Shown here: positions 1 to 64,000 of the stretch, piece after piece
Position numbering within the stretch: position 1 is the stretch's first letter
Layout of the letters: every line of letters starts with the position of its first letter
Assembly: GCF_030296015.1 (NCBI RefSeq)
Contig: NZ_AP027368.1
Span: forward strand, 3,582,839 to 3,646,838
Length of the DNA stretch: 64,000 nt
Direction: 5' to 3'
DNA from: Ferrimonas sp. YFM
GTDB taxonomy: Bacteria; Pseudomonadota; Gammaproteobacteria; Enterobacterales; Shewanellaceae
Made by a program: the position numbers and the translations under genes
Notes under the pieces: generated by a model
What the model was told of the DNA's origin: nothing
Seen by the model: only the letters and a program-made list of their open reading frames with translations
Database searches by the model: none

Positions 1-1
1 C

Positions 2-298
2 AAACGGCCCCGCCAACCCGCTTGCGCCTTTGAACTTGCCATCAAGGCCGGGGACCTCAACGCTGCCCTGCAGACCTTACCCGACAGGCTGAACGGCCTC
101 AGAGGCCCCACCGCGGATTTGGCCCAGGTACGTCAGAGATTCCCCGAACTGGTCCCCGAACTGGACAAACTGATGTGCCAGGGTTTCGGACCTGAAGCCT
201 CGGTTTCAGACTTGGGAGAACTCGCCAGGCAAGTGGCACTAATAAAACAAAAAAAGGAGAAAAACCAAGGAGAACTCCCAGATCTTAATCCCATGTGA
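2..298 (+). CDS. C-terminal end of a protein, possibly BatD
   Basis: An open frame enters from the left edge and stops at TGA 296-298, giving the last 98 residues of a longer protein. It is helical and charged, with a lysine-rich tail and no membrane segment. The stretch with AIKAGDLNAALQTLP and later FPELVPELDKLMCQGF resembles the cytoplasmic C-terminal region of BatD-type (aerotolerance-associated) proteins. As I recall, Shewanella genomes place a Bat cluster before an ECF sigma factor, a DUF3379 gene and fadL, which matches what follows here. The coding frame is secure because it is uninterrupted and in phase with the stop; the BatD name is inference from a weak tail and from context. Confidence 0.5.
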   Translation, partial: KRPRQPACAFELAIKAGDLNAALQTLPDRLNGLRGPTADLAQVRQRFPELVPELDKLMCQGFGPEASVSDLGELARQVALIKQKKEKNQGELPDLNPM

Positions 299-371
299 CT
301 GAAAAACCGATACACTCAGTAGGTGCCTCAAGTATCACATGGCGATACCGCCCGGGACTGGCAACAAAAAA

Positions 372-938
372 ATGTTGAAACTATTACGAAAGAAAAAGCA
401 GCCTTCACCGGTCTTAGATGACATGGTGAGTAAACAACGACGTTACGAAAGCCTGGTTAGGGCTTTGAACACAGAGATATACCGCTACGCCTACTGGCTT
501 TGTGGCAACCCCACTGTGGCGGAAGATCTGGTTCAGGAGACCTTTCTCAGGGCCTGGAAAGCCTTAGATTCCCTAAAGGATGACAAGGCGGCGAAGGCGT
601 GGCTGATTACCATCCTGAGGCGCGAAAATGCCCGTCGGTTTGAACGCAAGCAGTTTGACCTGACAGACATCGATGACCATCAGGTGGCGGATAACCACTC
701 CCTCTCCAATGAGCAGGCGGTTGACAACGCGCTGCTGCGCAAGCACATCGCGTCTCTGGCCGAGGAGTATCGTGAACCGCTGGTGCTGCAGGTATTGCAT
801 GGATTCAATGGCGACGAGATTGCCGAAATCATGGGATTGAACAGAAACACAGTGATGACCCGTTTATTCAGAGCCCGTAATCAGCTTCGTGACAGACTCG
901 AAGATAAGCCTCAATCTCGGGAGTTGAACAATGGATGA
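372..938 (+). CDS. ECF-type RNA polymerase sigma-70 factor
   Basis: Small sigma factor with only regions 2 and 4. Region 2 is visible as YRYAYWLCGNPTVAEDLVQE, containing the core-binding DLVQETFLRAW motif. Region 4 is the C-terminal helix-turn-helix around GDEIAEIMGLNRNTVMTRLF. No clear Shine-Dalgarno sequence decides the start: ATG codons at 339, 372 and 423 are all in frame, and 423 would still keep both domains. It overlaps the next gene by 8 bases, so the two are translationally coupled. The partner is a DUF3379 membrane protein that probably acts as its anti-sigma factor. The signal sensed is unknown. Confidence 0.9.
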   Translation: MLKLLRKKKQPSPVLDDMVSKQRRYESLVRALNTEIYRYAYWLCGNPTVAEDLVQETFLRAWKALDSLKDDKAAKAWLITILRRENARRFERKQFDLTDIDDHQVADNHSLSNEQAVDNALLRKHIASLAEEYREPLVLQVLHGFNGDEIAEIMGLNRNTVMTRLFRARNQLRDRLEDKPQSRELNNG

Positions 939-1629
939 ACTAGAGTTCCGCCGACGAGCCTATGCTGACCCTCAGGATCAGGACAAGGCCTTCCTTGATG
1001 CCCTGAATGAAGAGGAGGGGCGTCAGAGCTTCGTTGATGAGCTTCAGGGCCTCGACGAGCGGCTCAACAGTGCCATGAAGATCGCTCCTCCGGAGGACTT
1101 GGCCAATCGCATTCTGCTGCAACAGAATCTGAATCAGTTCCAGCAACAGCGCAAACGCCAAAGATTCCATCTGGCGGCTGCCGCTTCCGTTGCCTTTGTC
1201 ATCGGCCTGTCTCTGACCCTGATCCGTCAGCCGGCGACTCTTGGGGATCATGCCCTGGCACACGTTGCCCATGAGGCGGGCTTTGCCGACCGTGTAGACG
1301 AAAAGGTCAGCCTGGCGGCCTTGAACACCAAGCTGGCCAGCTTTGGCGGCAAAATGGATGATCCCCAGGGGCACATCTACTACGCCAACTACTGTGATTT
1401 CGACGGGGTACGCAGCCTGCACATGGTCATGGACACTCCCCAGGGCAAGATGACCGTATTCTTCGTTCCCAAGGAGCAGAATAAGGAGATGTCTCCCGCC
1501 TTCAGCAACGACAAGTATGAAGGTGCCGCCTTTGACATGGGTCCCTTCCAGGTCGCGGTCGTTGGAGGAAAAAATCAGCAACTGGCTCCGGCGGTGAAAC
1601 TGCTGAAGAATAAGGTACACAGTATCTGA
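931..1629 (+). CDS. DUF3379 family membrane protein, likely anti-sigma factor
   Basis: Protein of 232 residues matching the DUF3379 pattern: an acidic cytoplasmic N-terminal part (about 1-78), one membrane segment (about 80-98, LAAAASVAFVIGLSLTL) and a periplasmic C-terminal domain of about 130 residues. This topology and the 8-base overlap with the upstream ECF sigma gene are those of sigma/anti-sigma pairs, so I infer that it holds the sigma factor at the membrane. No zinc-binding HxxxCxxC motif of the ZAS type is seen in the N-terminal part, so it would be a different anti-sigma class. A hairpin follows the stop. Confidence 0.85.
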   Translation: MDELEFRRRAYADPQDQDKAFLDALNEEEGRQSFVDELQGLDERLNSAMKIAPPEDLANRILLQQNLNQFQQQRKRQRFHLAAAASVAFVIGLSLTLIRQPATLGDHALAHVAHEAGFADRVDEKVSLAALNTKLASFGGKMDDPQGHIYYANYCDFDGVRSLHMVMDTPQGKMTVFFVPKEQNKEMSPAFSNDKYEGAAFDMGPFQVAVVGGKNQQLAPAVKLLKNKVHSI

Positions 1630-1641
1630 TTCAGGCATAAA

Positions 1642-1664
1642 CAGGCCGCCATTTTGGCGGCCTG
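1642..1664 (+). terminator. Hairpin terminator after the sigma/DUF3379 pair
   Basis: Perfect stem CAGGCCGCCA / TGGCGGCCTG around a TTT loop, 13 bases after the stop codon. The following tract (AGTCTTTC) is only weakly T-rich, so it may be a poor intrinsic terminator. Confidence 0.6.
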
Positions 1665-1803
1665 AGTCTTTCCCGGAGTGCATAAACAGTCACAACACCC
1701 CCTCAACAGCAGTAACATCCACCAGACAAACGCAACCGCCCGACAGCTTTCGCCAAATTTTTAACCCTATCGCCACACTTCATTCTGTATACAAAGCACC
1801 ATT

Positions 1804-1819
1804 CGTGACACTGGTCACA
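1804..1819. promoter_or_regulatory. Candidate CRP binding site upstream of putP
   Basis: CGTGA-CACTGG-TCACA matches the CRP consensus TGTGA-N6-TCACA at nine of ten half-site positions. It lies about 170 bases before the putP start. CRP control of proline uptake is plausible but inferred. Confidence 0.55.
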
Positions 1820-1990
1820 CTACCCACTCTTTGTTAGCATGAAAATAGCTCTGGATATTTCATTCAGATCAGCCGCTTAATTATTGATCCTCCCATGGCG
1901 CTCAGCAAAGCCTGGGAACTCCCCTCCCCGCAACGGCCGGACCACGCCTGGCGGGACCCGTTAGACCCTTAACCCGAATGAACTAAAACG

Positions 1991-3430
1991 ATGATCTCGA
2001 CCCCTGCATTAATTACATTCTTCGGTTACCTGATCCTGCTTCTGGTGATCGGAACCCTGGCCTATCGAGCCACCAGCACCTCCAGCGACTACATCCTTGG
2101 GGGGCGAAAAATGGGACCGGCAGTCACGGCTCTGAGTGTTGGCGCATCCGACATGTCCGGCTGGCTGCTGCTGGGGCTGCCTGGCTCGGTCTACCTGTCC
2201 GGCCTCGGAGAGATGTGGATAGGTATCGGCCTGGTGGTGGGCGCCTGGCTCAACTGGCTGATTGTCGCCAAGCGGCTGCGCATCTACACCTTCTTTACCG
2301 ACGATGCCCTGACCATGCCGGACTTTCTGGAGAAACGCTTCCACGATACCGGAGTACTGAGGCTGGTGGCCGCCAGCATCACCCTGCTCTTCTTCGTCTT
2401 CTACACCTCTTCCGGCATGGTGGGCGGCGCCATCCTGTTCGAAAAGGTGTTTGGTCTGGATTACACCACCGCACTGATGATCGGCAGTGCCATCATCGTC
2501 TCCTACACCTTCGTCGGCGGCTTCTTCGCCGTCAGCTGGACCGATTTCCTCCAGGGACTGCTGATGCTGTTTGCCCTGCTGCTGGTGCCCGCCATGGTGT
2601 TCGGCGCCCACGAGGTTTCGCTGGACTCACTGCCCCCCGCCATGACCCAGGCCGTATCCGACAACACCACGGCCATAGGTATGATCTCCCTGCTTGCCTG
2701 GGGCCTGGGCTACTTTGGCCAACCCCATATCCTCAGCCGGTTCATGGCCATCGGTGACGTGAAACACCTGCCGCTCTCCCGCCGCATTGCCATGGGCTGG
2801 ATGCTGCTTTCACTGGTGGGCGCCCTGGCAACAGGCCTGGCCGGTGCGGCCTTTTTCCATGACAAGCCCCTTCCCAACGCGGAAACGGTGTTTATTGAGC
2901 TGAGCCGGGTGCTGTTCAACCCCTGGATGGCCGGCATACTGATCGCTGCCATTCTCTCCGCCATCATGAGCACCATCGACTCCCAGTTGCTGGTGTGCTC
3001 CTCGGTGGTCACCGAAGATTTCTATAAGAAATGGCTCAGACCGGAGGCCAGCGAGCGGGAAAAGGTGATGGTGGGCCGCCTCACCGTACTCAGTGTCGCC
3101 GTCATCGCCACCCTGATCGCTCTCAACCCGGAGAGCACCGTACTCGAGCTGGTCAGCTATGCCTGGGCCGGCTTTGGCGCCTCCTTTGGCCCAGTCATCC
3201 TTCTGGCCTTGTACTGGAAGGGATACAGCCGCTTCGGTGCCATAGCCACCATTCTGGTTGGCGCGGCAACCGTGGTGCTGTGGAAGCAGGCAGAAGGCGG
3301 GATTTTCGAACTGTACGAAATACTCCCCGGGTTCCTGTTCGCCACCATCGCCGGTGTACTGGTCAGCCTGCTGTTACCTGCTGATAACAAAACCCTGGCT
3401 TTGCACCACACCTTTGAGCAAAAGCTCTAG
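1991..3430 (+). CDS. putP: Sodium/proline symporter PutP
   Basis: Inner-membrane sodium:solute symporter (SSS family) that imports L-proline with Na+. The 479-residue protein has the family's many hydrophobic segments and characteristic stretches: YILGGRKMGPAVTALSVGASDMSGWLLLGLPG near the N-terminus, the TM6 region FGQPHILSRFMA and IMSTIDSQLLVCSSV later on. Length is close to that of E. coli PutP (about 500). It stands alone between a hairpin-flanked leader with a CRP-type dyad and a strong hairpin just after its stop, so it is probably monocistronic. No putA is seen in the window. Confidence 0.95.
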   Translation: MISTPALITFFGYLILLLVIGTLAYRATSTSSDYILGGRKMGPAVTALSVGASDMSGWLLLGLPGSVYLSGLGEMWIGIGLVVGAWLNWLIVAKRLRIYTFFTDDALTMPDFLEKRFHDTGVLRLVAASITLLFFVFYTSSGMVGGAILFEKVFGLDYTTALMIGSAIIVSYTFVGGFFAVSWTDFLQGLLMLFALLLVPAMVFGAHEVSLDSLPPAMTQAVSDNTTAIGMISLLAWGLGYFGQPHILSRFMAIGDVKHLPLSRRIAMGWMLLSLVGALATGLAGAAFFHDKPLPNAETVFIELSRVLFNPWMAGILIAAILSAIMSTIDSQLLVCSSVVTEDFYKKWLRPEASEREKVMVGRLTVLSVAVIATLIALNPESTVLELVSYAWAGFGASFGPVILLALYWKGYSRFGAIATILVGAATVVLWKQAEGGIFELYEILPGFLFATIAGVLVSLLLPADNKTLALHHTFEQKL

Positions 3431-3440
3431 CCTTTCCCGT

Positions 3441-3462
3441 TGCGGGGAGCAAGCTCCCCGCA
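3441..3462 (+). terminator. Terminator hairpin after putP
   Basis: TGCGGGGAGC-AA-GCTCCCCGCA is a perfect 10-bp stem 10 bases after the putP stop, followed by CATTTCTC. The T tract is short. Confidence 0.65.
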
Positions 3463-3599
3463 CATTTCTCCAATTCCCCGCCAAAAATTAGAGCTTTTAC
3501 CCTGACCCACACCACTTTAGGGTCTTTGCTCTAAATAAAATTCCAGAGAAACAACCCCTTAACAGAATGTCATTTCGCTTCACATTCGCTGATTTTCAT

Positions 3600-3611
3600 G
3601 GCAAATTTGCC
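3600..3611. promoter_or_regulatory. 12-bp perfect palindrome upstream of fadL
   Basis: GGCAAATTTGCC lies 164 bases before the fadL start. It does not match the FadR or PsrA consensus as I know them, so the regulator is unknown and the site may be chance. Confidence 0.3.
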
Positions 3612-3774
3612 TCAATTACCGTGGTGGTCGGAGCTCCAATGAGGAAGGTTACCCTCTACAATGGCCCCGGACGACACAACCGGCATTTGAGGCGAACATG
3701 CTTCTATCGTCGGGAATAATGATGAAAAAATGGCCAATAAGGCCGATAACAAGACCCCATATCCAGAGAGAGTT

Positions 3775-5148
3775 ATGAAAACCTTCAATAAGACCCTTAT
3801 CGCCACGGCTCTGATGGCCGTCAGTGCCGGCTCCTCCGCTGCCGGATTCCTGCTGAATGAAACCTCCGTTTCCGGACTCGGTCGTGCCTTTGCCGGTGAA
3901 GGCGCTGCAGCTGATGATGCGGCCGTGCTCGCCCGCAACCCTGCCGCCATGGCTCTGTTTGACCAGACCGCCCTCTCTCTGGCTGGCACCTACATCGATC
4001 CCGGCGTGGACATGCGCGGTGTATCCAGCCCACTGGGATCCGATCCCAGCGCCCTGAACATTGATGGCGCCGCCCCTCAAGCCTTTGTTCCAGCGGCCTA
4101 CCTGATCATGCCCCTGAACGACAAAGTGGCCATCGGTTTTGCCGGTTACTCCAACTTTGGCCTGGGTACCGACTTCGGTGAGAACTACCCTGCAGGCACC
4201 ATCGCCGGCAGCACCGACCTGCTCACCATGAACCTGAACACCAGCGTTTCCTACCGCGTCAACGACCACCTGAGCCTGGGCCTGGGTCTGAACGCGGTCT
4301 ACGGCGATGCCGAACTGATTCGCCACTTCGGTGAAACCGCTCCCCTGATCAACGGCATGGTCGATGCCAACCTGGGTCCTGCCGCCGGCCTGGCTCCGGA
4401 TCTGGAGCCCAGCAGCATCTCCGGCAAGATGGCCGGTGACGGTTGGGGCTTTGGCTTCAACGTGGGCGTCCTCTATGAGGTGAACGACGATCACCGCATC
4501 GCCCTGACCTACAAGTCCAAGACCACCATCGAACTGGAAGGCCACTACACCAATGACCTGGCCGCCGGTATTGCCACCGACTCCCTGGTGGGTGTGGGCG
4601 GCAGCCAGGTTGACGGCACCCTGGATCTGGATCTGCCAGACATCCTGGAGTTCTCCGGCTACCACAAGGTCTCCGACAAGGTGATCCTGCACACCACGGT
4701 GATGTGGACCGGCTGGAGCGTGTTTGAAGAGCTGCGTGGCGTCGCTGACGGTGACACCACCCTGGAAGGCCCCCTGTGCGCCAACGGCAATCCTGCCTGT
4801 CAGATCTCCGATGGCCAGACCCTGCTGCTGAAGGAAGAGAACTTTGAAGATGCCTGGCGCTTTGGCCTGGGTATGACCTACCTGATGAGCGACGCGGTTA
4901 CCCTGCGTGCCGGTATCGCCTACGATGAGACTCCCATCCCAGAGACTCACCGTACCGTTTCCATCCCGGATTCTGACCGCATGTGGTACAGCTTCGGCGC
5001 CAACTACCAGCTGTCCGACAACTCCGACGTCGACCTGGCCTTTACCTTCATCGATGGCAAAGAGGTTCGCGTTGAAGAGGATGGCTATGTGCTGAACTCC
5101 GAAGGTAACGCCTTCCTGGTGGGTGCCCAGTACAACTACCGCTTCTGA
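3775..5148 (+). CDS. fadL: Outer membrane long-chain fatty acid transporter FadL
   Basis: Outer-membrane beta-barrel (OMPP1/FadL/TodX family) that lets long-chain fatty acids or other hydrophobic compounds cross the outer membrane. The start at 3775 is chosen because it opens a clean signal peptide (MKTFNKTLIATALMAVSAGSSAA) and is preceded by AGAGAGAG; an upstream in-frame ATG at 3730 would spoil the signal. After cleavage comes the family N-terminal plug: GFLLNETSVSGLGRAFAGEG followed by the NPA motif (LARNPAAM). The protein ends in an aromatic barrel terminus (YNYRF). It has 457 residues, normal for the family, and is followed by a strong terminator. Confidence 0.93.
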   Translation: MKTFNKTLIATALMAVSAGSSAAGFLLNETSVSGLGRAFAGEGAAADDAAVLARNPAAMALFDQTALSLAGTYIDPGVDMRGVSSPLGSDPSALNIDGAAPQAFVPAAYLIMPLNDKVAIGFAGYSNFGLGTDFGENYPAGTIAGSTDLLTMNLNTSVSYRVNDHLSLGLGLNAVYGDAELIRHFGETAPLINGMVDANLGPAAGLAPDLEPSSISGKMAGDGWGFGFNVGVLYEVNDDHRIALTYKSKTTIELEGHYTNDLAAGIATDSLVGVGGSQVDGTLDLDLPDILEFSGYHKVSDKVILHTTVMWTGWSVFEELRGVADGDTTLEGPLCANGNPACQISDGQTLLLKEENFEDAWRFGLGMTYLMSDAVTLRAGIAYDETPIPETHRTVSIPDSDRMWYSFGANYQLSDNSDVDLAFTFIDGKEVRVEEDGYVLNSEGNAFLVGAQYNYRF

Positions 5149-5167
5149 TAGTTGCCCCCGCCTGAAA

Positions 5168-5192
5168 AAGCCGCGACAAAGTGTCGCGGCTT
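5168..5192 (+). terminator. Intrinsic terminator after fadL
   Basis: AAGCCGCGAC-AAAGT-GTCGCGGCTT followed by TTTT; a strong GC stem with a T run, separating fadL from the next operon. Confidence 0.9.
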
Positions 5193-5250
5193 TTTTGTTT
5201 CCACTTTCTTTCCACACCGTCGCCATTAATGTAAAGAGTGTGCTCGGAAG

Positions 5251-5279
5251 TTGAATATTAGAAAATTCTAATTTATAGT
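5251..5279 (+). promoter_or_regulatory. Sigma-70 promoter of the MMPL operon
   Basis: TTGAAT (5251-5256) and TATAGT (5274-5279) are separated by exactly 17 bases, a near-consensus promoter. The start of transcription would fall near 5286. The spacer is almost entirely occupied by the first operator dyad. Confidence 0.65.
5257..5272. promoter_or_regulatory. Operator copy 1 (16-bp dyad in promoter spacer)
   Basis: ATTAGAA-AA-TTCTAAT is a perfect inverted repeat lying exactly between the -35 and -10 elements. A repressor bound here would block RNA polymerase. Size and form suggest an ArsR- or TetR-type regulator; no regulator gene is adjacent. Confidence 0.6.
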
Positions 5280-5288
5280 GTGCACACT
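5277..5288. promoter_or_regulatory. 12-bp palindrome between the two operators
   Basis: AGTGTGCACACT is a perfect palindrome at the predicted transcription start, midway between the two 16-bp dyads. Confidence 0.4.
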
Positions 5289-5290
5289 GA

Positions 5291-5306
5291 ATTAGGGAGT
5301 TCTAAT
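5291..5306. promoter_or_regulatory. Operator copy 2 (over the ribosome-binding site)
   Basis: ATTAGGG-AG-TTCTAAT matches copy 1 at 13 of 16 positions, is 34 bp away centre to centre, and covers the Shine-Dalgarno GGGAG right up to the ATG at 5307. Confidence 0.55.
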
Positions 5307-7835
5307 ATGAAAGAGAGGCTGATCCAGTTCGCCACCGGCTACCCCAGGCGGGTCTATGCCCTGGTACTGGCGCTGACCCTGGCCGCCGCGGCCATGATAC
5401 CGATGATCCAGATCGATACCGATCCTGAGAATATGCTTCCCGAAGAGGATGTGGCCCGGGTGTTCCACAACGCCACCAAGGCTGAGTTTGCCCTCTACGA
5501 CAGCATAGTGATTGGCGCGGTCACGGATCAGCCAAAGGGCATCTTTACTCCCTCGTCACTGGCTCAGATGAAGCGGATCACCGACAACATCCTGGCCATC
5601 GATGGGGTGGTCAAGGCCGACCTGATGGCACTCTCCACCGTGGACAACATCACCCAGGAGGGGCCGGGCACCATACGCTTTGAGTATATGATGCAGGCCG
5701 CGCCCGACCATCAGGCCGGTGCCGATGCCATTGCCGAAGCGGTCGCCCGGCTTCCATTGCTGAACAACACCCTGGTGTCCCAAGACAGGCAGGCTGTCGC
5801 CATCTACGTTCCCCTGAAGGACAAGCGACAAAGCTTCGACATCGCCGAGCAGATCCGGACCATCGTCCGGCAGGAGAAGCCCGACGCTCAGTACCACATC
5901 ACCGGCCTGCCCGTGGCCGAGAACCAGTTCGGCCACGAAATGTTCGTGCAGATGGGGGTCTCCGCTCCCCTGGCCGGCGTGATGATCTTCCTGATGATGC
6001 TCTACTTCTTCCGCTCCCTGCCTCTGGTGGTCGCCCCTATGCTGGTGGCCATGGCCACGGTGATCATCATTGTCGGCAGCCTCATCGGCATGGGATTCAC
6101 GGTGCACATCATGTCCTCGATGATCGCCATCTTCCTGATGCCCATTGCAGTAGTGGACTCCATCCACATCATGAGCGAGTTTGCCGACCACTATCAGCCG
6201 GGAAAGCAGGCGCGCAAAGTGATCGAACAGGTGGTGCGAGACCTGTTTACCCCCATGCTGTTCACCTCGGTGACGTCGGCCGTGGGCTTCTTCTCCCTGA
6301 TGATCACCCCGATTCCACCGGTGCAGATCTTCGGCGCCTTCGTGGGCAGCGGCATCCTCTTGGCCTTCCTGCTGACCATCACCCTGTTGCCCGCCTACAT
6401 AGTGCGCATGTCTCCACAGGCGCTGGAAAAGATGCAGCAGAAGCTGCACGCCCCCAAAGGCCCCAGTCTGCTCAGCCGTTTGCTGGCACGCACAGGTCAG
6501 CGTAGCGTCACCCTGGCCAAGCCCATCGTCGCACTCAGCCTGACGGTGCTGGCCCTGAGCCTGTGGGGCATCAGCAAAATTCAGATCAACGACAATCCGG
6601 TGCGCTGGTTCAAACAGGACCATGAGATCCGGGTGGCCGATCGGGCGTTGAACCACCATTTTGCCGGCACTTACGATGCCTATCTGGTGCTCAGCACTCA
6701 GTCCTCCGACGCCATCTCAGACACGCAGCTCCAGCAACTCCTCGACATCCTGGGAGCGCCCCAGCGGGCGTTGATAGCCAAGGCTCAGCAAGGCAGTGCC
6801 GAAGCCCTCTCTGAGCTGCTTCTTGTCCTGGAAGACGCCAGCTTCGAGACCGGCGATCCGCGCATTGACCCCCTGCTAACCAGCCTGGAACATCAAGCCG
6901 AAGCCCAGCGACGCTTCCTGGATCCTGCCCTGCTCGGCTGGATGGCTCAGCTGCAGGCCCATCTGGACGGCACCGGCCTGGTGGGCAAAAGCAATGGCCT
7001 GCCCGACATCGTCAAGACGGTCAACCGGGAGCTGCGCAGTGGTGAGGACAAAGATCTGGCCCTGCCGGACAGCGCCGCCGGCGTAGCTCAGACGCTGCTG
7101 CAGTATCAGTCCAGTCACCGCCCCAACGATCTGTGGCATTTCGTCACGCCGGATTACCGCAAAGGGCTGCTGTGGCTGCAATTGACCTCCGGCGACAATC
7201 AGCACATGAGTCAGGTCATTGATGCCGTCGACACCTACCTGGTTCAACATCCTGCGCCGCAAGGCATAGAGCTCAACTGGGCGGGCAAAGCCTACATCAA
7301 CGTGGTATGGCAGGACGCCATGGTCAGCGGCATGCGAGACAGCCTGCTTTCCGCCTTTGTCATTGTGCTGGGGATGATGGTGCTGCTGTTCCGCTCTCCC
7401 CTTTACGGACTGCTGGCGATGTTGCCCCTGAGCCTCACCATCAGTTTCATCTATGGCCTTATCGGGTGGCTGGGTAAGGATTACGACATGCCCATCGCCG
7501 TGCTCTCTGCCTTGACCCTGGGGCTGTCGGTGGACTTTGCCATCCACTTCCTGGAGCGGTTCCGCGAGCAGCTCAAACTGGAGGGCGACGTGCGCCGGGC
7601 CCTGGCCGCCATGTTCCAGGAGCCAGCCAGGGCCATCAGCCGCAACGCCATCGTGATTGCCATCGGCTTCACCCCGCTGCTGCTGGCGCCCCTGGTTCCC
7701 TACATCACCGTCGGGGTGCTGCTGGCCAGCATCATGGCGATCTCCGCCCTGACCACACTGCTGTTGCTGCCCGCCAGCTTGTGGTTGCTGGCCCCTCTGC
7801 TTAAACGCACCCCGACCTTGGCCACCCAACAATGA
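5307..7835 (+). CDS. MMPL/RND superfamily transporter
   Basis: Inner-membrane RND-type exporter of 842 residues with the two-half architecture of MMPL proteins: one N-terminal membrane helix, a large periplasmic loop, a five-helix bundle, then a repeat of this plan. The intramembrane acidic residues are visible in AVVDSIHIMSEF in the first half and LGLSVDFAIHFLERF in the second. The start at ATG 5307 is chosen over GTG 5280 because GGGAG lies 7 bases upstream and the GTG sits in the predicted promoter. It is first in an operon with a LolA-like protein and an outer-membrane barrel; such trios are thought to move lipids or hydrophobic compounds across the envelope. The substrate is unknown. Confidence 0.88.
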   Translation: MKERLIQFATGYPRRVYALVLALTLAAAAMIPMIQIDTDPENMLPEEDVARVFHNATKAEFALYDSIVIGAVTDQPKGIFTPSSLAQMKRITDNILAIDGVVKADLMALSTVDNITQEGPGTIRFEYMMQAAPDHQAGADAIAEAVARLPLLNNTLVSQDRQAVAIYVPLKDKRQSFDIAEQIRTIVRQEKPDAQYHITGLPVAENQFGHEMFVQMGVSAPLAGVMIFLMMLYFFRSLPLVVAPMLVAMATVIIIVGSLIGMGFTVHIMSSMIAIFLMPIAVVDSIHIMSEFADHYQPGKQARKVIEQVVRDLFTPMLFTSVTSAVGFFSLMITPIPPVQIFGAFVGSGILLAFLLTITLLPAYIVRMSPQALEKMQQKLHAPKGPSLLSRLLARTGQRSVTLAKPIVALSLTVLALSLWGISKIQINDNPVRWFKQDHEIRVADRALNHHFAGTYDAYLVLSTQSSDAISDTQLQQLLDILGAPQRALIAKAQQGSAEALSELLLVLEDASFETGDPRIDPLLTSLEHQAEAQRRFLDPALLGWMAQLQAHLDGTGLVGKSNGLPDIVKTVNRELRSGEDKDLALPDSAAGVAQTLLQYQSSHRPNDLWHFVTPDYRKGLLWLQLTSGDNQHMSQVIDAVDTYLVQHPAPQGIELNWAGKAYINVVWQDAMVSGMRDSLLSAFVIVLGMMVLLFRSPLYGLLAMLPLSLTISFIYGLIGWLGKDYDMPIAVLSALTLGLSVDFAIHFLERFREQLKLEGDVRRALAAMFQEPARAISRNAIVIAIGFTPLLLAPLVPYITVGVLLASIMAISALTTLLLLPASLWLLAPLLKRTPTLATQQ

Positions 7836-7846
7836 GGAGACGCGCC

Positions 7847-8623
7847 ATGAGAACCCTGTTCACCCTGATTGCCACATCCCTCTTCAACCTGCAGGCGATG
7901 GCCATCACCGCCGATGAAGTGGTGGAGAGGGCCAACCTGGCCTCCTTCTACGCCGGTGACGACGGCCGCAGTCAGGCCAGGATGATCATCGTGGATGCCC
8001 AGGGGCGCAAACAAACCCGGCAGTTTTCCCTGCTGCGCCGTACCCTGGAGAAAGGCGGCGATCAACAGATGTTGGTGTTCTTCTCCCGCCCCTCAGATGT
8101 CCGTGGCACCGTATTCAGGGTCGACAAGAAGGTCGACCGGGACGACGATCGCTGGCTCTATCTTCCGGGGCTGGACCTGCTCAAACGGATCAGCGCCGGG
8201 GACAAACGCACCTCCTTTGTGGGCAGCCACTTCTTCTACGAAGATGTCTCCGGGCGCAACCTCAAAGAGGACAGCTTCACCCTGATTGAGGAGAGTGACC
8301 GCCACTACCTGATTGAAGCCAAACCCAAGGCGCCCGATGCCGTGGAGTTCTCCAGCTACAAGGTGTGGGTGGACAAAGACAACTGGCTGCCCGCCAAGGT
8401 GGAATACCACGACAAGCAGGGAGCGCTCTATCGCCGGGTCGAAACGGTAAAAACCGACACCATTGGCGGCTACCCCACAGTGCTGCGCTCAAAGATCAGT
8501 GATCTTGCCTCAGGGGGCTACACCCTGATGGAGTTTCGCGGCGTTCAGTATGATCTGGGGCTGCCAGAGTCGATCTTCTCCGAGCGCAGCATGCGCCAGC
8601 CTCCGGCCAAATACCTGAGGTAG
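7847..8623 (+). CDS. LolA-like outer membrane lipoprotein-sorting family protein
   Basis: Periplasmic protein of 258 residues with a signal peptide (MRTLFTLIATSLFNLQAMA) and a body matching the LolA-like 'outer membrane lipoprotein-sorting protein' family (PF17131-type): the block around FFSRPSDVRGTVFRV, then DDRWLYLPGLDLLKRISAGDKRTSFVGSHFFYEDVSGR, and DKDNWLPAKVEYHDKQG. These folds are open half-barrels that carry a lipid or hydrophobic ligand. The start at 7847 is preferred because GAGG lies 9-12 bases upstream; an ATG at 7832 overlaps the end of the transporter gene. It probably shuttles cargo between the MMPL transporter and the barrel encoded next. Confidence 0.82.
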   Translation: MRTLFTLIATSLFNLQAMAITADEVVERANLASFYAGDDGRSQARMIIVDAQGRKQTRQFSLLRRTLEKGGDQQMLVFFSRPSDVRGTVFRVDKKVDRDDDRWLYLPGLDLLKRISAGDKRTSFVGSHFFYEDVSGRNLKEDSFTLIEESDRHYLIEAKPKAPDAVEFSSYKVWVDKDNWLPAKVEYHDKQGALYRRVETVKTDTIGGYPTVLRSKISDLASGGYTLMEFRGVQYDLGLPESIFSERSMRQPPAKYLR

Positions 8624-8627
8624 GCCG

Positions 8628-9905
8628 ATGACTCGAATGCTGAGCCTGGCCTTAGGCCTGATCCTGTTCGCCCCTGTCACATTGGCCTCCGACGACGAGT
8701 GGGGTGAGGAGTGGGGGGACGATCCCTGGGCTGAGCAGGTCTCCTCTCCCTGGCAGCCAGTGTCCGGGTATCTGGAGCTGGGCTATGGCACCCGCCTGCA
8801 ATCCGACGCGACCGGTTTGGATGGCCCCACCCTGTCTCAGGCCCTGGGGCGCCTGGAGACCGGCTATCGCAGTGACCGCCTTCAGGGCAGTCTGCGGCTG
8901 GACCTCGGCTATGATGAAGCCGTCGAACAGTGGATTGTCGATGTACGTGAACTGGCCCTGGGCACGGACATCGGGGCCGACGCCCACCTGAAAGCGGGTC
9001 GGCAGGTGTTGACCTGGGGCACCGGGGATTACCTGTTCCTCAATGACCTGTTCCCCAAGGACTGGCAGGCGTTCTTCTCCGGTCAGGACGATGAGTACCT
9101 CAAGGCGCCAGTCAACTCCATCAAGGGCAGTTGGTATGGCCAGAGCCTCAACCTAGATCTGGTGTACATGCCCAGGTTCGAAGCGGACAACTACCTTACC
9201 GGGGAGCGCTTCTCCTACTTTGATCCCATCAGTGGCCAGAAAGTCGCCCCAGACAAGCGTGCTGATGAGCCCAGTGACGATGCCGCCTCGGCCCGGCTTT
9301 ACTGGACCCGGCAGGGGGCCGAATACGCCCTCTACGGTTATTGGGGCTACACCGGCCAGCCCCTGGGCGCAGACGCCCAGGGCAGCCCTCAACACGCCCG
9401 CCTCAACGCCTATGGCGCCAGTGTACGCCTGCCTGCCCTGGGTGGGCTGCTCAACGCCGAAGCCGCCTACCACCTGAGCCCGGACGCAGACAATGCCGAC
9501 CTGTCCGCCCCTAAAGATAAGGTGCTGGCCCTGCTGGGCTATGAAACCGAACTGGTCACCAATCTCACCGGCTCGGTGCAGTACTACCTCGAGCATATCC
9601 GTGACTATCAGGATTACCTGGCGCCGCTGCCCAACCCGGAGTACGCCGCCGACCAGAATCGCCAGTTGCTCACCCTGAGGCTCACCTACCGGGCCATGCA
9701 GGAGAAGCTGACCCTGAGTCTGTTCAGCTTCTACTCACCCACGGACCGGGATTACTACCTGAAACCCCAGGTGAGCTACCGCCCCAACGATCAATGGCTG
9801 CTGAGCGGCGGCCTGAATCTGATGAATGGTCAGGACCAGCACACCTTCTTTGGCCAGCTGGATGACAACAGCAACGCCTGGTTCAGGCTGAGATACCACT
9901 ACTAA
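8628..9905 (+). CDS. Outer membrane beta-barrel protein (DUF1302-like)
   Basis: Protein of 425 residues with a signal peptide ending near LASDDEW, a very acidic Trp-rich segment (DDEWGEEWGDDPWAEQ), and a barrel of alternating strands ending in RLRYHY. The segment GRQVLTWGTGDYLFLNDLFP is the conserved plug or first-strand motif seen in DUF1302-like and related porin-type proteins. It begins 4 bases after the LolA-like gene, in the same operon. By analogy with DUF1302/DUF1329/MMPL gene trios it would be the outer-membrane exit of a three-layer transport route. The acidic Trp-rich N-terminal segment is unusual and could bind a partner. Confidence 0.75.
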   Translation: MTRMLSLALGLILFAPVTLASDDEWGEEWGDDPWAEQVSSPWQPVSGYLELGYGTRLQSDATGLDGPTLSQALGRLETGYRSDRLQGSLRLDLGYDEAVEQWIVDVRELALGTDIGADAHLKAGRQVLTWGTGDYLFLNDLFPKDWQAFFSGQDDEYLKAPVNSIKGSWYGQSLNLDLVYMPRFEADNYLTGERFSYFDPISGQKVAPDKRADEPSDDAASARLYWTRQGAEYALYGYWGYTGQPLGADAQGSPQHARLNAYGASVRLPALGGLLNAEAAYHLSPDADNADLSAPKDKVLALLGYETELVTNLTGSVQYYLEHIRDYQDYLAPLPNPEYAADQNRQLLTLRLTYRAMQEKLTLSLFSFYSPTDRDYYLKPQVSYRPNDQWLLSGGLNLMNGQDQHTFFGQLDDNSNAWFRLRYHY

Positions 9906-9936
9906 TTGAGATATCACCATTAAAAGGAGTTTCCCC

Positions 9937-10158
9937 ATGAGTCGATTTTCTACCGAACGCGCCACCATGACTTTTGCCGGCACCATGGTGCTGCTGTCCG
10001 TCGCCCTGACCCACTGGGTTCACCCGCTCTTCTTCTGGTTCACGGTTTTCATCGGTGTTAACCTAATCCAATCCTCCTTCACCGGGCTGTGCCCGGCCAC
10101 CATGGTGATGAAGAAGCTGGGGATGCCGACAGAAAGAGAGTTAGCCACCAGAGAATAG
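9937..10158 (+). CDS. DUF2892 (YgaP-like) small membrane protein
   Basis: Small inner-membrane protein of 73 residues with two hydrophobic segments and the DUF2892 signature: an N-terminal ER.T...AG, then FIGVNLIQSSFTGLCPATMVMKKLG, including the conserved FTG.CP. In E. coli YgaP this domain is the membrane anchor fused to a rhodanese; here the rhodanese is encoded separately 5 bases downstream. Start supported by AAAGGAG 8 bases before ATG. Role is inferred as membrane anchoring or sulfur handling together with the rhodanese. Confidence 0.85.
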   Translation: MSRFSTERATMTFAGTMVLLSVALTHWVHPLFFWFTVFIGVNLIQSSFTGLCPATMVMKKLGMPTERELATRE

Positions 10159-10163
10159 GACAG

Positions 10164-10514
10164 ATGTTCAGAACCCTGATTGCCGTACTGTTGCTGCTGA
10201 GCAGCACCCTGACCGTCGCCAGCGAGCGCGCCCACCAAGCCTGGCAACAGATTCGCCAGAACGAAGCCGTCATCATCGATGTGCGCAGCCCGGGCGAATA
10301 CGCCGAAGGACGCCTGAAGGGGGCCATCAACATCCCCTATGATGTGATTGGCGAGGAGATCGCCCAGTTGGGTCTGGCTAAAGATCAGCCCATAGTGGTG
10401 TACTGCCGCAGCGGCCGACGCTCGGGCATCGCCCAGGAGGTGTTACAGAATCAGGGGTTCAAGAAGGTGCACAATGGCGGCGGCCTTGAGGAGATGCTGG
10501 AGAGCGGACGCTGA
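10164..10514 (+). CDS. Periplasmic rhodanese-like sulfurtransferase
   Basis: Single-domain rhodanese of 116 residues with a signal peptide (MFRTLIAVLLLLSSTLTVAS), so it works outside the cytoplasm like PspE. The active-site loop is CRSGRRS with the persulfide-forming cysteine at residue 81; the family DVRSPGEYAEGRLKGAINIP block is intact. The start at 10164 is chosen for AGGA upstream and the signal peptide. It is last in the operon and followed by a strong terminator. With the DUF2892 gene it forms a split version of YgaP, which in E. coli is controlled by an ArsR-type repressor. Confidence 0.88.
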   Translation: MFRTLIAVLLLLSSTLTVASERAHQAWQQIRQNEAVIIDVRSPGEYAEGRLKGAINIPYDVIGEEIAQLGLAKDQPIVVYCRSGRRSGIAQEVLQNQGFKKVHNGGGLEEMLESGR

Positions 10515-10530
10515 GTCCAGCCAGAATGAA

Positions 10531-10556
10531 AAAAGAGGACCTTGCGGTCCTCTTTT
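10531..10556. terminator. Bidirectional terminator
   Basis: AAAAGAGGACC-TTGC-GGTCCTCTTTT serves the rhodanese operon on the plus strand and the converging patatin gene on the minus strand. Confidence 0.9.
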
Positions 10557-10559
10557 TCG

Positions 10560-11501
10560 TTAGCTCTGCCGGGCAAAGCGATCCACTTCCGCCTCGATAA
10601 GGTGACGCACCCTCAGCACCGCCTCCTCGCCCGCGGCAATCGCCTCCCCGGCCCGCTGAAACTCCATGGTGTTGATGTCCCCGACCCTGGGCAGAATCAG
10701 CGCCTCCGGCGGATCCCCCATCAGCCGGGCGCGCTTATGCCGCTGCTCCAGGATCTCCATCGACTGATGCATCACCGCCAGCATATTGGGCTGCTGAATG
10801 GTGGTGGAGCTGAAACGATCCGCCAGATCATTCACCAGCTCCTTGCCACTGGCCAGCAGGTCCATAAAGCCGCTCTCCTTCTGCGGCTCCTCCTCCTCGG
10901 GCACATGGGCCACCTCGGTCATCCGCACCGGCTCCGTTGAGCCGTGGCGCCCATCACCGTGCAGGTCCACGGCGATCACCAGGTCCGCTCCCAGCGAGCG
11001 GCAGGCGGATACCGGCACCGGATTGACCACGGCCCCATCCACCAGCCAACGTTCGCCGACGCGTTTGGGCTCCATCAAGCCTGGAATCGAGCAGCTCGCA
11101 CGAACAATGTCCGACAAGGACCCCTTGTCCAGCCACACCTCCTGACCCGAGTAGAGATCCGTGGCCACGGCAATAAAGGGCTTCTCCAGTTCGGTGATCT
11201 CACTGATCCCCATCGCCTCGCTGGCGGCCTGAAACACCTTCTCCCCGGACACCAATCCCCCGCGACGCCAGGTAATGTCGAGCAAGCCCATCACATCCCA
11301 GCTGGAGAATCCGCGAACCCACTGCTCCAGCTCATCCAGCTTGCCGGCCGCGTACGCGGCTCCGACGAAGGCGCCGATGGAGCACCCCGCCACATGGGTC
11401 GGCAGGATGCCGATGCGGGCCAGGCCGCGCAATACCCCAATGTGAGCCCACCCTTTGGCCGCGCCGCTGCCCAGGGCAACACCAATCTTCAAATCCGACA
11501 T
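10560..11501 (-). CDS. rssA: Patatin-like phospholipase, RssA family
   Basis: Protein of 313 residues with the patatin catalytic dyad: oxyanion loop GSGAAKG (residues 11-17), nucleophile elbow G39-C-S41-I-G43 and the DGA motif at 155-157. Cytoplasmic serine hydrolase predicted to act on phospholipids or lysophospholipids; the family name RssA comes from E. coli, where its physiological role is unclear. The elbow reads GCSIG where GTSIG or GTSAG is more common, which should not affect catalysis. It is flanked by a shared terminator at its end and two LuxR regulators upstream. Assignment to the RssA subgroup is from length and motif spacing. Confidence 0.85.
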   Translation of the reverse strand: MSDLKIGVALGSGAAKGWAHIGVLRGLARIGILPTHVAGCSIGAFVGAAYAAGKLDELEQWVRGFSSWDVMGLLDITWRRGGLVSGEKVFQAASEAMGISEITELEKPFIAVATDLYSGQEVWLDKGSLSDIVRASCSIPGLMEPKRVGERWLVDGAVVNPVPVSACRSLGADLVIAVDLHGDGRHGSTEPVRMTEVAHVPEEEEPQKESGFMDLLASGKELVNDLADRFSSTTIQQPNMLAVMHQSMEILEQRHKRARLMGDPPEALILPRVGDINTMEFQRAGEAIAAGEEAVLRVRHLIEAEVDRFARQS

Positions 11502-11604
11502 AAGCTGTTCCAGTTTGGATCTATGACTTTGAAATTAGAATAACGACTTACCCTGCAGAGCACCATACAGGTGCCTGCTGATTCAGCCGAATCCAGCGGG
11601 TCAT

Positions 11605-12741
11605 TCAGGGAAGGGTCAGCAGGGGATCGTGCAATCGGGCTATCAATTGCTGCTGACTGCGCACGCCAAACTTCCGCAGCAGCGCCTGGATGTGGGTGCG
11701 TACCGTGGTCTCGGCCACAAAGCATTCATGGGCGATGGAGCGGGCGTCCAGGCCCCTGGCCACCAGTTGGGCGATCTCCACCTCTCGCCCGGACAGGCCC
11801 AGCTGGCGCTGCAGCAGGCTGAGATTCAGGTGTCGAAATCGATCAGGATTTCGCAACAGCACCAGGGCCTTAAGGCTGGCGTCTTCAAAGCTGTGGGATG
11901 CCGCACACCAGGGCCTGACCAGCAGTTCCACCCCCTGCTGCGCGTCACCGATGCGAATCGGGGCCACCTGGGGAATGCTGCGACTGTCCAGAATGCCACA
12001 GGCCTGCTTCAGCGCCGCCAGCAGCTGCTTCTGTCCCTGCTCACCCCTGAGCAGCAACTGTCCGGAGCAGACACGGGCCAACCCGCTCTCCAGCAGCAGG
12101 GTTTCCGCCTCACCATTGAGGTAGTGCACCCGCCCCTGACTGTCGCACACCAGAGCCCCTACGCCGATCTCATCCAGATGTCGAAACGGCGAGCGGGAGG
12201 GCAGCCTGTGGTAACGGCTCAGTTCGTCCATCTGCAGGCTTTGGGTCAGGTGAGGCATCAGCAGATCCAACCGCCTCACGTGTTCGGGGGTAAACAGCGC
12301 CTGATCCCTGTCCCGGAAGAAGGAGAGCCTGAATACCTTGTCACTGCCCGGCAAAGACGCGTAGCCCCCACAGATGTGGGCAATACCATAGTGGCGGTTA
12401 AAGTCGTTGTAGATCTCAGATCCCAGGTAGGCCCCATAGTCCACCGCCTCCTGAGAGCAGTAGAAATGGCCCTCCTTGAGCAACTCAGACTCCATCAGGG
12501 CCTCGGCCAGGATATCCTTCTCGTGGAAATAGGCGTTGTAATCCGGGATCCCCTCGAATCCCACATCGGCCAGACTGTCCGCCTGCAGCGTCTGGCGGTC
12601 GACCAGGGTCACCCACCCGGCGTTGGAGCCGCTGCCCTCCAGCAACTGCTCCAGCCAATAATCCCAATGGCCGCCATGAATCACCCCCTGATAGAGGGTG
12701 ACGATCAGATCATTGAGGTTCTGATCACTGAGCCTGGGCAT
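11605..12741 (-). CDS. LuxR-type HTH transcriptional regulator (second of a pair)
   Basis: Regulator of 378 residues with a C-terminal LuxR/GerE helix-turn-helix: LSGREVEIAQLVARGLDARS followed by TTVRTHIQALLRKFGVRS. The N-terminal 300 residues hold a sensory region I do not recognise, with a PAS-like stretch (IGVGALVCDSQGRVHYLNGEAETLL). The start at 12741 overlaps the end of the upstream LuxR gene by 17 bases and removes a 15-residue extension that would read into that gene. The two regulators are translationally linked paralogues of the same layout. Confidence 0.82.
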   Translation of the reverse strand: MPRLSDQNLNDLIVTLYQGVIHGGHWDYWLEQLLEGSGSNAGWVTLVDRQTLQADSLADVGFEGIPDYNAYFHEKDILAEALMESELLKEGHFYCSQEAVDYGAYLGSEIYNDFNRHYGIAHICGGYASLPGSDKVFRLSFFRDRDQALFTPEHVRRLDLLMPHLTQSLQMDELSRYHRLPSRSPFRHLDEIGVGALVCDSQGRVHYLNGEAETLLLESGLARVCSGQLLLRGEQGQKQLLAALKQACGILDSRSIPQVAPIRIGDAQQGVELLVRPWCAASHSFEDASLKALVLLRNPDRFRHLNLSLLQRQLGLSGREVEIAQLVARGLDARSIAHECFVAETTVRTHIQALLRKFGVRSQQQLIARLHDPLLTLP

Positions 12742-13669
12742 CCAACATCTCCCTTCGCCGGTGCAACCCGCTCCACTCCAGGCCATTGAGACCGACGTGC
12801 ATCCTCACCATCAACTGATTCAGATTGCGGCTGCCGCTTTTCTGAAGAATCTTGCGAATGTGCGTTCTGACCGTGCTCTCTCCCAGGTACAGCCTCTGGG
12901 CAATCTGCTGGGGCAGGTGCCCCTGCGCCAGTTCAACCGCCACCAGCGCCTCCTTAGGTGACAGGTCATACAGCGACATAAAATACTCTGCTGAAAAGAT
13001 TCGCCCCTGTTCCGGTTGACGCACCAGCACCAGCACCTCCTGCTCTTGAGGAGGGTGCACCAGAATCTGAAACTCGCCACCATTACCCGCTCTGGTCACC
13101 CAATGGCTCTGGCCCCCCGCCACCACCTCCTTGAGCTGCGGCATCCAGGATTCAGGCAGGCACTCCTCATCGCCGATAAGCCGTTCAGCATCGGGATTAC
13201 AGAAGCGGATCAGTCCATCCGGTGAACAGACGATGGCGGCAGTGTGCGTGGGCATCAGCAGATATTGGCGCTCGCGTCCATGGCCATAGAGCACCTTGCT
13301 CCATTGACACAGGTGGGGCCAAAGCAGCTCCAACTCTGGGCTGCCCCAGAGTCCTTCATCCAGCCACAGCCACAGGCCGTAAGGGGTCGAGGTGTCATAG
13401 AACCATCCCCCCTGGCCATGACGGCGGGCACACCCTTCCCCCTCATCCACCCGCTGGATAAAGGCACTGAGATTGGCGCGTGCTTCCCCGGGCAAAGAGC
13501 CGTGACTGCACAGCAACAGCGGAAACTCCACGTCCTTTTCCACCACCGCCACCCCCATGGATGAGCAGGGCAGCAGTTCGGCGAAGCCCTTCAGCCAATG
13601 TTGCCACAAGACCTCACTGAGCCCGGTGAGGTAGAACTTCCGTATCAGGGGATTCAGCTTGGTGATCAC
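12725..13669 (-). CDS. LuxR-type HTH transcriptional regulator (first of a pair)
   Basis: Regulator of 314 residues. The C-terminal part carries LSPKEALVAVELAQGHLPQQ and ESTVRTHIRKILQKSGSRN, a LuxR-type helix-turn-helix. A PAS-like segment (THTAAIVCSPDGLIRFCNPDAERLI) precedes it. No phosphoacceptor receiver domain or acyl-homoserine-lactone motif is evident, so the ligand is unknown. It is transcribed first and overlaps the second LuxR gene by 17 bases. It faces away from the SulP transporter gene across a 374-base gap, so it might regulate that gene, but there is no direct evidence. Confidence 0.82.
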   Translation of the reverse strand: MITKLNPLIRKFYLTGLSEVLWQHWLKGFAELLPCSSMGVAVVEKDVEFPLLLCSHGSLPGEARANLSAFIQRVDEGEGCARRHGQGGWFYDTSTPYGLWLWLDEGLWGSPELELLWPHLCQWSKVLYGHGRERQYLLMPTHTAAIVCSPDGLIRFCNPDAERLIGDEECLPESWMPQLKEVVAGGQSHWVTRAGNGGEFQILVHPPQEQEVLVLVRQPEQGRIFSAEYFMSLYDLSPKEALVAVELAQGHLPQQIAQRLYLGESTVRTHIRKILQKSGSRNLNQLMVRMHVGLNGLEWSGLHRRREMLDAQAQ

Positions 13670-13804
13670 CTAGTCATTCCTCCGTGAACTTCCCCTAAAA
13701 TGTGCGCAATCAACTTAAAAATCAACCACCAACGTCAAATTACCGACCACCGCCAAAATCCGGTCACACCAAAACAAGTGGCAGACGCATCGCATTACCC
13801 CCTC

Positions 13805-13818
13805 TAATCCAAGGATTA
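13805..13818. promoter_or_regulatory. 14-bp inverted repeat, possible operator
   Basis: TAATCC-AA-GGATTA lies 136 bases upstream of the first luxR gene and 226 bases upstream of sulP. Its regulator is unknown; autoregulation by the LuxR pair is one possibility. Confidence 0.3.
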
Positions 13819-14009
13819 ACTCCGGGTTCTCCGACCCATATGCCGTAGAAGATTTATTTCCAGACACAAGGAATGCGCCGCCAGAGCGGGCCAAAAGGTT
13901 AAAAAAAGTGATATCCAGGCGTATTGACCGCGTTACTCGACAAAAGCAACAAAAATGCAATTTTCTTTGACTATCCTTCCCCGAGCTGTCAGACTTCGCG
14001 GCTTTTTAC

Positions 14010-14025
14010 TGTGCAATAGATCACT
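14010..14025. promoter_or_regulatory. Weak CRP-like site before sulP
   Basis: TGTGC-AATAGA-TCACT matches eight of ten half-site positions of TGTGA-N6-TCACA. It ends 19 bases before the start codon, so binding there would repress rather than activate. Confidence 0.35.
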
Positions 14026-14043
14026 TGGGGGTAGTACCAATCG

Positions 14044-15603
14044 ATGTTTGAGCTTAGAAGCAACCCGGATGCCTCGGCCAAGGCAGACATTCTTTCTGGC
14101 CTGACCGTGGCCCTGGCCCTGGTTCCCGAAGCCGTCGCCTTCGCCTTTGTCGCCGGTGTTGAGCCCATGGTTGGCCTCTACGCCGCCTTTATGGTGGGCC
14201 TGATCACCTCCATCATCGGTGGCCGCCCTGGCATGATCTCCGGTGCTACCGGTGCACTGGCGGTGGTAATGGTCAGCCTGGTGGCCCAACATGGTGTGCA
14301 GTACCTGTTTGCCACCGTGGTGCTGATGGGACTGATTCAGATCGGTGCCGGCGCCCTGAAGCTGGGTAAGTTCATTCGTCTGGTTCCTCATCCGGTGATG
14401 TTGGGCTTCGTTAACGGCCTGGCCATCGTCATCTTCCTAGCCCAGCTGGGTCAGTTTAAGGTGGCCGACGCCGCCGGTAACATGGTGTGGATGCGCGGCG
14501 AACAGCTTTACACCATGCTCGGCCTGATTGTGCTGACCATGGCGATCATCCGCTTCCTGCCCAAACTGACCACCGCCGTGCCCTCCTCTTTGGTGGCCAT
14601 TGTGACCGTCACCGGCCTGGTTCACCTGACCGGCATCGAAACCGGCACCGTGGTGGACTTCGTGCGCAACATGACTGGCGACCCCCAGGCCAGTCTGTCC
14701 GGCAGCCTGCCTGAGTTTGGCATTCCCATGGTGCCCTTCAACCTGGACACCCTGATCATCATCCTGCCCTACGCCCTGATTCTGGCGGCCATCGGCCTGA
14801 TTGAATCCCTGCTGACCCTGACCCTGGTGGATGAACTGACCCAGACTCGCGGCCAGGGCAACCGGGAGTGTGTCGGCCAGGGTGTGGCCAACGTAGTCAC
14901 CGGCTTCTTCGGTGGCATGGGCGGCTGTGCCATGATTGGCCAGAGCATGATTAACATCAACTCCGGCGGCCGTACCCGCCTCTCCGGCTTTACCGCCGCC
15001 GTGGCCCTGCTGGCCTTTATCCTGTTCGCCAGCGACCTGATTGAGATGATCCCCCTGGCCGCCCTGGTGGGTGTGATGTTCATTGTGGTCCTGGGTACCT
15101 TCGAGTGGTCCAGCTTCCGCATCATGCGCAAGGTGCCGCGCTCCGACGCCTTTGTGATCGTGCTGGTGTCAGCGGTCACCGTGGCCACGGACCTGGCCAT
15201 CGCCGTTCTGGTGGGTGTGATTGTCGCCGCCCTGCGGTTTGCCTGGGATCACGCCACCCACATGGTCATCAACAGCAAAGAGGACAACTTCGGTCGCAAG
15301 ATCTACCTGGTGAACGGCCCGCTGTTCTTCGCCTCCACCACCAGCTTCCTCGAGCAGTTTGATGCCAACAACGATCCCGATGAAGTGATCGTCGACTTCG
15401 GTGGCTCCCGGGTGTGTGACCACTCCGCACTGGAGGCGATCGACACCCTGGCCGAACGCTACATGAAGCTGGGCAAACATCTGCACCTGCGCCACCTCTC
15501 CAACGAGTGCCGCACTCTGCTGCAGAAAGCCGGTAATCTGGTTGAAGTGAACGTCATTGAAGATCCTACCTACAAGGTGGCAGTGGACGATTTGGGCGGT
15601 TAA
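14044..15603 (+). CDS. SulP-family inorganic anion transporter
   Basis: Inner-membrane transporter of 519 residues from the SulP (SLC26) family. The N-terminal signature is visible as [20 protein letters not shown], with about ten further hydrophobic segments, then a cytoplasmic STAS domain in the last hundred residues ([20 protein letters not shown]). Family members carry sulfate, bicarbonate or other anions; the sequence alone does not tell which. No Shine-Dalgarno sequence is obvious, but the ATG at 14044 gives the usual family start. A clear terminator follows and no partner gene is adjacent. Confidence 0.9.
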
Positions 15604-15637
15604 TCTCGCCCCTTCTCTCAAAACATACAGCAGACAG

Positions 15638-15662
15638 AAAGGCTCCCAAGGGAGCCTTTTTT
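15638..15662 (+). terminator. Terminator after sulP
   Basis: AAAGGCTCCC-AA-GGGAGCCTTT followed by TTT, 35 bases after the stop. Confidence 0.88.
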
Positions 15663-15820
15663 ATGGGTTCTCCCCGGCCTCTCACAGCACCCGACCGGTG
15701 ACACCCAACAGCATTTTAAGTGTGGGCGCAGGAGACGCCCTTTTGCCAGTCAATAAAGACAGCCCAAAGCCCAGGCACTGTCGCCACCATTAAGTCCCCG
15801 CTCCTAAACCCGCGGCATAA

Positions 15821-15844
15821 AAAAGGCTCCTTGCGGAGCCTTTT
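15821..15844 (-). terminator. Terminator of the modular lipoprotein gene
   Basis: AAAAGGCTCC-TTGC-GGAGCCTTTT, 4 bases beyond the minus-strand stop; symmetrical, so it could work from both sides. Confidence 0.88.
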
Positions 15845-15847
15845 CGG

Positions 15848-18799
15848 TTAGGGAAGCTTAATATCCACATCGACCAGCCACCAGGCCCGGGCCTGAAGGT
15901 CACCGGCCTCCACCACCTCTCCCGGGGTGTAGGGACGGGCGTAGTGCACCAGCATCAGCGGCTCGCGAGAGCGAAACTGCCCAGTGGGGATAGAGGGGAT
16001 GATCTGGTCGCCCTCATCGAAGCTGAGGGACACCAGTGAGGCGCAATCCGGCGTCTGCAGCGAGCCCAGGGCGTTAGCCAGTTGACTGCCATCTTTGCAG
16101 CTGCCAGTCAGTTGCAGCCTCAGCATGATGGGAAAACACCCCTTCTCCCCGCAGACAGTGACCTTCTGCAGAGAAAAACTACCGTCCTTGTCCTCCTCCC
16201 CCACAGTCTGGGCATGCTCCGAGGTGGTGAACGCCTTGAAGAAGCTCACCTCACGGGTGGGAATCGTGACCGGAGAGTCGATCTGCAGCTCCGAGCCGTC
16301 GAAAGTCAGCCGCGCCTGCTCGCCAGCATCTTCGGCGAAACCGCTGAAGTACCGGGATGAGGAGTTCTGGCCCGCCTGGTAGTTATTGCCACCGTCATCG
16401 GTCACATGCAGGACGATGGGCGGCTTGCTGGGGAAGGCGTGCACGGTCAGGATGCCATCGTCGGACAGTCCGTACTGGTCGGCAGGGTAGGCCCCGTACA
16501 AACTGTAGCTGACCTTGCCCAGGGGGTTGATCACTTCAGGTGGGTCTATGGTCATCCCCGGGTAAAAGGCCACAGAGTTGACCACCTCAAGTGCGGGAAC
16601 CCCCGGATAGGGCGAGGGCGTCACCCGCACCTCAAACTCCAACACCCGATCCTCGTAGTTGCGACTGCTCTCGGTCACCGTCATCAGCGCCGTGCCTGCG
16701 TTTTGAATCAGCATGCTGCCATTACTGTCGTCGAGGCTCACCACCTGCTGACCGTATACCTTTGCGGCGTACTTCAGGGTGCTGTCCTCAAGCTTGCCAG
16801 AGACCTTGGGCGCATACAGCGGCGCGTCTTTGACATACTTATCCTCGATCAGGCTCCGATCCAGGGCAAGATTGGGGTTTGCCTCCGCTTTACGCACGGT
16901 GACGCGCACCATCACGCTCTTGGCACCATGGCCTGCATCGCCGGAGTCGGTCACCGAATAGTAGGTGGAACCGGCGTTAAGCAAAGTCACCATGCCGGTG
17001 TCGGCGTCGAAACGGACCACATCCTCCGGCTGACCATTGTCGGGGCGGAAGCTCAGGGAGCCGAACTGGCCGCTAATGGCCAGGGCCACCTGCTTGCCCT
17101 CGGCAAACTGAACGTCGATATCGTCCACTTCCAGGGTGCCTTCGGCGTAACTGACATCCACGTAGAAGTAGGTCTCAGCAGGCAGGTAATAGTCGTTGCC
17201 CGCATCAGTCACCGTCACCCAGCCACGGCCGGCGCCCTTGTACTGGATGCCGCCGTCGCTGCCCTGAGCCAGGACCTTGACGCTCTCCTCCTGGTCACGC
17301 ACCTGGAAGCTGAGCATACCCTTGGCACCGCGCACCTGAGGCACCAGGGTTCCCTGTTCGGAGAACACCGCCTTGAGGTTGTCCGCCACCAGATCCGGAT
17401 TGGTCATCTTGCCGACGGTGACGCGGACAACACCGCTTTGAGGCTCATAGAAATCACCACCATCATCCTCGACGCGGATCTCCGTCTGCCCCGGCTTGAG
17501 CAGCTCGATATTGCCATCCTCGGCCAACTGAACCACCCCGGTGGCGGCGTCATCGGCCAATTTAAAGCTCAAGGTTCCCTGCTGCCCGACCACCGGCAAC
17601 AGGGTCTGCAATCCCGCCGAATAGGTGAGTTCCAGATCTCGGGTGATCAGGGAGTTGGCGGCGATGCGCCTCACCTTGACGGTGGTAATGGTCTCGGTGG
17701 CCTTGTGGTCACGGTCACCGGCATCCGTTACCCGCACTCGGGCTTCGCCAATGCCGACAAATTCGAAACGGCCTGAGTCGCCATCTACGGGAACAACCAC
17801 AGCTTCAGACTCTTCATCAGCCAAAGCGAACTCCAGCGCACCTATGCTGCCCTCGACAGGCAGGGAGAACTGGGTGTCAAAGCCATACTCCAGCTCCTGG
17901 GCTTCCGCTCGCAGCGCAGTGTTGGCCACCGGCTCCACGGTTACCTGGAAACGTTGAACCGACAACACCTCACCCAGCTCCGAAGACTGTGTCACCTGAA
18001 CCCGGGTCTGGCCGGCATGCAGGATCTGCATCTCACCGCTGTCGGCATCGACCCACACTACCTGAGTATCCTCGTCCTGGGCGATGGTAAACTGGCGCTG
18101 TGGCGCCAGGGAGCCACTGTAGACCGGTTGCAGCCGGGCGCCCTCGACAAAGGGCTTGGGGGTCAAAGATTCAAATTCGGCCACCTGCACCCGGGCGGCA
18201 GTCACCACTACCCGGACGGAGGCAGTGCTGGCAAGATGATCACGGCCACCGTCATCCTCTACGCTCAGGGTGACCTCGCCAGTGCTCAAAGTGGATATCA
18301 CACCCTGTTTGCTGACGCTGATCACCCCCGGCTCGCTCAGGCGATAGCTAAGCTGACCCAGAGCATTAGTGGGTGCCAATTGCCAATCCTCGCCCCCCAA
18401 CTCCAGGCTGATGTCATCGAGCAACAGAGGTGCGCGGGGAGCCGGGGCGATGTGTACCGGCACCCGAACCGAAGTGCCCAGGTAATGGCTGTTACCACTG
18501 TCCTCAATCAACAACTCGGTATCACCGGCGTGCAACACCTGCAGGTCATTGGAGACTGTGGTGGTTAGCGCCACCACATCGATGGGGGCACCCGGGGCGA
18601 ATGAGATGGACTGAGTGCCCACCACCCCATCCACCTGCAACGGCAGACGCAGGTTGTCACCATAGATGGCGGATACCGCCGATACCGTCAGGCCCGGGTG
18701 ATCTACGGGTTTGGCTTCATTTGGGCTGGATTCCCCTCCGCCACCGCCGCCACAGGCGCACAGCAACAGAGAGCAAATCATCAGGAAGATGGCTCTCAT
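15848..18799 (-). CDS. Large modular surface lipoprotein with nine repeats
   Basis: Lipoprotein of 983 residues. The N-terminus has a type II signal with lipobox LCAC (cysteine 16) followed by a run of six glycines. Residues 36 to about 818 divide into nine diverged modules of 80-90 residues, each with a pattern G.L.F....... then a phrase such as GDTELLIEDSGNSHY, GEARVRVTDAGDRDH or GSTYYSVTDSGDAGH, ending in a V.V.V strand. This is the look of Ig-like or MBG-type beta-sandwich repeats. The last 165 residues are a separate domain with four cysteines (VCGEKGCF, GSCKDG, TPDCAS). It is probably anchored in the outer membrane and projects outward. No function is known to me. Confidence 0.85.
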   Translation of the reverse strand: MRAIFLMICSLLLCACGGGGGGESSPNEAKPVDHPGLTVSAVSAIYGDNLRLPLQVDGVVGTQSISFAPGAPIDVVALTTTVSNDLQVLHAGDTELLIEDSGNSHYLGTSVRVPVHIAPAPRAPLLLDDISLELGGEDWQLAPTNALGQLSYRLSEPGVISVSKQGVISTLSTGEVTLSVEDDGGRDHLASTASVRVVVTAARVQVAEFESLTPKPFVEGARLQPVYSGSLAPQRQFTIAQDEDTQVVWVDADSGEMQILHAGQTRVQVTQSSELGEVLSVQRFQVTVEPVANTALRAEAQELEYGFDTQFSLPVEGSIGALEFALADEESEAVVVPVDGDSGRFEFVGIGEARVRVTDAGDRDHKATETITTVKVRRIAANSLITRDLELTYSAGLQTLLPVVGQQGTLSFKLADDAATGVVQLAEDGNIELLKPGQTEIRVEDDGGDFYEPQSGVVRVTVGKMTNPDLVADNLKAVFSEQGTLVPQVRGAKGMLSFQVRDQEESVKVLAQGSDGGIQYKGAGRGWVTVTDAGNDYYLPAETYFYVDVSYAEGTLEVDDIDVQFAEGKQVALAISGQFGSLSFRPDNGQPEDVVRFDADTGMVTLLNAGSTYYSVTDSGDAGHGAKSVMVRVTVRKAEANPNLALDRSLIEDKYVKDAPLYAPKVSGKLEDSTLKYAAKVYGQQVVSLDDSNGSMLIQNAGTALMTVTESSRNYEDRVLEFEVRVTPSPYPGVPALEVVNSVAFYPGMTIDPPEVINPLGKVSYSLYGAYPADQYGLSDDGILTVHAFPSKPPIVLHVTDDGGNNYQAGQNSSSRYFSGFAEDAGEQARLTFDGSELQIDSPVTIPTREVSFFKAFTTSEHAQTVGEEDKDGSFSLQKVTVCGEKGCFPIMLRLQLTGSCKDGSQLANALGSLQTPDCASLVSLSFDEGDQIIPSIPTGQFRSREPLMLVHYARPYTPGEVVEAGDLQARAWWLVDVDIKLP

Positions 18800-19279
18800 A
18801 TCAGTATCCGGAAAAGTAAATTGTCGAAGATGTCGGCAATGCTAAAGATTTATTTTTATTAGAGCAATAGTTTTATTTTATTAATTCCGCCCTAATTAAA
18901 CATAAGAAACAACTGTCTCCCGCCCAGATTAAATCCAATAAAAACAATGCCAACCCAAGGGGGCACATCTGTAGTTCCAAATATTATTTATCAACATTTC
19001 CTTATATGAATTCAATTTCACATTATTAGTAAAATCATTCAGTTGTAAACTCCTGCCAAATTGAGAAAGTGGCATTTATTGCCCTCGACAGCATTATCAA
19101 AACATTAACACTATTAGCAGCAATGGAGTAACAGCTATGCCAAAAGGCGGTTGATTTACTGAAAGATGAATATGAAAGGGCTACCTGAGTCAAATCGCCG
19201 AAGCATTATTGGTGTTACCTTATATCAACCTGGAGAGCCCCGCTCTCAATCCTTGCTTCCACCACCTGACGGAGATCTT
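18800..19279. other. Long AT-rich divergent intergenic region
   Basis: No gene of useful length is seen in 480 bases. The stretch 18835-19130 is markedly AT-rich compared with its neighbours, as expected for promoters of the large lipoprotein gene (minus strand) and rihA (plus strand), or for H-NS-type silencing. In-frame ATG codons at 19166 and 19172 lie upstream of rihA but do not start the family sequence. Confidence 0.55.
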
Positions 19280-20215
19280 ATGCGCCGCCCCTTTATTCTC
19301 GACTGCGATCCCGGTCATGACGACGCCATCGCCCTGATCCTGGCCCTGGCCTGCGCCGAATTGGAACCCCTGGCGGTGACCACCAGTGCGGGCAATCAAA
19401 CCCCGGATAAAACCCTCAATAACGCCCTGCGCCTGCTGACTCTGCTGGACCGCAAAGAGATCCCCGTCGCCGGTGGTGCTCAGAAGCCCCTTTCACGGGA
19501 ACTGATCATCGCCGACAACGTTCATGGGGAGTCCGGCCTGGACGGTCCCAAGCTGCCAGACCCTGGCTTCGAACCTCTGGCCATCAACGCCGTCGAGCTG
19601 ATGGCGGAAAAGATTGCCGCCAGCGACACGCCGGTGACCCTGGTGCCCACCGGTCCCCTGACCAACATCGCCCTGCTATTGGCCGGTCACCCTGAGCTGC
19701 ACGCCAAAATTGACCGCATCGTGCTGATGGGTGGCGCCGCCACCCTGGGCAACTGGACTCCGGCGGCGGAGTTCAACATCTATGTGGATCCGGAAGCCGC
19801 CGACATGGTGTTCAAGTCCGGCATCCCCATCACCATGTGTGGCCTCGAAGTCACTCACCAGGCCCAGATCATGGATGAGGACATCGAGCGCATCCGCGCC
19901 ATCGACAACCCCATTGCCCAGGTGGTGGCCGAACTGCTGGACTTCTTTATGATCTACCACAGGGATCCCAAGTGGGGCTTTACCGGGGCGCCGCTGCATG
20001 ACCCCTGCACCATTGCCTGGCTGGTGGCCCCAGAGCTGTTTGAAACCCGGGAGTGCTGGGTCGGCGTGGAAACCCGGGGGGAATACACCCAGGGCATGAC
20101 CGTGGTGGACTACTATCAGCTCAGCGGCAAACCCGCCAACGCGACCGTGGTCACCGGGCTCAACCGCGAAGGCTTTGTGGATCTGCTGGCCGAGAAACTC
20201 AAGCACTACGGCTAG
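19280..20215 (+). CDS. rihA: Pyrimidine-specific ribonucleoside hydrolase RihA
   Basis: Cytosolic nucleoside N-ribohydrolase of 311 residues that cleaves cytidine and uridine to base and ribose. The N-terminal calcium-binding signature DCDPGHDDA is at residues 8-16, and the sequence closely follows E. coli RihA through [44 protein letters not shown] and [12 protein letters not shown]. The start at 19280 is chosen because GGAGA lies 5 bases upstream and the family begins there; an open frame extends 38 codons further but is not conserved-looking. It stands alone with its own terminator. Confidence 0.95.
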
Positions 20216-20235
20216 ACCGCAGTGAGACAGAGGGC

Positions 20236-20258
20236 AAAGGGGCCGGTTGGCCCCTTTC
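20236..20258 (+). terminator. Terminator after rihA
   Basis: AAAGGGGCC-GGTT-GGCCCCTTT, 20 bases beyond the stop, between converging rihA and the chemotaxis receptor gene. Confidence 0.85.
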
Positions 20259-20268
20259 TATTTGCTGC

Positions 20269-21915
20269 CTAAGCGGTAGTGAATTTGCCGGTCATCTCCG
20301 TCAGCCCATGGGCCAGGGCGGTCAGCTCCTCACAGGCTCCGGCGGTCTGACGGCTGCCGGCCAGCACCTCATCACCTGTGGTGTGAATCTCGGTGATGGT
20401 GCGGCTGAGCTCAGAGGTCACCGTAGACTGCTCCTCGGTGGCACTGGCGATGTGAGTGGCCATGTCGGCAATCTGTTCCATGCCTGCCAGGATACTGGCC
20501 ATCGCCTCCCCAGACTTTTGCGCCTGAGTCACGGTGGCGCCCATCGCCTCTTGGCTGAGATCCATCACCTTCTGTGCCTGAGCCGCCCGCTTCTGTGTGC
20601 TGTCGATGATCTCATGGATCTGAGTGGTGGACTCCTGAGTCCGTTTTGCCAGGGTACGCACCTCATCCGCCACCACGGCGAAGCCCCGCCCCTGCTCACC
20701 GGCCCGGGCGGCTTCGATGGCGGCATTGAGCGCCAGCAAATTGGTCTGCTCGGCAATCTCGCCAATCACCGACAACACCAGGGCGATGCGGGAGCTGTCA
20801 TCCACCAGCAGGCGGATCACCTCACCGGCGTCCTCCACCTGACTGGAAGCGCTGTTTAACGCCTGTTGCCCCTGCTGAGTGACCGCCTGGCCCTCCTGTG
20901 CCGATTCTCGAGCACCGGTGGCCGCCGTGGCCGACAGAGCCGCATTGCCCGACACCTCGTCGATGGCCGCCCGCATCTGTTCGATGGCGGTCACCACGGT
21001 ATCAATATTGTTGCGCTGCTGGGCCATGCCATCGGCCGCCTCACGGGAGACGGCACTCACCTGCTCCACCGCGGTGGCCAGCTGCTGGGAGGCGCCGCTG
21101 AGCTCTTTGACCAGCAGATTCAGCTGATCCCGCATCTGCTGGCCGTCCCCGGAGAGCTCGGAGAACTCGCGAGCGTAAAACAGGCGAGCATCCACGGTCG
21201 CGGTGAGATCCCCTTTGCTGATGGCTCTGAGGAAGCCTCCCATGGCCGTCAGCGGGCGCAGTATGCTGCGCATCAGCAGCAGCGCCGAGAAGGCCAACAA
21301 CATCAGGAAGGCTGCGGACACCACCAGGCTGTAACTGGACAGTTGGTCCTGGGCCTGGCGGGTCTGGGCGCCAGCCAGGCTCACTCTGTCGGCAGCCTGA
21401 GTGCTGAGGCTGTCCAGGGTTTCGCGCACGGCCATATACACCTCCCAGCTTTCCCGGGAGGAGAGATAAGAGGCCGCCTGGCGCACCTCACCCCGGGCAT
21501 CGAGCTCGAGGAAGTGGCTGTGCACCTTGTCGTAGGCGATCAGTTTCTGCTTCAGTTCATTAAGCAGCGCCGCCTGAGCTCCGGCTTCGCCAAGAGCGGT
21601 GTCCACTACCTGAAACTGCTGCTGACGCAGGGTTTCCAGGTATTCCAGGGCACTGGGCGGCATCACCACACCGATCTCCCGGCGCAGTATGTAGCCCAGT
21701 TGCTCGCGACGCAGACCGTCAAAAGCGGTAGCCAGCTGACCCATCTGCGCCTGACTGACAAAGCCCTGATTCAGTTGTCCCACCGCCCGCTCGACCTTAT
21801 CGGAACTCAGGCTGATGGTCACCATCACTATCAGGAACAATCCCAGCAGTCCGGAGATAACCCCGGCCAACAGGGCACGAATGGAGGGTGGTTGCAGTAA
21901 TCGAGTTAGTAACAT
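20269..21915 (-). CDS. Methyl-accepting chemotaxis protein
   Basis: Transmembrane chemoreceptor of 548 residues: N-terminal membrane helix (about 13-35), a helical periplasmic sensor of about 150 residues, a second membrane helix (about 190-215), a HAMP linker, and a cytoplasmic signalling coiled coil. The CheA/CheW-contact hairpin is the invariant [20 protein letters not shown] followed by [22 protein letters not shown]. The sensor looks like a helical bundle but its ligand cannot be read from sequence. No CheB/CheR tether pentapeptide is present at the C-terminus (ends GKFTTA). Confidence 0.93.
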
Positions 21916-22100
21916 GGATGCTGATCTCTCAAGTTAGATTGGAAGATGCATCCTGACCCTTGGCTTCCGTGGAAGCCTAGTTGTAGTAATTTGTGGTTGT
22001 TATACACCTCAATGGCGGCAGAAGTAAGACAGAAATGAATGCTGCCTGCTGCCACAAGGCCGGATGTTGGAGATCAATCACAGATTCCTCCCCAAAATAA

Positions 22101-22125
22101 CCGGGGCCAGCGATGCTGGCCCCGG
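22101..22125 (-). terminator. Terminator hairpin after the DUF2167 gene
   Basis: CCGGGGCCAGC-GAT-GCTGGCCCCGG; read on the minus strand it is followed by TTATTTTGGG, a moderate T tract. Confidence 0.75.
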
Positions 22126-22141
22126 TATCGAAAAAAGCGGA

Positions 22142-23074
22142 CTACGCCTCTTTGTTCCTGCCCAGCAGCTTTTTGCCCAAGGCCCCGAGGCCGGCCAGGA
22201 TGAAGATCCAGCCCTTTTTCAAAAACAGCATCAGCACCGCCAAAAAGCCGGTTTTCGCCAGCACCTTGCCGGTGATCAGGGCGCCGACGCCATAGGCCGC
22301 GACCTCATCGATGTCCGGATTGAACTCATCATAGGTGTTACCCGGGTTAAACTTGGTCATCGCCATTACCGTATCCAGGTTGGCATCGATCTCTGGCTTC
22401 TGGCCCATTTCGGCGATGTAGTTGAGCACCAGTACGCCCTGACGGCCCAGCACGCGGATGTTGTAGTTCAGGGTGTGCTGCTCCGCCTCGCCAAATCGAA
22501 TCTCCTTGGCCCAGTGCAGCTTATGGGTCTGCTGGTCGTAATAGGGCTCGGAGGCCCAGCCCACCAGCTCAATGGGGTCATAGCCCTCCTTGACCCGGTA
22601 CTCGCTCTCCTCCTTGGTGTCGCGCTTCATCTGGGTCAGCAGCTCACTGTAGTCAATCTTGGCGGCATCCTCATCGGACACATACCCATCCTCTTCATAC
22701 TCGATGGTCACCGCCCAGGACTCGGCATCAAACGGGGTCACCCCGGCAGGGAGCAGCATACCCAAAGGCTTTTGCCCAGGGGGGTTGCCCCACACATCCA
22801 CCAGCACCGTCTGCGCATCATCTGGGCCCAGGAAGTAAAATTCGTCGCCCACTTGCAGGGTCGCGGGTGCCCCATCGAGAGAGATCTCCCCGGTGCGTTT
22901 GTCCAGAGACTCCCAGGTCTCTTTGGCCCAGGCCCAGTACTGCTCCTCCTCAGACAGCACCTGCTGCTGAGGCTGCTCGTCGGCTTCGCTCTGCGGTTGT
23001 GGGTCTGCGGCCATGGCCGGCAGGGTCAGTGGCAACGCCAGGCCCAACAGGCCGGCGGCAAAAAGCTGTTTCAT
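22142..23074 (-). CDS. DUF2167 domain-containing membrane protein
   Basis: Protein of 310 residues with a signal peptide (MKQLFAAGLLGLALPLTLPAMAA), an acidic Gln/Glu-rich linker, and the DUF2167 body: GDEFYFLGPDDAQTVL, WAVTIEYEEDGYVSDEDAAKIDY and the conserved LNYNIRVLGRQGVLVLNYIA. Two hydrophobic C-terminal segments (about 260-305) anchor it in the inner membrane, with a basic tail (KKLLGRNKEA). The family is widespread in proteobacteria and its function is not established. The gene is alone, with a terminator behind it. Confidence 0.88.
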   Translation of the reverse strand: MKQLFAAGLLGLALPLTLPAMAADPQPQSEADEQPQQQVLSEEEQYWAWAKETWESLDKRTGEISLDGAPATLQVGDEFYFLGPDDAQTVLVDVWGNPPGQKPLGMLLPAGVTPFDAESWAVTIEYEEDGYVSDEDAAKIDYSELLTQMKRDTKEESEYRVKEGYDPIELVGWASEPYYDQQTHKLHWAKEIRFGEAEQHTLNYNIRVLGRQGVLVLNYIAEMGQKPEIDANLDTVMAMTKFNPGNTYDEFNPDIDEVAAYGVGALITGKVLAKTGFLAVLMLFLKKGWIFILAGLGALGKKLLGRNKEA

Positions 23075-23256
23075 GATGCTTCCTTGTAAAGGGGGAAATT
23101 GTCCGATCTCTAAGCAAAGCCCTGAAACTTACGCAGCCGGAGCCTGCACAGGCAAAGTCGCATGTGCATCTATGTTTGAGATGGCAATATACACAAAATC
23201 AATACCCTGGGCTGGCGCCAGGGTCACAGATCTGGTCTCAAAAAAACAAGACAGGC

Positions 23257-23841
23257 TTAAGGTTGGGCCTGAACGCAAGTCAGTGGCTCGGCCCCATAGC
23301 CCCATACCAGACTTGCCTCACCATGGTGTTCCCAGTAGCTCTCGTTCTGCCCCTGATAACGACTGCCACTGGCAGCCGGTTGCTGGAACATCAGGCTGCT
23401 CTGCTGGCGAAAGCGCACCTGGGCCGTAGGAATCAGGCTGGGATAGAAAGACACGGACAGGGGCTCATTTCCCCCACCACAGAGAAAGTCTGCACGGGCT
23501 GAAGCTGGCAGCAATTGATACTGGGCTTGCAGCTCACTGATTCGGGTCCGGTAACTCTCCCTGACACAGCCTTGGGGATCGCCGCTTTTCCAGCAGTCAT
23601 TGCGCCCCTTTATCCAGCCCCGTTGATACGCAGGCAAGATGTCAGCCTCCTTTGACTCAGCCACTGCAGCGGCATACACCCGGTCCAGCTGAGTATCCAG
23701 CTGTGCCAGCTCCGGGGTCTGACAAATCAGTGTCTCAATGCCGGAGAGCCCGGCGGCGTCACAGGGAAAACTGGGTGAGGAGGGAGCTGCACTGCAGGCG
23801 CACAAGGCCACACAAAAAGAGGAGGTCAGCAGGTGTCTCAT
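23257..23841 (-). CDS. Lipoprotein with LprI-like and MliC-like domains
   Basis: Lipoprotein of 194 residues with lipobox LCAC (cysteine 16). Residues about 26-115 match the LprI/DUF1311 type: CDAAGLSGIETLICQTPELAQLDTQLDRVY, then GWIKGRNDCWKSGDPQGCVRESYRTRISEL, with paired cysteines. Residues about 120-190 match MliC, the C-type lysozyme inhibitor: FLCGG...LSVSFYPS, SGSRYQGQNESYWEHHGEASLVWG and a closing TCV cysteine. Both domains are known or proposed lysozyme inhibitors, so the protein probably protects peptidoglycan from host or competitor lysozyme. The domain assignments are by motif; the ones I am least sure of are the exact borders. Confidence 0.8.
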   Translation of the reverse strand: MRHLLTSSFCVALCACSAAPSSPSFPCDAAGLSGIETLICQTPELAQLDTQLDRVYAAAVAESKEADILPAYQRGWIKGRNDCWKSGDPQGCVRESYRTRISELQAQYQLLPASARADFLCGGGNEPLSVSFYPSLIPTAQVRFRQQSSLMFQQPAASGSRYQGQNESYWEHHGEASLVWGYGAEPLTCVQAQP

Positions 23842-23906
23842 AGAACCCGGGATGCAAAATGAAGGAGTGCTCTAAGCCTACCACACAGAGGCACTCCTCC
23901 CAGACG

Positions 23907-24446
23907 TCAGAAGCGGTAGCTAAGGTTATAACCGAAGCTGACCAGTTCGGTGTCACTGCCAAGCTTTCTGTAACTGGCGCTGACCCCGAGGCCCAGCCCC
24001 ATGTCAAACTGGTAGCGCCAACCCAGGGTCATGCCCCCACCCAGGCCGCTGTCGTCCCACAGCCTGCGTCCTTCGGAGGTCTCTACATCGTAATCATACT
24101 GAATCGCCCTGAGGGTGGCGTAGAGGGAGTTGCGCTGACTCACCCAGGCGGTGCCCCGCGCCGTCAGTTCCCAGGCGGAATAGTTAAAGCTGCCATCGTC
24201 GATGCCCACCAGCAATTCGACGTCCATGCCATCTCCGGCAAGATAGTCGATGCCCAGGGCAAAGTTCTCATTCAACAGGTATTCGTAGCCAATGTACCCT
24301 TGAAAAGCCAGCTCCTCGTCTGGAGACTCTCCGCGAAGCTCCTGAATTCTGGCAAACTCCCCTTGCACTTCAAATTGATGACTCGGCTCAGCTGCCTGGG
24401 CCCAGAGTGGGCAACTCAACAACAATGCAGCGACAACGTGCTTCAT
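23907..24446 (-). CDS. Small outer membrane beta-barrel protein
   Basis: Protein of 179 residues with a signal peptide (MKHVVAALLLSCPLWAQA) and alternating amphipathic strands ending in a barrel terminus (SFGYNLSYRF). Eight or so strands are expected from the length, as in the OmpX/OmpA-barrel class. No specific family is recognised and no ligand can be inferred. It is monocistronic by appearance and lies head to head with another small barrel gene. Confidence 0.75.
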   Translation of the reverse strand: MKHVVAALLLSCPLWAQAAEPSHQFEVQGEFARIQELRGESPDEELAFQGYIGYEYLLNENFALGIDYLAGDGMDVELLVGIDDGSFNYSAWELTARGTAWVSQRNSLYATLRAIQYDYDVETSEGRRLWDDSGLGGGMTLGWRYQFDMGLGLGVSASYRKLGSDTELVSFGYNLSYRF

Positions 24447-24696
24447 TCCTACTTCCTTTTCTTGTTGATGTCAGTCTCTGCTGTCCGAAATTCCTGCTGC
24501 TCGAACAACAAACACTCATGAATACACTTGCAACCGACTCATCTCAATGAGTTTTTTAACAATCGAGCAAAAAGGACCAACAAGATCACGAATTTGACTC
24601 AACCGGATATCTGAACCAGATTGATAAACTGACGTTTTTTAGTCAGAGAGTTTGATTTAGAGTAGAAAATGCCCCTGATGGAACAGGAGAGTTACC
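24447..24696. other. Divergent intergenic region between two barrel genes
   Basis: No gene is seen. It contains a small plus-strand terminator-like hairpin (24537-24557) with no annotated gene before it, and A/T-rich promoter-like sequence on both sides. Confidence 0.45.
24537..24557 (+). terminator. Orphan terminator-like hairpin
   Basis: ACTCAT-CTCA-ATGAGT followed by TTTTT. No plus-strand gene precedes it, so it could end a small RNA, attenuate the next gene, or be chance. Confidence 0.35.
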
Positions 24697-25302
24697 GTGA
24701 ACAGGCTATCCACTTTCATTCTGCTGATGCTGACATCGGCCAGCGCACATGCCGAGCACTTTGTCGCCCCTTTTGCCGGCTACAGCTTTGGCACCAGCGA
24801 CATTGAACTCAGCCGCAGCGACAATGGCGACGAATTCAATCTGGGCATCGATGAAGCCGGCCATGGCGGCATCATGCTGGGCACTCAGGTTGATGACACC
24901 GGCACCCTGTTTCTGCTCTACAGCCATCAATCCACCCGCTTCAGCCAATTGGTTCCCGGCCAGGGAACCGACGACCAGCTTGACGTGGACTATCTGCACC
25001 TGGGGGGCAGTCGCTACTATCCCCAGAACGGCTTCAGCCCCTATGTCACCGGCAGCCTGGGCCTCACCCAGTTTCGCCCCAAGTCCGGCTCCAACGACAC
25101 CCGCTTCTCACTGGGCGTCGGTGCCGGCCTGGATTATCGGCTGACGCCAACCCTGTCGCTCTTTGCCGAACTCCGAGGGATGGCGACCTTCACCGACTCC
25201 AGCGGCAGCCTCATCTGTCAGGATGAAGGCTGCGTCTGGCGGGTGAAAACCGATCTCTGGTGGCAGGGCCAGGCCAACATCGGCCTCAGCCTGTCATTCT
25301 GA
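24697..25302 (+). CDS. Small outer membrane beta-barrel protein (OmpX/OmpW-like)
   Basis: Protein of 201 residues starting at GTG 24697, preceded by CAGGAGAG. A signal peptide (ends ASAHA) precedes FVAPFAGYSFGTSDIEL and amphipathic strands such as FSPYVTGSLGLTQFRP and RFSLGVGAGLDYRLTPTLSLFAELRG. The end, NIGLSLSF, is a typical barrel terminus for BAM recognition. A pair of cysteines in LICQDEGCVWR may form a loop disulfide. Specific function unknown. It converges with and overlaps the next minus-strand gene by 9 bases. Confidence 0.8.
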   Translation: MNRLSTFILLMLTSASAHAEHFVAPFAGYSFGTSDIELSRSDNGDEFNLGIDEAGHGGIMLGTQVDDTGTLFLLYSHQSTRFSQLVPGQGTDDQLDVDYLHLGGSRYYPQNGFSPYVTGSLGLTQFRPKSGSNDTRFSLGVGAGLDYRLTPTLSLFAELRGMATFTDSSGSLICQDEGCVWRVKTDLWWQGQANIGLSLSF

Positions 25303-25635
25303 TGACCCCTGCAGGCCCGCCTGCATCTTCAGCCAGAACCGCTGCTGACAGACATTGGAGAAGCTCTTCTGGCTGGGGGTGATGGCGAAGCCGTTGTTGT
25401 TGAGCACTTGATAACTTATCCAGCACTCGGCACAGAGTTGGTCGTCAGATTGCTGCTGCTCCTGTTCGCGGCGATGCAGGAGCTCAACCCCATTACTGAA
25501 CCGATACAGGCTCTGCGTGACCCTGACTTCGGCCAACTCATCACTGTGATCCCGCAAGTGGTGAACCCTGTCCACCAGGCTCACAGGGCTGGGAGCCCCT
25601 TCGATGGCACTAATGTAGGAGAAAAGACGCTCCAT
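25294..25635 (-). CDS. Hypothetical protein
   Basis: Protein of 113 residues that I do not recognise. Support for it being real: GAGGGG lies just upstream of the ATG, and the region would otherwise be a 480-base gap. It has a Gln-rich stretch (REQEQQQSDDQLC) and four cysteines with a CAEC pair, no signal peptide and no membrane segment. It overlaps the tail of the converging barrel gene by 9 bases. Confidence 0.5.
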   Translation of the reverse strand: MERLFSYISAIEGAPSPVSLVDRVHHLRDHSDELAEVRVTQSLYRFSNGVELLHRREQEQQQSDDQLCAECWISYQVLNNNGFAITPSQKSFSNVCQQRFWLKMQAGLQGSSE

Positions 25636-25733
25636 AAACCCCTCATCACAGCAGAGAAACAGGAGCAGTCTAGAAACCTCAGGCCGAATTACAACCCATA
25701 AACTCTGGGGTTATCTTCCTGATAGATAATAAA

Positions 25734-25761
25734 AAGCGCCAAAGCTCTCGCTTTGGCGCTT
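25734..25761 (-). terminator. Terminator of the ivd operon
   Basis: AAGCGCCAAAG-CTCTCG-CTTTGGCGCTT with an A run on the plus strand (T run on the transcript), 20 bases beyond the last ivd gene. Confidence 0.88.
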
Positions 25762-25780
25762 GGGTTTCAGGCAGCAATGA

Positions 25781-26542
25781 TCAGAGACGAATACCGCCGT
25801 CCACCTCGATGCAGCGACCGGAGAAGTAATCGTTGGCCACGATAAACTCCACCGCCTGAGCCACCTCCTCTGCCAGACCCAGGCGACCCACAGGCACCAT
25901 GTCCACCAGGCGCTGCAGCGCTTCCGGCTTCATGGCGTCGGTCATCTCGGTCTTGATCACCCCGGGGGCGACCACGCCGGTGCGGATGCCATAGCGGGAC
26001 AGCTCCCTGGCCCAGCCCACCGCCATGGTGGCCACCGCCGCCTTGGAGGCGGAGTAGTTGGTCTGGCCAATGTTGCCGGCCTTGGCCAGGGAGGAGATGT
26101 TGATGATCACCCCGCGGCTGCCGGTCTCTACCATCACCGCCGCCGCTTCACGGCCACAGAGGAAGGTGCCGGTCAGGTTCACATCGATCACCCGCTGGAA
26201 CTGCTCCAGACTCATCTTGGCAGACACCTGGCCGTCGCGGGCCTTGATCAGCATGCCGTCCATCAGGATGCCGGCGTTGTTCACCAACACATCCAGGGCT
26301 CCAAAGTCCGCCTTGATGGCGGCGAAGGTCTGCTCCACCAGGGCCTCATCGGTGATGTTCACCTGATAACCCTTGGCGTCCATCCCCTTGGCGGCCAGCT
26401 CCTGGCAGGTCTGGTCCAGGATCTCGGCCTGGATATCCAGCAGCACCAGCCTGGCTCCCTGGCTGCCGAGGCGCTCGGCCATGGCCAGCCCCAGGCCCCG
26501 GGCACCGCCGGTGATCACCACTACCTTGTCCTTGAGTTCCAT
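25781..26542 (-). CDS. ivdG: SDR-family 3-hydroxyacyl-CoA dehydrogenase IvdG
   Basis: Short-chain dehydrogenase of 253 residues with all canonical parts: TGGARGLG at the NAD(P) site, NNAG, a catalytic Ser in NISSL, and YSASK. Last gene of the ivd operon. In the isoleucine branch it is the likely 2-methyl-3-hydroxybutyryl-CoA dehydrogenase, feeding the thiolase encoded first in the operon. Name taken from the Shewanella-type ivdABCDEFG order, which this locus reproduces. It follows ivdF by 3 bases. Confidence 0.87.
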   Translation of the reverse strand: MELKDKVVVITGGARGLGLAMAERLGSQGARLVLLDIQAEILDQTCQELAAKGMDAKGYQVNITDEALVEQTFAAIKADFGALDVLVNNAGILMDGMLIKARDGQVSAKMSLEQFQRVIDVNLTGTFLCGREAAAVMVETGSRGVIINISSLAKAGNIGQTNYSASKAAVATMAVGWARELSRYGIRTGVVAPGVIKTEMTDAMKPEALQRLVDMVPVGRLGLAEEVAQAVEFIVANDYFSGRCIEVDGGIRL

Positions 26543-26545
26543 CTG

Positions 26546-27442
26546 TTACTTCCCTTGTTGATGTTCAAACTGCTCGAAGATGCTGGAGAAATCCCGGCCG
26601 CCATTGCCCTTGGCGGCGTGCAGGCGGAACAGACTGGTGGCCAGGGCCCCCATGGGGGTGGAGCTGTGACTGTCGGTGGCGGTCTGCATCGCCAGGCCGA
26701 GATCCTTACACATGAGATCCACCATGAAGCCACCCTGATAGCCGTTGCTGGAGGGCACATTGGCCATCACATCCGGGCAGGGGTTGTACTTCTCCAGGGT
26801 CCAGTTGCCCCCGGAACTCACCTTGATGATCTCCGACAACACCTTGGGATCCAGGCCGTTGTGAATGCCCAGCTGCAGCGCCTCACTGGTGCCGGCCATC
26901 AGCACCGCCAGCAGCATGTTGTTGCAGATCTTGGCCACCTGGCCGGCACCGGCGGCGCCGGCATGGAAGATGTTGGCCCCCATGTTCTCCAGGATGGGGC
27001 GGGCCCGGCCAAAGCCGGCTTCGCTGCCCCCGCAGATGAAGGTCAGGGTGCCTGCCGCAGCGCCGGCGGTACCACCGGAGACCGGCGCATCCACAAACTC
27101 GATGCCGCGCTTGGCGGCCGCTTCGCCCACCACCCGGGCGCTCTCGGCGTCGATGGTGGAGCTGTCAATCAGCAGGGTGTCCTGGGAAACGGTCTGAATC
27201 AGGCCGTCCTCACCCAGGTAGAGGCCACGTACATGCTTGCCGGCGGGCAGCATGGTGATCACCACCTCGGCACCGGCGGCGGCACCGCAGCTGGAGTTAC
27301 AGGGGATGGCGCCCTGCTCGGCGATGGCGTGCACCGCATCGTGATTCAGGTCGAACACCCGGACCGTGTGGCCCGCTTTAACCAGGTTGAGGGCCATGGG
27401 GCCGCCCATGTTGCCCAGTCCGATAAAGGCGATGGTAGCCAT
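26546..27442 (-). CDS. mmsB: 3-hydroxyisobutyrate dehydrogenase (MmsB/IvdF)
   Basis: NAD-dependent dehydrogenase of 298 residues oxidising 3-hydroxyisobutyrate to methylmalonate semialdehyde in valine breakdown. The Rossmann start FIGLGNMGGPMALNLVKAGH, the substrate motif DAPVSGGTAGAAAGTLTFICGG and the catalytic lysine in GQVAKICNNMLLA are all intact. It sits 2 bases after the hydrolase gene that makes its substrate and upstream of ivdG; its product is used by the semialdehyde dehydrogenase encoded in the same operon. Confidence 0.94.
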   Translation of the reverse strand: MATIAFIGLGNMGGPMALNLVKAGHTVRVFDLNHDAVHAIAEQGAIPCNSSCGAAAGAEVVITMLPAGKHVRGLYLGEDGLIQTVSQDTLLIDSSTIDAESARVVGEAAAKRGIEFVDAPVSGGTAGAAAGTLTFICGGSEAGFGRARPILENMGANIFHAGAAGAGQVAKICNNMLLAVLMAGTSEALQLGIHNGLDPKVLSEIIKVSSGGNWTLEKYNPCPDVMANVPSSNGYQGGFMVDLMCKDLGLAMQTATDSHSSTPMGALATSLFRLHAAKGNGGRDFSSIFEQFEHQQGK

Positions 27443-27444
27443 AA

Positions 27445-28560
27445 CTACTCCTTGTTCCAGTTGCTCAATGGGTGCTCGCTCCAGGGGGGCGTCACCATGG
27501 CGTCAATGTGGGCCGCCGGTACCTCGGTGGCGGTGGTAAAGCGCCACTTAGGCTGGCGATCCTTGTCAATCAGCAGGGCGCGTACCCCTTCGACAAAGTC
27601 GCCCATCTCGGCGCAGCGCACCGACAGCACCAGCTCATGCTCAAACACCTGCTCCAGGGTCATATCCGCCCCCTGAGTCAGCTGGTGCCAGATCAGGTGC
27701 ATGGTGATTGGGCTGCCGCTGGCGAAGGTCTTCGCCGCCCTGTCGAGCCACTTCTCGTCACTCTCGAAACCGCTCAGGCGCTCCACCACCGACTGCAGGT
27801 CATCGCCGGCCATCAGGTCATCTATGTCTTTCTGGCGCGCCGACAGTACGCTGGCCGGCAAGGCCGCCTCGTCCTGTTGCTGGTAGCCACCGAGCAGCTC
27901 ATCGATCAGCGCCTTGGCATCGTGGTTGTGCCACTCCAGATGACACAGGTCAGTGAGCAGTTGCTTACGGCGGAAGTCCGCCACCGCAAAGTCCGCCAGG
28001 CCCACGTAACGGGCATCCAGGCCATTCATCTGGTAACCGGTCAGCCCCAGGAAACGGCCGCAGTGACCGGGCATGCGGTTGAGGAACCAGGTGCCGCCCA
28101 CGTCGGGGTAGAGACCTATGGTGATCTCCGGCATGGCGATGCGGGAGCTCTCGGTGACGATGCGGTGGCTGGCACCGGCCATCAGCCCCAGGCCACCGCC
28201 CATGACGATGCCGCCTCCCCAGAGAAGGATAGGCTTGCTATAGACATGAATCAGATGATCGAGGCGATACTCCCGGGTAAAGAAGGCTTCCACCTCGGGC
28301 ACCCGCTGGCCAGGATGGGCCACACAGGCGTCGTACATGGCGCGGATATCCCCGCCGGCGCAAAACGCCTTGTCACCGGCGCCATCGAGGATGACGCACT
28401 TGATCTCCTCCCGCTGCTGCCAGTCGAGCAGGGTGGCATGGAGGCGATCCACCATCTCCAGAGAGAGGGCGTTGAGTGAGCGCTCACTGTTGAGGGTCAG
28501 GTGGCCAATCAGGGCGCCGCCGGCACCCTGATGCTCCTGGATTAAGACCAGCTCACTCAT
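27445..28560 (-). CDS. ivdE: 3-hydroxyisobutyryl-CoA hydrolase (IvdE)
   Basis: Crotonase-fold enzyme of 371 residues that releases 3-hydroxyisobutyrate from its CoA ester in valine breakdown. Length and the oxyanion motifs (DKAFCAGGDIRAMYD and WGGGIVMGGGLGLMAGASHR, then PEITIGLYPDVGGTWFLNR) mark it as the hydrolase rather than a hydratase. Its ATG overlaps the stop of ivdD by one base (TGATG), so translation is coupled; a GTG five codons earlier is the alternative start. Confidence 0.92.
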   Translation of the reverse strand: MSELVLIQEHQGAGGALIGHLTLNSERSLNALSLEMVDRLHATLLDWQQREEIKCVILDGAGDKAFCAGGDIRAMYDACVAHPGQRVPEVEAFFTREYRLDHLIHVYSKPILLWGGGIVMGGGLGLMAGASHRIVTESSRIAMPEITIGLYPDVGGTWFLNRMPGHCGRFLGLTGYQMNGLDARYVGLADFAVADFRRKQLLTDLCHLEWHNHDAKALIDELLGGYQQQDEAALPASVLSARQKDIDDLMAGDDLQSVVERLSGFESDEKWLDRAAKTFASGSPITMHLIWHQLTQGADMTLEQVFEHELVLSVRCAEMGDFVEGVRALLIDKDRQPKWRFTTATEVPAAHIDAMVTPPWSEHPLSNWNKE

Positions 28561-29333
28561 CAGCGGTTCTTCCACTCTGGGGCACGCTTCTCCAGGAAGG
28601 CGTTCACTCCTTCGGCCTGATCTTCGCTGTCGAACAGATCCAGGAACAGTTCACGCTCCATCACCAGGGCCTGGCTTCGCGGCATGCTGCGGCCACTTTG
28701 CACCAGAGTCTTGCAGGCGGAGACCGCCACCGGACTTTGTTTGCCCACCTTCTCCGCCAGGGTCAGGGCGGTGTCCAGGGCACAGCCTGTGTCCACCACC
28801 TCCTCCACCAGACCGATGGAGAGGGCGCGATCCGCCTTGATGCGCTCGCCGCAGAGGATCATCCGCTTGGCCCAGCCCTCGCCCACCAGGGCGGTGAGGT
28901 TCTGGGTGCCACCGGCGCAGGGCAACAGCCCCACTGTGGCCTCGGGCAGGGCCATCTGTGCCTGGGACTCGGCGATGCGAATGTCGCAGGCCAGCGCCAC
29001 CTCCAGGCCGCCGCCCATGGCGTAGCCATTGATGGCGGCAATGGAAACGCCGCGGAAGGCGGACAGGGCCTCGAAGGCGCGGCCGAAGGCACGGGCCATA
29101 TCGGCGGCCACGCCCTTATCACCCTCGGCAAACAGCTTGAGGTCGGCACCGGCGGAGAAGAACTTGTCCCCCTCACCGGTAAGCACCAGGGCGTAGATGT
29201 CGCGGTCATTGTTCAGCTCGCCCACCAGTTGTTCGAGCTCCCCCAGACTTTGCTGGGTCCAGGTGTTGGCAGGTGGATTGTTGATGGTCACCAGGGCGGT
29301 GTGGCCCCGGCGCTCCAGCTTGAGAAATTCCAT
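28560..29333 (-). CDS. ivdD: Enoyl-CoA hydratase (IvdD)
   Basis: Crotonase-family hydratase of 257 residues, predicted to hydrate methacrylyl-CoA or tiglyl-CoA in the valine and isoleucine paths. The CoA-binding and oxyanion parts are DKFFSAGADLKLFAEG and YAMGGGLEVALACDIRIAE, followed by LPEATVGLLPCAGGTQNL. The ATG at 29333 is chosen because GGAG lies 8 bases upstream; the ATG at 29339 is only 2 bases from it. It is coupled to ivdE by a one-base overlap. Confidence 0.92.
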   Translation of the reverse strand: MEFLKLERRGHTALVTINNPPANTWTQQSLGELEQLVGELNNDRDIYALVLTGEGDKFFSAGADLKLFAEGDKGVAADMARAFGRAFEALSAFRGVSIAAINGYAMGGGLEVALACDIRIAESQAQMALPEATVGLLPCAGGTQNLTALVGEGWAKRMILCGERIKADRALSIGLVEEVVDTGCALDTALTLAEKVGKQSPVAVSACKTLVQSGRSMPRSQALVMERELFLDLFDSEDQAEGVNAFLEKRAPEWKNR

Positions 29334-29357
29334 CTTCATGGCTCCTTGTGAGCGTGT

Positions 29358-30515
29358 TTATTCGATTTGGCCGGCGTTGTCATCCAACAGGCGACGGGCG
29401 ACGATGAGGCGCATGATCTCGTTGGTGCCCTCCAGGATCTGATGCACCCGTACGTCTCGCACATGGCGCTCAAGCGGGTACTCCTGGATGTAGCCATAGC
29501 CGCCATGGATCTGCAGCGCCTCGTTACAGACGGTGAAGCCCACGTCGGTGGCAAACCGCTTGGCCATGGCACAGTAGGCGGTCTTTTCCGGGTCGTTGCT
29601 GTCCAGTTTAAACGCCGCCAGGCGCACCATCTGCCGGGCCGCCACCAATTCGGTGGCCATGTCCGCCAGCTTGAACTGCAGCCCCTGAAAGGCCGCCAGA
29701 GGCTTGCCGAACTGCTTGCGCTCCGCCATATACTGCTGAGCCCGCTCCAGGGCCGCCTGGGCGGTGCCCAGGGAGCAGGCGGCGATGTTGATGCGGCCGC
29801 CGTCCAGCCCCTTCATGGCGAAGGTAAAGCCCTGGCCCTCCTCCCCCAGCAGGTTCTCCACCGGCACCCGCACATTGTCGAAGGTCACCAGGCGGGTGGG
29901 CTGAGCGTTCCAGCCCATCTTCTCCTCCGCCTTACCATAGACGATCCCCTCGGCGTCGGCGGGTACGGCGATGGCACTGATCCCCTTGGGGCCCTCAGCG
30001 CCGGTGCGGCACATCACCACCAGCAGCTCGGTGCTGCCGGCACCGGAGATGAACATCTTGGAGCCGTTGATCACATAGTGGTCACCATCGCGCTCCGCCT
30101 TGGTGCGCAGGGAGGCGGCATCACTGCCGGCTCCGGGCTCGGTCAGGCAGTAAGACGCCAGCTTCTCACCGGTCACCAGCTGAGGGCACCAGGCGTCCTT
30201 CAGGGCCTGGGAGCCCCAGGAGGCCACCATCCAGGTGGCCATATTGTGGATGGTGATCATGGCGGTGGTGGCGGTGCACCCCTTGGACAGCGCCTCGAAG
30301 ATCAGCGCCGAGTCCAGGCGGGACAGGCCCATGCCCCCGGCCTCTTCCGGGGTGTACAGGCTGCAGAAGCCCAGCTCACCGGCGCGCTGAATCACATCCT
30401 TGGGGAAGTGATGGTCTTTGTCCCACTGCCCGGCGTTGGGGGCCAGCTCCGCCTCGGCGAACTGCTTGGCCACCTCGATGAAAGCCTGCTGGTCTTCGGT
30501 CAGGTTGAAGTTCAT
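29358..30515 (-). CDS. ivdC: Acyl-CoA dehydrogenase, isobutyryl/2-methylbutyryl type (IvdC)
   Basis: FAD enzyme of 385 residues that makes the alpha-beta double bond in branched short-chain acyl-CoAs. Family signatures are YCLTEPGAGSDAASL and QIHGGYGYIQEYPLERHVRD near the C-terminus, and the catalytic glutamate is in ILEGTNEIMRLI. From its place between the semialdehyde dehydrogenase and the hydratase in the ivd operon, isobutyryl-CoA and 2-methylbutyryl-CoA are the likely substrates; sequence alone does not separate these. It is preceded by GGGAG before the ATG. Confidence 0.92.
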   Translation of the reverse strand: MNFNLTEDQQAFIEVAKQFAEAELAPNAGQWDKDHHFPKDVIQRAGELGFCSLYTPEEAGGMGLSRLDSALIFEALSKGCTATTAMITIHNMATWMVASWGSQALKDAWCPQLVTGEKLASYCLTEPGAGSDAASLRTKAERDGDHYVINGSKMFISGAGSTELLVVMCRTGAEGPKGISAIAVPADAEGIVYGKAEEKMGWNAQPTRLVTFDNVRVPVENLLGEEGQGFTFAMKGLDGGRINIAACSLGTAQAALERAQQYMAERKQFGKPLAAFQGLQFKLADMATELVAARQMVRLAAFKLDSNDPEKTAYCAMAKRFATDVGFTVCNEALQIHGGYGYIQEYPLERHVRDVRVHQILEGTNEIMRLIVARRLLDDNAGQIE

Positions 30516-30527
30516 AAAGGCTCCCTC

Positions 30528-32021
30528 TTACTTCAGCGCAATGGTCAGGTTCTGACCGGCGACGATGCCGGACTCGGGCCAGCGGGCGGTGATGGTCTTG
30601 GTCTCGGTGTAGAAACGCACCGCCTGTTTGCCATAGGCGTGCAGATCGCCGTAGAAGCTGTTCTTCCAGCCGGTGAAGGAGAAGAACGGCAGTGGCACAG
30701 GGATGGGCACATTGATCCCCACCTGGCCCACTTCAATCTCATGCTGATACTTGCGCGCCGCGGCGCCGGAGTTGGTGAAGATGGAGGTGCCGTTGCCGAA
30801 GGGGTTGGCGTTGATCATGGCGATGGCGTCGGCCAGGGTATCCACTTCTGTGGTGCACAGCACAGGACCGAAGATCTCCTCCTTGTAGATGCGCATCTCG
30901 GGAGTGACACCGCTGAACAGGGTGGGCCCCACCCAGTTGCCGGACTCATGGCCCTCGACGGTGAAATCGGAGCCATCCAGCAGGCAGTTGGCGCCTTCGT
31001 CCTTACCGGCCTGAATCAGCTCCAGCACCCGAGCCTTGGCGGCCGGGTTGATCAGTGGGCCATAGCCGGCCTCCTCATCATCCCACAGGCCGGGACGCAC
31101 CTTGGCCAGAGCCTCCTTCAGCTCGGGAATCCACTGTTTGGACTCACCCACGAACACCGCCACGGAGATCGCCATGCAGCGCTGACCGGCGGCGCCCACG
31201 GACGCCCCCACCAGCTGGTTGATGACGGTGTCCTTGTCCGCGTCGGGCATCACCACCATGTGATTCTTGGCACCGGCGAAGGCCTGCACCCGCTTGAGGT
31301 GTTCGGTGCCGGTCTTGTAGATGTACTGGCCCACGGGCACAGAGCCCACGAAGGAGATCGCCTTGATGTCCGGGTGGGTCAGGATGCCGTCGACCACCTC
31401 TTTGGCACCGTGGACCACGTTCAGCAGCCCCTTGGGCGCACCGGCCTCTTCAAACAACTCCGCCAGCAGCATCGGGGTCATGGGGTCCTGCTCGGAGGGC
31501 TTGAGCACGAAGCCGTTGCCGCAGGCGATGGCCATGGGGAACATCCACAGGGGGATCATCGCCGGGAAGTTGAAGGGGGTGATACCGGCACATACGCCCA
31601 GAGGCTGGATGTAGCTGTAGGTATCGATGCCACGGGCCACGTTCTCTACGGTCTCGCCCATCATCATGCTGGCGATGTTGGCCGCCTGCTCCGCCACTTC
31701 GATGCCGCGCCAGACGTCCCCTTTGGCGTCGGCAAAGGTCTTGCCGGTCTCCTGGGCCAGCACCTTGGCGATGCGATCGTGGTTCTCCTTCAGCAAATGC
31801 TGGTAGCGCAGCATCAGCCGGGCACGGTCGGACACCGGCGTCTCCCGCCACTGCTCCTGGGCCGCCTTGGCACTGGCCACCGCCTGGTTCACTTCCGCTT
31901 CGGTGGCACAGTTCAGCTGGGCGATGGGGCCGTTGTTGGCCGGGTTGGTCACCTGAATCTGCTGCTCGCCGCAGCCATCGGTGTATTCACCGCCGATCAG
32001 GTGCTTCACATGTGTGGTCAT
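30528..32021 (-). CDS. mmsA: Methylmalonate-semialdehyde dehydrogenase (CoA-acylating)
   Basis: Aldehyde dehydrogenase of 497 residues converting methylmalonate semialdehyde to propionyl-CoA, CO2 and NADH in valine breakdown. The catalytic cysteine lies in [17 protein letters not shown] and the family start is [31 protein letters not shown] and the final [19 protein letters not shown] are typical of MmsA. It corresponds to ivdB of the Shewanella ivd operon. Propionyl-CoA produced here links to the PrpE-type gene elsewhere in the window. Confidence 0.95.
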
Positions 32022-32111
32022 TATTGCTTCTCCCGTTGATGGGGCCGTCCGCGTTGGGTATGGAGTCGTTGTAGGCGTCGGACGGCCGGTCCTTGTCTGT
32101 TATCGCGAAAA

Positions 32112-33296
32112 TTAAACCAGTTCGATGGCCATCGCCGTGGCTTCACCGCCGCCGATGCACAGGGAGGCGACCCCCTTGCTCAGGCCACGGCGCTTCAGGG
32201 CGTGCACCAGGGTCACCAGCAGCCGGGTGCCGGAGCAGCCGATGGGGTGCCCCAGGGCGCAGGCTCCGCCGTTGACGTTCACCTTGGCGTGGTCCAGCCC
32301 CAGCTCCTTGATGGCCAGCATGGTCACCATGGCAAAGGCTTCGTTGATCTCATACAGGTCCACCTCATCGCGCTGCCACCCCGCACGCTCCAGCAGGCCA
32401 TTGATGGCACCGATGGGGGCGATGGTGAACTCCTCAGGTGCCTGGGAGTGGGTGTGATGGGCGGCAATGCGAGCCAGGATCGGCAGGCCATTGGCCCGGG
32501 CGTAACCGGCGCTGGTCACCACCATGGCGGCGGCACCGTCGGAGATGGAACTGGCGTTGGCGGCGGTGATGGTGCCCTCCTTGGCGAAGGCGGGGCGCAG
32601 GGCAGGAATCTTATCGGGACGGGCATTGCCGGGCTGCTCGTCCACACAAACGGTGACCTCGCCCTTGCGGGTCTTGATGGTGACCGGGGCGATCTCATCG
32701 GCAAAGGCACCCGCTTCAATGGCGGCGTTGGCCCGCTTGAGGCTTTCCAGGGCATAGTCGTCCATCTGCTCCCGGGTCAGGCCGTACTCGTCTGAGGTTC
32801 CCTGGGCAAACACCCCCATCGCCTTGCCGGTATAGGCGTCTTCCAGGCCATCGAGGAACATGTGGTCCAGCACCTTGCCGTGGCCCATGCGCATGCCACC
32901 CCGGGCCTTATCCAGCAGGTAAGGGGCCTGAGACATGCTTTCCATGCCACCAGCCACCACCAGCTGGGCACTGCCGGCTCGCACCAGATCATGGGCCAGC
33001 ATCACCGTCTTCATCCCGGAGCCACACACCTTGTTCACCGTGGTGGCACCACAGGACTGAGGCAAACCGGCTTTCAGGGTCGCCTGACGAGCCGGGGCCT
33101 GGCCCTGACCCGCGGGCAACACACAACCCATCAGCACTTCGTCCACCTGTTCGGGGGAGACACCACTCTGTGCCAGGGCGGCGCTGATGGCGCTGGCGCC
33201 CAGCTCCGGGGCAGCCACTGAGCTCAGCGCTCCCTGAAATCCACCCATGGCTGTGCGGCTGGCCGCAGCAATCACAACCTCATGATCCTTGATCAT
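32112..33296 (-). CDS. ivdA: Acetyl-CoA acetyltransferase (thiolase, IvdA)
   Basis: Thiolase of 394 residues. The acyl-accepting cysteine is residue 90 in VNKVCGSGMK, with the active-site His in GGACALGHPIGCSGTR and the second cysteine in ASLCIGGGEATAM. As first gene of the ivd operon it most likely cleaves 2-methylacetoacetyl-CoA to acetyl-CoA and propionyl-CoA in isoleucine breakdown, and may also act on acetoacetyl-CoA. A LiuR-type operator and an unusual inverted repeat lie 50-90 bases upstream of its start. Confidence 0.93.
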   Translation of the reverse strand: MIKDHEVVIAAASRTAMGGFQGALSSVAAPELGASAISAALAQSGVSPEQVDEVLMGCVLPAGQGQAPARQATLKAGLPQSCGATTVNKVCGSGMKTVMLAHDLVRAGSAQLVVAGGMESMSQAPYLLDKARGGMRMGHGKVLDHMFLDGLEDAYTGKAMGVFAQGTSDEYGLTREQMDDYALESLKRANAAIEAGAFADEIAPVTIKTRKGEVTVCVDEQPGNARPDKIPALRPAFAKEGTITAANASSISDGAAAMVVTSAGYARANGLPILARIAAHHTHSQAPEEFTIAPIGAINGLLERAGWQRDEVDLYEINEAFAMVTMLAIKELGLDHAKVNVNGGACALGHPIGCSGTRLLVTLVHALKRRGLSKGVASLCIGGGEATAMAIELV

Positions 33297-33345
33297 TGTT
33301 AACTCCTTGTAATGCGATTCATCCTAGATTACTCGAAGCGTGACG

Positions 33346-33361
33346 TTTACGGCAACGTAAA
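33346..33361. promoter_or_regulatory. LiuR-type operator upstream of ivdA
   Basis: TTTACGGCAACGTAAA, followed by CTT. The form TTTAC-N4-ACGTAAACTT is repeated exactly before liuR (56843-56858), so LiuR probably controls both operons. Confidence 0.7.
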
Positions 33362-33388
33362 CTTTGGTTTAATGCCAGGCCAAAGTTT
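33359..33388. repeat. 9-bp inverted repeat upstream of ivdA
   Basis: AAACTTTGG and CCAAAGTTT are perfect inverted arms 12 bases apart (21 bp centre to centre, two helical turns). The left arm overlaps the LiuR-type site by 3 bases. It may be the site of a second regulator of the ivd operon, such as a TetR-type LiuQ or PsrA. Confidence 0.5.
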
Positions 33389-33481
33389 GTCCAGCTGTAA
33401 GCCCACGCTGACGCAAACTCCACTATCCTTATGGAGATCCAATGACAAACAGATGGCAATTCAATGGATAACAAGGGACAA

Positions 33482-34960
33482 ATGATGGTCAGCTGGCTTA
33501 CCCGCACCCTGGAAGTCAGCGCCGCACTGCTGATTTTCGTCATCGGCATCGGGATTCTGGTGGTCGCTTACCTCTACGTAAAGGACGTCACTCAGACCCA
33601 GCAGGCGATACGGCGCAACTACCCGGTGATCGGCCGTTTTCGCTACTGGTTTGAGCATATGGGGGAGTTTTTCCGGCAGTACTTCTTCGCCCTGGACCGG
33701 GACGAGATGCCCTTTAACCGGGCACAGCGCAGCTGGGTCTACCGGGCCGCCAAGGATGTGGACAGCACCATCGCCTTCGGCTCCACCCGCCCCCTGAATC
33801 AGCCCGGCGACATCATCTTCCTCAACTGTCTGTTTCCCACCCTGAAAGAGGATGCGGTTCCCCCCACCCCGGTCACCATAGGCAAAGGGGTGGCCCGCAC
33901 CCCCTTTACCACCGCCAGCTTCTTTAACGTCTCCGGCATGAGTTTCGGCGCCCTCAGCGTACCCGCGGTGCGGGCACTGTCCATCGGCGCCCATGAAGCC
34001 GGCATCTGGATGAACACCGGAGAAGGGGGCCTCTCCCCCTACCATCTGGAGGGCGGCTGCGACATCGTTTTCCAGATAGGCACCGCCAAATACGGCGTTC
34101 GTGACGCCGACGGCAACCTGTGTGATGAGAAGCTCAAGGAGGTGGCGCGTCACCAGCAGGTGCGCATGTTCGAGATCAAGATGAGCCAGGGGGCCAAACC
34201 CGGCAAGGGGGGCATTCTCCCCGGCGGCAAGGTCACCGCCGAGATCGCCAAGATCCGCGGCATCCCCGAAGGGGAGGATTCCATCAGCCCCAATGGTCAT
34301 CCGGAGATCCGCAATGTGGATGATCTGCTGGACATGATCGCCCGGGTCAGGGAGGTCACCGGCAAGCCCTGCGGCTTCAAGGCGGTGATCGGTCATACCG
34401 CCTGGGTGGATGAGTTGATGGCCGCCATCAAGTCCCGGGGCGCGGAGAGCGCTCCGGACTTCATCACCGTGGATTCCGCCGATGGCGGCACCGGCGCCGC
34501 GCCCCAGTCCCTGATGGACTTTATGGGGTTGCCCCTGAAGCGCAGCCTGCCCTATATCGTCGACACCCTGGAAGCCCACGGCCTCAGAGACAGGGTCAAG
34601 GTGATCGCCTCCGGCAAACTGGTGAACCCTTCCGATGTGGCCTGGGCTCTGTGCGTCGGCGCCGACTTCGTCAACTCCGCCCGAGGCTTCATGTTTTCTC
34701 TGGGGTGCATTCAGGCGCTGCAGTGCAACAAGAACTCCTGCCCCACCGGCATTACCACCCATGACCCCAAGCTGCAGAAAGGGCTGGTGGTTGAGGACAA
34801 GGCCAAACGAGTCGCCCACTATGCCCGCAACCTGATGCACGAAGTTGGGGTGATCGCCCACTCCTGTGGGGTTCGTGAACCCAGGCTGCTGCGACGGGAT
34901 CATGCCCAGGTGATCAACGATCATGGCCTGCCGGTCTCACTGAATGACATGCCCCGCTGA
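33482..34960 (+). CDS. FMN-binding glutamate synthase-like protein
   Basis: Protein of 492 residues with an N-terminal membrane helix (about 8-30) and a glutamate-synthase-type (GltS) FMN barrel: ASFFNVSGMSFGALSVPAVR, MNTGEGGLSPYH, KPGKGGILPGGKVT, TVDSADGGTGAAPQS. The iron-sulfur cysteines are in CIQALQCNKNSCPTG, as in GltB. It lacks the glutaminase and NADPH subunit domains, so it is one of the stand-alone GltS-domain proteins whose reaction is not established. The ATG at 33482 is chosen for AAGGGAC upstream; another ATG lies at 33464. It diverges from ivdA. Confidence 0.88.
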   Translation: MMVSWLTRTLEVSAALLIFVIGIGILVVAYLYVKDVTQTQQAIRRNYPVIGRFRYWFEHMGEFFRQYFFALDRDEMPFNRAQRSWVYRAAKDVDSTIAFGSTRPLNQPGDIIFLNCLFPTLKEDAVPPTPVTIGKGVARTPFTTASFFNVSGMSFGALSVPAVRALSIGAHEAGIWMNTGEGGLSPYHLEGGCDIVFQIGTAKYGVRDADGNLCDEKLKEVARHQQVRMFEIKMSQGAKPGKGGILPGGKVTAEIAKIRGIPEGEDSISPNGHPEIRNVDDLLDMIARVREVTGKPCGFKAVIGHTAWVDELMAAIKSRGAESAPDFITVDSADGGTGAAPQSLMDFMGLPLKRSLPYIVDTLEAHGLRDRVKVIASGKLVNPSDVAWALCVGADFVNSARGFMFSLGCIQALQCNKNSCPTGITTHDPKLQKGLVVEDKAKRVAHYARNLMHEVGVIAHSCGVREPRLLRRDHAQVINDHGLPVSLNDMPR

Positions 34961-35339
34961 TGATGGGGCATCCCTTGGACTCTCTCATGATTGACAAAGA
35001 AGGAAACAGAGGGCTGATGTAGCACGAATGCAGCCCTTGCCCCCTCCCGGTTAACCAAGATTTGATCGTGGCGTGTTTTTCACTTTCCCGCCGTTAACAA
35101 CGGGTTCACACCTCACATTTTCACACATTGAAACCCGCTATTTCGCTACGAGATCCGACCACCTTTGCCGCCGATGACCGTTCTGCCGTGATCCCGGTCA
35201 CTCCTGAACCCAGCCTGAACCAAAAATCTCACCCGCTGACAGTTTTGCTTATACCCCTGCAACTTTTCTTCGCTCCATAAGATTAGGAATAGCTAATACA
35301 GTGGTAACTAAAGAAAAGTAAAGCACTCAGAGGTATCTT
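34961..35339. other. Intergenic region upstream of the octaheme operon
   Basis: No gene is seen. A GC hairpin (GCCCC...GGGGC) overlaps the preceding stop, and AGGGCTG/CAGCCCT arms lie near 35015-35040, either of which may end transcription. A CRP-type dyad is at 35187-35202. The part before the cytochrome gene is A/T-rich. Confidence 0.5.
35187..35202. promoter_or_regulatory. Candidate CRP site upstream of the octaheme operon
   Basis: CGTGA-TCCCGG-TCACT matches TGTGA-N6-TCACA at eight of ten half-site positions, with a perfect GTGA...TCAC core. CRP is a main activator of anaerobic respiration in Shewanella, which fits the genes downstream. Confidence 0.55.
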
Positions 35340-35666
35340 ATGAAACGTCGCTCCTATCAAGCTCTTACCGCAGTTCTGCTGCTTACTGTCTCCGCTGGTC
35401 TGGCGGCTGCCGAAGGCGGCAACCCCAAGAAAGGCAAGCACCTCTATAAGAAACACTGCAAGGCCTGCCACAGCCAGAACAGTGAAGCGATGGAACTGAC
35501 CCCCATGTCCAAAACCATGGCCCAGTGGGATCGCTTCTTCCAGCGCAACAAGCATAAGGCCAAGCCCGAAGTGTTCCAGGGACTCTCCGACCAGGCTCTG
35601 AAGGACATCCAGCAGTTCCTCTATGACCACGCTGCGGACTCCGACCAGCCAGCCACCTGCGGTTAA
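35340..35666 (+). CDS. Periplasmic monoheme cytochrome c
   Basis: Cytochrome of 108 residues with a signal peptide ending near LAAA and one heme site, CKACH at residues 40-44. Methionines at 51 and 56 (MELTPMSK) are candidates for the axial ligand. A small c-type electron carrier, first in an operon with a DUF3373 barrel and the octaheme cytochrome, and probably its electron donor. GAGGT precedes the start. Confidence 0.9.
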   Translation: MKRRSYQALTAVLLLTVSAGLAAAEGGNPKKGKHLYKKHCKACHSQNSEAMELTPMSKTMAQWDRFFQRNKHKAKPEVFQGLSDQALKDIQQFLYDHAADSDQPATCG

Positions 35667-35692
35667 TCAAACAACAACAAGCCCTTAAGGAA

Positions 35693-37276
35693 ATGATGAT
35701 GAAACCCACACTCGTAGCATTAGTCGTCTCACAAGCGCTGATTCTGCCCCAGGCGATGGCCGCAGACAGCACCGAGAAATCCATCGACGATCTCAAGCGC
35801 CAGCTGGCCGAGGTCACCGAAGAGCTGGAGTACCTGTCTGAGCGTGTCGACAAGCCGGAGAGCCATGCCGCCACCGACCGTGTGCTGATCACCGGAGATT
35901 TTCGCACCAAGGCCCACAGCCTGCACTACCAGGATGTGGTCTGGAGCCCAGGCGTGACCGTTGCCACCCCAATGGGCAGAATGCCCATGTCCATGAATGG
36001 CCCTGGCTTCGTGCCCACCGCCCAGGACATCGACAACGACGTGTTCTACACCACCCGCCTGCGCCTCAACCTCAAAGCCAAGGTATGGGACAACGTCAGC
36101 TTTGCCGGCCGTCTGACCATGTTCAAGAGCTGGGGTGACTCCACCGAAGTCAACGTGTTTGACTCCTGGAACTCCTTCACCATGGACGGCACCAGCAGCG
36201 GCCACCCTAATGGCGACACAGTGCGCGTTGAGCGCGCCTACTTCGACTGGAAGAACATCGGTGGCACCGAGTTCTACCTGTCCGTCGGCCGCCGCCCTTC
36301 CACCTACGGCTACCCCACCAACTTCCGTGAGAACGAGCTGCGTGGCGGCACCCCCTCAGGCCACCTAGTGAACTTCAACTTCGACGGCGCCACCGTGGGC
36401 TACCACACCGAGCACCTGACCGGCATGGAAGGCCAGGTAGTTCGCTTCTGTTACGGCCAGGGCTATGAGTCCCAGTGGGGCAACGGTGAGCTGTTCGGCA
36501 ACACCTCTGTAGACGATGTCCACCTGGGTGGTTTCAACATCGACATCCTCAACGATGGCACCAACTTCCTGCAGTTCATCCTGTTTGGCGCCAAAGATGT
36601 GGCCGATGGCTTTAAAGGCACCATGTCCATGCCCGACGAGCTGCTGGCGATGTTCGGTCAGGACGGCATGGGCAACGTGACTCCTGTGGTTCGCTACCAG
36701 CCCAGCACCAACATCGGTGACATCTATCTGAGCGGCCTGACCTTTGTCCGTGAAGAGGACAGCGGCATCAAGTGGTTCACCTCCCTGGGCTGGACCCGCA
36801 CCGACCCCAACGGCAACTTCGGCATGTTTGGCGGCCTGAACAACGATCCTCTCTACCAGATGATCAGTCAGACCGAGATGGATCCCAACCCCATCGGCAC
36901 CACCGACAACGAAGCCCACGATGGCTACTCCATCTACGCCGGCATCCAGATCCCTGTAGGCGATGGCAAGTTCGGCCTGGAGTACAACTACGGCTCCAAG
37001 TACTGGACCCCCTTCACCCAGGCTCAGGACGATCCCATCGGCAGCAAGCTGGCCACCCGTGGTCACGCCTATGAGGGTTACTACATCCATGACATCAATC
37101 CAAAGACCTTCGTGAAGTTTGCGGCCCTGTACTACGACTACGAGTACACCGGCTCCGGCTCCCCGGTGGGCGCCCCACAGAACATTGATGAGGTTCTGGC
37201 TGGCCAGGCATTCAGCATGCTGCCTGCGATGGACTCCGCATTCGACGTGAATGCCTCCATCACAGTGAAGTTCTAA
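35693..37276 (+). CDS. DUF3373 outer membrane porin-like protein
   Basis: Protein of 527 residues with a signal peptide (ends QAMAA), a short coiled coil (about residues 28-53, KSIDDLKRQLAEVTEELEYL), then a barrel with the DUF3373 features: ITGDFRTKAHSL, TTRLRLNLKAKVWDNVSF, GRRPSTYGYPTNFRENELRGG, and a C-terminal NASITVKF. DUF3373 proteins commonly sit beside multiheme cytochromes. Its role here may be to let an oxyanion substrate reach the periplasm. Three ATG codons run together at 35693; AAGG precedes them. Confidence 0.85.
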   Translation: MMMKPTLVALVVSQALILPQAMAADSTEKSIDDLKRQLAEVTEELEYLSERVDKPESHAATDRVLITGDFRTKAHSLHYQDVVWSPGVTVATPMGRMPMSMNGPGFVPTAQDIDNDVFYTTRLRLNLKAKVWDNVSFAGRLTMFKSWGDSTEVNVFDSWNSFTMDGTSSGHPNGDTVRVERAYFDWKNIGGTEFYLSVGRRPSTYGYPTNFRENELRGGTPSGHLVNFNFDGATVGYHTEHLTGMEGQVVRFCYGQGYESQWGNGELFGNTSVDDVHLGGFNIDILNDGTNFLQFILFGAKDVADGFKGTMSMPDELLAMFGQDGMGNVTPVVRYQPSTNIGDIYLSGLTFVREEDSGIKWFTSLGWTRTDPNGNFGMFGGLNNDPLYQMISQTEMDPNPIGTTDNEAHDGYSIYAGIQIPVGDGKFGLEYNYGSKYWTPFTQAQDDPIGSKLATRGHAYEGYYIHDINPKTFVKFAALYYDYEYTGSGSPVGAPQNIDEVLAGQAFSMLPAMDSAFDVNASITVKF

Positions 37277-37341
37277 GTTTCATCATCTCGGCGGCCCAAC
37301 CTCAGCACCAGAGGGGACGGCCGCCTCTCCAGGGAAAAGAT

Positions 37342-38718
37342 ATGCGCACATTACTGATTACCACTCTGCTGACCGGCCTGATGTTGCCGGTTGGCGCACA
37401 GGCGGAGAATCCTCACAAAGAGTTTATCTCCGGTCCCATCAACAGCGGCAGCGAAGCCACCGCCCAGTGCATCGAATGTCACGAAGAGCACACCGAAGCC
37501 TTTATGAAGACCAGTCACTGGACATGGGCCAAGGAGCAGACCGTCAACGGCAAGACCGTGAAACTGGGTAAAAAGAACGCCATCAACAACTACTGCGTTT
37601 CCGTCTCCAGCAACGAGCCTCGCTGCACCAAGTGTCACGCCGGTTACGGCTATGAAGACGCCAAGTTCGACTTCCAAGACGCCACCAAGGTGGACTGCCT
37701 GGTGTGTCACGACACCACAGGTACCTACAAGAAGGATCTCAGCGGCTACGCCTTCAAGAGCGTCGACCTGGTGAGAGTCTCCCAGAACGTGGGTGCCCCG
37801 GTACGCGACAACTGCGGCAGCTGCCACTTCTTTGGCGGCGGCGGCGACGGCGTGAAACACGGTGACATGGACTCCAGCATGGCCTATCCGGACAAGGCGC
37901 TGGATGTGCACATGGACGCCGATGGCATGGACTTCCAGTGCCAGGACTGCCACAAGGGTGAGTCCCACACCATCAAGGGTCAGGCGATGAGCGTCTCTCC
38001 AGGCAGCACCGACCACCTGGAGTGCACCAGTTGCCACGAAAACGACGTCCATAAAAACGCCAAGCTCAACCGCCACACCGAGAAGGTGGCTTGTCAGACC
38101 TGCCACATCCCCGAGTTTGCCAAGGTTGAGCCCACCAAGATGTGGTGGGACTGGTCTGAAGCGGGCCAGGACCGCGAAGAAGCTAAGAACCAGTGGGGCC
38201 GCAAGGACTACATGAAGAAGAAGGGCAGCTTCGTCTGGGGCCAGAAGGTTCAGCCTGAGTACGCCTGGTACAACGGTACTGCTGACGCCTACCTGTTTGG
38301 CGACAAGATGGATCCGGCTAAAGTGACCGCCCTGAGCAAGCCTGCGGGCGCTAAGGATGACGGCGAGTCCAAGATCTACCCCTTCAAGGTACACCGTGGC
38401 AAGCAGCTGTATGATGCCAAGCACATGGTATTTGTTCCTACCAAGGTGTTTGGCAAGGATGGCTACTGGAAGACCTTTGACTGGGACAAGTCCGCCACTG
38501 CCGGCATGAATACCCACCCTGCCATGCAGGCCAAGGGACTGACCTACAGTGGTCAGAAAGGGTTTGCCGAGACCGAAATGTGGTGGCGCATCAACCACAT
38601 GGTCTCACCCAAGCAAGAAGCTCTGAAGTGCAGCGCCTGCCACAGCAAGAAGGGCCGGCTGGATTGGGAAGCCCTGGGCTATGACCAGGATCCTATGAAA
38701 GCGAAGAAGAAGAAGTAA
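37342..38718 (+). CDS. Octaheme tetrathionate reductase-type cytochrome c (Otr)
   Basis: Periplasmic cytochrome of 458 residues with a signal peptide (ends AQA) and eight CXXCH heme sites at residues 43, 95, 119, 158, 200, 228, 251 and 430. The wide gap between hemes seven and eight, and stretches such as MKTSHWTWAKEQ, NVGAPVRDNCG, KHGDMDSSMAYPDKA and ETEMWWRINHMVSPK, fit the Shewanella Otr family. Otr reduces tetrathionate, nitrite and hydroxylamine in vitro, and its physiological substrate is debated. It is last in the operon with a monoheme cytochrome and a DUF3373 porin. A lysine-rich tail ends the protein. Confidence 0.92.
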   Translation: MRTLLITTLLTGLMLPVGAQAENPHKEFISGPINSGSEATAQCIECHEEHTEAFMKTSHWTWAKEQTVNGKTVKLGKKNAINNYCVSVSSNEPRCTKCHAGYGYEDAKFDFQDATKVDCLVCHDTTGTYKKDLSGYAFKSVDLVRVSQNVGAPVRDNCGSCHFFGGGGDGVKHGDMDSSMAYPDKALDVHMDADGMDFQCQDCHKGESHTIKGQAMSVSPGSTDHLECTSCHENDVHKNAKLNRHTEKVACQTCHIPEFAKVEPTKMWWDWSEAGQDREEAKNQWGRKDYMKKKGSFVWGQKVQPEYAWYNGTADAYLFGDKMDPAKVTALSKPAGAKDDGESKIYPFKVHRGKQLYDAKHMVFVPTKVFGKDGYWKTFDWDKSATAGMNTHPAMQAKGLTYSGQKGFAETEMWWRINHMVSPKQEALKCSACHSKKGRLDWEALGYDQDPMKAKKKK

Positions 38719-38758
38719 CCTAGGGGCGTAACCCGGGGCTCCTCCCGGGACCAAGGTT

Positions 38759-38786
38759 GGCCCGCCATCTGGCGGGCCTTTTTTTT
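38759..38786 (+). terminator. Terminator of the octaheme operon
   Basis: GGCCCGCC-ATCT-GGCGGGCC followed by eight T residues. Confidence 0.93.
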
Positions 38787-38854
38787 GGGCTGACCTCAGT
38801 CAACCGCATTCCCAATCAGACAGAAAATATCCTCTGGACAGCGAAGAGGTTGTT

Positions 38855-38873
38855 GATAATAATTCTCATTAGA
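38855..38873. promoter_or_regulatory. Fur-like box upstream of a phosphohexomutase gene
   Basis: GATAATAATTCTCATTAGA matches the 19-bp Fur consensus GATAATGATAATCATTATC at 14 positions and lies just before the start codon. Iron control of this gene would be unexpected. Confidence 0.5.
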
Positions 38874-38881
38874 AGAGTTCA

Positions 38882-40609
38882 ATGACCAACAAGGAGCCCG
38901 CCGTGAGCTCAGAAATCCTCCGCTGGTTGCAACGCGATCCTGACCCAGACACCCGCCGCGAACTTCAACACCTGCTGGACAATCAGGACCAGCAGGAACT
39001 CGAACAGCGATTCTCCGGTCGCCTGGCCTTTGGTACCGCCGGGCTGCGGGGCGTGGTCGGCGCCGGCCCCAACCGGATGAACCGGCTGGTGATCCAGGAA
39101 ACCGCCACCGGCCTGGCCCGATACCTTCTGGCCCAGCAGATCAACGCCCAACAGCGTGGGGTGATCATTGGTTACGACGGTCGCCCGGACTCCCGTCAGT
39201 TTGCCGAAAACACCGCTTCGGTGCTCACCGGACAGGGTATCCCGGTTTATCTCACCGTACGGGTCGCCGCCACTCCACTGGTGGCCTTTGGGGTTCGCCA
39301 CCTCAATGCCGCCGCCGGTGTGGTGGTCACCGCCAGCCACAACCCGCCCCAGTACAATGGCTTTAAAGTTTACTGGGGCAATGGCGCTCAGATCATTCCC
39401 CCCCATGACAAAGGCATCGCCGAGCAAATAGAGATTGCGGCCCAGTCGCAGCTGTCACTGATGACGCTGGACGAAGCGAAAGAGAATGGGCTGCTGACCC
39501 TGCTGGACACCCCTTTCTATGAGGCCTATCGCCAGGCGTTGGGCAACAGCGCCCTGCTCAGCAACCATACCAGCCCGGGAGCCATCAGCCTGGCCTACAC
39601 CGCCATGCACGGGGTGGGCGCTGAGATGGCGGAAGCCCTGCTGAAAGACGCAGGCTTTGATCAGGTTTACAGCGTCGCGGCCCAGCGGGAACCGGACGGA
39701 CGCTTCCCCACGGTGAACTTCCCCAATCCGGAAGAGCCGGGCGCCATGGACCTGGTGATCGCCGAAGCGGTCAAACATGACGCCACACTGGCGGTGGCCA
39801 ACGATCCGGACGCCGATCGCCTGGCGGTGGCCGTGCGCACCGAGACAGGCCAATACCAGATGCTGACCGGCGACCAGGTGGGCGCGCTGCTGGGTCACTA
39901 CCTGCTCAGCCGCACCTCAGCCTCTCAGGCGCTGGTGGGCACCACAGTGGTTTCCTCCACCTTACTTGAGCGTATTGCCCACTGGGAAGGGGCCCACTAC
40001 TACCAGACCCTGACCGGGTTTAAGTGGCTCACCAATGTGGCCATGGAGAAACAAACGGAAAATCAGCGCTTCCTGTTCGCCTATGAGGAGGCCCTGGGTT
40101 ACACCGTCGGCGACCTGGTGTGGGATAAGGATGGCCTCTCAGCCCTGGTGGCCTTTGCCCAATTAACCGCAGAGCTGGCCAGTCAGGGACTGACCCTATG
40201 GGACAGGCTGGAGTCCCTCTATCGGCAGCATGGCCTTCACCTCAATGCCCAGCGCAGCATCGCCCTGTCACCGGGCGCACCTGCCATCGGCGATGCCCTG
40301 AGAGCCCATCCCCCCGAGCAGATAGCCGCGGAAGCGGTCACCGCCATCACCGACCTGAAGCAGGGCACCATTGACTACAGTGACGGTCGTCAGGAGCGGG
40401 TAGCGCTGCCCAGCAGTGACGTGCTGATCTACCAGTTGGCCAGTGGCAGCCGGGTGGTGGTACGACCCTCGGGCACCGAGCCGAAGATCAAGTGTTATTA
40501 CGAAGTGGTGGAAGCGGTGCAGGAACAGGAACCTCTGAAGCAGGCGCAGGAGCGGGCAGCAGGGCGAATGTCCGAGTTGATTGCCACCCACCAGGCCAGC
40601 CTCAGCTGA
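38882..40609 (+). CDS. Phosphoglucomutase/phosphomannomutase family phosphohexomutase
   Basis: Alpha-D-phosphohexomutase of 575 residues in the PGM2-like class. The sugar-entry motif FGTAGLRGVVG, the catalytic phosphoserine loop TASHNPPQYNGFKVY, the metal loop NDPDADRLAVAVRTE and the sugar-specific EEALGYTVGD are present, ending with the phosphate-binding RPSGTEPKIKCYYE. It interconverts hexose-1- and hexose-6-phosphates. Start undecided: ATG 38882 with weak AGAAGAG, or GTG 38903 with good AAGGAG seven bases upstream; the latter drops seven residues. Confidence 0.9.
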   Translation: MTNKEPAVSSEILRWLQRDPDPDTRRELQHLLDNQDQQELEQRFSGRLAFGTAGLRGVVGAGPNRMNRLVIQETATGLARYLLAQQINAQQRGVIIGYDGRPDSRQFAENTASVLTGQGIPVYLTVRVAATPLVAFGVRHLNAAAGVVVTASHNPPQYNGFKVYWGNGAQIIPPHDKGIAEQIEIAAQSQLSLMTLDEAKENGLLTLLDTPFYEAYRQALGNSALLSNHTSPGAISLAYTAMHGVGAEMAEALLKDAGFDQVYSVAAQREPDGRFPTVNFPNPEEPGAMDLVIAEAVKHDATLAVANDPDADRLAVAVRTETGQYQMLTGDQVGALLGHYLLSRTSASQALVGTTVVSSTLLERIAHWEGAHYYQTLTGFKWLTNVAMEKQTENQRFLFAYEEALGYTVGDLVWDKDGLSALVAFAQLTAELASQGLTLWDRLESLYRQHGLHLNAQRSIALSPGAPAIGDALRAHPPEQIAAEAVTAITDLKQGTIDYSDGRQERVALPSSDVLIYQLASGSRVVVRPSGTEPKIKCYYEVVEAVQEQEPLKQAQERAAGRMSELIATHQASLS

Positions 40610-40634
40610 ACTTGCAGCCCAAGCTACCGCACAA

Positions 40635-40660
40635 AAAAGGAGGACCCAGGGGTCCTCTTT
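40635..40660 (+). terminator. Terminator after the phosphohexomutase gene
   Basis: AAAGGAGGACCC-AG-GGGTCCTCTTT, flanked by A and T runs, and usable from the converging side too. Confidence 0.87.
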
Positions 40661-40704
40661 CGCAACCGAGAGATCCGGCCAATGGGAAGGTTTCTGAGTT
40701 GAAA

Positions 40705-41592
40705 CTAATGAATGAAAGAGTGCTCGATGCTGGACACCAGGGGACGGAACCAGGGCTGGCCCTGACTCTCCCAGGAGGCCAACAGACTGCGGTGACACAG
40801 ATGGTCAAATCCGTCGAGCTCGAAGGCCACCAGCTCGCCGCTGGCAAGCTGGGCACGAATCAGGGCGGCGGAGATAAAGCCGATCCCCTCGCCACGAATC
40901 AGTGCCTCCACCATCAGATGCAGATCGCCACAGGAGACCTGGAACCGAAAATCCTCCAGTTCCAGCTTTTTCGCTGCCAGGTTCTGCACCAACAGGTCCC
41001 GGGAGCAACAACCCGGCTTGGCCACATAGAGGGTGTGGGCCATTAAGGCCTCCAGGCTCTGCTCATCGATGCTGCCCAGCAGTGCCGGGCTGGCCACAAA
41101 GATCACCTTGTCCGGCGGCAAAGGGTGACGCCAGCAGTTGCTCAGGTTCAGGGGCTGAATGTGCTCGGTGATGGCGATGTCGTAACGCCCCTCATTGATG
41201 GCGGCGATCACCTGATCGCTGGCCAGGTAATCAAACTCGACCGAGTGCTGTTTCTCCCGGTTAAATTCACTCAAGGCCACGGGGAAATAGCTGGCACCGA
41301 ACGCCGGAGTACAGCACAGCCTCAGCGCATCGCTGCCACTTTGCTGCAACCGGGAGAACAGCTGGCGCTCCATCTCAAGTAATCGGCGCCCATGATCCAG
41401 CACCAGCTCGCCCGACAGGGTGGGCTTGATGGGAGTCAGCTGTCGATTCAGCAACACGGCGCCGCAGCGCTCCTCCAGCGCCTTGATACGCTGAGAGGCT
41501 GCCGAGTGGGTGATGTTCAAGGAAGCGGCCGCTTTAGAGATACTGCCAAGCTCCACCGACAGCACCAGGGTCTTGAGATCCTGGGTCTTCAT
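40705..41592 (-). CDS. LysR-family transcriptional regulator
   Basis: Regulator of 295 residues with an N-terminal winged helix (residues 1-60, SISKAAASLNITHSAASQRI KALEERCGAVLLNR region) and a periplasmic-binding-protein-like effector domain. It diverges from an FMN reductase gene across 153 bases, the classic layout in which a LysR protein controls its neighbour. The effector cannot be told from sequence; a CCSRD stretch holds paired cysteines that could be redox-sensitive. Confidence 0.88.
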   Translation of the reverse strand: MKTQDLKTLVLSVELGSISKAAASLNITHSAASQRIKALEERCGAVLLNRQLTPIKPTLSGELVLDHGRRLLEMERQLFSRLQQSGSDALRLCCTPAFGASYFPVALSEFNREKQHSVEFDYLASDQVIAAINEGRYDIAITEHIQPLNLSNCWRHPLPPDKVIFVASPALLGSIDEQSLEALMAHTLYVAKPGCCSRDLLVQNLAAKKLELEDFRFQVSCGDLHLMVEALIRGEGIGFISAALIRAQLASGELVAFELDGFDHLCHRSLLASWESQGQPWFRPLVSSIEHSFIH

Positions 41593-41745
41593 ACACAGTC
41601 CTTACCCGAGGGCGCGGTACACCGGAAATTAACTCCAGAGTATCAATTAAATTTAGACTTTACTAATATAAAAGTGACCATCGTGATCCAATACAAAAAA
41701 TCATGGGTCTACACTGATTAGATTGATCAGTGTAAGGAGCATGTT

Positions 41746-42294
41746 ATGGGATCTCTCAAGGTACTGGCTCTGTGTGGCAGCCTGAGGCAGGAATCACTGA
41801 ACCGGAAACTGATGCTTCAGGCCATGGCCTTGGCCCCCAGAGGCGTCGATGTGCAAGAGGGGAAAATCTGCGCCATTCCCCTCTACAGCCAGGACCTGCA
41901 ACAGATGGGATTCCCCGAATCGGTGGAAACACTGCACCGGCAACTGATGGAGTCCGATGCCATACTGCTGGTGACCCCTGAGTACAACTACTCCATCCCC
42001 GGCGTACTGAAAAACGCCATCGACTGGTTGTCGAGATACTCCCCTCATGGATTCAACAACAAGCCTGTGGCGATCATGGGCGCCAGCCCGGGCAGAATGG
42101 GCACCAGCCGCTGTCAGTATCACCTCCGCCAGGTGATGGTGTTTCTCAACGCCTGGGTATTGAACAGGCCGGAAGTGATGCTCAGTGAAGCGCATCTGGC
42201 CTTTGACGAGGCAGGCAATCTGAAGGAGCACAGGCTCAAGGAGTTGGTGGAGAGCCAGATGCAGGCATTACGGCAGATGATTCACGGCGAGTAA
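41746..42294 (+). CDS. NADPH-dependent FMN reductase family protein
   Basis: Flavodoxin-fold reductase of 182 residues. FMN-binding features are the phosphate loop CGSLRQESLNRKL, TPEYNYSIPGVLKNAIDWLS and the GASPGRMGTSRCQYHLRQ loop. This is the ChrR/YieF type, which reduces quinones, chromate and other acceptors with NAD(P)H. AAGGAG precedes the ATG. The divergent LysR gene is its probable regulator. Confidence 0.9.
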   Translation: MGSLKVLALCGSLRQESLNRKLMLQAMALAPRGVDVQEGKICAIPLYSQDLQQMGFPESVETLHRQLMESDAILLVTPEYNYSIPGVLKNAIDWLSRYSPHGFNNKPVAIMGASPGRMGTSRCQYHLRQVMVFLNAWVLNRPEVMLSEAHLAFDEAGNLKEHRLKELVESQMQALRQMIHGE

Positions 42295-42300
42295 ACCCGC

Positions 42301-42325
42301 AGCGGCGCCTAACGGCGCCGCTTTA
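42301..42325 (+). terminator. Terminator after the FMN reductase gene
   Basis: AGCGGCGCC-TAAC-GGCGCCGCT followed by TT; between converging genes. Confidence 0.8.
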
Positions 42326-42328
42326 ACC

Positions 42329-43879
42329 TCAATCTCGACTGGCGAAGCTCAGGTGCAGTGATCCAATCAGCCCCACCTGCTGCTGCAGTTCGCTGCTGCA
42401 CCGCTCCACCTCCTGAGTCGACGCCAGGTTACCCTGAGTCAACCCCTGAATCTCCGCCAGACTGCCGGCAATCTCATTCACCGCCTGCCTTTGCTGCACC
42501 GCGGCGGTCGCCGTTTGCCCGGCCATATCATGGGCCAGTTCAATCTGACGGTTGATCTGTTCAATCTCACTGGCACTGGTCTGCGCGGCAAGGGCACAGG
42601 CATCGGCCAGTTGATGATTGTGCTCCATCTTTTCGACCCAAAGCTTGAGGGTATGGTGCATCCCTTCGATGCTGTTCTGAATCTCCGTGGTCGCCTGCTG
42701 AGTCCGGTTGGAAAGGGCACGAACCTCATCGGCCACCACGGCAAATCCCCTCCCCTGCTCTCCGGCGCGGGCGGCCTCAATGGCGGCGTTGAGGGCCAGC
42801 AAATTGGTCTGCTCGGCGATGCCGTCAATCTCCTTCATCGCCAGGGCCACCTTATCCGCTTCACCGTGAAGCTCTCCGGCATGCTCCGCCGCCACCTTGA
42901 CCTCCTCGGCCAGAGTCCGAATCTGATCTCGGCTGTCCAGCATATCGTTTTGGGCCCCGTGGCAGGACTCTCGGGAGTGCAGTGTGCTTTGCGCCGACGC
43001 CTCGGCACAGTTGGCGATCTCGCCCACGGAGACATTGAGTTCCTCCACCGCCGTGGCGATCTGATCCAGACGGGCATTCTCCTGACGCACTCCCTGCCTG
43101 GCCTGCTCACTGAGCCCAACCAGGGTGGAAGACATGGCATCCAGATGCTGAGAGGCATCCCGGGTTCGTCCCAGCACACCGGTCATCCTGGCCTGAGACA
43201 ACTGCAGCTGAAACGCCAGGATGCTGCTGCTGCCATGCCCGGCAAAAACATAGCGACTGACGCTGTCGTACTCCTGCTGCAGCTTCATCAACATCGCCGG
43301 CACCCGAAACGCCTCATCGAAGAACAGCATCAGCATGGCGGCCACCATTGCCAGACCACAGAGCACCACCCAGGGCTGGAACAGCCAGGCCACAGCGGCA
43401 AAGCCCAGGGCCAGAATCACCCCGGACAACCAGCGACGACGGGCCAGGGTTAGGGAGCGGCCGACGGGCTTGCCTTGGTTCAGCTTTTGATAGACCTCGC
43501 GGGCCCGCTCCTTCAGCTCTTGTGTGGTAGCCCGTCTCACCGACTGGTAGCCCACCACCTGCCCATGTTCGAAAATGGGGGTGACAAAGGCGTCCACCCA
43601 GTAATAACGCCCATCCTTGGTGCGATTCTTGACGACGCCTCGCCAGGGTTTCTGCGCCTTCAGCGCATCCCAAAGCTCCTTGAACGCAGCCTTGGGCATC
43701 TCGGGGTGGCGAACCAGATTATGATTGTGACCGATCAGTTCAGACTCTTCGAATCCGCTGATCTCGATAAAGGCGGGATTTGCGTAGGTGATGATGCCTC
43801 GCAGATCTGTGGTGGATACCAGCTCCTCTCCCTGAGGAACCACAACCTCTTCATTGACGATGTGACTCTCTCGTCTCAT
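42329..43879 (-). CDS. Aer-type PAS chemotaxis receptor
   Basis: Receptor of 516 residues with an N-terminal PAS domain (about 15-115: [55 protein letters not shown]) as in the redox/oxygen sensor Aer, two closely spaced membrane helices (about 150-190) with no periplasmic domain, and the signalling hairpin [20 protein letters not shown] plus [22 protein letters not shown]. Aer binds FAD, so this protein probably mediates energy or redox taxis; cofactor binding is inferred from the family. Confidence 0.9.
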
Positions 43880-44021
43880 GTGACCTACATCCTGTAGTTA
43901 GATTGAGTTAATCAAGCTTAGGTCACATTTTACTTGTTGCTTAATGGCTTTACCACGTGATAGGGCGGAAACTTTTTTCCGATTTATCGTGTTTTAGCAC
44001 CATATTTCATCAACTTGCGCA

Positions 44022-44945
44022 TTATTCGCCCGCCAGGTCATTCAGGTCATAAGGGGTCTGCTGATAGACGCAGTAGTTCAGCCAATTGGAGAACAGCAGG
44101 GCGCCATGGGCATGCCAGCGCGCATGGGGAGGCAAAGTGGGATCGTCCTTGGGATAGTAGTTCTTCGGCAAGGCTGGCTCGGCGCCCGCTGCCCGATCCC
44201 GGCGGTATTCATCCTGCAAGGTGGTACGGGTGTACTCTGGGTGGCCGGTCACAAACAGGTTGCGGTTGTCCCTGCTGGTCACCAGATAAGCCCCGGCTTC
44301 ATCGGACTCCGCCAACACCTGAAGCTCCGGGTGAGCTTTCAACCGGTCCAGGCTGACCTGGGCAAAGCGCGAATGGGGCACCCAGAACTCGTCATCAAAC
44401 CCTCTCAACAGGGGAATATGGCCATGGGCACGGCGATGACGAAAGACTCCGGAGATCTTGTCGTCCCTAAGATAGCGCTTCACCCCATAGAGATGGTACA
44501 GCGCCGCATGGGCGGCCCAGCACAGGAACAGCACCGAGGTGGCATGCTTCTGCGACCAGTTGATGATGTCGCAGATCTCCGGCCAGTAGGTCACCTCTTC
44601 AAACTCAAAGTTGCCCAGGGGGGCCCCGGTAATGATCAGGCCATCGTAGTTGTTGTTCTTAACCTGGTCAAAATCCCGGTAGAAAGCGTCCATATGGTCG
44701 CTGGGCGTATGCTTGGAGGCTCTGCGGTGAATCCTCAACAGCTCGACGTTCACTTGCAGCGGTGAGTTACCCAGCAATCTGAGCAACTGAGTCTCGGTCT
44801 CGATCTTGTTGGGCATCAGATTGAGGATCAGCAGACGCAAAGGACGGATATCCTGAGACGCCGCGCGCTCCTCGGACATGACAAAGATGTTCTCGCTGCG
44901 CAGGATCTCCGACGCCGGCAACTGACTGGGTATTCTGACTGGCAT
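44022..44945 (-). CDS. metA: Homoserine O-succinyltransferase MetA
   Basis: First enzyme of methionine synthesis from homoserine, 307 residues (E. coli 309). The acyl-accepting cysteine is C142 in [10 protein letters not shown], and the His/Glu pair is in [10 protein letters not shown]. The start at 44945 is chosen because AGGAGG lies upstream and the family begins MPVRIP. The succinyl- or acetyl-CoA preference cannot be read with certainty. Two met boxes stand 31-46 bases upstream, so MetJ with S-adenosylmethionine probably represses it. Confidence 0.94.
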
Positions 44946-44975
44946 AAACAACCTCCTAGAGCTCCATTTATAACA

Positions 44976-44991
44976 GGACATCTAGACGGCT
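44976..44991 (-). promoter_or_regulatory. MetJ operator (two met boxes) upstream of metA
   Basis: On the minus strand AGCCGTCT-AGATGTCC, two contiguous 8-mers matching AGACGTCT at seven and six positions. It lies next to a TTATAAA-like -10 region. Confidence 0.6.
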
Positions 44992-45136
44992 ACAACTCCA
45001 GAGCTCCAATTTCCCCTTGGGTGTGATCCTGCCCCTCTGCTCCCCGATGCAATATGGATGACGTTAACACTTTGGGAACAGATATTTACAACCGGAGCTG
45101 CTATGATCCCGCTACCTGAACTATTGCTAAGACATC

Positions 45137-45862
45137 ATGAGCCAACTCTCTGCCATCATCATCGGCGCCAATGCGGGGCTGAGCCAAACCCTGGCCCAAA
45201 AGCTGGCCGCCGAGGGAGTGCGTCTCGGCCTGATGGCCGCCGACCTCTCCAGCCTCGACCCTCTGCTGCAGCAGCTTCCCGACAACACCCTGTGCAGCGA
45301 GATCGACATTTTCGATCCCGCCCAGTGCCGTCAGGCCCTTAAGGATCTGTGGCAGCAACTGGAGGGGGCTCAACTGGTGATCATCAACACCGCCGCCAGC
45401 CATCATGAGCTGGAATTGCCCTGGGAGGCAGACAAAATGGTGCTGGATGTGAACGTGACCGGGTTTACTGCCCTGGCCAACGGCGCCTTCGCCCTGTTCA
45501 GGGAGCAGAAATATGGCCAGTTGGCGGCCATCACCTCCATCGCCGGAGAGCGGGGCGGTGCCAGCAGCGCCTTCCACGCCAGTAAGGCATTTCAGCAGAA
45601 CTACCTGCAGGGACTGAGGCTCCACGCCCAGCGCCTGAAACTGCCGGTCACCGTCAGTGATCTGCGCCTGGGGTACATCGACAAGATGCAGGCCCGGGGC
45701 AGCAAGGCCTGGGGAGCCTCCCTGGACGTGGTCGCCAGCCAGATCCTGGCCAACCTCAAAAAAGCCAAGGCCACCAGTTATGTCACCCGGCGCTGGCGCA
45801 TCGTCTCCTGGGTTGGTCGGATGCTGCCGGAGTTTATCTACAACAAGCGCAAGTATCGCTGA
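45137..45862 (+). CDS. SDR-family protein lacking the catalytic tyrosine
   Basis: SDR-fold protein of 241 residues. The nucleotide loop is GANAGLS (residues 10-16), where the last glycine of GxxxGxG is serine. Asn106 and Ser134 are in place, but the YxxxK motif reads F146-H-A-S-K150, so the catalytic tyrosine is phenylalanine, and NNAG is replaced by NTAA. It is therefore unlikely to be a standard dehydrogenase and may bind a nucleotide for another purpose. Monocistronic, with its own terminator; no function assigned. Confidence 0.85.
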   Translation: MSQLSAIIIGANAGLSQTLAQKLAAEGVRLGLMAADLSSLDPLLQQLPDNTLCSEIDIFDPAQCRQALKDLWQQLEGAQLVIINTAASHHELELPWEADKMVLDVNVTGFTALANGAFALFREQKYGQLAAITSIAGERGGASSAFHASKAFQQNYLQGLRLHAQRLKLPVTVSDLRLGYIDKMQARGSKAWGASLDVVASQILANLKKAKATSYVTRRWRIVSWVGRMLPEFIYNKRKYR

Positions 45863-45884
45863 AGCTCAGGTACTCAAGAACAAC

Positions 45885-45908
45885 AAACGCCGGCATAAGC
45901 CGGCGTTT
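45885..45908. terminator. Bidirectional terminator
   Basis: AAACGCCGGC-ATAA-GCCGGCGTTT, between the SDR gene and ompW (converging). Confidence 0.9.
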
Positions 45909-45931
45909 TTCTGTGCTATTGCGCTAGCAAA

Positions 45932-46561
45932 TCAGAACTTGTAACCCACGGACACCATGTACACCCAGGGGTCGATGTCGGTTTCGATGCTGACAGAATC
46001 TCCGCCCAGCTTGAAATCAACGTCGGTCTGGATGTCGATGTACCAGATGGACGCGTTGATCAGCCAGTTGTTGTTCAGCTCGTAATCGATGCCCACCTGA
46101 GCCGCCAGCCCCCAGGAATCAGACAGTTCCAGATCGGTCAGGGCCCCATCCAGATCGTTGGTGAACTCCTCATCCCAGAAGTAGGTGTAGTTGATGCCGG
46201 CACCGATGTAGGGGCGAATCTTGTCACTGCCGAAGTAGTACTGAGCCATCACGGTCGGTGGCAGGTGAGTCACCTCCGCAATGGTGCCCACAGGACCCAG
46301 ACCCACGTTGTGTTTGAACGGGGTTGCCGCCAGGACTTCAACCGCCCAGGCGTCGGTCAGCATGTAGGTAAAGTTCAGGCCCAGCTGGTTGTCTTCATCC
46401 ACGTTGAACTCACCGAAGGTGGCGACGGGCTCAGAAGACTCATCTGGATTTACCTGCGCCCAACCGGCACGAACAATAAAGTCGCCGGCTTCGCGAGCGG
46501 CGAAGGCGGGGGCAGAGAGGGAGGCCAGAACCAGGGCTGAGATCAGGGTTTGCTTCATCAT
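45932..46561 (-). CDS. ompW: Outer membrane protein OmpW
   Basis: Eight-stranded barrel of the OmpW family, 209 residues with a signal peptide (ends APAFA). Diagnostic stretches are GDFIVRAGWAQVNPDES, EVLAATPFKHNV, HLPPTVMAQYYF, RPYIGAGINYTYFWDE and the end DPWVYMVSVGYKF. It forms a lateral-exit channel for small hydrophobic compounds. GGAG lies 9 bases before the first of two consecutive ATG codons. Confidence 0.94.
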   Translation of the reverse strand: MMKQTLISALVLASLSAPAFAAREAGDFIVRAGWAQVNPDESSEPVATFGEFNVDEDNQLGLNFTYMLTDAWAVEVLAATPFKHNVGLGPVGTIAEVTHLPPTVMAQYYFGSDKIRPYIGAGINYTYFWDEEFTNDLDGALTDLELSDSWGLAAQVGIDYELNNNWLINASIWYIDIQTDVDFKLGGDSVSIETDIDPWVYMVSVGYKF

Positions 46562-46738
46562 CTTTTATCACTCCATGAATAGTCGGAAACTAAATTCAAA
46601 CGTTTTTCCAACAAGTTGCGACGGACTGTACCAATTAAGAGGTAGCGATTTTTTGATCTAAAACAGACTTTGAAAATCTATTTTCTCCCTACCACCCCTC
46701 AAATGATTTGAAAAGCGATCCAGATCTCACTCGGGCAC

Positions 46739-46764
46739 AAAAAAGGGCACCCCATGGTGCCCTG
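46739..46764 (-). terminator. Terminator of the YbaY-like lipoprotein gene
   Basis: GGGCACC-CCAT-GGTGCCC with a T run on the minus-strand transcript (A run at 46739-46744). Confidence 0.75.
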
Positions 46765-46818
46765 GCGCAAATCTTGCGGATAATAAGTTTCATCTCATAT
46801 GAAAGATTTCGACTGACA

Positions 46819-47208
46819 TCACCGTGCCGGTTCCATGGTGACCGTCACTACGGTCTCACCATTGTTGATCACCGGGAAGCGTTCGTAACTTTGCAGTAAC
46901 AACCTCTCATCCAGCTTGACCATGGCCACCACCAGATAATCGGCTTCCTCACGAATCGCCTGCTTGGGCAGCTTGAACTGGAACAGGGCCGGCAATTTGG
47001 CCACGGTAAAGTTCTTCTGGGCAAGAATGGCTCCCCGCACCTTGGCATCGATGATGGCTACGGTGAGCTCCGCGCCCTGAGGCAACAGAGAGACCCCTTC
47101 GGCGCCTGCCACACCGGTGACGCTGACCATTTCGGGCTTGGCATCCCCCACGGTCACACACCCGTTAAGGAACAGGGAAAACAGCAAGATACTGAGGATT
47201 CTCAACAT
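46819..47208 (-). CDS. YbaY/YscW-family lipoprotein
   Basis: Lipoprotein of 129 residues with lipobox LNGC (cysteine 17) and one small beta-sandwich domain: LLPQGAELTVAIIDA, PALFQFKLPKQAIREEADYLVVAMVKLDERLL, then YERFPVINNGETVVTVTM. This matches the YbaY/YscW (lipoprotein pilotin-like) domain. The function of the free-standing members is not well known. It follows the alanine/glycine symporter gene but a terminator lies between them. Confidence 0.78.
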   Translation of the reverse strand: MLRILSILLFSLFLNGCVTVGDAKPEMVSVTGVAGAEGVSLLPQGAELTVAIIDAKVRGAILAQKNFTVAKLPALFQFKLPKQAIREEADYLVVAMVKLDERLLLQSYERFPVINNGETVVTVTMEPAR

Positions 47209-47212
47209 AAAA

Positions 47213-47238
47213 AAGGCTCCTTGATTCAGGAGCCTTTA
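47213..47238 (-). terminator. Terminator of the Na+/alanine-glycine symporter gene
   Basis: AAGGCTCCT-GATTC-AGGAGCCTT region, flanked by A and T runs, 27 bases past the symporter stop. Confidence 0.8.
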
Positions 47239-47264
47239 TATCAAATCCGCGGATGCTAAGCCAT

Positions 47265-48626
47265 TTAGCCCACCTGAGGCTGCACCGCCATCGGCTTACG
47301 CGCTTCGAAATAGGCCAGGGTATCCCCCACCACCTCCTTGCGCAGCAGCAGCAGGGCAATGAGGTTAGGCACCGCCATCAGGCCGTTGACCACGTCCGCC
47401 AACAACCAGATCATGTCCAGCTGCAACAGGCCGCCGACCGCCACCAGGGCGACAAAGACCCAGCGATAGGGCAGACGGGCACGCTCTCCCCAGAGGAACA
47501 ACACCGCCCGTTCGCCGTAGTAGTTCCAGCCCAGGATGGTGGTAAAGGCAAAGAACAGCAGGGCCAGGGTGATCACCTGCTGCCCCACAGTGGCCGACAG
47601 GCCTGAGGTGAAGGCGGACGAGGTCATGGCCGCTCCAGCCAGTTCTCCCTGCCAGGCGCCGGTCACCACCAGGGCCAGGCCGGTCAAAGTGCAGATGATG
47701 ATGGTATCGAAAAAGGTCCCCGTCATGGACACCAGCCCCTGCTCCACCGGCGAGTTGGTGCGCGCCGCCGCCGCCGCCATGGGCGCACTGCCCAGGCCGG
47801 ATTCGTTGGAGAACACCCCACGGGCGATACCGAACTGGATGGCCATCATCACCGTGGCACCGGCAAAACCGCCTCCGGCAGCCTGAGGGGTGAAGGCCGC
47901 TTCCACCACCAGGGCCGCTGCCGCAGGCACCGCCTGCCAGTTGGCGCCCAGCAGCATCACACAGGCCACCACGTAAAACAGCGCCATGGAGGGCACCAGG
48001 GCGGTGGCAACCGCAGCGATGCGGCGTACCCCACCCAGAGTCACCATGGCCACCAGCACCGCCAGCAGGCTCATGGACAGCCAATCAGGCACAGAGAAGG
48101 CGATGCGGGCGCCATCGACGATGGCATTCACCTGGGGGAAAGTACCGATACCGAAGAAGGCTACCCCAAGGGTAAAGAAGGCAAACATCTTCGCCAGCCA
48201 CGCCTTACCCGTACCGTGGAGGATGTAGTACATGGGGCCGCCCACCTGCTGGCCACGCTCATCCTGACGGCGGTATTTCACCGCCAGCATGCACTCAGCG
48301 TACTTGGTGGCCATGCCGGCAAAGCCCGCCATCCACATCCAGAACAGGGCACCAGGACCGCCGAGCTTGATGGCGGTGGCCACCCCGACGATGTTACCTG
48401 TACCTATGGTGGCGGCCAGAGCGGTGCACAGGGCGGAGAAGGAACTGATGTCGCCCTGGGCATCCCTGGGCTTGAGCATCAGGCCAATGGCCATGGGCAG
48501 ACGGCGGACCTGCATCAGCTTGAGCTTGACGGTGAAGTAGACCCCGGTGCCCACCAGCAGAATCAATAGCGGTGGACCCCACACCCAGCTGCTGAGGGTG
48601 GAGAGGGCAGTATGTAGTTCGTTCAT
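47265..48626 (-). CDS. Sodium:alanine/glycine symporter (AgcS/AlsT family)
   Basis: Inner-membrane symporter of 453 residues with the family signature SFSALCTALAATIGTGNIVGVATAIKLGGPGALFWMW in the first helices and RGVFSNESGLGSAPMAAAAA in the middle. It takes up alanine and/or glycine with Na+. A tandem glycine riboswitch in its leader strongly suggests glycine as a physiological substrate. GGAAG precedes the ATG. Confidence 0.94.
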   Translation of the reverse strand: MNELHTALSTLSSWVWGPPLLILLVGTGVYFTVKLKLMQVRRLPMAIGLMLKPRDAQGDISSFSALCTALAATIGTGNIVGVATAIKLGGPGALFWMWMAGFAGMATKYAECMLAVKYRRQDERGQQVGGPMYYILHGTGKAWLAKMFAFFTLGVAFFGIGTFPQVNAIVDGARIAFSVPDWLSMSLLAVLVAMVTLGGVRRIAAVATALVPSMALFYVVACVMLLGANWQAVPAAAALVVEAAFTPQAAGGGFAGATVMMAIQFGIARGVFSNESGLGSAPMAAAAARTNSPVEQGLVSMTGTFFDTIIICTLTGLALVVTGAWQGELAGAAMTSSAFTSGLSATVGQQVITLALLFFAFTTILGWNYYGERAVLFLWGERARLPYRWVFVALVAVGGLLQLDMIWLLADVVNGLMAVPNLIALLLLRKEVVGDTLAYFEARKPMAVQPQVG

Positions 48627-48683
48627 TTGATGTCTTCCTCAGTGCGACAACTAAAATACACAGAGGAGAACCATGCTTGAGAA

Positions 48684-48700
48684 ACGGATCGAGGATCCGT
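48684..48700 (-). terminator. Candidate expression-platform terminator of the riboswitch
   Basis: On the minus strand ACGGATC-CTC-GATCCGT followed by TTTCTC, lying between the riboswitch and the symporter start. The alternative is control of ribosome access through CCTCC just upstream of it. Confidence 0.5.
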
Positions 48701-48730
48701 CCTGTGAAAGGAGGTAAAGCGTCTATCTTG

Positions 48731-48908
48731 CACCCTGTCCTTTTGCCTGAGCGTTTGACCACCGTCTCCCAAGGGAGCGCGGGGCTTGCGCCTTCGGCGT
48801 CCAAGTCAATGGAACTCTCCAGAGGCCCGTCCAGTAACAGTCCATGCCGGCCAAGCCGACGCCTGAAAGATTTACTTCTTCGGCGGACGCAGAGCGTCTC
48901 TCTCCTAT
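48731..48908 (-). ncRNA. Tandem glycine riboswitch
   Basis: Read on the minus strand, two consecutive glycine aptamers are visible. The first has GGAGAG, CGCCGAAGAAGTAAA and CAGGC...GGACTG. The second has TGGAGAG, GACGCCGAAGGCGCAAGC and CTCAGGCAAAAGGACAG. These are the conserved core elements of the gcvT-type riboswitch, and the two aptamers are joined by a short linker. It controls the amino acid symporter gene downstream. Whether glycine turns expression up or down is not decided by the sequence. Confidence 0.93.
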
Positions 48909-48953
48909 TACCTTCATCCGGGATTCCGCTTTCGCGGAACGACAAACTCTATC

Positions 48954-48983
48954 AAAAAGCGCGCCATTAAGACGCGCTTTTTT
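48954..48983 (-). terminator. Terminator after tesB
   Basis: AAGCGCG-(9 nt)-CGCGCTT with A and T runs, between tesB and the riboswitch leader. Confidence 0.8.
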
Positions 48984-48999
48984 GGTGAGATAACTCACA

Positions 49000-49863
49000 C
49001 TATCGTGATTTCTGCCTAAGCAGCCCCTCCTGGGCGGTGGAAGCGACTAACTCCCCGGCCTGATTGAAGATCTGCCCCCGCACCAGTCCCCGTGAATTGA
49101 TGGCATTGGGGGAGTCCACGCTGTAGAGCAGCCACTGGTCAAACGCCACCGGGCGGTGGAACCACATGGAGTGATCTATGGTGGCCATCTTGATCCCCGG
49201 TGTCAGGAAGGACACCCCATGGGGCTGGGCGGCGGTCACCAGGAAATTGAGATCCGAGGCGTAGGCCAGCAGGTGACTGTGCAGCACCGGGGCCGCCGGC
49301 AGGGTACCGTTGGCCCGCATCCACATGTGCCGAACCGGCTCCCTGGGGGTGGGTTTCAGCGGGTTGATGGGGTCCACCGGACGGATCTCTATGGAGGTGT
49401 TGTTCAGATAGATGTCCAGCACCGCATCGGGCACCTTACCGCGCATCCCCTCAGCCAGTTGAAACTGGTTAGGCAGGGTCTCGGGTCCCGGCACCTGAGG
49501 CATCTGAGCCTGATGCTCAAATCCCGGCTCCAGGTGGTGGAAGGAGCCGGTCAGGTGGAAAATAGGACGGCCATGCTGAATGGCGCTGACCCGACGGGTG
49601 CTGATGGAGCCGCCGTCGCGCATGTTCTCCACCTCGTAGATCACCGGACGATTGAGGTCGCCGGCACGCAGGAAGTAGGAGTGGAAGGAGTGGATCTCGC
49701 GCGCCGAGTCCACCGTTCGGGTGGCCGCCGCCAGTGCCTGACCGAGCACCTGGCCGCCAAACAGGTGACCGAAACCCAGATCTTCGCTCTGGCCCCGGTA
49801 CAGCCCCTCTTCCAGCTGCTCCAGATCCATTATCTGCAGCAGGGTATCGAGAGAATTGGACAT
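49000..49863 (-). CDS. tesB: Acyl-CoA thioesterase II TesB
   Basis: Double hot-dog thioesterase of 287 residues that hydrolyses medium- and long-chain acyl-CoAs. Diagnostic stretches are FGGQVLGQALAAATRTV, IHSFHSYFLRAGD, the second-domain DLNFLVTAAQPHG and ATIDHSMWFHRP with the catalytic aspartate in IDHSMWFH, and INSRGLVRGQIFNQAGELVASTAQEGLLR. It has its own terminator. CCATCAATG precedes the start without a strong Shine-Dalgarno sequence. Confidence 0.95.
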   Translation of the reverse strand: MSNSLDTLLQIMDLEQLEEGLYRGQSEDLGFGHLFGGQVLGQALAAATRTVDSAREIHSFHSYFLRAGDLNRPVIYEVENMRDGGSISTRRVSAIQHGRPIFHLTGSFHHLEPGFEHQAQMPQVPGPETLPNQFQLAEGMRGKVPDAVLDIYLNNTSIEIRPVDPINPLKPTPREPVRHMWMRANGTLPAAPVLHSHLLAYASDLNFLVTAAQPHGVSFLTPGIKMATIDHSMWFHRPVAFDQWLLYSVDSPNAINSRGLVRGQIFNQAGELVASTAQEGLLRQKSR

Positions 49864-49921
49864 TGATGGGTCCCAAATTCAGTGACAAAGGCCACAGGGT
49901 ACCCAAGGGCACAACTCAGGG

Positions 49922-50818
49922 TCAACGCTGGAACAGGCGGCGGACTCGCTCCCGAAACGAGGGATAGGGGGTAACCACAGATTCGGAGTCCAGCTCATCC
50001 CAGGCCAGGCACAACTCCTCCGGACGCAGGTTCTCCGGTTTTAACCTGATGCCATGGGTTTCCACGGTTCTGGCCAGGGTAAACTGCCCCGCCGCCGCCG
50101 TCAGCGTGGCGCCATTGGGCGCATCCCGCGACAGCAGATAGAGCAGGGCCGGCACCACGGCGCTGATCTGCAGTTTCTGGTGCTGCTCTCCGGTATAGAG
50201 CTTCTCCACCATTCGGGTGGAAGCCGAAGGACACAGGGCGTTGCAACGGATCCCCGCCTCCTCCATCCTCTGAGCCACGGACAGCATAAAGCCGCGGTTG
50301 GCCATCATGCTGGCGCCATAGCCGCCCAGGTCCCGATCGCCATAGAGGCCAGAGAAGCCGCTGCACACCACGATGTGCCCCCTGTTGGCCTGGAGTTGCT
50401 CCATGGCGGCGTGCACCAGATTGACGGTGCCGAAGTGGTTGATCTCCATCATCCGCCGGTACTCATCCAGGTCACAGGGGGCTTGCTGAGGGATCAGGAT
50501 GCCGGCACAGGCCACCACCGCGTTGAGGCGGCCAAAGTGTGCGATGCCTGCGGCGAGTGCCTCGGAGAGTGCCTGATAATCGGTGACATCCACGCACATG
50601 GGCAGGGCTTCGCCGTCCAGGTCCTGCATCAGGGCCGCCACTTCGTGCACCAGGGCCGGGTCTCTGCCCTGCCCCCGGCTGTCACAACCATTGTCCAGCA
50701 GGATCAGCTTGGCACCGCGCTCCGCCAGAGCCAGGGAGAAGGCCCGACCCAGGCCGCGACCGGCACCACTGATGGCAACCACCTGATCATCAAAGCGAAT
50801 TGAGCCCGTTTCCTTCAT
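49922..50818 (-). CDS. SDR-family protein with catalytic Lys replaced by Met
   Basis: SDR-fold protein of 298 residues of the 17-beta-HSD/multifunctional type by layout (ISGAGRGLGRAFSLALAERGA at the nucleotide site, N127, S153). The active-site YxxxK reads Y167-G-A-S-M171, so the lysine that lowers the tyrosine pKa is missing. The TGxxxGxG glycine motif is intact, so it may still bind NAD(P). A C-terminal extension of about 50 residues (TVETHGIRLKPENLRPEELC) is beyond the usual SDR core. Function unknown. Confidence 0.85.
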   Translation of the reverse strand: MKETGSIRFDDQVVAISGAGRGLGRAFSLALAERGAKLILLDNGCDSRGQGRDPALVHEVAALMQDLDGEALPMCVDVTDYQALSEALAAGIAHFGRLNAVVACAGILIPQQAPCDLDEYRRMMEINHFGTVNLVHAAMEQLQANRGHIVVCSGFSGLYGDRDLGGYGASMMANRGFMLSVAQRMEEAGIRCNALCPSASTRMVEKLYTGEQHQKLQISAVVPALLYLLSRDAPNGATLTAAAGQFTLARTVETHGIRLKPENLRPEELCLAWDELDSESVVTPYPSFRERVRRLFQR

Positions 50819-51004
50819 CCCTGTCCTCCCAATAAACTGGTGTAACTCCTATTCAAAACAATGGGTTAATATCCGTACAATTGCCAGGGTAAAACCGTTG
50901 CCGATACTGGATTCTCTACCGGGATCACATGCCCCCGCTGCAGACGATGAATCTCCTCGCTTTAGAGGTACAATAATGCGGTCATAACCAAATCAAGAGA
51001 CCCT

Positions 51005-51886
51005 ATGAAACTGAGTTACTGGATGATGGCGATTCGCCCCCGCACCCTGCCCGCGGCCATCGGGCCCATTCTGGTGGGCAATGTGCTGGCTTTCTATCAT
51101 CAGGACTTCTCCGCCCTGGTCGCCTTTGCCTCCATGGTCTGCGCCGTACTGCTGCAGATCGGCGTGAACCTGGCCAACGACTACTTCGATTTCAAGTCCG
51201 GCGTGGACACCGATGAGCGCCTGGGCCCCACCCGGGTCACCCAGCAGGGGCTGCTCTCCCCCACCGCCGTGCGCAATGGCATGATCCTCTCGCTGACCAT
51301 TGCCACCCTGATCGGCCAGTACCTGATCTTCGTCGGCGGCTGGCCCATCGCCTTCCTGGCCCTGTTCGCCCTGGCCGGTGCCCTGTGCTACTCAGGTGGC
51401 CCCTACCCCCTGGCCTCACACGGCCTGGGCGAGATCGCCGCCTACGTCTATTTCGGGCTGGTAGCCGTCGTCGGCTGCTACTTCATCCAGACCGGCACCA
51501 CGGACGCCAGCGCCTGGCTGCTGGCCAGTGCCGTGGGTCTGCTCAATGCGGCCATCATGCTGGTGAACAACACCCGGGATCGCACCACAGACATCAAGGC
51601 GGGCAAGCACACCCTGGCGGTACGCCTTGGGCTGGAGCGCTCCCAACTGCTGTACCAGATGCTGATCGCCGCCCCCTACCTGATGGTGACCCTGGGCTGG
51701 CTGATGGGGATGCTGCCGGGCGCCACCGTGGCCGCCTGTGCCGCCTCCATCCCCATGGCCAAGGCCCTGGCCATGGAGTTTGCCAGCACCGAGGGCGCCG
51801 CCCTCAACCCGCTGCTGGGCCGCACCGCCAAGCTCACCATGATCTTCTCCGGCCTGGCCTCCGGCGGATTGCTGCTGGCCCTTTGA
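51005..51886 (+). CDS. menA: 1,4-dihydroxy-2-naphthoate octaprenyltransferase MenA
   Basis: Integral membrane prenyltransferase of 293 residues that attaches the isoprenoid chain in menaquinone synthesis. The two Asp-rich motifs are NLANDYFDFKSGVDTDER and NNTRDRTTDIKAGKHTLAVRLG, spaced and worded as in MenA rather than UbiA. The presence of menaquinone agrees with the anaerobic cytochrome operon in this window. Its terminator tract is occupied by an IS element. Confidence 0.95.
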   Translation: MKLSYWMMAIRPRTLPAAIGPILVGNVLAFYHQDFSALVAFASMVCAVLLQIGVNLANDYFDFKSGVDTDERLGPTRVTQQGLLSPTAVRNGMILSLTIATLIGQYLIFVGGWPIAFLALFALAGALCYSGGPYPLASHGLGEIAAYVYFGLVAVVGCYFIQTGTTDASAWLLASAVGLLNAAIMLVNNTRDRTTDIKAGKHTLAVRLGLERSQLLYQMLIAAPYLMVTLGWLMGMLPGATVAACAASIPMAKALAMEFASTEGAALNPLLGRTAKLTMIFSGLASGGLLLAL

Positions 51887-51908
51887 GGCTTGAATACGAC
51901 ACTCATCA

Positions 51909-51932
51909 GGGGCTCAGTTGAGCCCCTTTTTT
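51909..51932 (+). terminator. menA terminator, T tract abutting the IS element
   Basis: GGGGCTCA-GT-TGAGCCCC followed by TTTTTT, then directly the left end of the IS1595-type element. Confidence 0.9.
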
Positions 51933-52957
51933 GGGCTGTGTCTGCGTTAACTGTTGAGGTTCTATAATTAGGGTAACTCTTTGATAGAGAGGGCCCGTTA
52001 TGGATAGTTCAGCTTTTGCCCGTATCCTGCGTTCCCTGCCTGAGCTTACGCCCAGTCAACGAGAACAGCTCCTTACTCATGTGCGCTTCGATGCTCCTGC
52101 CGTCGTAGCGCTACTCATTGAAAACCATCCTAAAGATTGTCCACATTGCCACGAGGAAGCTCTACGCCCTTGGGGCTCAAGCCATGGCCTGCCTCGATTT
52201 CGGTGCCGTGCCTGTGGCAAAACCTCTAACCCCTTAACGGGCACGCCTTTGGCACGATTACGCATGCGCGAACGCTGGTTGGAGTACGCACTTTGCTTGA
52301 ACGATGGCTTGACCGTTCGCCGAGCTGCAGCCCAATGCCAAGTTAATAAAAACACTGCGTTTCTGTGGCGACATCGATTTCTGAAATTGATAGCTGACAT
52401 GCGACCTGAAAAGGAACACGGCATTGTTGAAGCCGATGAAACCTTCTTTTTGAAATCGTACAAAGGGCAACGAAACCTTCCCTGGCCAGCGCGTCAGCGT
52501 GGTGGTGTTAGCAAGACCAAAGGCGGTGGTAGTGAAGACCAGGTATCGGTCCTGATAGTGCGCGATAGGTCGGGTAAGACGGCGGACTACATGCTGAAGA
52601 AACTGGATGCAGCACATGTCACGACGGCTTTGGACTCGATTTTGGATAAGGATGCCTGTCTGTGTACTGACCGTGCTGGCGTATATTTGTCTTACGCAAA
52701 ATCAAAGAGAATCAGACACGAGCCCATCAAGGCATCAGGTCCGCGCAGGCGAGGTCCCTTCCACATCCAGAACGTAAACGCCTACGACAGCCGGTTGAAA
52801 GGGTGGATATCAAGGTTTAAAGGGGTGGCGACCAAGTATTTAGGAAACTACTTGGGCTGGCACAGAATGCTGGACCGGCATAAGTACCGGCCCAGCTCTG
52901 AGCAGTGTCTGTTCGAAGCTGTTGGGTGGGGTTCAACAGTTACTTAGGACACAGCCC
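51933..52957 (+). mobile_element. IS1595-family insertion sequence, complete
   Basis: Element of 1025 bases bounded by inverted repeats: left GGGCTGTGTCTGCGTTAACT, right (reverse complement) GGGCTGTGTCCTAAGTAACT, both continuing GTTGA. Of the first 25 bases 21 match. The single open frame is intact and the GC content is visibly lower than around it. Both ends are flanked by TTTTTT; the expected 8-bp duplication for this family is not complete (CCTTTTTT against TTTTTTGT). Confidence 0.92.
52000..52947 (+). CDS. IS1595-family transposase
   Basis: Transposase of 315 residues. A zinc-ribbon sits at the N-terminus (CPHC...[15 protein letters not shown]), followed by a helix-turn-helix ([22 protein letters not shown]) and the DDE-type core with acidic residues in EADETFF and CTDRAGVY, and the family end [18 protein letters not shown]. 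It is full-length and uninterrupted, so the element may still be active. It stops just inside the right inverted repeat. Confidence 0.93.
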
Positions 52958-52991
52958 TTTTTTGTGGCACAAAACTAATTTCCCCAGAAGC

Positions 52992-53007
52992 AGTGATCTG
53001 GGTCACG
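52992..53007. promoter_or_regulatory. Candidate CRP site upstream of maeA
   Basis: AGTGA-TCTGGG-TCACG has the perfect GTGA-N6-TCAC core and eight of ten half-site matches. It is 54 bases before the maeA start and just outside the IS element. Confidence 0.5.
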
Positions 53008-53060
53008 GCGGGCCTTCAATTGAGGTACACTATGCAAGGTCTAAAACAACAAACAAAATC

Positions 53061-54755
53061 ATGCCGATGGAAGACAACAAACGCCCCCTATATATCCCCT
53101 ATGCCGGTCCCGTGCTGCTGGAGACCTCCCTGCTGAACAAAGGCTCCGCCTTCAGTGAGGAGGAGCGCGAAGCCTTCAACCTCAACGGCCTGCTGCCCCA
53201 CGCCATCGAAACCATCGAGGAACAGGCAGAACGGGCTTACCAGCAGTTCCAGCACTTCACCAACAACATGGACAAGCACGTCTACCTGAGAAACATCCAG
53301 GACACCAACGAGACCCTGTTCTATCGCCTGGTGAACAACCACATCAGCGAGATGATGCCCATCATCTACACCCCCACGGTCGGCGAGGCCTGCGAGCAGT
53401 TCTCCAACATCTATCGCCGCGCCCGGGGGCTGATGCTCAGCTACCCCAACCGGGACAAGATCGACGACATCCTCAACAACGCCACCCGCCACAACGTCCG
53501 GGTGATCGTAATCACCGACGGTGAACGGATTCTGGGTCTGGGGGACCAGGGCATCGGCGGCATGGGGATCCCCATCGGCAAACTCTCCCTCTACACCGCC
53601 TGTGGCGGCATCAGTCCTGCCTACACCCTGCCCATAGTGCTGGATGTGGGCACCGACAACCCGCAGCGGCTCAATGACCCCATCTACATGGGCTGGCGCA
53701 ACAAGCGCATCTCAGGCGAGGAGTACGACGCCTTCGTCGAGGAGGTGCTCAGCGCCGTTCAACGACGCTGGCCCGACGCCCTGGTGCAGTTCGAAGACTT
53801 TGCCCAGAAGAACGCCATGCCCCTGCTGGAACGCTACAAAGACCGGCTGTGCTGCTTTAACGACGACATCCAGGGCACCGCCGCGGTCACCGTCGGCTCG
53901 CTGCTGGCCGCCTGTAAGGCCGCCGGTACCCAGCTCAAGGAGCAGACCGTCACCTTCCTCGGCGCCGGCTCCGCCGGTTGCGGCATCGCCGAGGCGATCA
54001 TCGCCCAGATGGTTTCCGAGGGCCTGGAGGATAGTGATGCCCGGGCACGGGTGCATATGGTGGATCGCTGGGGCCTGCTGCAGGAGGGAATGCCCAACCT
54101 GCTGCCCTTCCAGCAGAAGCTGACCCAGAGCCTGGAGAAGACCCAGGGTTGGAGTGAAGAGGGCAGCGGCGTCTCCCTGCTGCAGGTGATGGAGCACGCC
54201 AAGCCCACCATCCTTATCGGCGTCAGTGGTGCCCCGGGGCTGTTCACCGAAGAGGTGATCCGCACCATGCACAAGCACTGCCCCCGCCCCATCGTCTTCC
54301 CCCTGTCCAACCCCACCCGCCGGGTGGAAGCGATGCCGGAAGACATATTGCGCTGGACCGACGGCCAGGCCCTGGTGGCCACCGGCAGCCCCTTCGACCC
54401 GGTGATCTTGGACGACGCCACCTACCCCATCGCCCAGTGCAACAACAGCTACATCTTCCCCGGGGTCGGCCTGGGTGTGCTGGCCTGTAAGGCGGAGCGG
54501 GTCACCGACACCATGCTGATGGCCTCCAGCCGCGCCCTGGCGGAGTGCTCCCCCCTGGCCAACGACGGTGAGGGCGCCCTGCTGCCGCCCCTGGAGGAGA
54601 TCCAGGAGGTCAGCAAGCAAATAGCCTTTGCCGTGGCCCAGGCAGCCATGCGCGATGGCGTCGCCAAACTGATGAAAAACGTCGACCTCAAGGACAAGAT
54701 TGAGGGGATGTTCTGGCAGCCGGAATACCGCCGCTACAAGCGCACCAGCTTCTGA
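53061..54755 (+). CDS. maeA: NAD-dependent malic enzyme MaeA
   Basis: Oxidative decarboxylation of malate to pyruvate with NAD+, 564 residues (E. coli SfcA 565). Hallmarks are [37 protein letters not shown]-type sequence ([20 protein letters not shown]), the metal-binding [18 protein letters not shown] and [12 protein letters not shown], and the dinucleotide fold [15 protein letters not shown]. An open frame extends upstream into the IS end but the family starts at the ATG 53061. The IS insertion just upstream may have separated it from older promoter sequence; a CRP-type site remains. Confidence 0.95.
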
Positions 54756-54770
54756 TCCAAACGAAAAAAA

Positions 54771-54798
54771 AAAGAGGTGCCTGATGGCACCTCTTTTT
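54771..54798. terminator. Bidirectional terminator between maeA and prpE
   Basis: AAAGAGGTGCC-TGAT-GGCACCTCTTT with A and T runs on both sides, between converging genes. Confidence 0.92.
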
Positions 54799-54819
54799 CT
54801 ATGGGCCGCTGACGCAATC

Positions 54820-56745
54820 CTAGGAGAGATCCAGCACCGGCTGCTCCGGGGTATTGAGCCCCATCTGCGCCAGGGCCTGGCTGATCACCAGCAGCGCCTG
54901 GGGATCTTCAATGGTGGCCGGCGTCTTCACCGCCTCACCATTGGCAATTTTGCGCATGGTGCCGCGCAGAATCTTACCCGAGCGGGTCTTGGGCAGTTTT
55001 TCCACCACCCCCACCAGCTTGAAGGCCCCCACCGCCCCCACCTCGGCACGCACCAGGGCCACCAGCTCCTTCTTGATGGTCTCCAAATCCTTGTCCATCC
55101 CCTGCTTGAGCACCACCAGTCCCAGGGGCAGCTGGCCCTTGAGGCTGTCGTTGATGCCGATCACCGCCGCCTCGGCAACGGCGTTGTGGTGAGACAACAC
55201 CTCCTCGAAGCGACCGGTGGAAAGGCGATGACCCGCCACGTTGATGATGTCGTCCACCCGCCCCATCACATAGAGGTAGCCCTGCTCATCCATGTAGCCG
55301 GCATCGCCGGTGAGGTAATAACCGGGATAGCGGGCCAGGTAACCGTCGCGGTAGCGGTCATCGTTGTTCCACAGGGTCATCAGGGTCCCGGGAGGCAGGG
55401 GCAGCTTGATGGAGATGGCACCGCTCTGATTGGGCGCCACTGGGGTGCCCTCTTCATCCAGTACTTCCACCTGATAGCCGGGCACCGCCAATGCCGGAGA
55501 GCCCGCCTTGATGGGCAGGGGGGCAATCCCCATGGGGTTGGCGCAGATGGACCAGCCGGTCTCGGTCTGCCACCAGTGATCCACCACAGGCACCTTGAGC
55601 ATGTCCGCTGCCCAATTCAGGGTATCCGGGTCGCAGCGCTCCCCCGCCAGGAACAGCGCCTGCAGGGAGCTGATGTCGACCCCCTCCAACAGGCTGGCAC
55701 CGGCGTCCACCCGTTTGATGGCGCGGATGGCGGTGGGCGCGGTAAAGAAGGATTTCACCTTGTACTTGTCGATGATCCGCCAGAAGGCACCGGCATCCGG
55801 GGTGCCCACAGGCTTACCCTCATAGAGGATGGTGGTGGCCCGGGCCAGCAGCGGCCCATAGACGATGTAGGAGTGACCCACCACCCAGCCCACGTCGGAC
55901 GCCGCCCAAAACACATCGCCGGGGTCGATGTTGTAGATCGCTTTCATCGACCAGGCCAGCGCCACCGCATGACCGCCATTGTCACGCACCACCCCCTTGG
56001 GGCGGCCTGTGGTGCCTGAGGTGTAGAGAATATACAGGGGATCATCGGCCCCCACCTCCACACACTCTGCAGGCTCGGCGCACTCCACCAGCGCCTGCCA
56101 GTCGAAGTCCCGTCCTTCCTGTAACTCCGCCTGACACTGGGGACGGGCAAAGATCACCGTACTGGCCACCTGGTGCTGAGATTGGGCCAGGGCCGCATCC
56201 AGCAGCGGCTTGTAGGGGATCACCCCTGAAGGCTCAATGCCACAGGACGCGGAGATCACCAGCTTGGGCTGGGCATCGTCGATGCGGCTGGCCAGCTCCG
56301 GCGGGGCGAAGCCGCCAAACACCACCGAGTGGATCGCGCCTAACCGGGCACAGGCCAGCATCGCCACCGCGGTCTCCGGGATCATCGGCATGTAGATCAC
56401 CACCCGGTCACCCTTGCCGATGCCCAGCCCCTTGAGGGCCCCGGCAAAGGCGGCCACCTGCTGCTGCAGCTCAGCATAGCTGACGGCACGCTCGGTGCCG
56501 GTCACCGGGCTGACGTACTGAATGGCCGTCTGCTCACCAAAGCCCGCCTCCACGTGCCTGTCCACCGCGTTGTAGCAGGTGTTCAGGGTCGCGTCCGGAA
56601 ACCAGCGGTAGAAGGGGGCCTGGCTGTCGTCCAGCACCCGGTCCACCGGTTTCATCCATGTAATTGTCTGGGCAGCCTGGCTCCAGAATCCCTGAGGATC
56701 CTGCCACGCCTGCGTCTGCATCTGTCTGACCTTGTCCAACGGCAT
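54820..56745 (-). CDS. prpE: Propionyl-CoA synthetase-type acyl-CoA ligase (PrpE-like)
   Basis: AMP-forming acyl-CoA synthetase of 641 residues. The ATP loop is YTSGTTGRPKG, then HWWQTETGW, and the acetylatable lysine is in KTRSGKILRGTM. The overall sequence (e.g. RVVIYMPMIPETAVAMLACARLGAIHSVVFGGF, VFWAASDVGWVVGHSYIVYGPLL) tracks E. coli PrpE. It activates propionate, and possibly acetate. The start 56745 is chosen because GGGAGG lies upstream. It diverges from liuR, so the LiuR operator between them may control it as well. Confidence 0.85.
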   Translation of the reverse strand: MPLDKVRQMQTQAWQDPQGFWSQAAQTITWMKPVDRVLDDSQAPFYRWFPDATLNTCYNAVDRHVEAGFGEQTAIQYVSPVTGTERAVSYAELQQQVAAFAGALKGLGIGKGDRVVIYMPMIPETAVAMLACARLGAIHSVVFGGFAPPELASRIDDAQPKLVISASCGIEPSGVIPYKPLLDAALAQSQHQVASTVIFARPQCQAELQEGRDFDWQALVECAEPAECVEVGADDPLYILYTSGTTGRPKGVVRDNGGHAVALAWSMKAIYNIDPGDVFWAASDVGWVVGHSYIVYGPLLARATTILYEGKPVGTPDAGAFWRIIDKYKVKSFFTAPTAIRAIKRVDAGASLLEGVDISSLQALFLAGERCDPDTLNWAADMLKVPVVDHWWQTETGWSICANPMGIAPLPIKAGSPALAVPGYQVEVLDEEGTPVAPNQSGAISIKLPLPPGTLMTLWNNDDRYRDGYLARYPGYYLTGDAGYMDEQGYLYVMGRVDDIINVAGHRLSTGRFEEVLSHHNAVAEAAVIGINDSLKGQLPLGLVVLKQGMDKDLETIKKELVALVRAEVGAVGAFKLVGVVEKLPKTRSGKILRGTMRKIANGEAVKTPATIEDPQALLVISQALAQMGLNTPEQPVLDLS

Positions 56746-56842
56746 CTTTGCCTCCCTGGTCGAATTCACACTCTCCCCTGAATTTGTATCAAAAGGGAGA
56801 GCGGTGCCCCATTCGACCAAGGGCTAACACCCCCTTAACAAC

Positions 56843-56858
56843 TTTACCTTTACGTAAA
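56843..56858. promoter_or_regulatory. LiuR-type operator between prpE and liuR
   Basis: TTTACCTTTACGTAAA followed by CTT, same form TTTAC-N4-ACGTAAACTT as upstream of ivdA. It lies 44 bases before the liuR start. Confidence 0.72.
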
Positions 56859-56901
56859 CTTCCTATATGGTGAACGGAAGTGATTTTAGACCGGTACCAC
56901 C

Positions 56902-57309
56902 ATGACTCAGAACCAAGAAAAGGGCAGCGTGACCTACTCCATCAGCGATCTCGCCCGGGAGTTCGACATCACCACGCGCAGCATTCGCTTCTATGAAGAT
57001 CAGGGCTTGCTCAGCCCTGCGCGCAGGGGGCAGACCCGCATCTACAGCCTGCAGGACAAGGTGCGCCTGAAGCTGATCCTCAGGGGAAAACGCCTGGGCT
57101 TCTCCCTGGCGGAAACCGGTCGCCTGTTTGATCTCTACGACGCCGACAAGAGCAGCGGCACCCAGTTGCAAACCATGCTGGAGCTGATCGAAACCAAGAA
57201 GGCCGATCTTCAGCAACAGATGGACGACATCAAGGTGGTGATGATGGAACTCAGCTCCGCCGAACAGCAATGTAAGCAGGCACTGGAAGAGCTAACCGCA
57301 GAAACCTAG
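56902..57309 (+). CDS. liuR: MerR-family regulator LiuR
   Basis: Regulator of 135 residues with a MerR-type winged helix ([27 protein letters not shown]) and a C-terminal coiled coil ([21 protein letters not shown]). It is first in the liu operon, as in Shewanella and Pseudomonas, where LiuR is the repressor/activator of leucine and isovalerate catabolism. No metal-binding cysteines are found, consistent with an organic (acyl-CoA type) effector. The operator just upstream suggests autoregulation. Confidence 0.93.
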
Positions 57310-57394
57310 TGTTTCACACATAACAAGCGGTCCCTCTTTTTGCGGCCGGAGCGCCGCCAGTCTTGCTGCCCACAAGGACCCAAGGGGAGAAGAT

Positions 57395-58564
57395 ATGAGC
57401 CTTTACCAACCCAATTTCAACTTTGGCTTGGACGATACGCTGGAGATGCTGCGAGACTCGGTACGGGATTTTGCCCAGGCCGAAATCGCCCCTCTGGCCA
57501 GTGACATAGACCAGAGCAACACCTTTCCCAGCCATTTGTGGCAAAAGATGGGCGAGATGGGGCTGCTGGGGATCACCGTCTCCGAGGAGTATGGCGGCGT
57601 CAACATGGGCTACCTGGCCCACGTCATCGCCATGGAGGAGATCTCTCGGGCCAGCGCATCCGTAGGCCTCTCCTACGGCGCCCACTCCAACCTGTGCGTT
57701 AACCAGATCCACCGCAACGGCACCGAGGCCCAGAAGGCCAAATACCTGCCCAAACTGGTCAGCGGCGAGCACGTGGGCGCTCTGGCCATGAGCGAGCCCA
57801 ACGCCGGCTCCGACGTGGTCTCCATGAAACTCACCGCCCGCCTCGAGGGTGACCACTATATTCTCAACGGCAACAAGATGTGGATCACCAACGGTCCAGA
57901 CGCCGACACCTACGTCATCTACGCCAAAACCGACCTGAATGCCGGCCCCAAGGGGATCACCGCCTTTATCGTCGAGCGAGGCACCCCGGGCTTCACCCAG
58001 GCCCAGAAGCTGGACAAGCTGGGGATGCGCGGCTCCAACACCTGTGAGCTGGTGTTCCAGGATGCCCCAGTCCCCGTTGAAAACGTCCTCGGTGGCGTCG
58101 GCAAAGGGGTCAACGTGCTGATGAGCGGCCTGGATTACGAGCGGGTCGTCCTCTCCGGTGGCCCCCTGGGGATCATGGCCGCCTGCCTGGATCAGGTGGT
58201 GCCCTACATCCATCAGCGGGAGCAGTTCGGCAAGGCCATTGGTCAGTTCCAGCTGGTCCAGGGCAAGGTGGCAGACATGTACACCCGCTCCAACGCCTCC
58301 CGTGCCTACGTCTACGCCGTCGCCCAGGCCTGCGACCGCAAAGAAACCACCCGCAAGGACGCCGCCGGAGCCATCCTCTACTCCGCCGAACTGGCCACCC
58401 AGCTGGCCCTGGATGCCATCCAGCTGCTGGGGGGCAACGGCTACATCAACGAGTACGCCACCGGCCGCCTGCTGCGGGACGCCAAGCTGTATGAGATCGG
58501 CGCGGGGACCTCGGAGATCCGCCGCTTCCTCATCGGCCGCGAACTGTTCAACGAAACCGACTGA
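57395..58564 (+). CDS. liuA: Isovaleryl-CoA dehydrogenase LiuA
   Basis: FAD enzyme of 389 residues oxidising isovaleryl-CoA to 3-methylcrotonyl-CoA in leucine breakdown. Family features: [78 protein letters not shown] and [12 protein letters not shown]. The isovaleryl-CoA type is distinguished by its operon. AGGGGAG precedes the ATG at 57395. Confidence 0.95.
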
Positions 58565-58612
58565 TCCCATGGAGCGGGGCCTCTGGGCCCCGCCAGTTAA
58601 GGACTGACTAAC

Positions 58613-60220
<1,608 letters not shown>

Positions 60221-60229
60221 GGAGAGCCC

Positions 60230-61012
60230 ATGGAGTTTCAGTATCTGACCCTGAGCCGCCAGGGCGGCGTCGCCCGACTGACCCTGAACCGGCCGGACAA
60301 ACACAACGCCTTCGGCGACACCATGATCCAGGAGCTGAACCAGGCCCTGGCTCACCTGGCCAAAGAGCCCCCCACGGTGCTGGTGCTGGCCGCCAACGGC
60401 AAGCACTTCTCCGCCGGCGCCGACCTGGCCTGGATGAAGAGCCAGGTAAATCTGGATGAGCAGAGCAACATCCGCGACGCCAGGGAACTGGCCAGGCTGA
60501 TGCACAGCCTGGATCGCTTCCCCAGCCCTACCCTGGCGCTGGTGGACGGCGCCGCCTTCGGCGGGGCATTGGGCCTGATCGCCTGCTGCGACATCGCCCT
60601 GGCTTCCCCCCGGGCCCGCTTCTGCCTCTCCGAGGTCAAGCTGGGACTGATCCCCGCGGTGATCAGCCCCTTTGTCGCCCGCGCCATGGGGCAGCGTCAG
60701 GCCCGGCGCTTTATGCTCAGCGCCGAACAGTTCGACGCCGACACCGCTTTCCGCCTGGGGCTGGTGCACCAGGTATGCGACGACCTGTCTGCCGAAGGCG
60801 AGACGATGATCGCCACCCTGACGGGTAACGGTCCAAAGGCGATGCAGGCCTGCAAAGCCCTGCTGCACACCATAGAACAACACCCCTTCGATGAAGCCCT
60901 GGCGCAGCTGACCGCCGAGGCCATTGCCCGCATCCGGGTTTCAGACGAAGGGCAGGAGGGGCTGGGCGCCTTCTTCGATAAGCGTCCCCCCAGTTGGCAA
61001 GGAGAGAATTGA
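60230..61012 (+). CDS. liuC: Methylglutaconyl-CoA hydratase LiuC
   Basis: Crotonase-family hydratase of 260 residues giving HMG-CoA in leucine breakdown. Active-site features are KHFSAGADLAWMKSQ and DGAAFGGALGLIACCDIALA, then SEVKLGLIPAVISPFV. The order within the operon (liuA-B-C-D-E) matches its role. AAGGAG precedes the ATG; its stop overlaps the liuD start by one base. Confidence 0.94.
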   Translation: MEFQYLTLSRQGGVARLTLNRPDKHNAFGDTMIQELNQALAHLAKEPPTVLVLAANGKHFSAGADLAWMKSQVNLDEQSNIRDARELARLMHSLDRFPSPTLALVDGAAFGGALGLIACCDIALASPRARFCLSEVKLGLIPAVISPFVARAMGQRQARRFMLSAEQFDADTAFRLGLVHQVCDDLSAEGETMIATLTGNGPKAMQACKALLHTIEQHPFDEALAQLTAEAIARIRVSDEGQEGLGAFFDKRPPSWQGEN

Positions 61013-62964
61013 TGCTGACCAAAGTACTGATCGCCAACCGGGGCGAGATCGCCTGCCGGGTGATACGCACCTGCCGGGAGCTGGGCATCGCCACTGTGGC
61101 GGTCTACTCCGAAGCGGACCGCAGCGCCCAGCATGTGCTGATGGCCGACGAGGCCCTGTTGCTGGGCCCGGCCCCGGCCACCGAATCCTACCTGCGCGGT
61201 GAGGCCATCATCGAGCTGGCCAAGGCCCACGGTGTGGACGGCATCCACCCCGGCTACGGCTTCCTCTCCGAGAACCCCGAATTTGCCCGGGGCTGCGAAG
61301 CCGCGGGCATTCGCTTTATTGGCCCTGGCGCCGACGCCATCGACAAGATGGGCTCCAAGAGCGCTGCCAAGGTGATCATGGCCGATGCCGGCGTGCCCAT
61401 GCTGCCCGGCTACCACGGCAAGGACCAGAGTGATGACTGCCTCACCGATGAGGCCAGCAAGATTGGCTACCCCCTGCTGGTGAAGGCCGCTTTCGGCGGC
61501 GGCGGCAAGGGGATGCGCATCGTCAATCAGGCCAATGAGCTGGCCGAGGCTCTGGCCACCGCCCGTCGGGAAGCCGCCTCCGCCTTCGGCAACGATACCC
61601 TGCTGCTGGAGCGTTACCTGTCGGCCCCCCGCCATGTGGAGGTGCAGGTGTTTGCCGACACCCAGGGGAACTGCGTCTACCTGTCCGACCGGGACTGCTC
61701 CATCCAGCGACGCCATCAGAAGGTGGTGGAGGAGGCTCCGGCCCCCGGCCTAAGCGACGCCCTGCGCCAGGAGATGGGCGAGGCCGCCTGCCGCGCCGCC
61801 CAGGCCATCGATTACGTGGGCGCCGGTACCGTGGAGTTTCTGCTGGATGAGCAGGGGCGCTTCTACTTTATGGAGATGAACACCCGATTGCAGGTGGAAC
61901 ACCCGGTTACCGAGCTGGTCACCGGCCAGGATCTGGTGGAGTGGCAGCTGCGGGTGGCCGCCGGCGAGCCCCTGCCCCTGGCGCAATCTCAGGTTCAGGT
62001 GACCGGACACAGCCTGGAGGTGCGCCTCTACGCCGAGGACCCCCAGCGGGAGTTTCTGCCCGCCACCGGCACCCTGACCCGCTTCGATGTGCCGGCCAGC
62101 CTGCGCCTGGACAGCGGCGTGGTCGCCGGAGACAGCATCAGTGCCCACTACGATCCGATGATCGCCAAGCTGATCACCTATGGCGACAACCGCAGCCAGG
62201 CCATCGCCCAGATGATTCGTGGCCTGCGCCAGACTCAGCTGGCGGGGGTCACCAGCAACCTGGCGTTTCTGGCCCGCATCGTCGCCCATGATGACTTCAG
62301 AAACGCGGTGCTGGACACCGGCTTTATCGAGCGTCACTACCCTATGCTGACCAAGGCCGATGACCTACGTCAGCGGGCGGCCATCGCCGCTGCCCTGGTG
62401 GCCAGCCGCCCAGATGCGGAGCACTCACCCTGGCAGAGCGCCGTCGGCTTCCGCCTCAATCAGCGCGCCCATCTGGGGCACCAGCTGGAGGATGAGCATG
62501 GCGAACGTTACAGCCTCAACCTCAGAGGCGAATGGCCCGCCTTCACCCTGACTCTGGATGATCAGGAACACTCCGTGGTGGCCGACCTGGATGAGCAGCA
62601 GATCCGCATGGAGCTGGATGGTCATCTGTGTCACTGGCCCTATGAGCGCTGCCACGAAGCGATCACCCTGTTCCTGCCCGACGGTCCCTTGCGCTTTACC
62701 CAGGTTCGTCACGGCACCCAGTCCGGCGACGAGGAGGGGGAGGACTCGCTGAAGGCACCGATGAACGGCACCATAGTGGCGCTGCTGTGCGACCTGGAAC
62801 AGCAGGTGGAAGCGGGCCAGTCCCTGCTGGTGATGGAAGCGATGAAGATGGAGTACACCATCACCGCGCCCTATGCCGGCAAGGTCACCGCCCTGCCCTT
62901 CTCCCCGGGCCAGCAGGTGAGCGACGGTGTCTCCCTGGTGGCCCTGGAAGCGGCGGAGGAGTAA
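61012..62964 (+). CDS. liuD: Methylcrotonyl-CoA carboxylase, biotin subunit LiuD
   Basis: Biotin carboxylase plus biotin carrier protein of 650 residues. Order: N-terminal carboxylase domain ([23 protein letters not shown]-grasp [12 protein letters not shown] and [17 protein letters not shown]), middle domain, and C-terminal biotinyl domain with MEAMKME. It carboxylates biotin and works with LiuB. The start overlaps the liuC stop as TGATG. The following liuE start overlaps its own stop as TAATG. Confidence 0.95.
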
Positions 62965-63869
62965 TGAACCAAGCAAAAATCGTCGAGGTAGGCCCCAGAG
63001 ACGGCCTGCAAAACGAAGCCGGGGTCACCCTGGCGCAGCGCATCGCCCTGGTGGATGCCCTGAGCCAGACTGGCCTCAAAGAGATCGAAGCGGGCAGCTT
63101 CGTCTCCCCCAAGTGGGTGCCTCAGATGGCGGACGCCGACCAGCTGTTCAGCCGCATCAACCGCCAACCGGGGGTGCGGTACAGCGCCCTGACCCCCAAT
63201 CTCCGTGGCCTGGAGTCGGCCCTGAGCGTAGGGGTGGACGGGGTGGCGGTGTTTGGCGCCGCCTCCGAGAGCTTCAGTCAGCGTAACATCAACTGCTCCG
63301 TGGCCGAGTCCCTGGAGCGCTTCCAGCCGGTGATGGCCGCCGCCCGGGAAGCCAATGTGCCGGTGCGTGGCTACGTCTCCTGCGTGCTCGGTTGTCCCTA
63401 TGAGGGCGACATTGAGGTGGCCAAGGTGGTGGAAGTGGCCCAGACCCTGTATCAGATGGGCTGCTACGAGATCTCCCTGGGGGACACCATAGGCGTGGGC
63501 ACCCCGGCCAAGGCCAAAGCCATGGTGGCGGCGGTGGCCCAACAGGTGCCGGTCTCGGCCCTGGCCCTGCACTTCCACGACACCTATGGCCAGGCCCTGG
63601 CCAATGTACTGGCCTGCCTGGAGCTGGGGATCACCACCTTCGACAGTGCCGTAGCCGGCCTGGGGGGCTGCCCCTATGCCGCCGGTGCCTCCGGTAACCT
63701 GGCTAGCGAGGATCTGGTCTATATGTTGGAAGGGATGGGGATCGACACCGGGGTCAACCTGGACGCCCTGGTGCTGGCAGGCGCGCAGATCTGCCGCAGC
63801 CTGAATAAAGCCCCCACCAGCCGGGTGGCTCAGGCCTGGCTGGCCAAACACAAGGAGAAGCAGGGATGA
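62964..63869 (+). CDS. liuE: Hydroxymethylglutaryl-CoA lyase LiuE
   Basis: Lyase of 301 residues splitting HMG-CoA to acetyl-CoA and acetoacetate. The catalytic parts are [59 protein letters not shown] and [23 protein letters not shown] with the active cysteine in GGCPYA. It overlaps liuD by one base and its stop overlaps the next ATG (ATGA). Confidence 0.95.
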
Positions 63870-64000
63870 GTAACAGCCCATTGTGGCAACCGTCACAGGC
63901 GCGGCGCAGTGCCACCCAGATGGAGCAGTTCCGCGAAGACCTGAATAGGGATCTGGGGCTGAACCTGACCGACTATGACCAGTTGCATCGTTGGAGCGTC
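63866..64000 (+). CDS. Acetoacetyl-CoA synthetase, N-terminal part
   Basis: The first 45 codons of a longer gene cut off by the window edge. The start [20 protein letters not shown] and [15 protein letters not shown]-like continuation match the N-terminus of acetoacetate-CoA ligase (AacS). Coupled to liuE by an ATGA overlap. Its presence here would allow the acetoacetate released by LiuE to be activated to acetoacetyl-CoA. Confidence 0.75.

What the first reader, a model, noticed from the sequence alone, without database searches (positions are those of the whole stretch)
5251..5306. Twin 16-bp operators built into a promoter and its ribosome-binding site
ATTAGAA-AA-TTCTAAT fills the 17-bp spacer between TTGAAT and TATAGT almost exactly. 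A second copy, ATTAGGG-AG-TTCTAAT, covers the Shine-Dalgarno sequence right up to the start codon. They are 34 bp apart, with a 12-bp palindrome AGTGTGCACACT between them at the predicted transcription start. This is a tight repressor switch, and the regulator is not encoded nearby. The split YgaP (DUF2892 plus rhodanese) downstream makes an ArsR-type sulfide, persulfide or organotin sensor (YgaV/BigR/SqrR type) an attractive guess.
Basis: partly seen in the sequence, partly recalled or inferred. Interest (0 to 1): 0.7.

Follow-up and report, generated by a model that had tools for sequence, protein, structure and literature searches.

The report
Twin operators of a sulfide-sensor regulon
Two matching DNA switches sit on the promoter of a membrane-export operon in a marine bacterium, and comparison with relatives points to a reactive-sulfur sensor of the HlyU/SqrR kind, encoded far away in the genome, as the protein that reads them.

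Summary
The two 16-bp dyads are real and exactly placed: 5257-5272 fills the spacer of a TTGAAT/TATAGT promoter, and 5291-5306 covers the Shine-Dalgarno up to the ATG of an MMPL/RND transporter gene. All 18 orthologues found in 60 related genomes have an exact ATTAG-N6-CTAAT upstream; 16 of 18 have two or more with up to 1 mismatch. The 12-bp palindrome is not conserved.

Among 80 named transporter loci, 50 carry an ArsR gene of the HlyU/SqrR/BigR/YgaV type; all 27 with that gene adjacent and divergent have the dyad (23 exact). Eleven have one gene between; the one tested is a sulfide:quinone reductase. Where the ArsR recognition helix differs, the operator differs. The window's Ferrimonas-type genome keeps one such ArsR, about 1.1 Mb away, with both sensor cysteines and a one-mismatch dyad before its own start. 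In a tree it joins unlinked HlyU-like genes, not transporter-linked copies.

Best reading: a sulfane-sulfur-released repressor switch working in trans. Binding, repression and inducer are inferred. The dyad is not enriched genome-wide. RND genes near such regulators were already reported: new member of a known kind.

The parts
5251..5256 (+). -35 element TTGAAT
   Evidence: TTGAATATTAG also in several orthologues
5257..5272 (+). operator 1, ATTAGAA-AA-TTCTAAT, fills the promoter spacer
   Evidence: exact ATTAG-N6-CTAAT in 18 of 18 orthologous upstream regions
5274..5279 (+). -10 element TATAGT
5277..5288 (.). 12-bp palindrome AGTGTGCACACT, judged incidental
   Evidence: present but not conserved in relatives
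5291..5306 (+). operator 2, ATTAG-GGAGTT-CTAAT, contains the Shine-Dalgarno GGGAG (5295-5299) and ends at the start codon
5307..7835 (+). MMPL/RND (HAE3-like) inner-membrane transporter gene
   Evidence: Pfam MMPL 139 bits; NCBIfam HAE3 hit below its cut-off; orthologues
7847..8623 (+). LolA-like periplasmic protein
   Evidence: Pfam PF17131; downstream on the same strand in 77 of 80 loci
8628..9905 (+). probable outer-membrane beta-barrel (inference), no Pfam family
   Evidence: no Pfam hit; downstream on the same strand in 77 of 80 loci
9937..10158 (+). YgaP-like membrane domain (DUF2892)
   Evidence: Pfam PF11127 43.9 bits; downstream on the same strand in 44 of 80 loci
10164..10514 (+). 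rhodanese with signal-like N-terminus, PspE-like
   Evidence: Pfam Rhodanese 68 bits; NCBIfam PspE 65.2 bits, below cut-off 102; in this operon in 4 of 80 loci
35282..35297 (+). third exact dyad in the window, 42 nt before a cytochrome c gene; candidate further target
   Evidence: a dyad 39-42 nt before the same gene in 5 other congeneric genomes (the other 8 were not examined for this gene)
35340..38718 (+). cytochrome c (35340-35666), DUF3373 porin-like (35693-37276), octaheme cytochrome of the tetrathionate reductase family (37342-38718)
   Evidence: TIGR04315, 587 bits, cut-off 375
41652..41667 (+). one-mismatch dyad TTTAGACTTTACTAAT between a LysR gene (40705-41592, -) and an FMN reductase gene (41746-42294, +)
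   Evidence: exact dyads in that intergenic region in 3 congeneric genomes

Best explanation
The two dyads are the operators of the one close HlyU/SqrR/BigR/YgaV-type ArsR repressor found in this genome (G000:C1:22619-22930, minus strand, outside the window). A reduced dimer on each dyad would block RNA polymerase at the spacer and at the start of the transcript, shutting off the MMPL / LolA-like / beta-barrel / DUF2892 / rhodanese operon. Sulfane sulfur (persulfides formed from H2S) would link Cys34 and Cys100 of the repressor, release it and switch the envelope exporter on; a weaker dyad before the repressor's own start would give negative feedback. Shown here: the dyads, their conservation, the promoter fit, the physical link of operon and ArsR in relatives, the joint change of recognition helix and operator, the cysteine pair, and the dyad before the ArsR gene. 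Inferred: protein-DNA binding, repression rather than activation, the inducer, autoregulation, and what the exporter carries.
For: (1) 18 of 18 orthologous upstream regions (150 nt) have an exact dyad (1000 shuffle rounds: mean 0.005, max 1 region); spacings 0-5 and 7-14 give no exact hit. (2) Own ArsR P0001: its best solved relatives are 5znx 'transcriptional activator' 5.7e-29, HlyU (3jth) 1.2e-28, BigR (3pqj) 5.3e-21, the 6o8l group 'ArsR family' 4.3e-19 (I recall it as SqrR), YgaV (3cuo) 1.2e-18; Cys34 and Cys100 align with cysteines of the HlyU, BigR and 6o8l chains and are kept in 51 of 51 and 50 of 51 rows, own included. The next ArsR of this genome scores 6.6e-10 against it. (3) Dyad ATTAGTCTCTCCTAAA 13 nt before its own start; of 30 related ArsR genes, 8 have an exact dyad and 20 one with up to 1 mismatch in the 150 nt before the match (shuffles 0.011 and 0.275). 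(4) 50 of 80 named MMPL loci carry such an ArsR; all 27 with an adjacent divergent one have the dyad with up to 1 mismatch (23 exact), and 5 of 5 with it downstream on the opposite strand. (5) Helix code: in linked loci without an intervening gene, SQS(A/S)LSQ(H/Q)L helices have the dyad in 32 of 32, S(A/P)S(A/S)FSQHL helices in 1 of 7; those 7 instead have TTTAG-N7-CGAAA, against 2 of 73 elsewhere. (6) Sulfur context: in 11 loci one ~425-aa gene lies between ArsR and MMPL; the one tested matches sulfide-quinone reductase (5.1e-153), and a dyad with up to 1 mismatch lies before that gene in 8 of 11 (1 exact). (7) In many named loci the dyad runs straight into a TATAAT (CTAATATAAT), a repressor position. 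(8) Kin, by eye: the E. coli ygaV promoter has twin TTTAG-N6-CTTAA just before the start codon, and the HlyU operator oligo of PMC10509353 holds a dyad of the same geometry with two departures.
Against: No binding or expression data. The dyad is not enriched genome-wide at 1 mismatch (39 against 43). Of 52 exact dyads in 14 genomes of the genus, 33 lie before MMPL, the ArsR, the cytochrome, SLAC1 or LysR genes; 19 have no recurrent context. The repressor's own dyad has one mismatch here, and in 4 of 13 congeneric genomes none with up to 1 mismatch lies near the ArsR start (G002 only at -166, G006 a two-mismatch copy, G001 and G011 none). 30 of 80 loci have no such ArsR and 20 of those have no dyad. 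In 4 of the 27 adjacent divergent loci the dyad is not near the ArsR end of the gap. The E. coli ygaV promoter has no ATTAG-N6-CTAAT even at 2 mismatches; the likeness is at 3. The published SqrR box (ATTC-N8-GAAT, PMC9774250) is absent in strict form at 5251-5306 (read). The own genome has no close SQR (6.0e-5). V. cholerae HlyU activates one target, so repression is not certain. Loci are related, so counts are not independent.
Confidence: 0.8

Rival explanations
1. The LysR regulator in this window (40705-41592, minus strand) reads the dyads, since ATTAG-N6-CTAAT contains a T-N11-A core (the LysR motif is recalled), and MMPL belongs to its regulon.
For: Exact dyads lie between this LysR gene and the FMN reductase gene in 3 congeneric genomes, upstream of LysR genes in 2 more, and before the octaheme-cytochrome operon in 6 of 14 genomes, own included; NCBIfam calls it multiheme-cytochrome-associated.
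Against: Outside the genus the MMPL dyads go with ArsR, not LysR: a search with this LysR finds a LysR-like ORF in 1 of the 80 loci, while ArsR is in 50; the operator changes with the ArsR helix; the dyad also precedes the ArsR gene itself.
Confidence: 0.1
2. Another regulator class (TetR, MarR, AraC) reads the dyads from elsewhere in the genome.
For: Symmetric AT-rich dyads of this size suit several families; 30 of 80 loci have no linked ArsR; one other regulator-like family, AraC type by eye, recurs in 8 of 80 loci about 1.5 kb upstream.
Against: No other regulator family comes near the ArsR's 49-50 of 80 among the families shared by 8 or more loci (recognised by eye), and the helix-operator covariation would be unexplained. 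TetR and MarR genes were not searched for by model.
Confidence: 0.06
3. The ArsR binds but activates the operon, as HlyU does at Vibrio hlyA, rather than repressing it.
For: P0001 is closest to HlyU and groups with unlinked ArsR genes; PMC6018088 (passages) reports that V. cholerae HlyU activates hlyA and represses its own gene.
Against: Both dyads overlap the core promoter and the ribosome-binding site, a repressor position; at hlyA the protected region lies 563-627 bp upstream of the translation start.
Confidence: 0.08

Closest known systems
E. coli YgaV and the ygaVP promoter
   Same: ArsR of the same subfamily; by eye, twin dyads with 6-bp spacers between transcription start and start codon (start site 28 bp before the codon from PMC9774250 passages); a YgaP-type protein is the target
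   Different: Half-sites TTTAG/CTTAA, three departures from ATTAG/CTAAT (not found at 2 mismatches); regulator encoded in the operon; target is a single YgaP, not an MMPL export operon
Vibrio HlyU
   Same: Closest named solved relatives of P0001; represses its own gene (PMC6018088 passages); loses DNA binding with persulfide (PMC10509353 passages); operator oligo of the same dyad geometry by eye
   Different: Best-studied target is activated from a far-upstream site; different target genes
Rhodobacter SqrR, Xylella/Acinetobacter BigR
   Same: Dithiol sulfane-sulfur sensing ArsR repressors near sqr and persulfide genes; here the gene between ArsR and MMPL matches SQR in the one locus tested
   Different: SqrR box given as ATTC-N8-GAAT; P0001 scores 93.5 bits against the NCBIfam BigR equivalog, cut-off 155
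RND genes near two-cysteine SqrR-type regulators (PMC12423496, section 2.1 read)
   Same: Reports that such regulators occur near RND efflux genes, sqr, rhodaneses and sulfite exporters
   Different: That section names no operator sequence, no MMPL/LolA-like/barrel operon and no detached regulator; its supplement was not seen
Azospira suillum SQR-RND operon induced by H2S (PMC5358917, passages)
   Same: SQR beside RND genes, and a DUF2892 gene, raised under sulfide
   Different: RND pump with a membrane-fusion subunit rather than MMPL/LolA-like; the word ArsR does not occur in the text

Membership tests
Dithiol sulfane-sulfur sensing ArsR subfamily (HlyU/SqrR/BigR/YgaV) | ArsR winged-helix domain, closest to characterised members | tested here: met
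   Pfam HTH_5 50.8 bits, cut-off 22; best solved hits include HlyU, BigR and YgaV by name
Dithiol sulfane-sulfur sensing ArsR subfamily (HlyU/SqrR/BigR/YgaV) | Two conserved cysteines, one in the N-terminal half and one near the C-terminus | tested here: met
   Cys34 and Cys100, aligned with cysteines of HlyU, BigR and the 6o8l chain
Dithiol sulfane-sulfur sensing ArsR subfamily (HlyU/SqrR/BigR/YgaV) | Persulfide closes a polysulfide bridge and releases DNA | not testable with these tools
   Needs protein chemistry
Dithiol sulfane-sulfur sensing ArsR subfamily (HlyU/SqrR/BigR/YgaV) | Linked to sulfide or sulfane-sulfur genes | tested here: inconclusive
   In relatives yes: gene between ArsR and MMPL in 11 loci, one example a sulfide-quinone reductase. 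In the own genome the ArsR is not next to the operon and no close SQR was found (best 6.0e-5)
BigR (NCBIfam equivalog NF040642) | Score above the curated cut-off | tested here: not met
   93.5 against 155 bits
SqrR operator | ATTC-N8-GAAT box | tested here: not met
   Absent in strict form at 5251-5306 (read); the sites are ATTAG-N6-CTAAT
YgaP | YgaP-like membrane domain and rhodanese fused in one protein | tested here: not met
   Two separate ORFs; the rhodanese has a signal-like N-terminus
HlyU-like unlinked lineage rather than MMPL-linked ArsR | Own ArsR groups with ArsR genes not linked to the MMPL operon | tested here: met
   13 congeneric rows with 13 unlinked rows of the same family, support 98/95 (few columns, rough bootstrap; no Vibrio HlyU in the tree, so orthology to it is not shown)

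The most novel reading that the evidence does not exclude
In this genus an HlyU-like regulator has taken over, in trans, an export operon that elsewhere carries its own SqrR-like repressor, because both proteins read the same ATTAG-N6-CTAAT code. It runs a small sulfane-sulfur regulon: the MMPL/LolA-like/barrel exporter (perhaps moving hydrophobic sulfur or sulfur-damaged lipid across the envelope), an octaheme tetrathionate-reductase-family operon, a SLAC1/TehA-type anion channel and itself. The recognition helix and operator of this ArsR subfamily change together in a readable way.
Probability: 0.4. Interest if true: 0.6.

Novelty: new member of a known kind. Interest (0 to 1): 0.45.

Why it matters
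It gives a testable operator code for a widespread family of reactive-sulfur sensors and ties a conserved but uncharacterised MMPL/LolA-like/beta-barrel export operon to sulfide stress. It also offers a case in which an operon keeps its operators without a linked regulator and seems to be read by a distant relative. Association of RND genes with such regulators was already in print, so the advance is in operators, regulon and wiring rather than in a new kind of system.

Tried and rejected
The 12-bp palindrome as a functional element: not conserved. Chance palindromes: ruled out by conservation, the spacing control and shuffles. Spacing control at 1 mismatch: other spacings do give hits, most at spacing 11 (6 of 18; 25 of 80) and at spacing 0 (7 of 30 ArsR genes; 11 of 80); 20 of the 25 at spacing 11 overlap a spacing-6 dyad, mostly because the dyad is followed by ATAAT or preceded by ATTAC. 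Fixed helical phasing of the twin sites: rejected as a requirement, because spacing among the 23 named loci with two dyads (up to 1 mismatch) runs from 15 to 43, commonest 26 (9 of 23). Genome-wide frequency of the dyad as evidence: not usable. L010 (2143413), the next-best match to the 16-bp dyad: no regulatory context; it begins 32 nt inside an ORF. Scattered dyad hits are leads only: CoA-disulfide-reductase-like gene in G011, ArsP-type permease in G005 and G008, molybdopterin-domain protein in G011, Tll0287-like protein in G000 (1 mismatch) and G011 (exact). Literature: the rows listed by the searches (lists capped; one search returned nothing relevant) show no paper on this operon with its operators; only the open-licence library was searched, no supplements. 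YgaV footprint and BigR box letters were not in the passages read.

Errors on the way: locus L091 was read on the wrong strand; one search used the right one. In one search the L221 entry was the wrong ORF (a glycosyl hydrolase); one search used the intended one. Rows dropped: L183 (ArsR-like at 5e-9) counts as 'no ArsR' because the cut-off was 1e-15; L052 was left out of alignment A1, which holds 9 of the 18 orthologues. In one search, 20 of 21 unfetched dyad sites were taken (one in G010, which has no close ArsR of this type, was left). The TTTAG-N7-CGAAA element was found by eye on the same seven loci on which it was then counted, so its 7 of 7 is descriptive; the E. coli and hlyA likenesses were also found by eye after the fact. 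Named loci and G-handle genomes overlap (contig lengths of L107, L108 and L109 equal those of G012:C48, G005:C27 and G008:C11), so the 18 and the 80 are not independent sets.

Full report
What is there. The promoter region reads TTGAAT-ATTAGAAAATTCTAATT-TATAGT, then AGTGTGCACACT (its first three bases are the last three of the -10), then GA, ATTAGGGAGTTCTAAT and ATG. Operator 1 is 5257-5272, operator 2 is 5291-5306, the start codon is 5307. The promoter scan of 5100-5500 finds this promoter and no other. Five dyads with up to 1 mismatch lie in the 64-kb window against 0.25 expected. The genes behind are an MMPL/RND transporter, a LolA-like protein, a protein without a Pfam hit that I take to be a beta-barrel, a YgaP-like membrane domain and a rhodanese.

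Conservation. A protein search of 60 related genomes gave 18 clear orthologues of the MMPL gene (54-100% identical over nearly the whole length, loci L036-L053); the next hit is at 6.8e-30 and 25% over part of the protein. All 18 have at least one exact ATTAG-N6-CTAAT in the 150 nt before the transporter match, 24 exact copies in all and 36 with up to 1 mismatch; 1000 rounds of dinucleotide shuffles gave a mean of 0.005 and a maximum of 1 region. Spacings of 0-5 and 7-14 give no exact hit; at 1 mismatch spacing 11 gives 6 of 18 and two others 1 each. By the listing, 16 of 18 have two or more dyads with up to 1 mismatch; L051 and L053 have one. The central 12-bp palindrome is not shared.

The ArsR search of the own genome and reading of its loci showed one gene, G000:C1:22619-22930 on the minus strand, with a dyad 13 nt before its start (ATTAGTCTCTCCTAAA, one mismatch). 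Its protein (P0001) is closest to HlyU among named solved structures, followed by BigR, the 6o8l group (recalled as SqrR) and YgaV, and it has the cysteine pair. The other ArsR genes of this genome score 6.6e-10 or worse against it. It is about 1.1 Mb from the operon if the single contig is circular. Of 30 related ArsR genes fetched, 8 have an exact dyad and 20 one with up to 1 mismatch in the 150 nt before the match; among the 13 congeneric ones, 4 have none with up to 1 mismatch near the start.

Physical linkage. In one search three of the 60 genomes (G020, G027, G057) turned out to encode such an ArsR 168-180 bp from the MMPL match and divergent to it; one search shows these genes. Of the 80, 50 have a HlyU/SqrR-type ArsR (E under 1e-15) in the locus: 27 adjacent and divergent, 11 divergent with one gene between, 7 downstream on the same strand, 5 downstream on the opposite strand; 30 have none. 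The dyad (up to 1 mismatch, 200 nt) precedes the transporter in 27 of 27, 0 of 11, 1 of 7, 5 of 5 and 10 of 30 of these classes; exact counts are 23, 0, 0, 5 and 8. In the 11, a gene of about 425 codons lies between; the one I tested (L155) matches sulfide-quinone reductase structures at 5.1e-153 (no NCBIfam cut-off reached), and in 8 of 11 a dyad with up to 1 mismatch (1 exact) lies between ArsR and that gene. Exact dyads before MMPL are found in 36 of 80 loci at a spacing of 6; other spacings from 0 to 12 give at most 1. At 1 mismatch spacing 6 gives 43, spacing 11 gives 25 and spacing 0 gives 11; 20 of the 25 overlap a spacing-6 dyad, often because the dyad runs into TATAAT.

Helix and operator change together. 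Among the 39 linked loci without an intervening gene, 32 ArsR proteins have SQS(A/S)LSQ(H/Q)L in the recognition helix and 32 of 32 have the dyad; 7 have S(A/P)S(A/S)FSQHL and 1 of 7 has it. Those 7 share another element, TTTAG-N7-CGAAA (up to 1 mismatch in 7 of 7 and in 2 of 73 others), which I found by inspection of the same seven. Relatedness inflates such counts, but the coupling is hard to explain unless the ArsR reads the operator.

Which ArsR is it? In a tree of 80 ArsR proteins the 13 congeneric ones group with 13 unlinked ArsR of the same family (98/95), and the MMPL-linked ArsRs fall outside that group (short alignment, bootstrap not settled, no Vibrio row). So in this genus the operon seems to be run in trans by an HlyU-like regulator. 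G023 and G050 also have the operon with dyads and their best such ArsR elsewhere on the same contig.

Other candidate targets. The exact dyad at 35282-35297 stands 42 nt before a cytochrome c gene followed by a DUF3373 gene and an octaheme cytochrome of the tetrathionate-reductase family; 6 of 14 genomes of the genus, own included, have a dyad before the cytochrome gene. A perfect dyad stands 14 nt before a SLAC1/TehA-type gene in G000, and an exact dyad in the same place in G009. Dyads between LysR and FMN-reductase genes keep a LysR reader possible for these sites, though a LysR-like ORF is in only 1 of the 80 MMPL loci. Genome-wide counts are weak: 52 exact dyads against 34 control matches over 14 genomes; 33 of the 52 fall before MMPL (16), the ArsR (4), the cytochrome (6), SLAC1 (2) or LysR genes (5), and 19 have no recurrent context, one of them not fetched.

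Mechanism. Operator 1 lies between -35 and -10 and operator 2 on the ribosome-binding site next to the probable transcription start, so a bound dimer should block initiation. The twin arrangement resembles the E. coli ygaV promoter, where I read twin TTTAG-N6-CTTAA at L106:1174-1205 before the ygaV ATG at 1212 and where PMC9774250 (passages) places the start 28 bp before the start codon and a YgaV footprint near the promoter; the strict dyad is not found there at 2 mismatches. The HlyU operator oligo printed in PMC10509353 (passages) holds a dyad of the same geometry; that paper reports that persulfide abolishes HlyU binding. From this I infer release by sulfane sulfur. The cargo of the exporter is unknown; sulfur species or sulfur-damaged lipids are guesses from the company it keeps.

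Novelty. PMC12423496 (section 2.1 read) already reports RND efflux genes near two-cysteine ArsR regulators, and PMC5358917 (passages) reports an H2S-raised SQR-RND operon and a DUF2892 gene. The rows listed in the searches show no paper on this operon's operators. I file this as a new member of a known kind.

Noticed in passing
window 35282-38718: An exact copy of the dyad precedes a cytochrome c / DUF3373 / octaheme tetrathionate-reductase-family operon; a dyad precedes the cytochrome gene in 6 of 14 genomes of the genus, own included.
   Followed up: partly
window 40705-42294: A multiheme-cytochrome-associated LysR gene and an FMN reductase gene share an intergenic region with a one-mismatch dyad (exact in 3 relatives); a LysR may share or compete for this code.
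   Followed up: partly
L017:1501-2508: Perfect palindromic dyad ATTAGATTAATCTAAT 14 nt before a SLAC1/TehA-type anion channel gene, next to a multiheme cytochrome gene; an exact dyad in the same place in G009.
   Followed up: partly
L116, L124, L127, L129, L135, L136, L142 upstream of the MMPL start: Seven loci with a different ArsR recognition helix carry a different element, TTTAG-N7-CGAAA, twice in some of them.
   Followed up: partly
L106:1174-1205 (E. coli K-12 ygaV promoter): Twin tandem TTTAG-N6-CTTAA dyads, 16 bp apart start to start, lie directly before ygaV (by eye).
   Followed up: partly
L110: A contig titled Marinobacter nauticus carries this locus at 69% identity with the two dyads identical to those of congeneric genome G007; the record may be misnamed.
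   Followed up: no
L160 and L162: A contig binned as Simkaniaceae has the same gene layout and nearly the same match scores as a Woeseiaceae contig; probably a binning error.
   Followed up: no
L011:1501-1516 and L199:1501-1516: Dyads (1 mismatch in the own genome, exact in G011) precede Tll0287-like genes in two genomes.
   Followed up: partly
L128, about 1.5 kb upstream of the MMPL gene: An AraC-type regulator gene (by eye) recurs near this operon in 8 of 80 loci.
   Followed up: no
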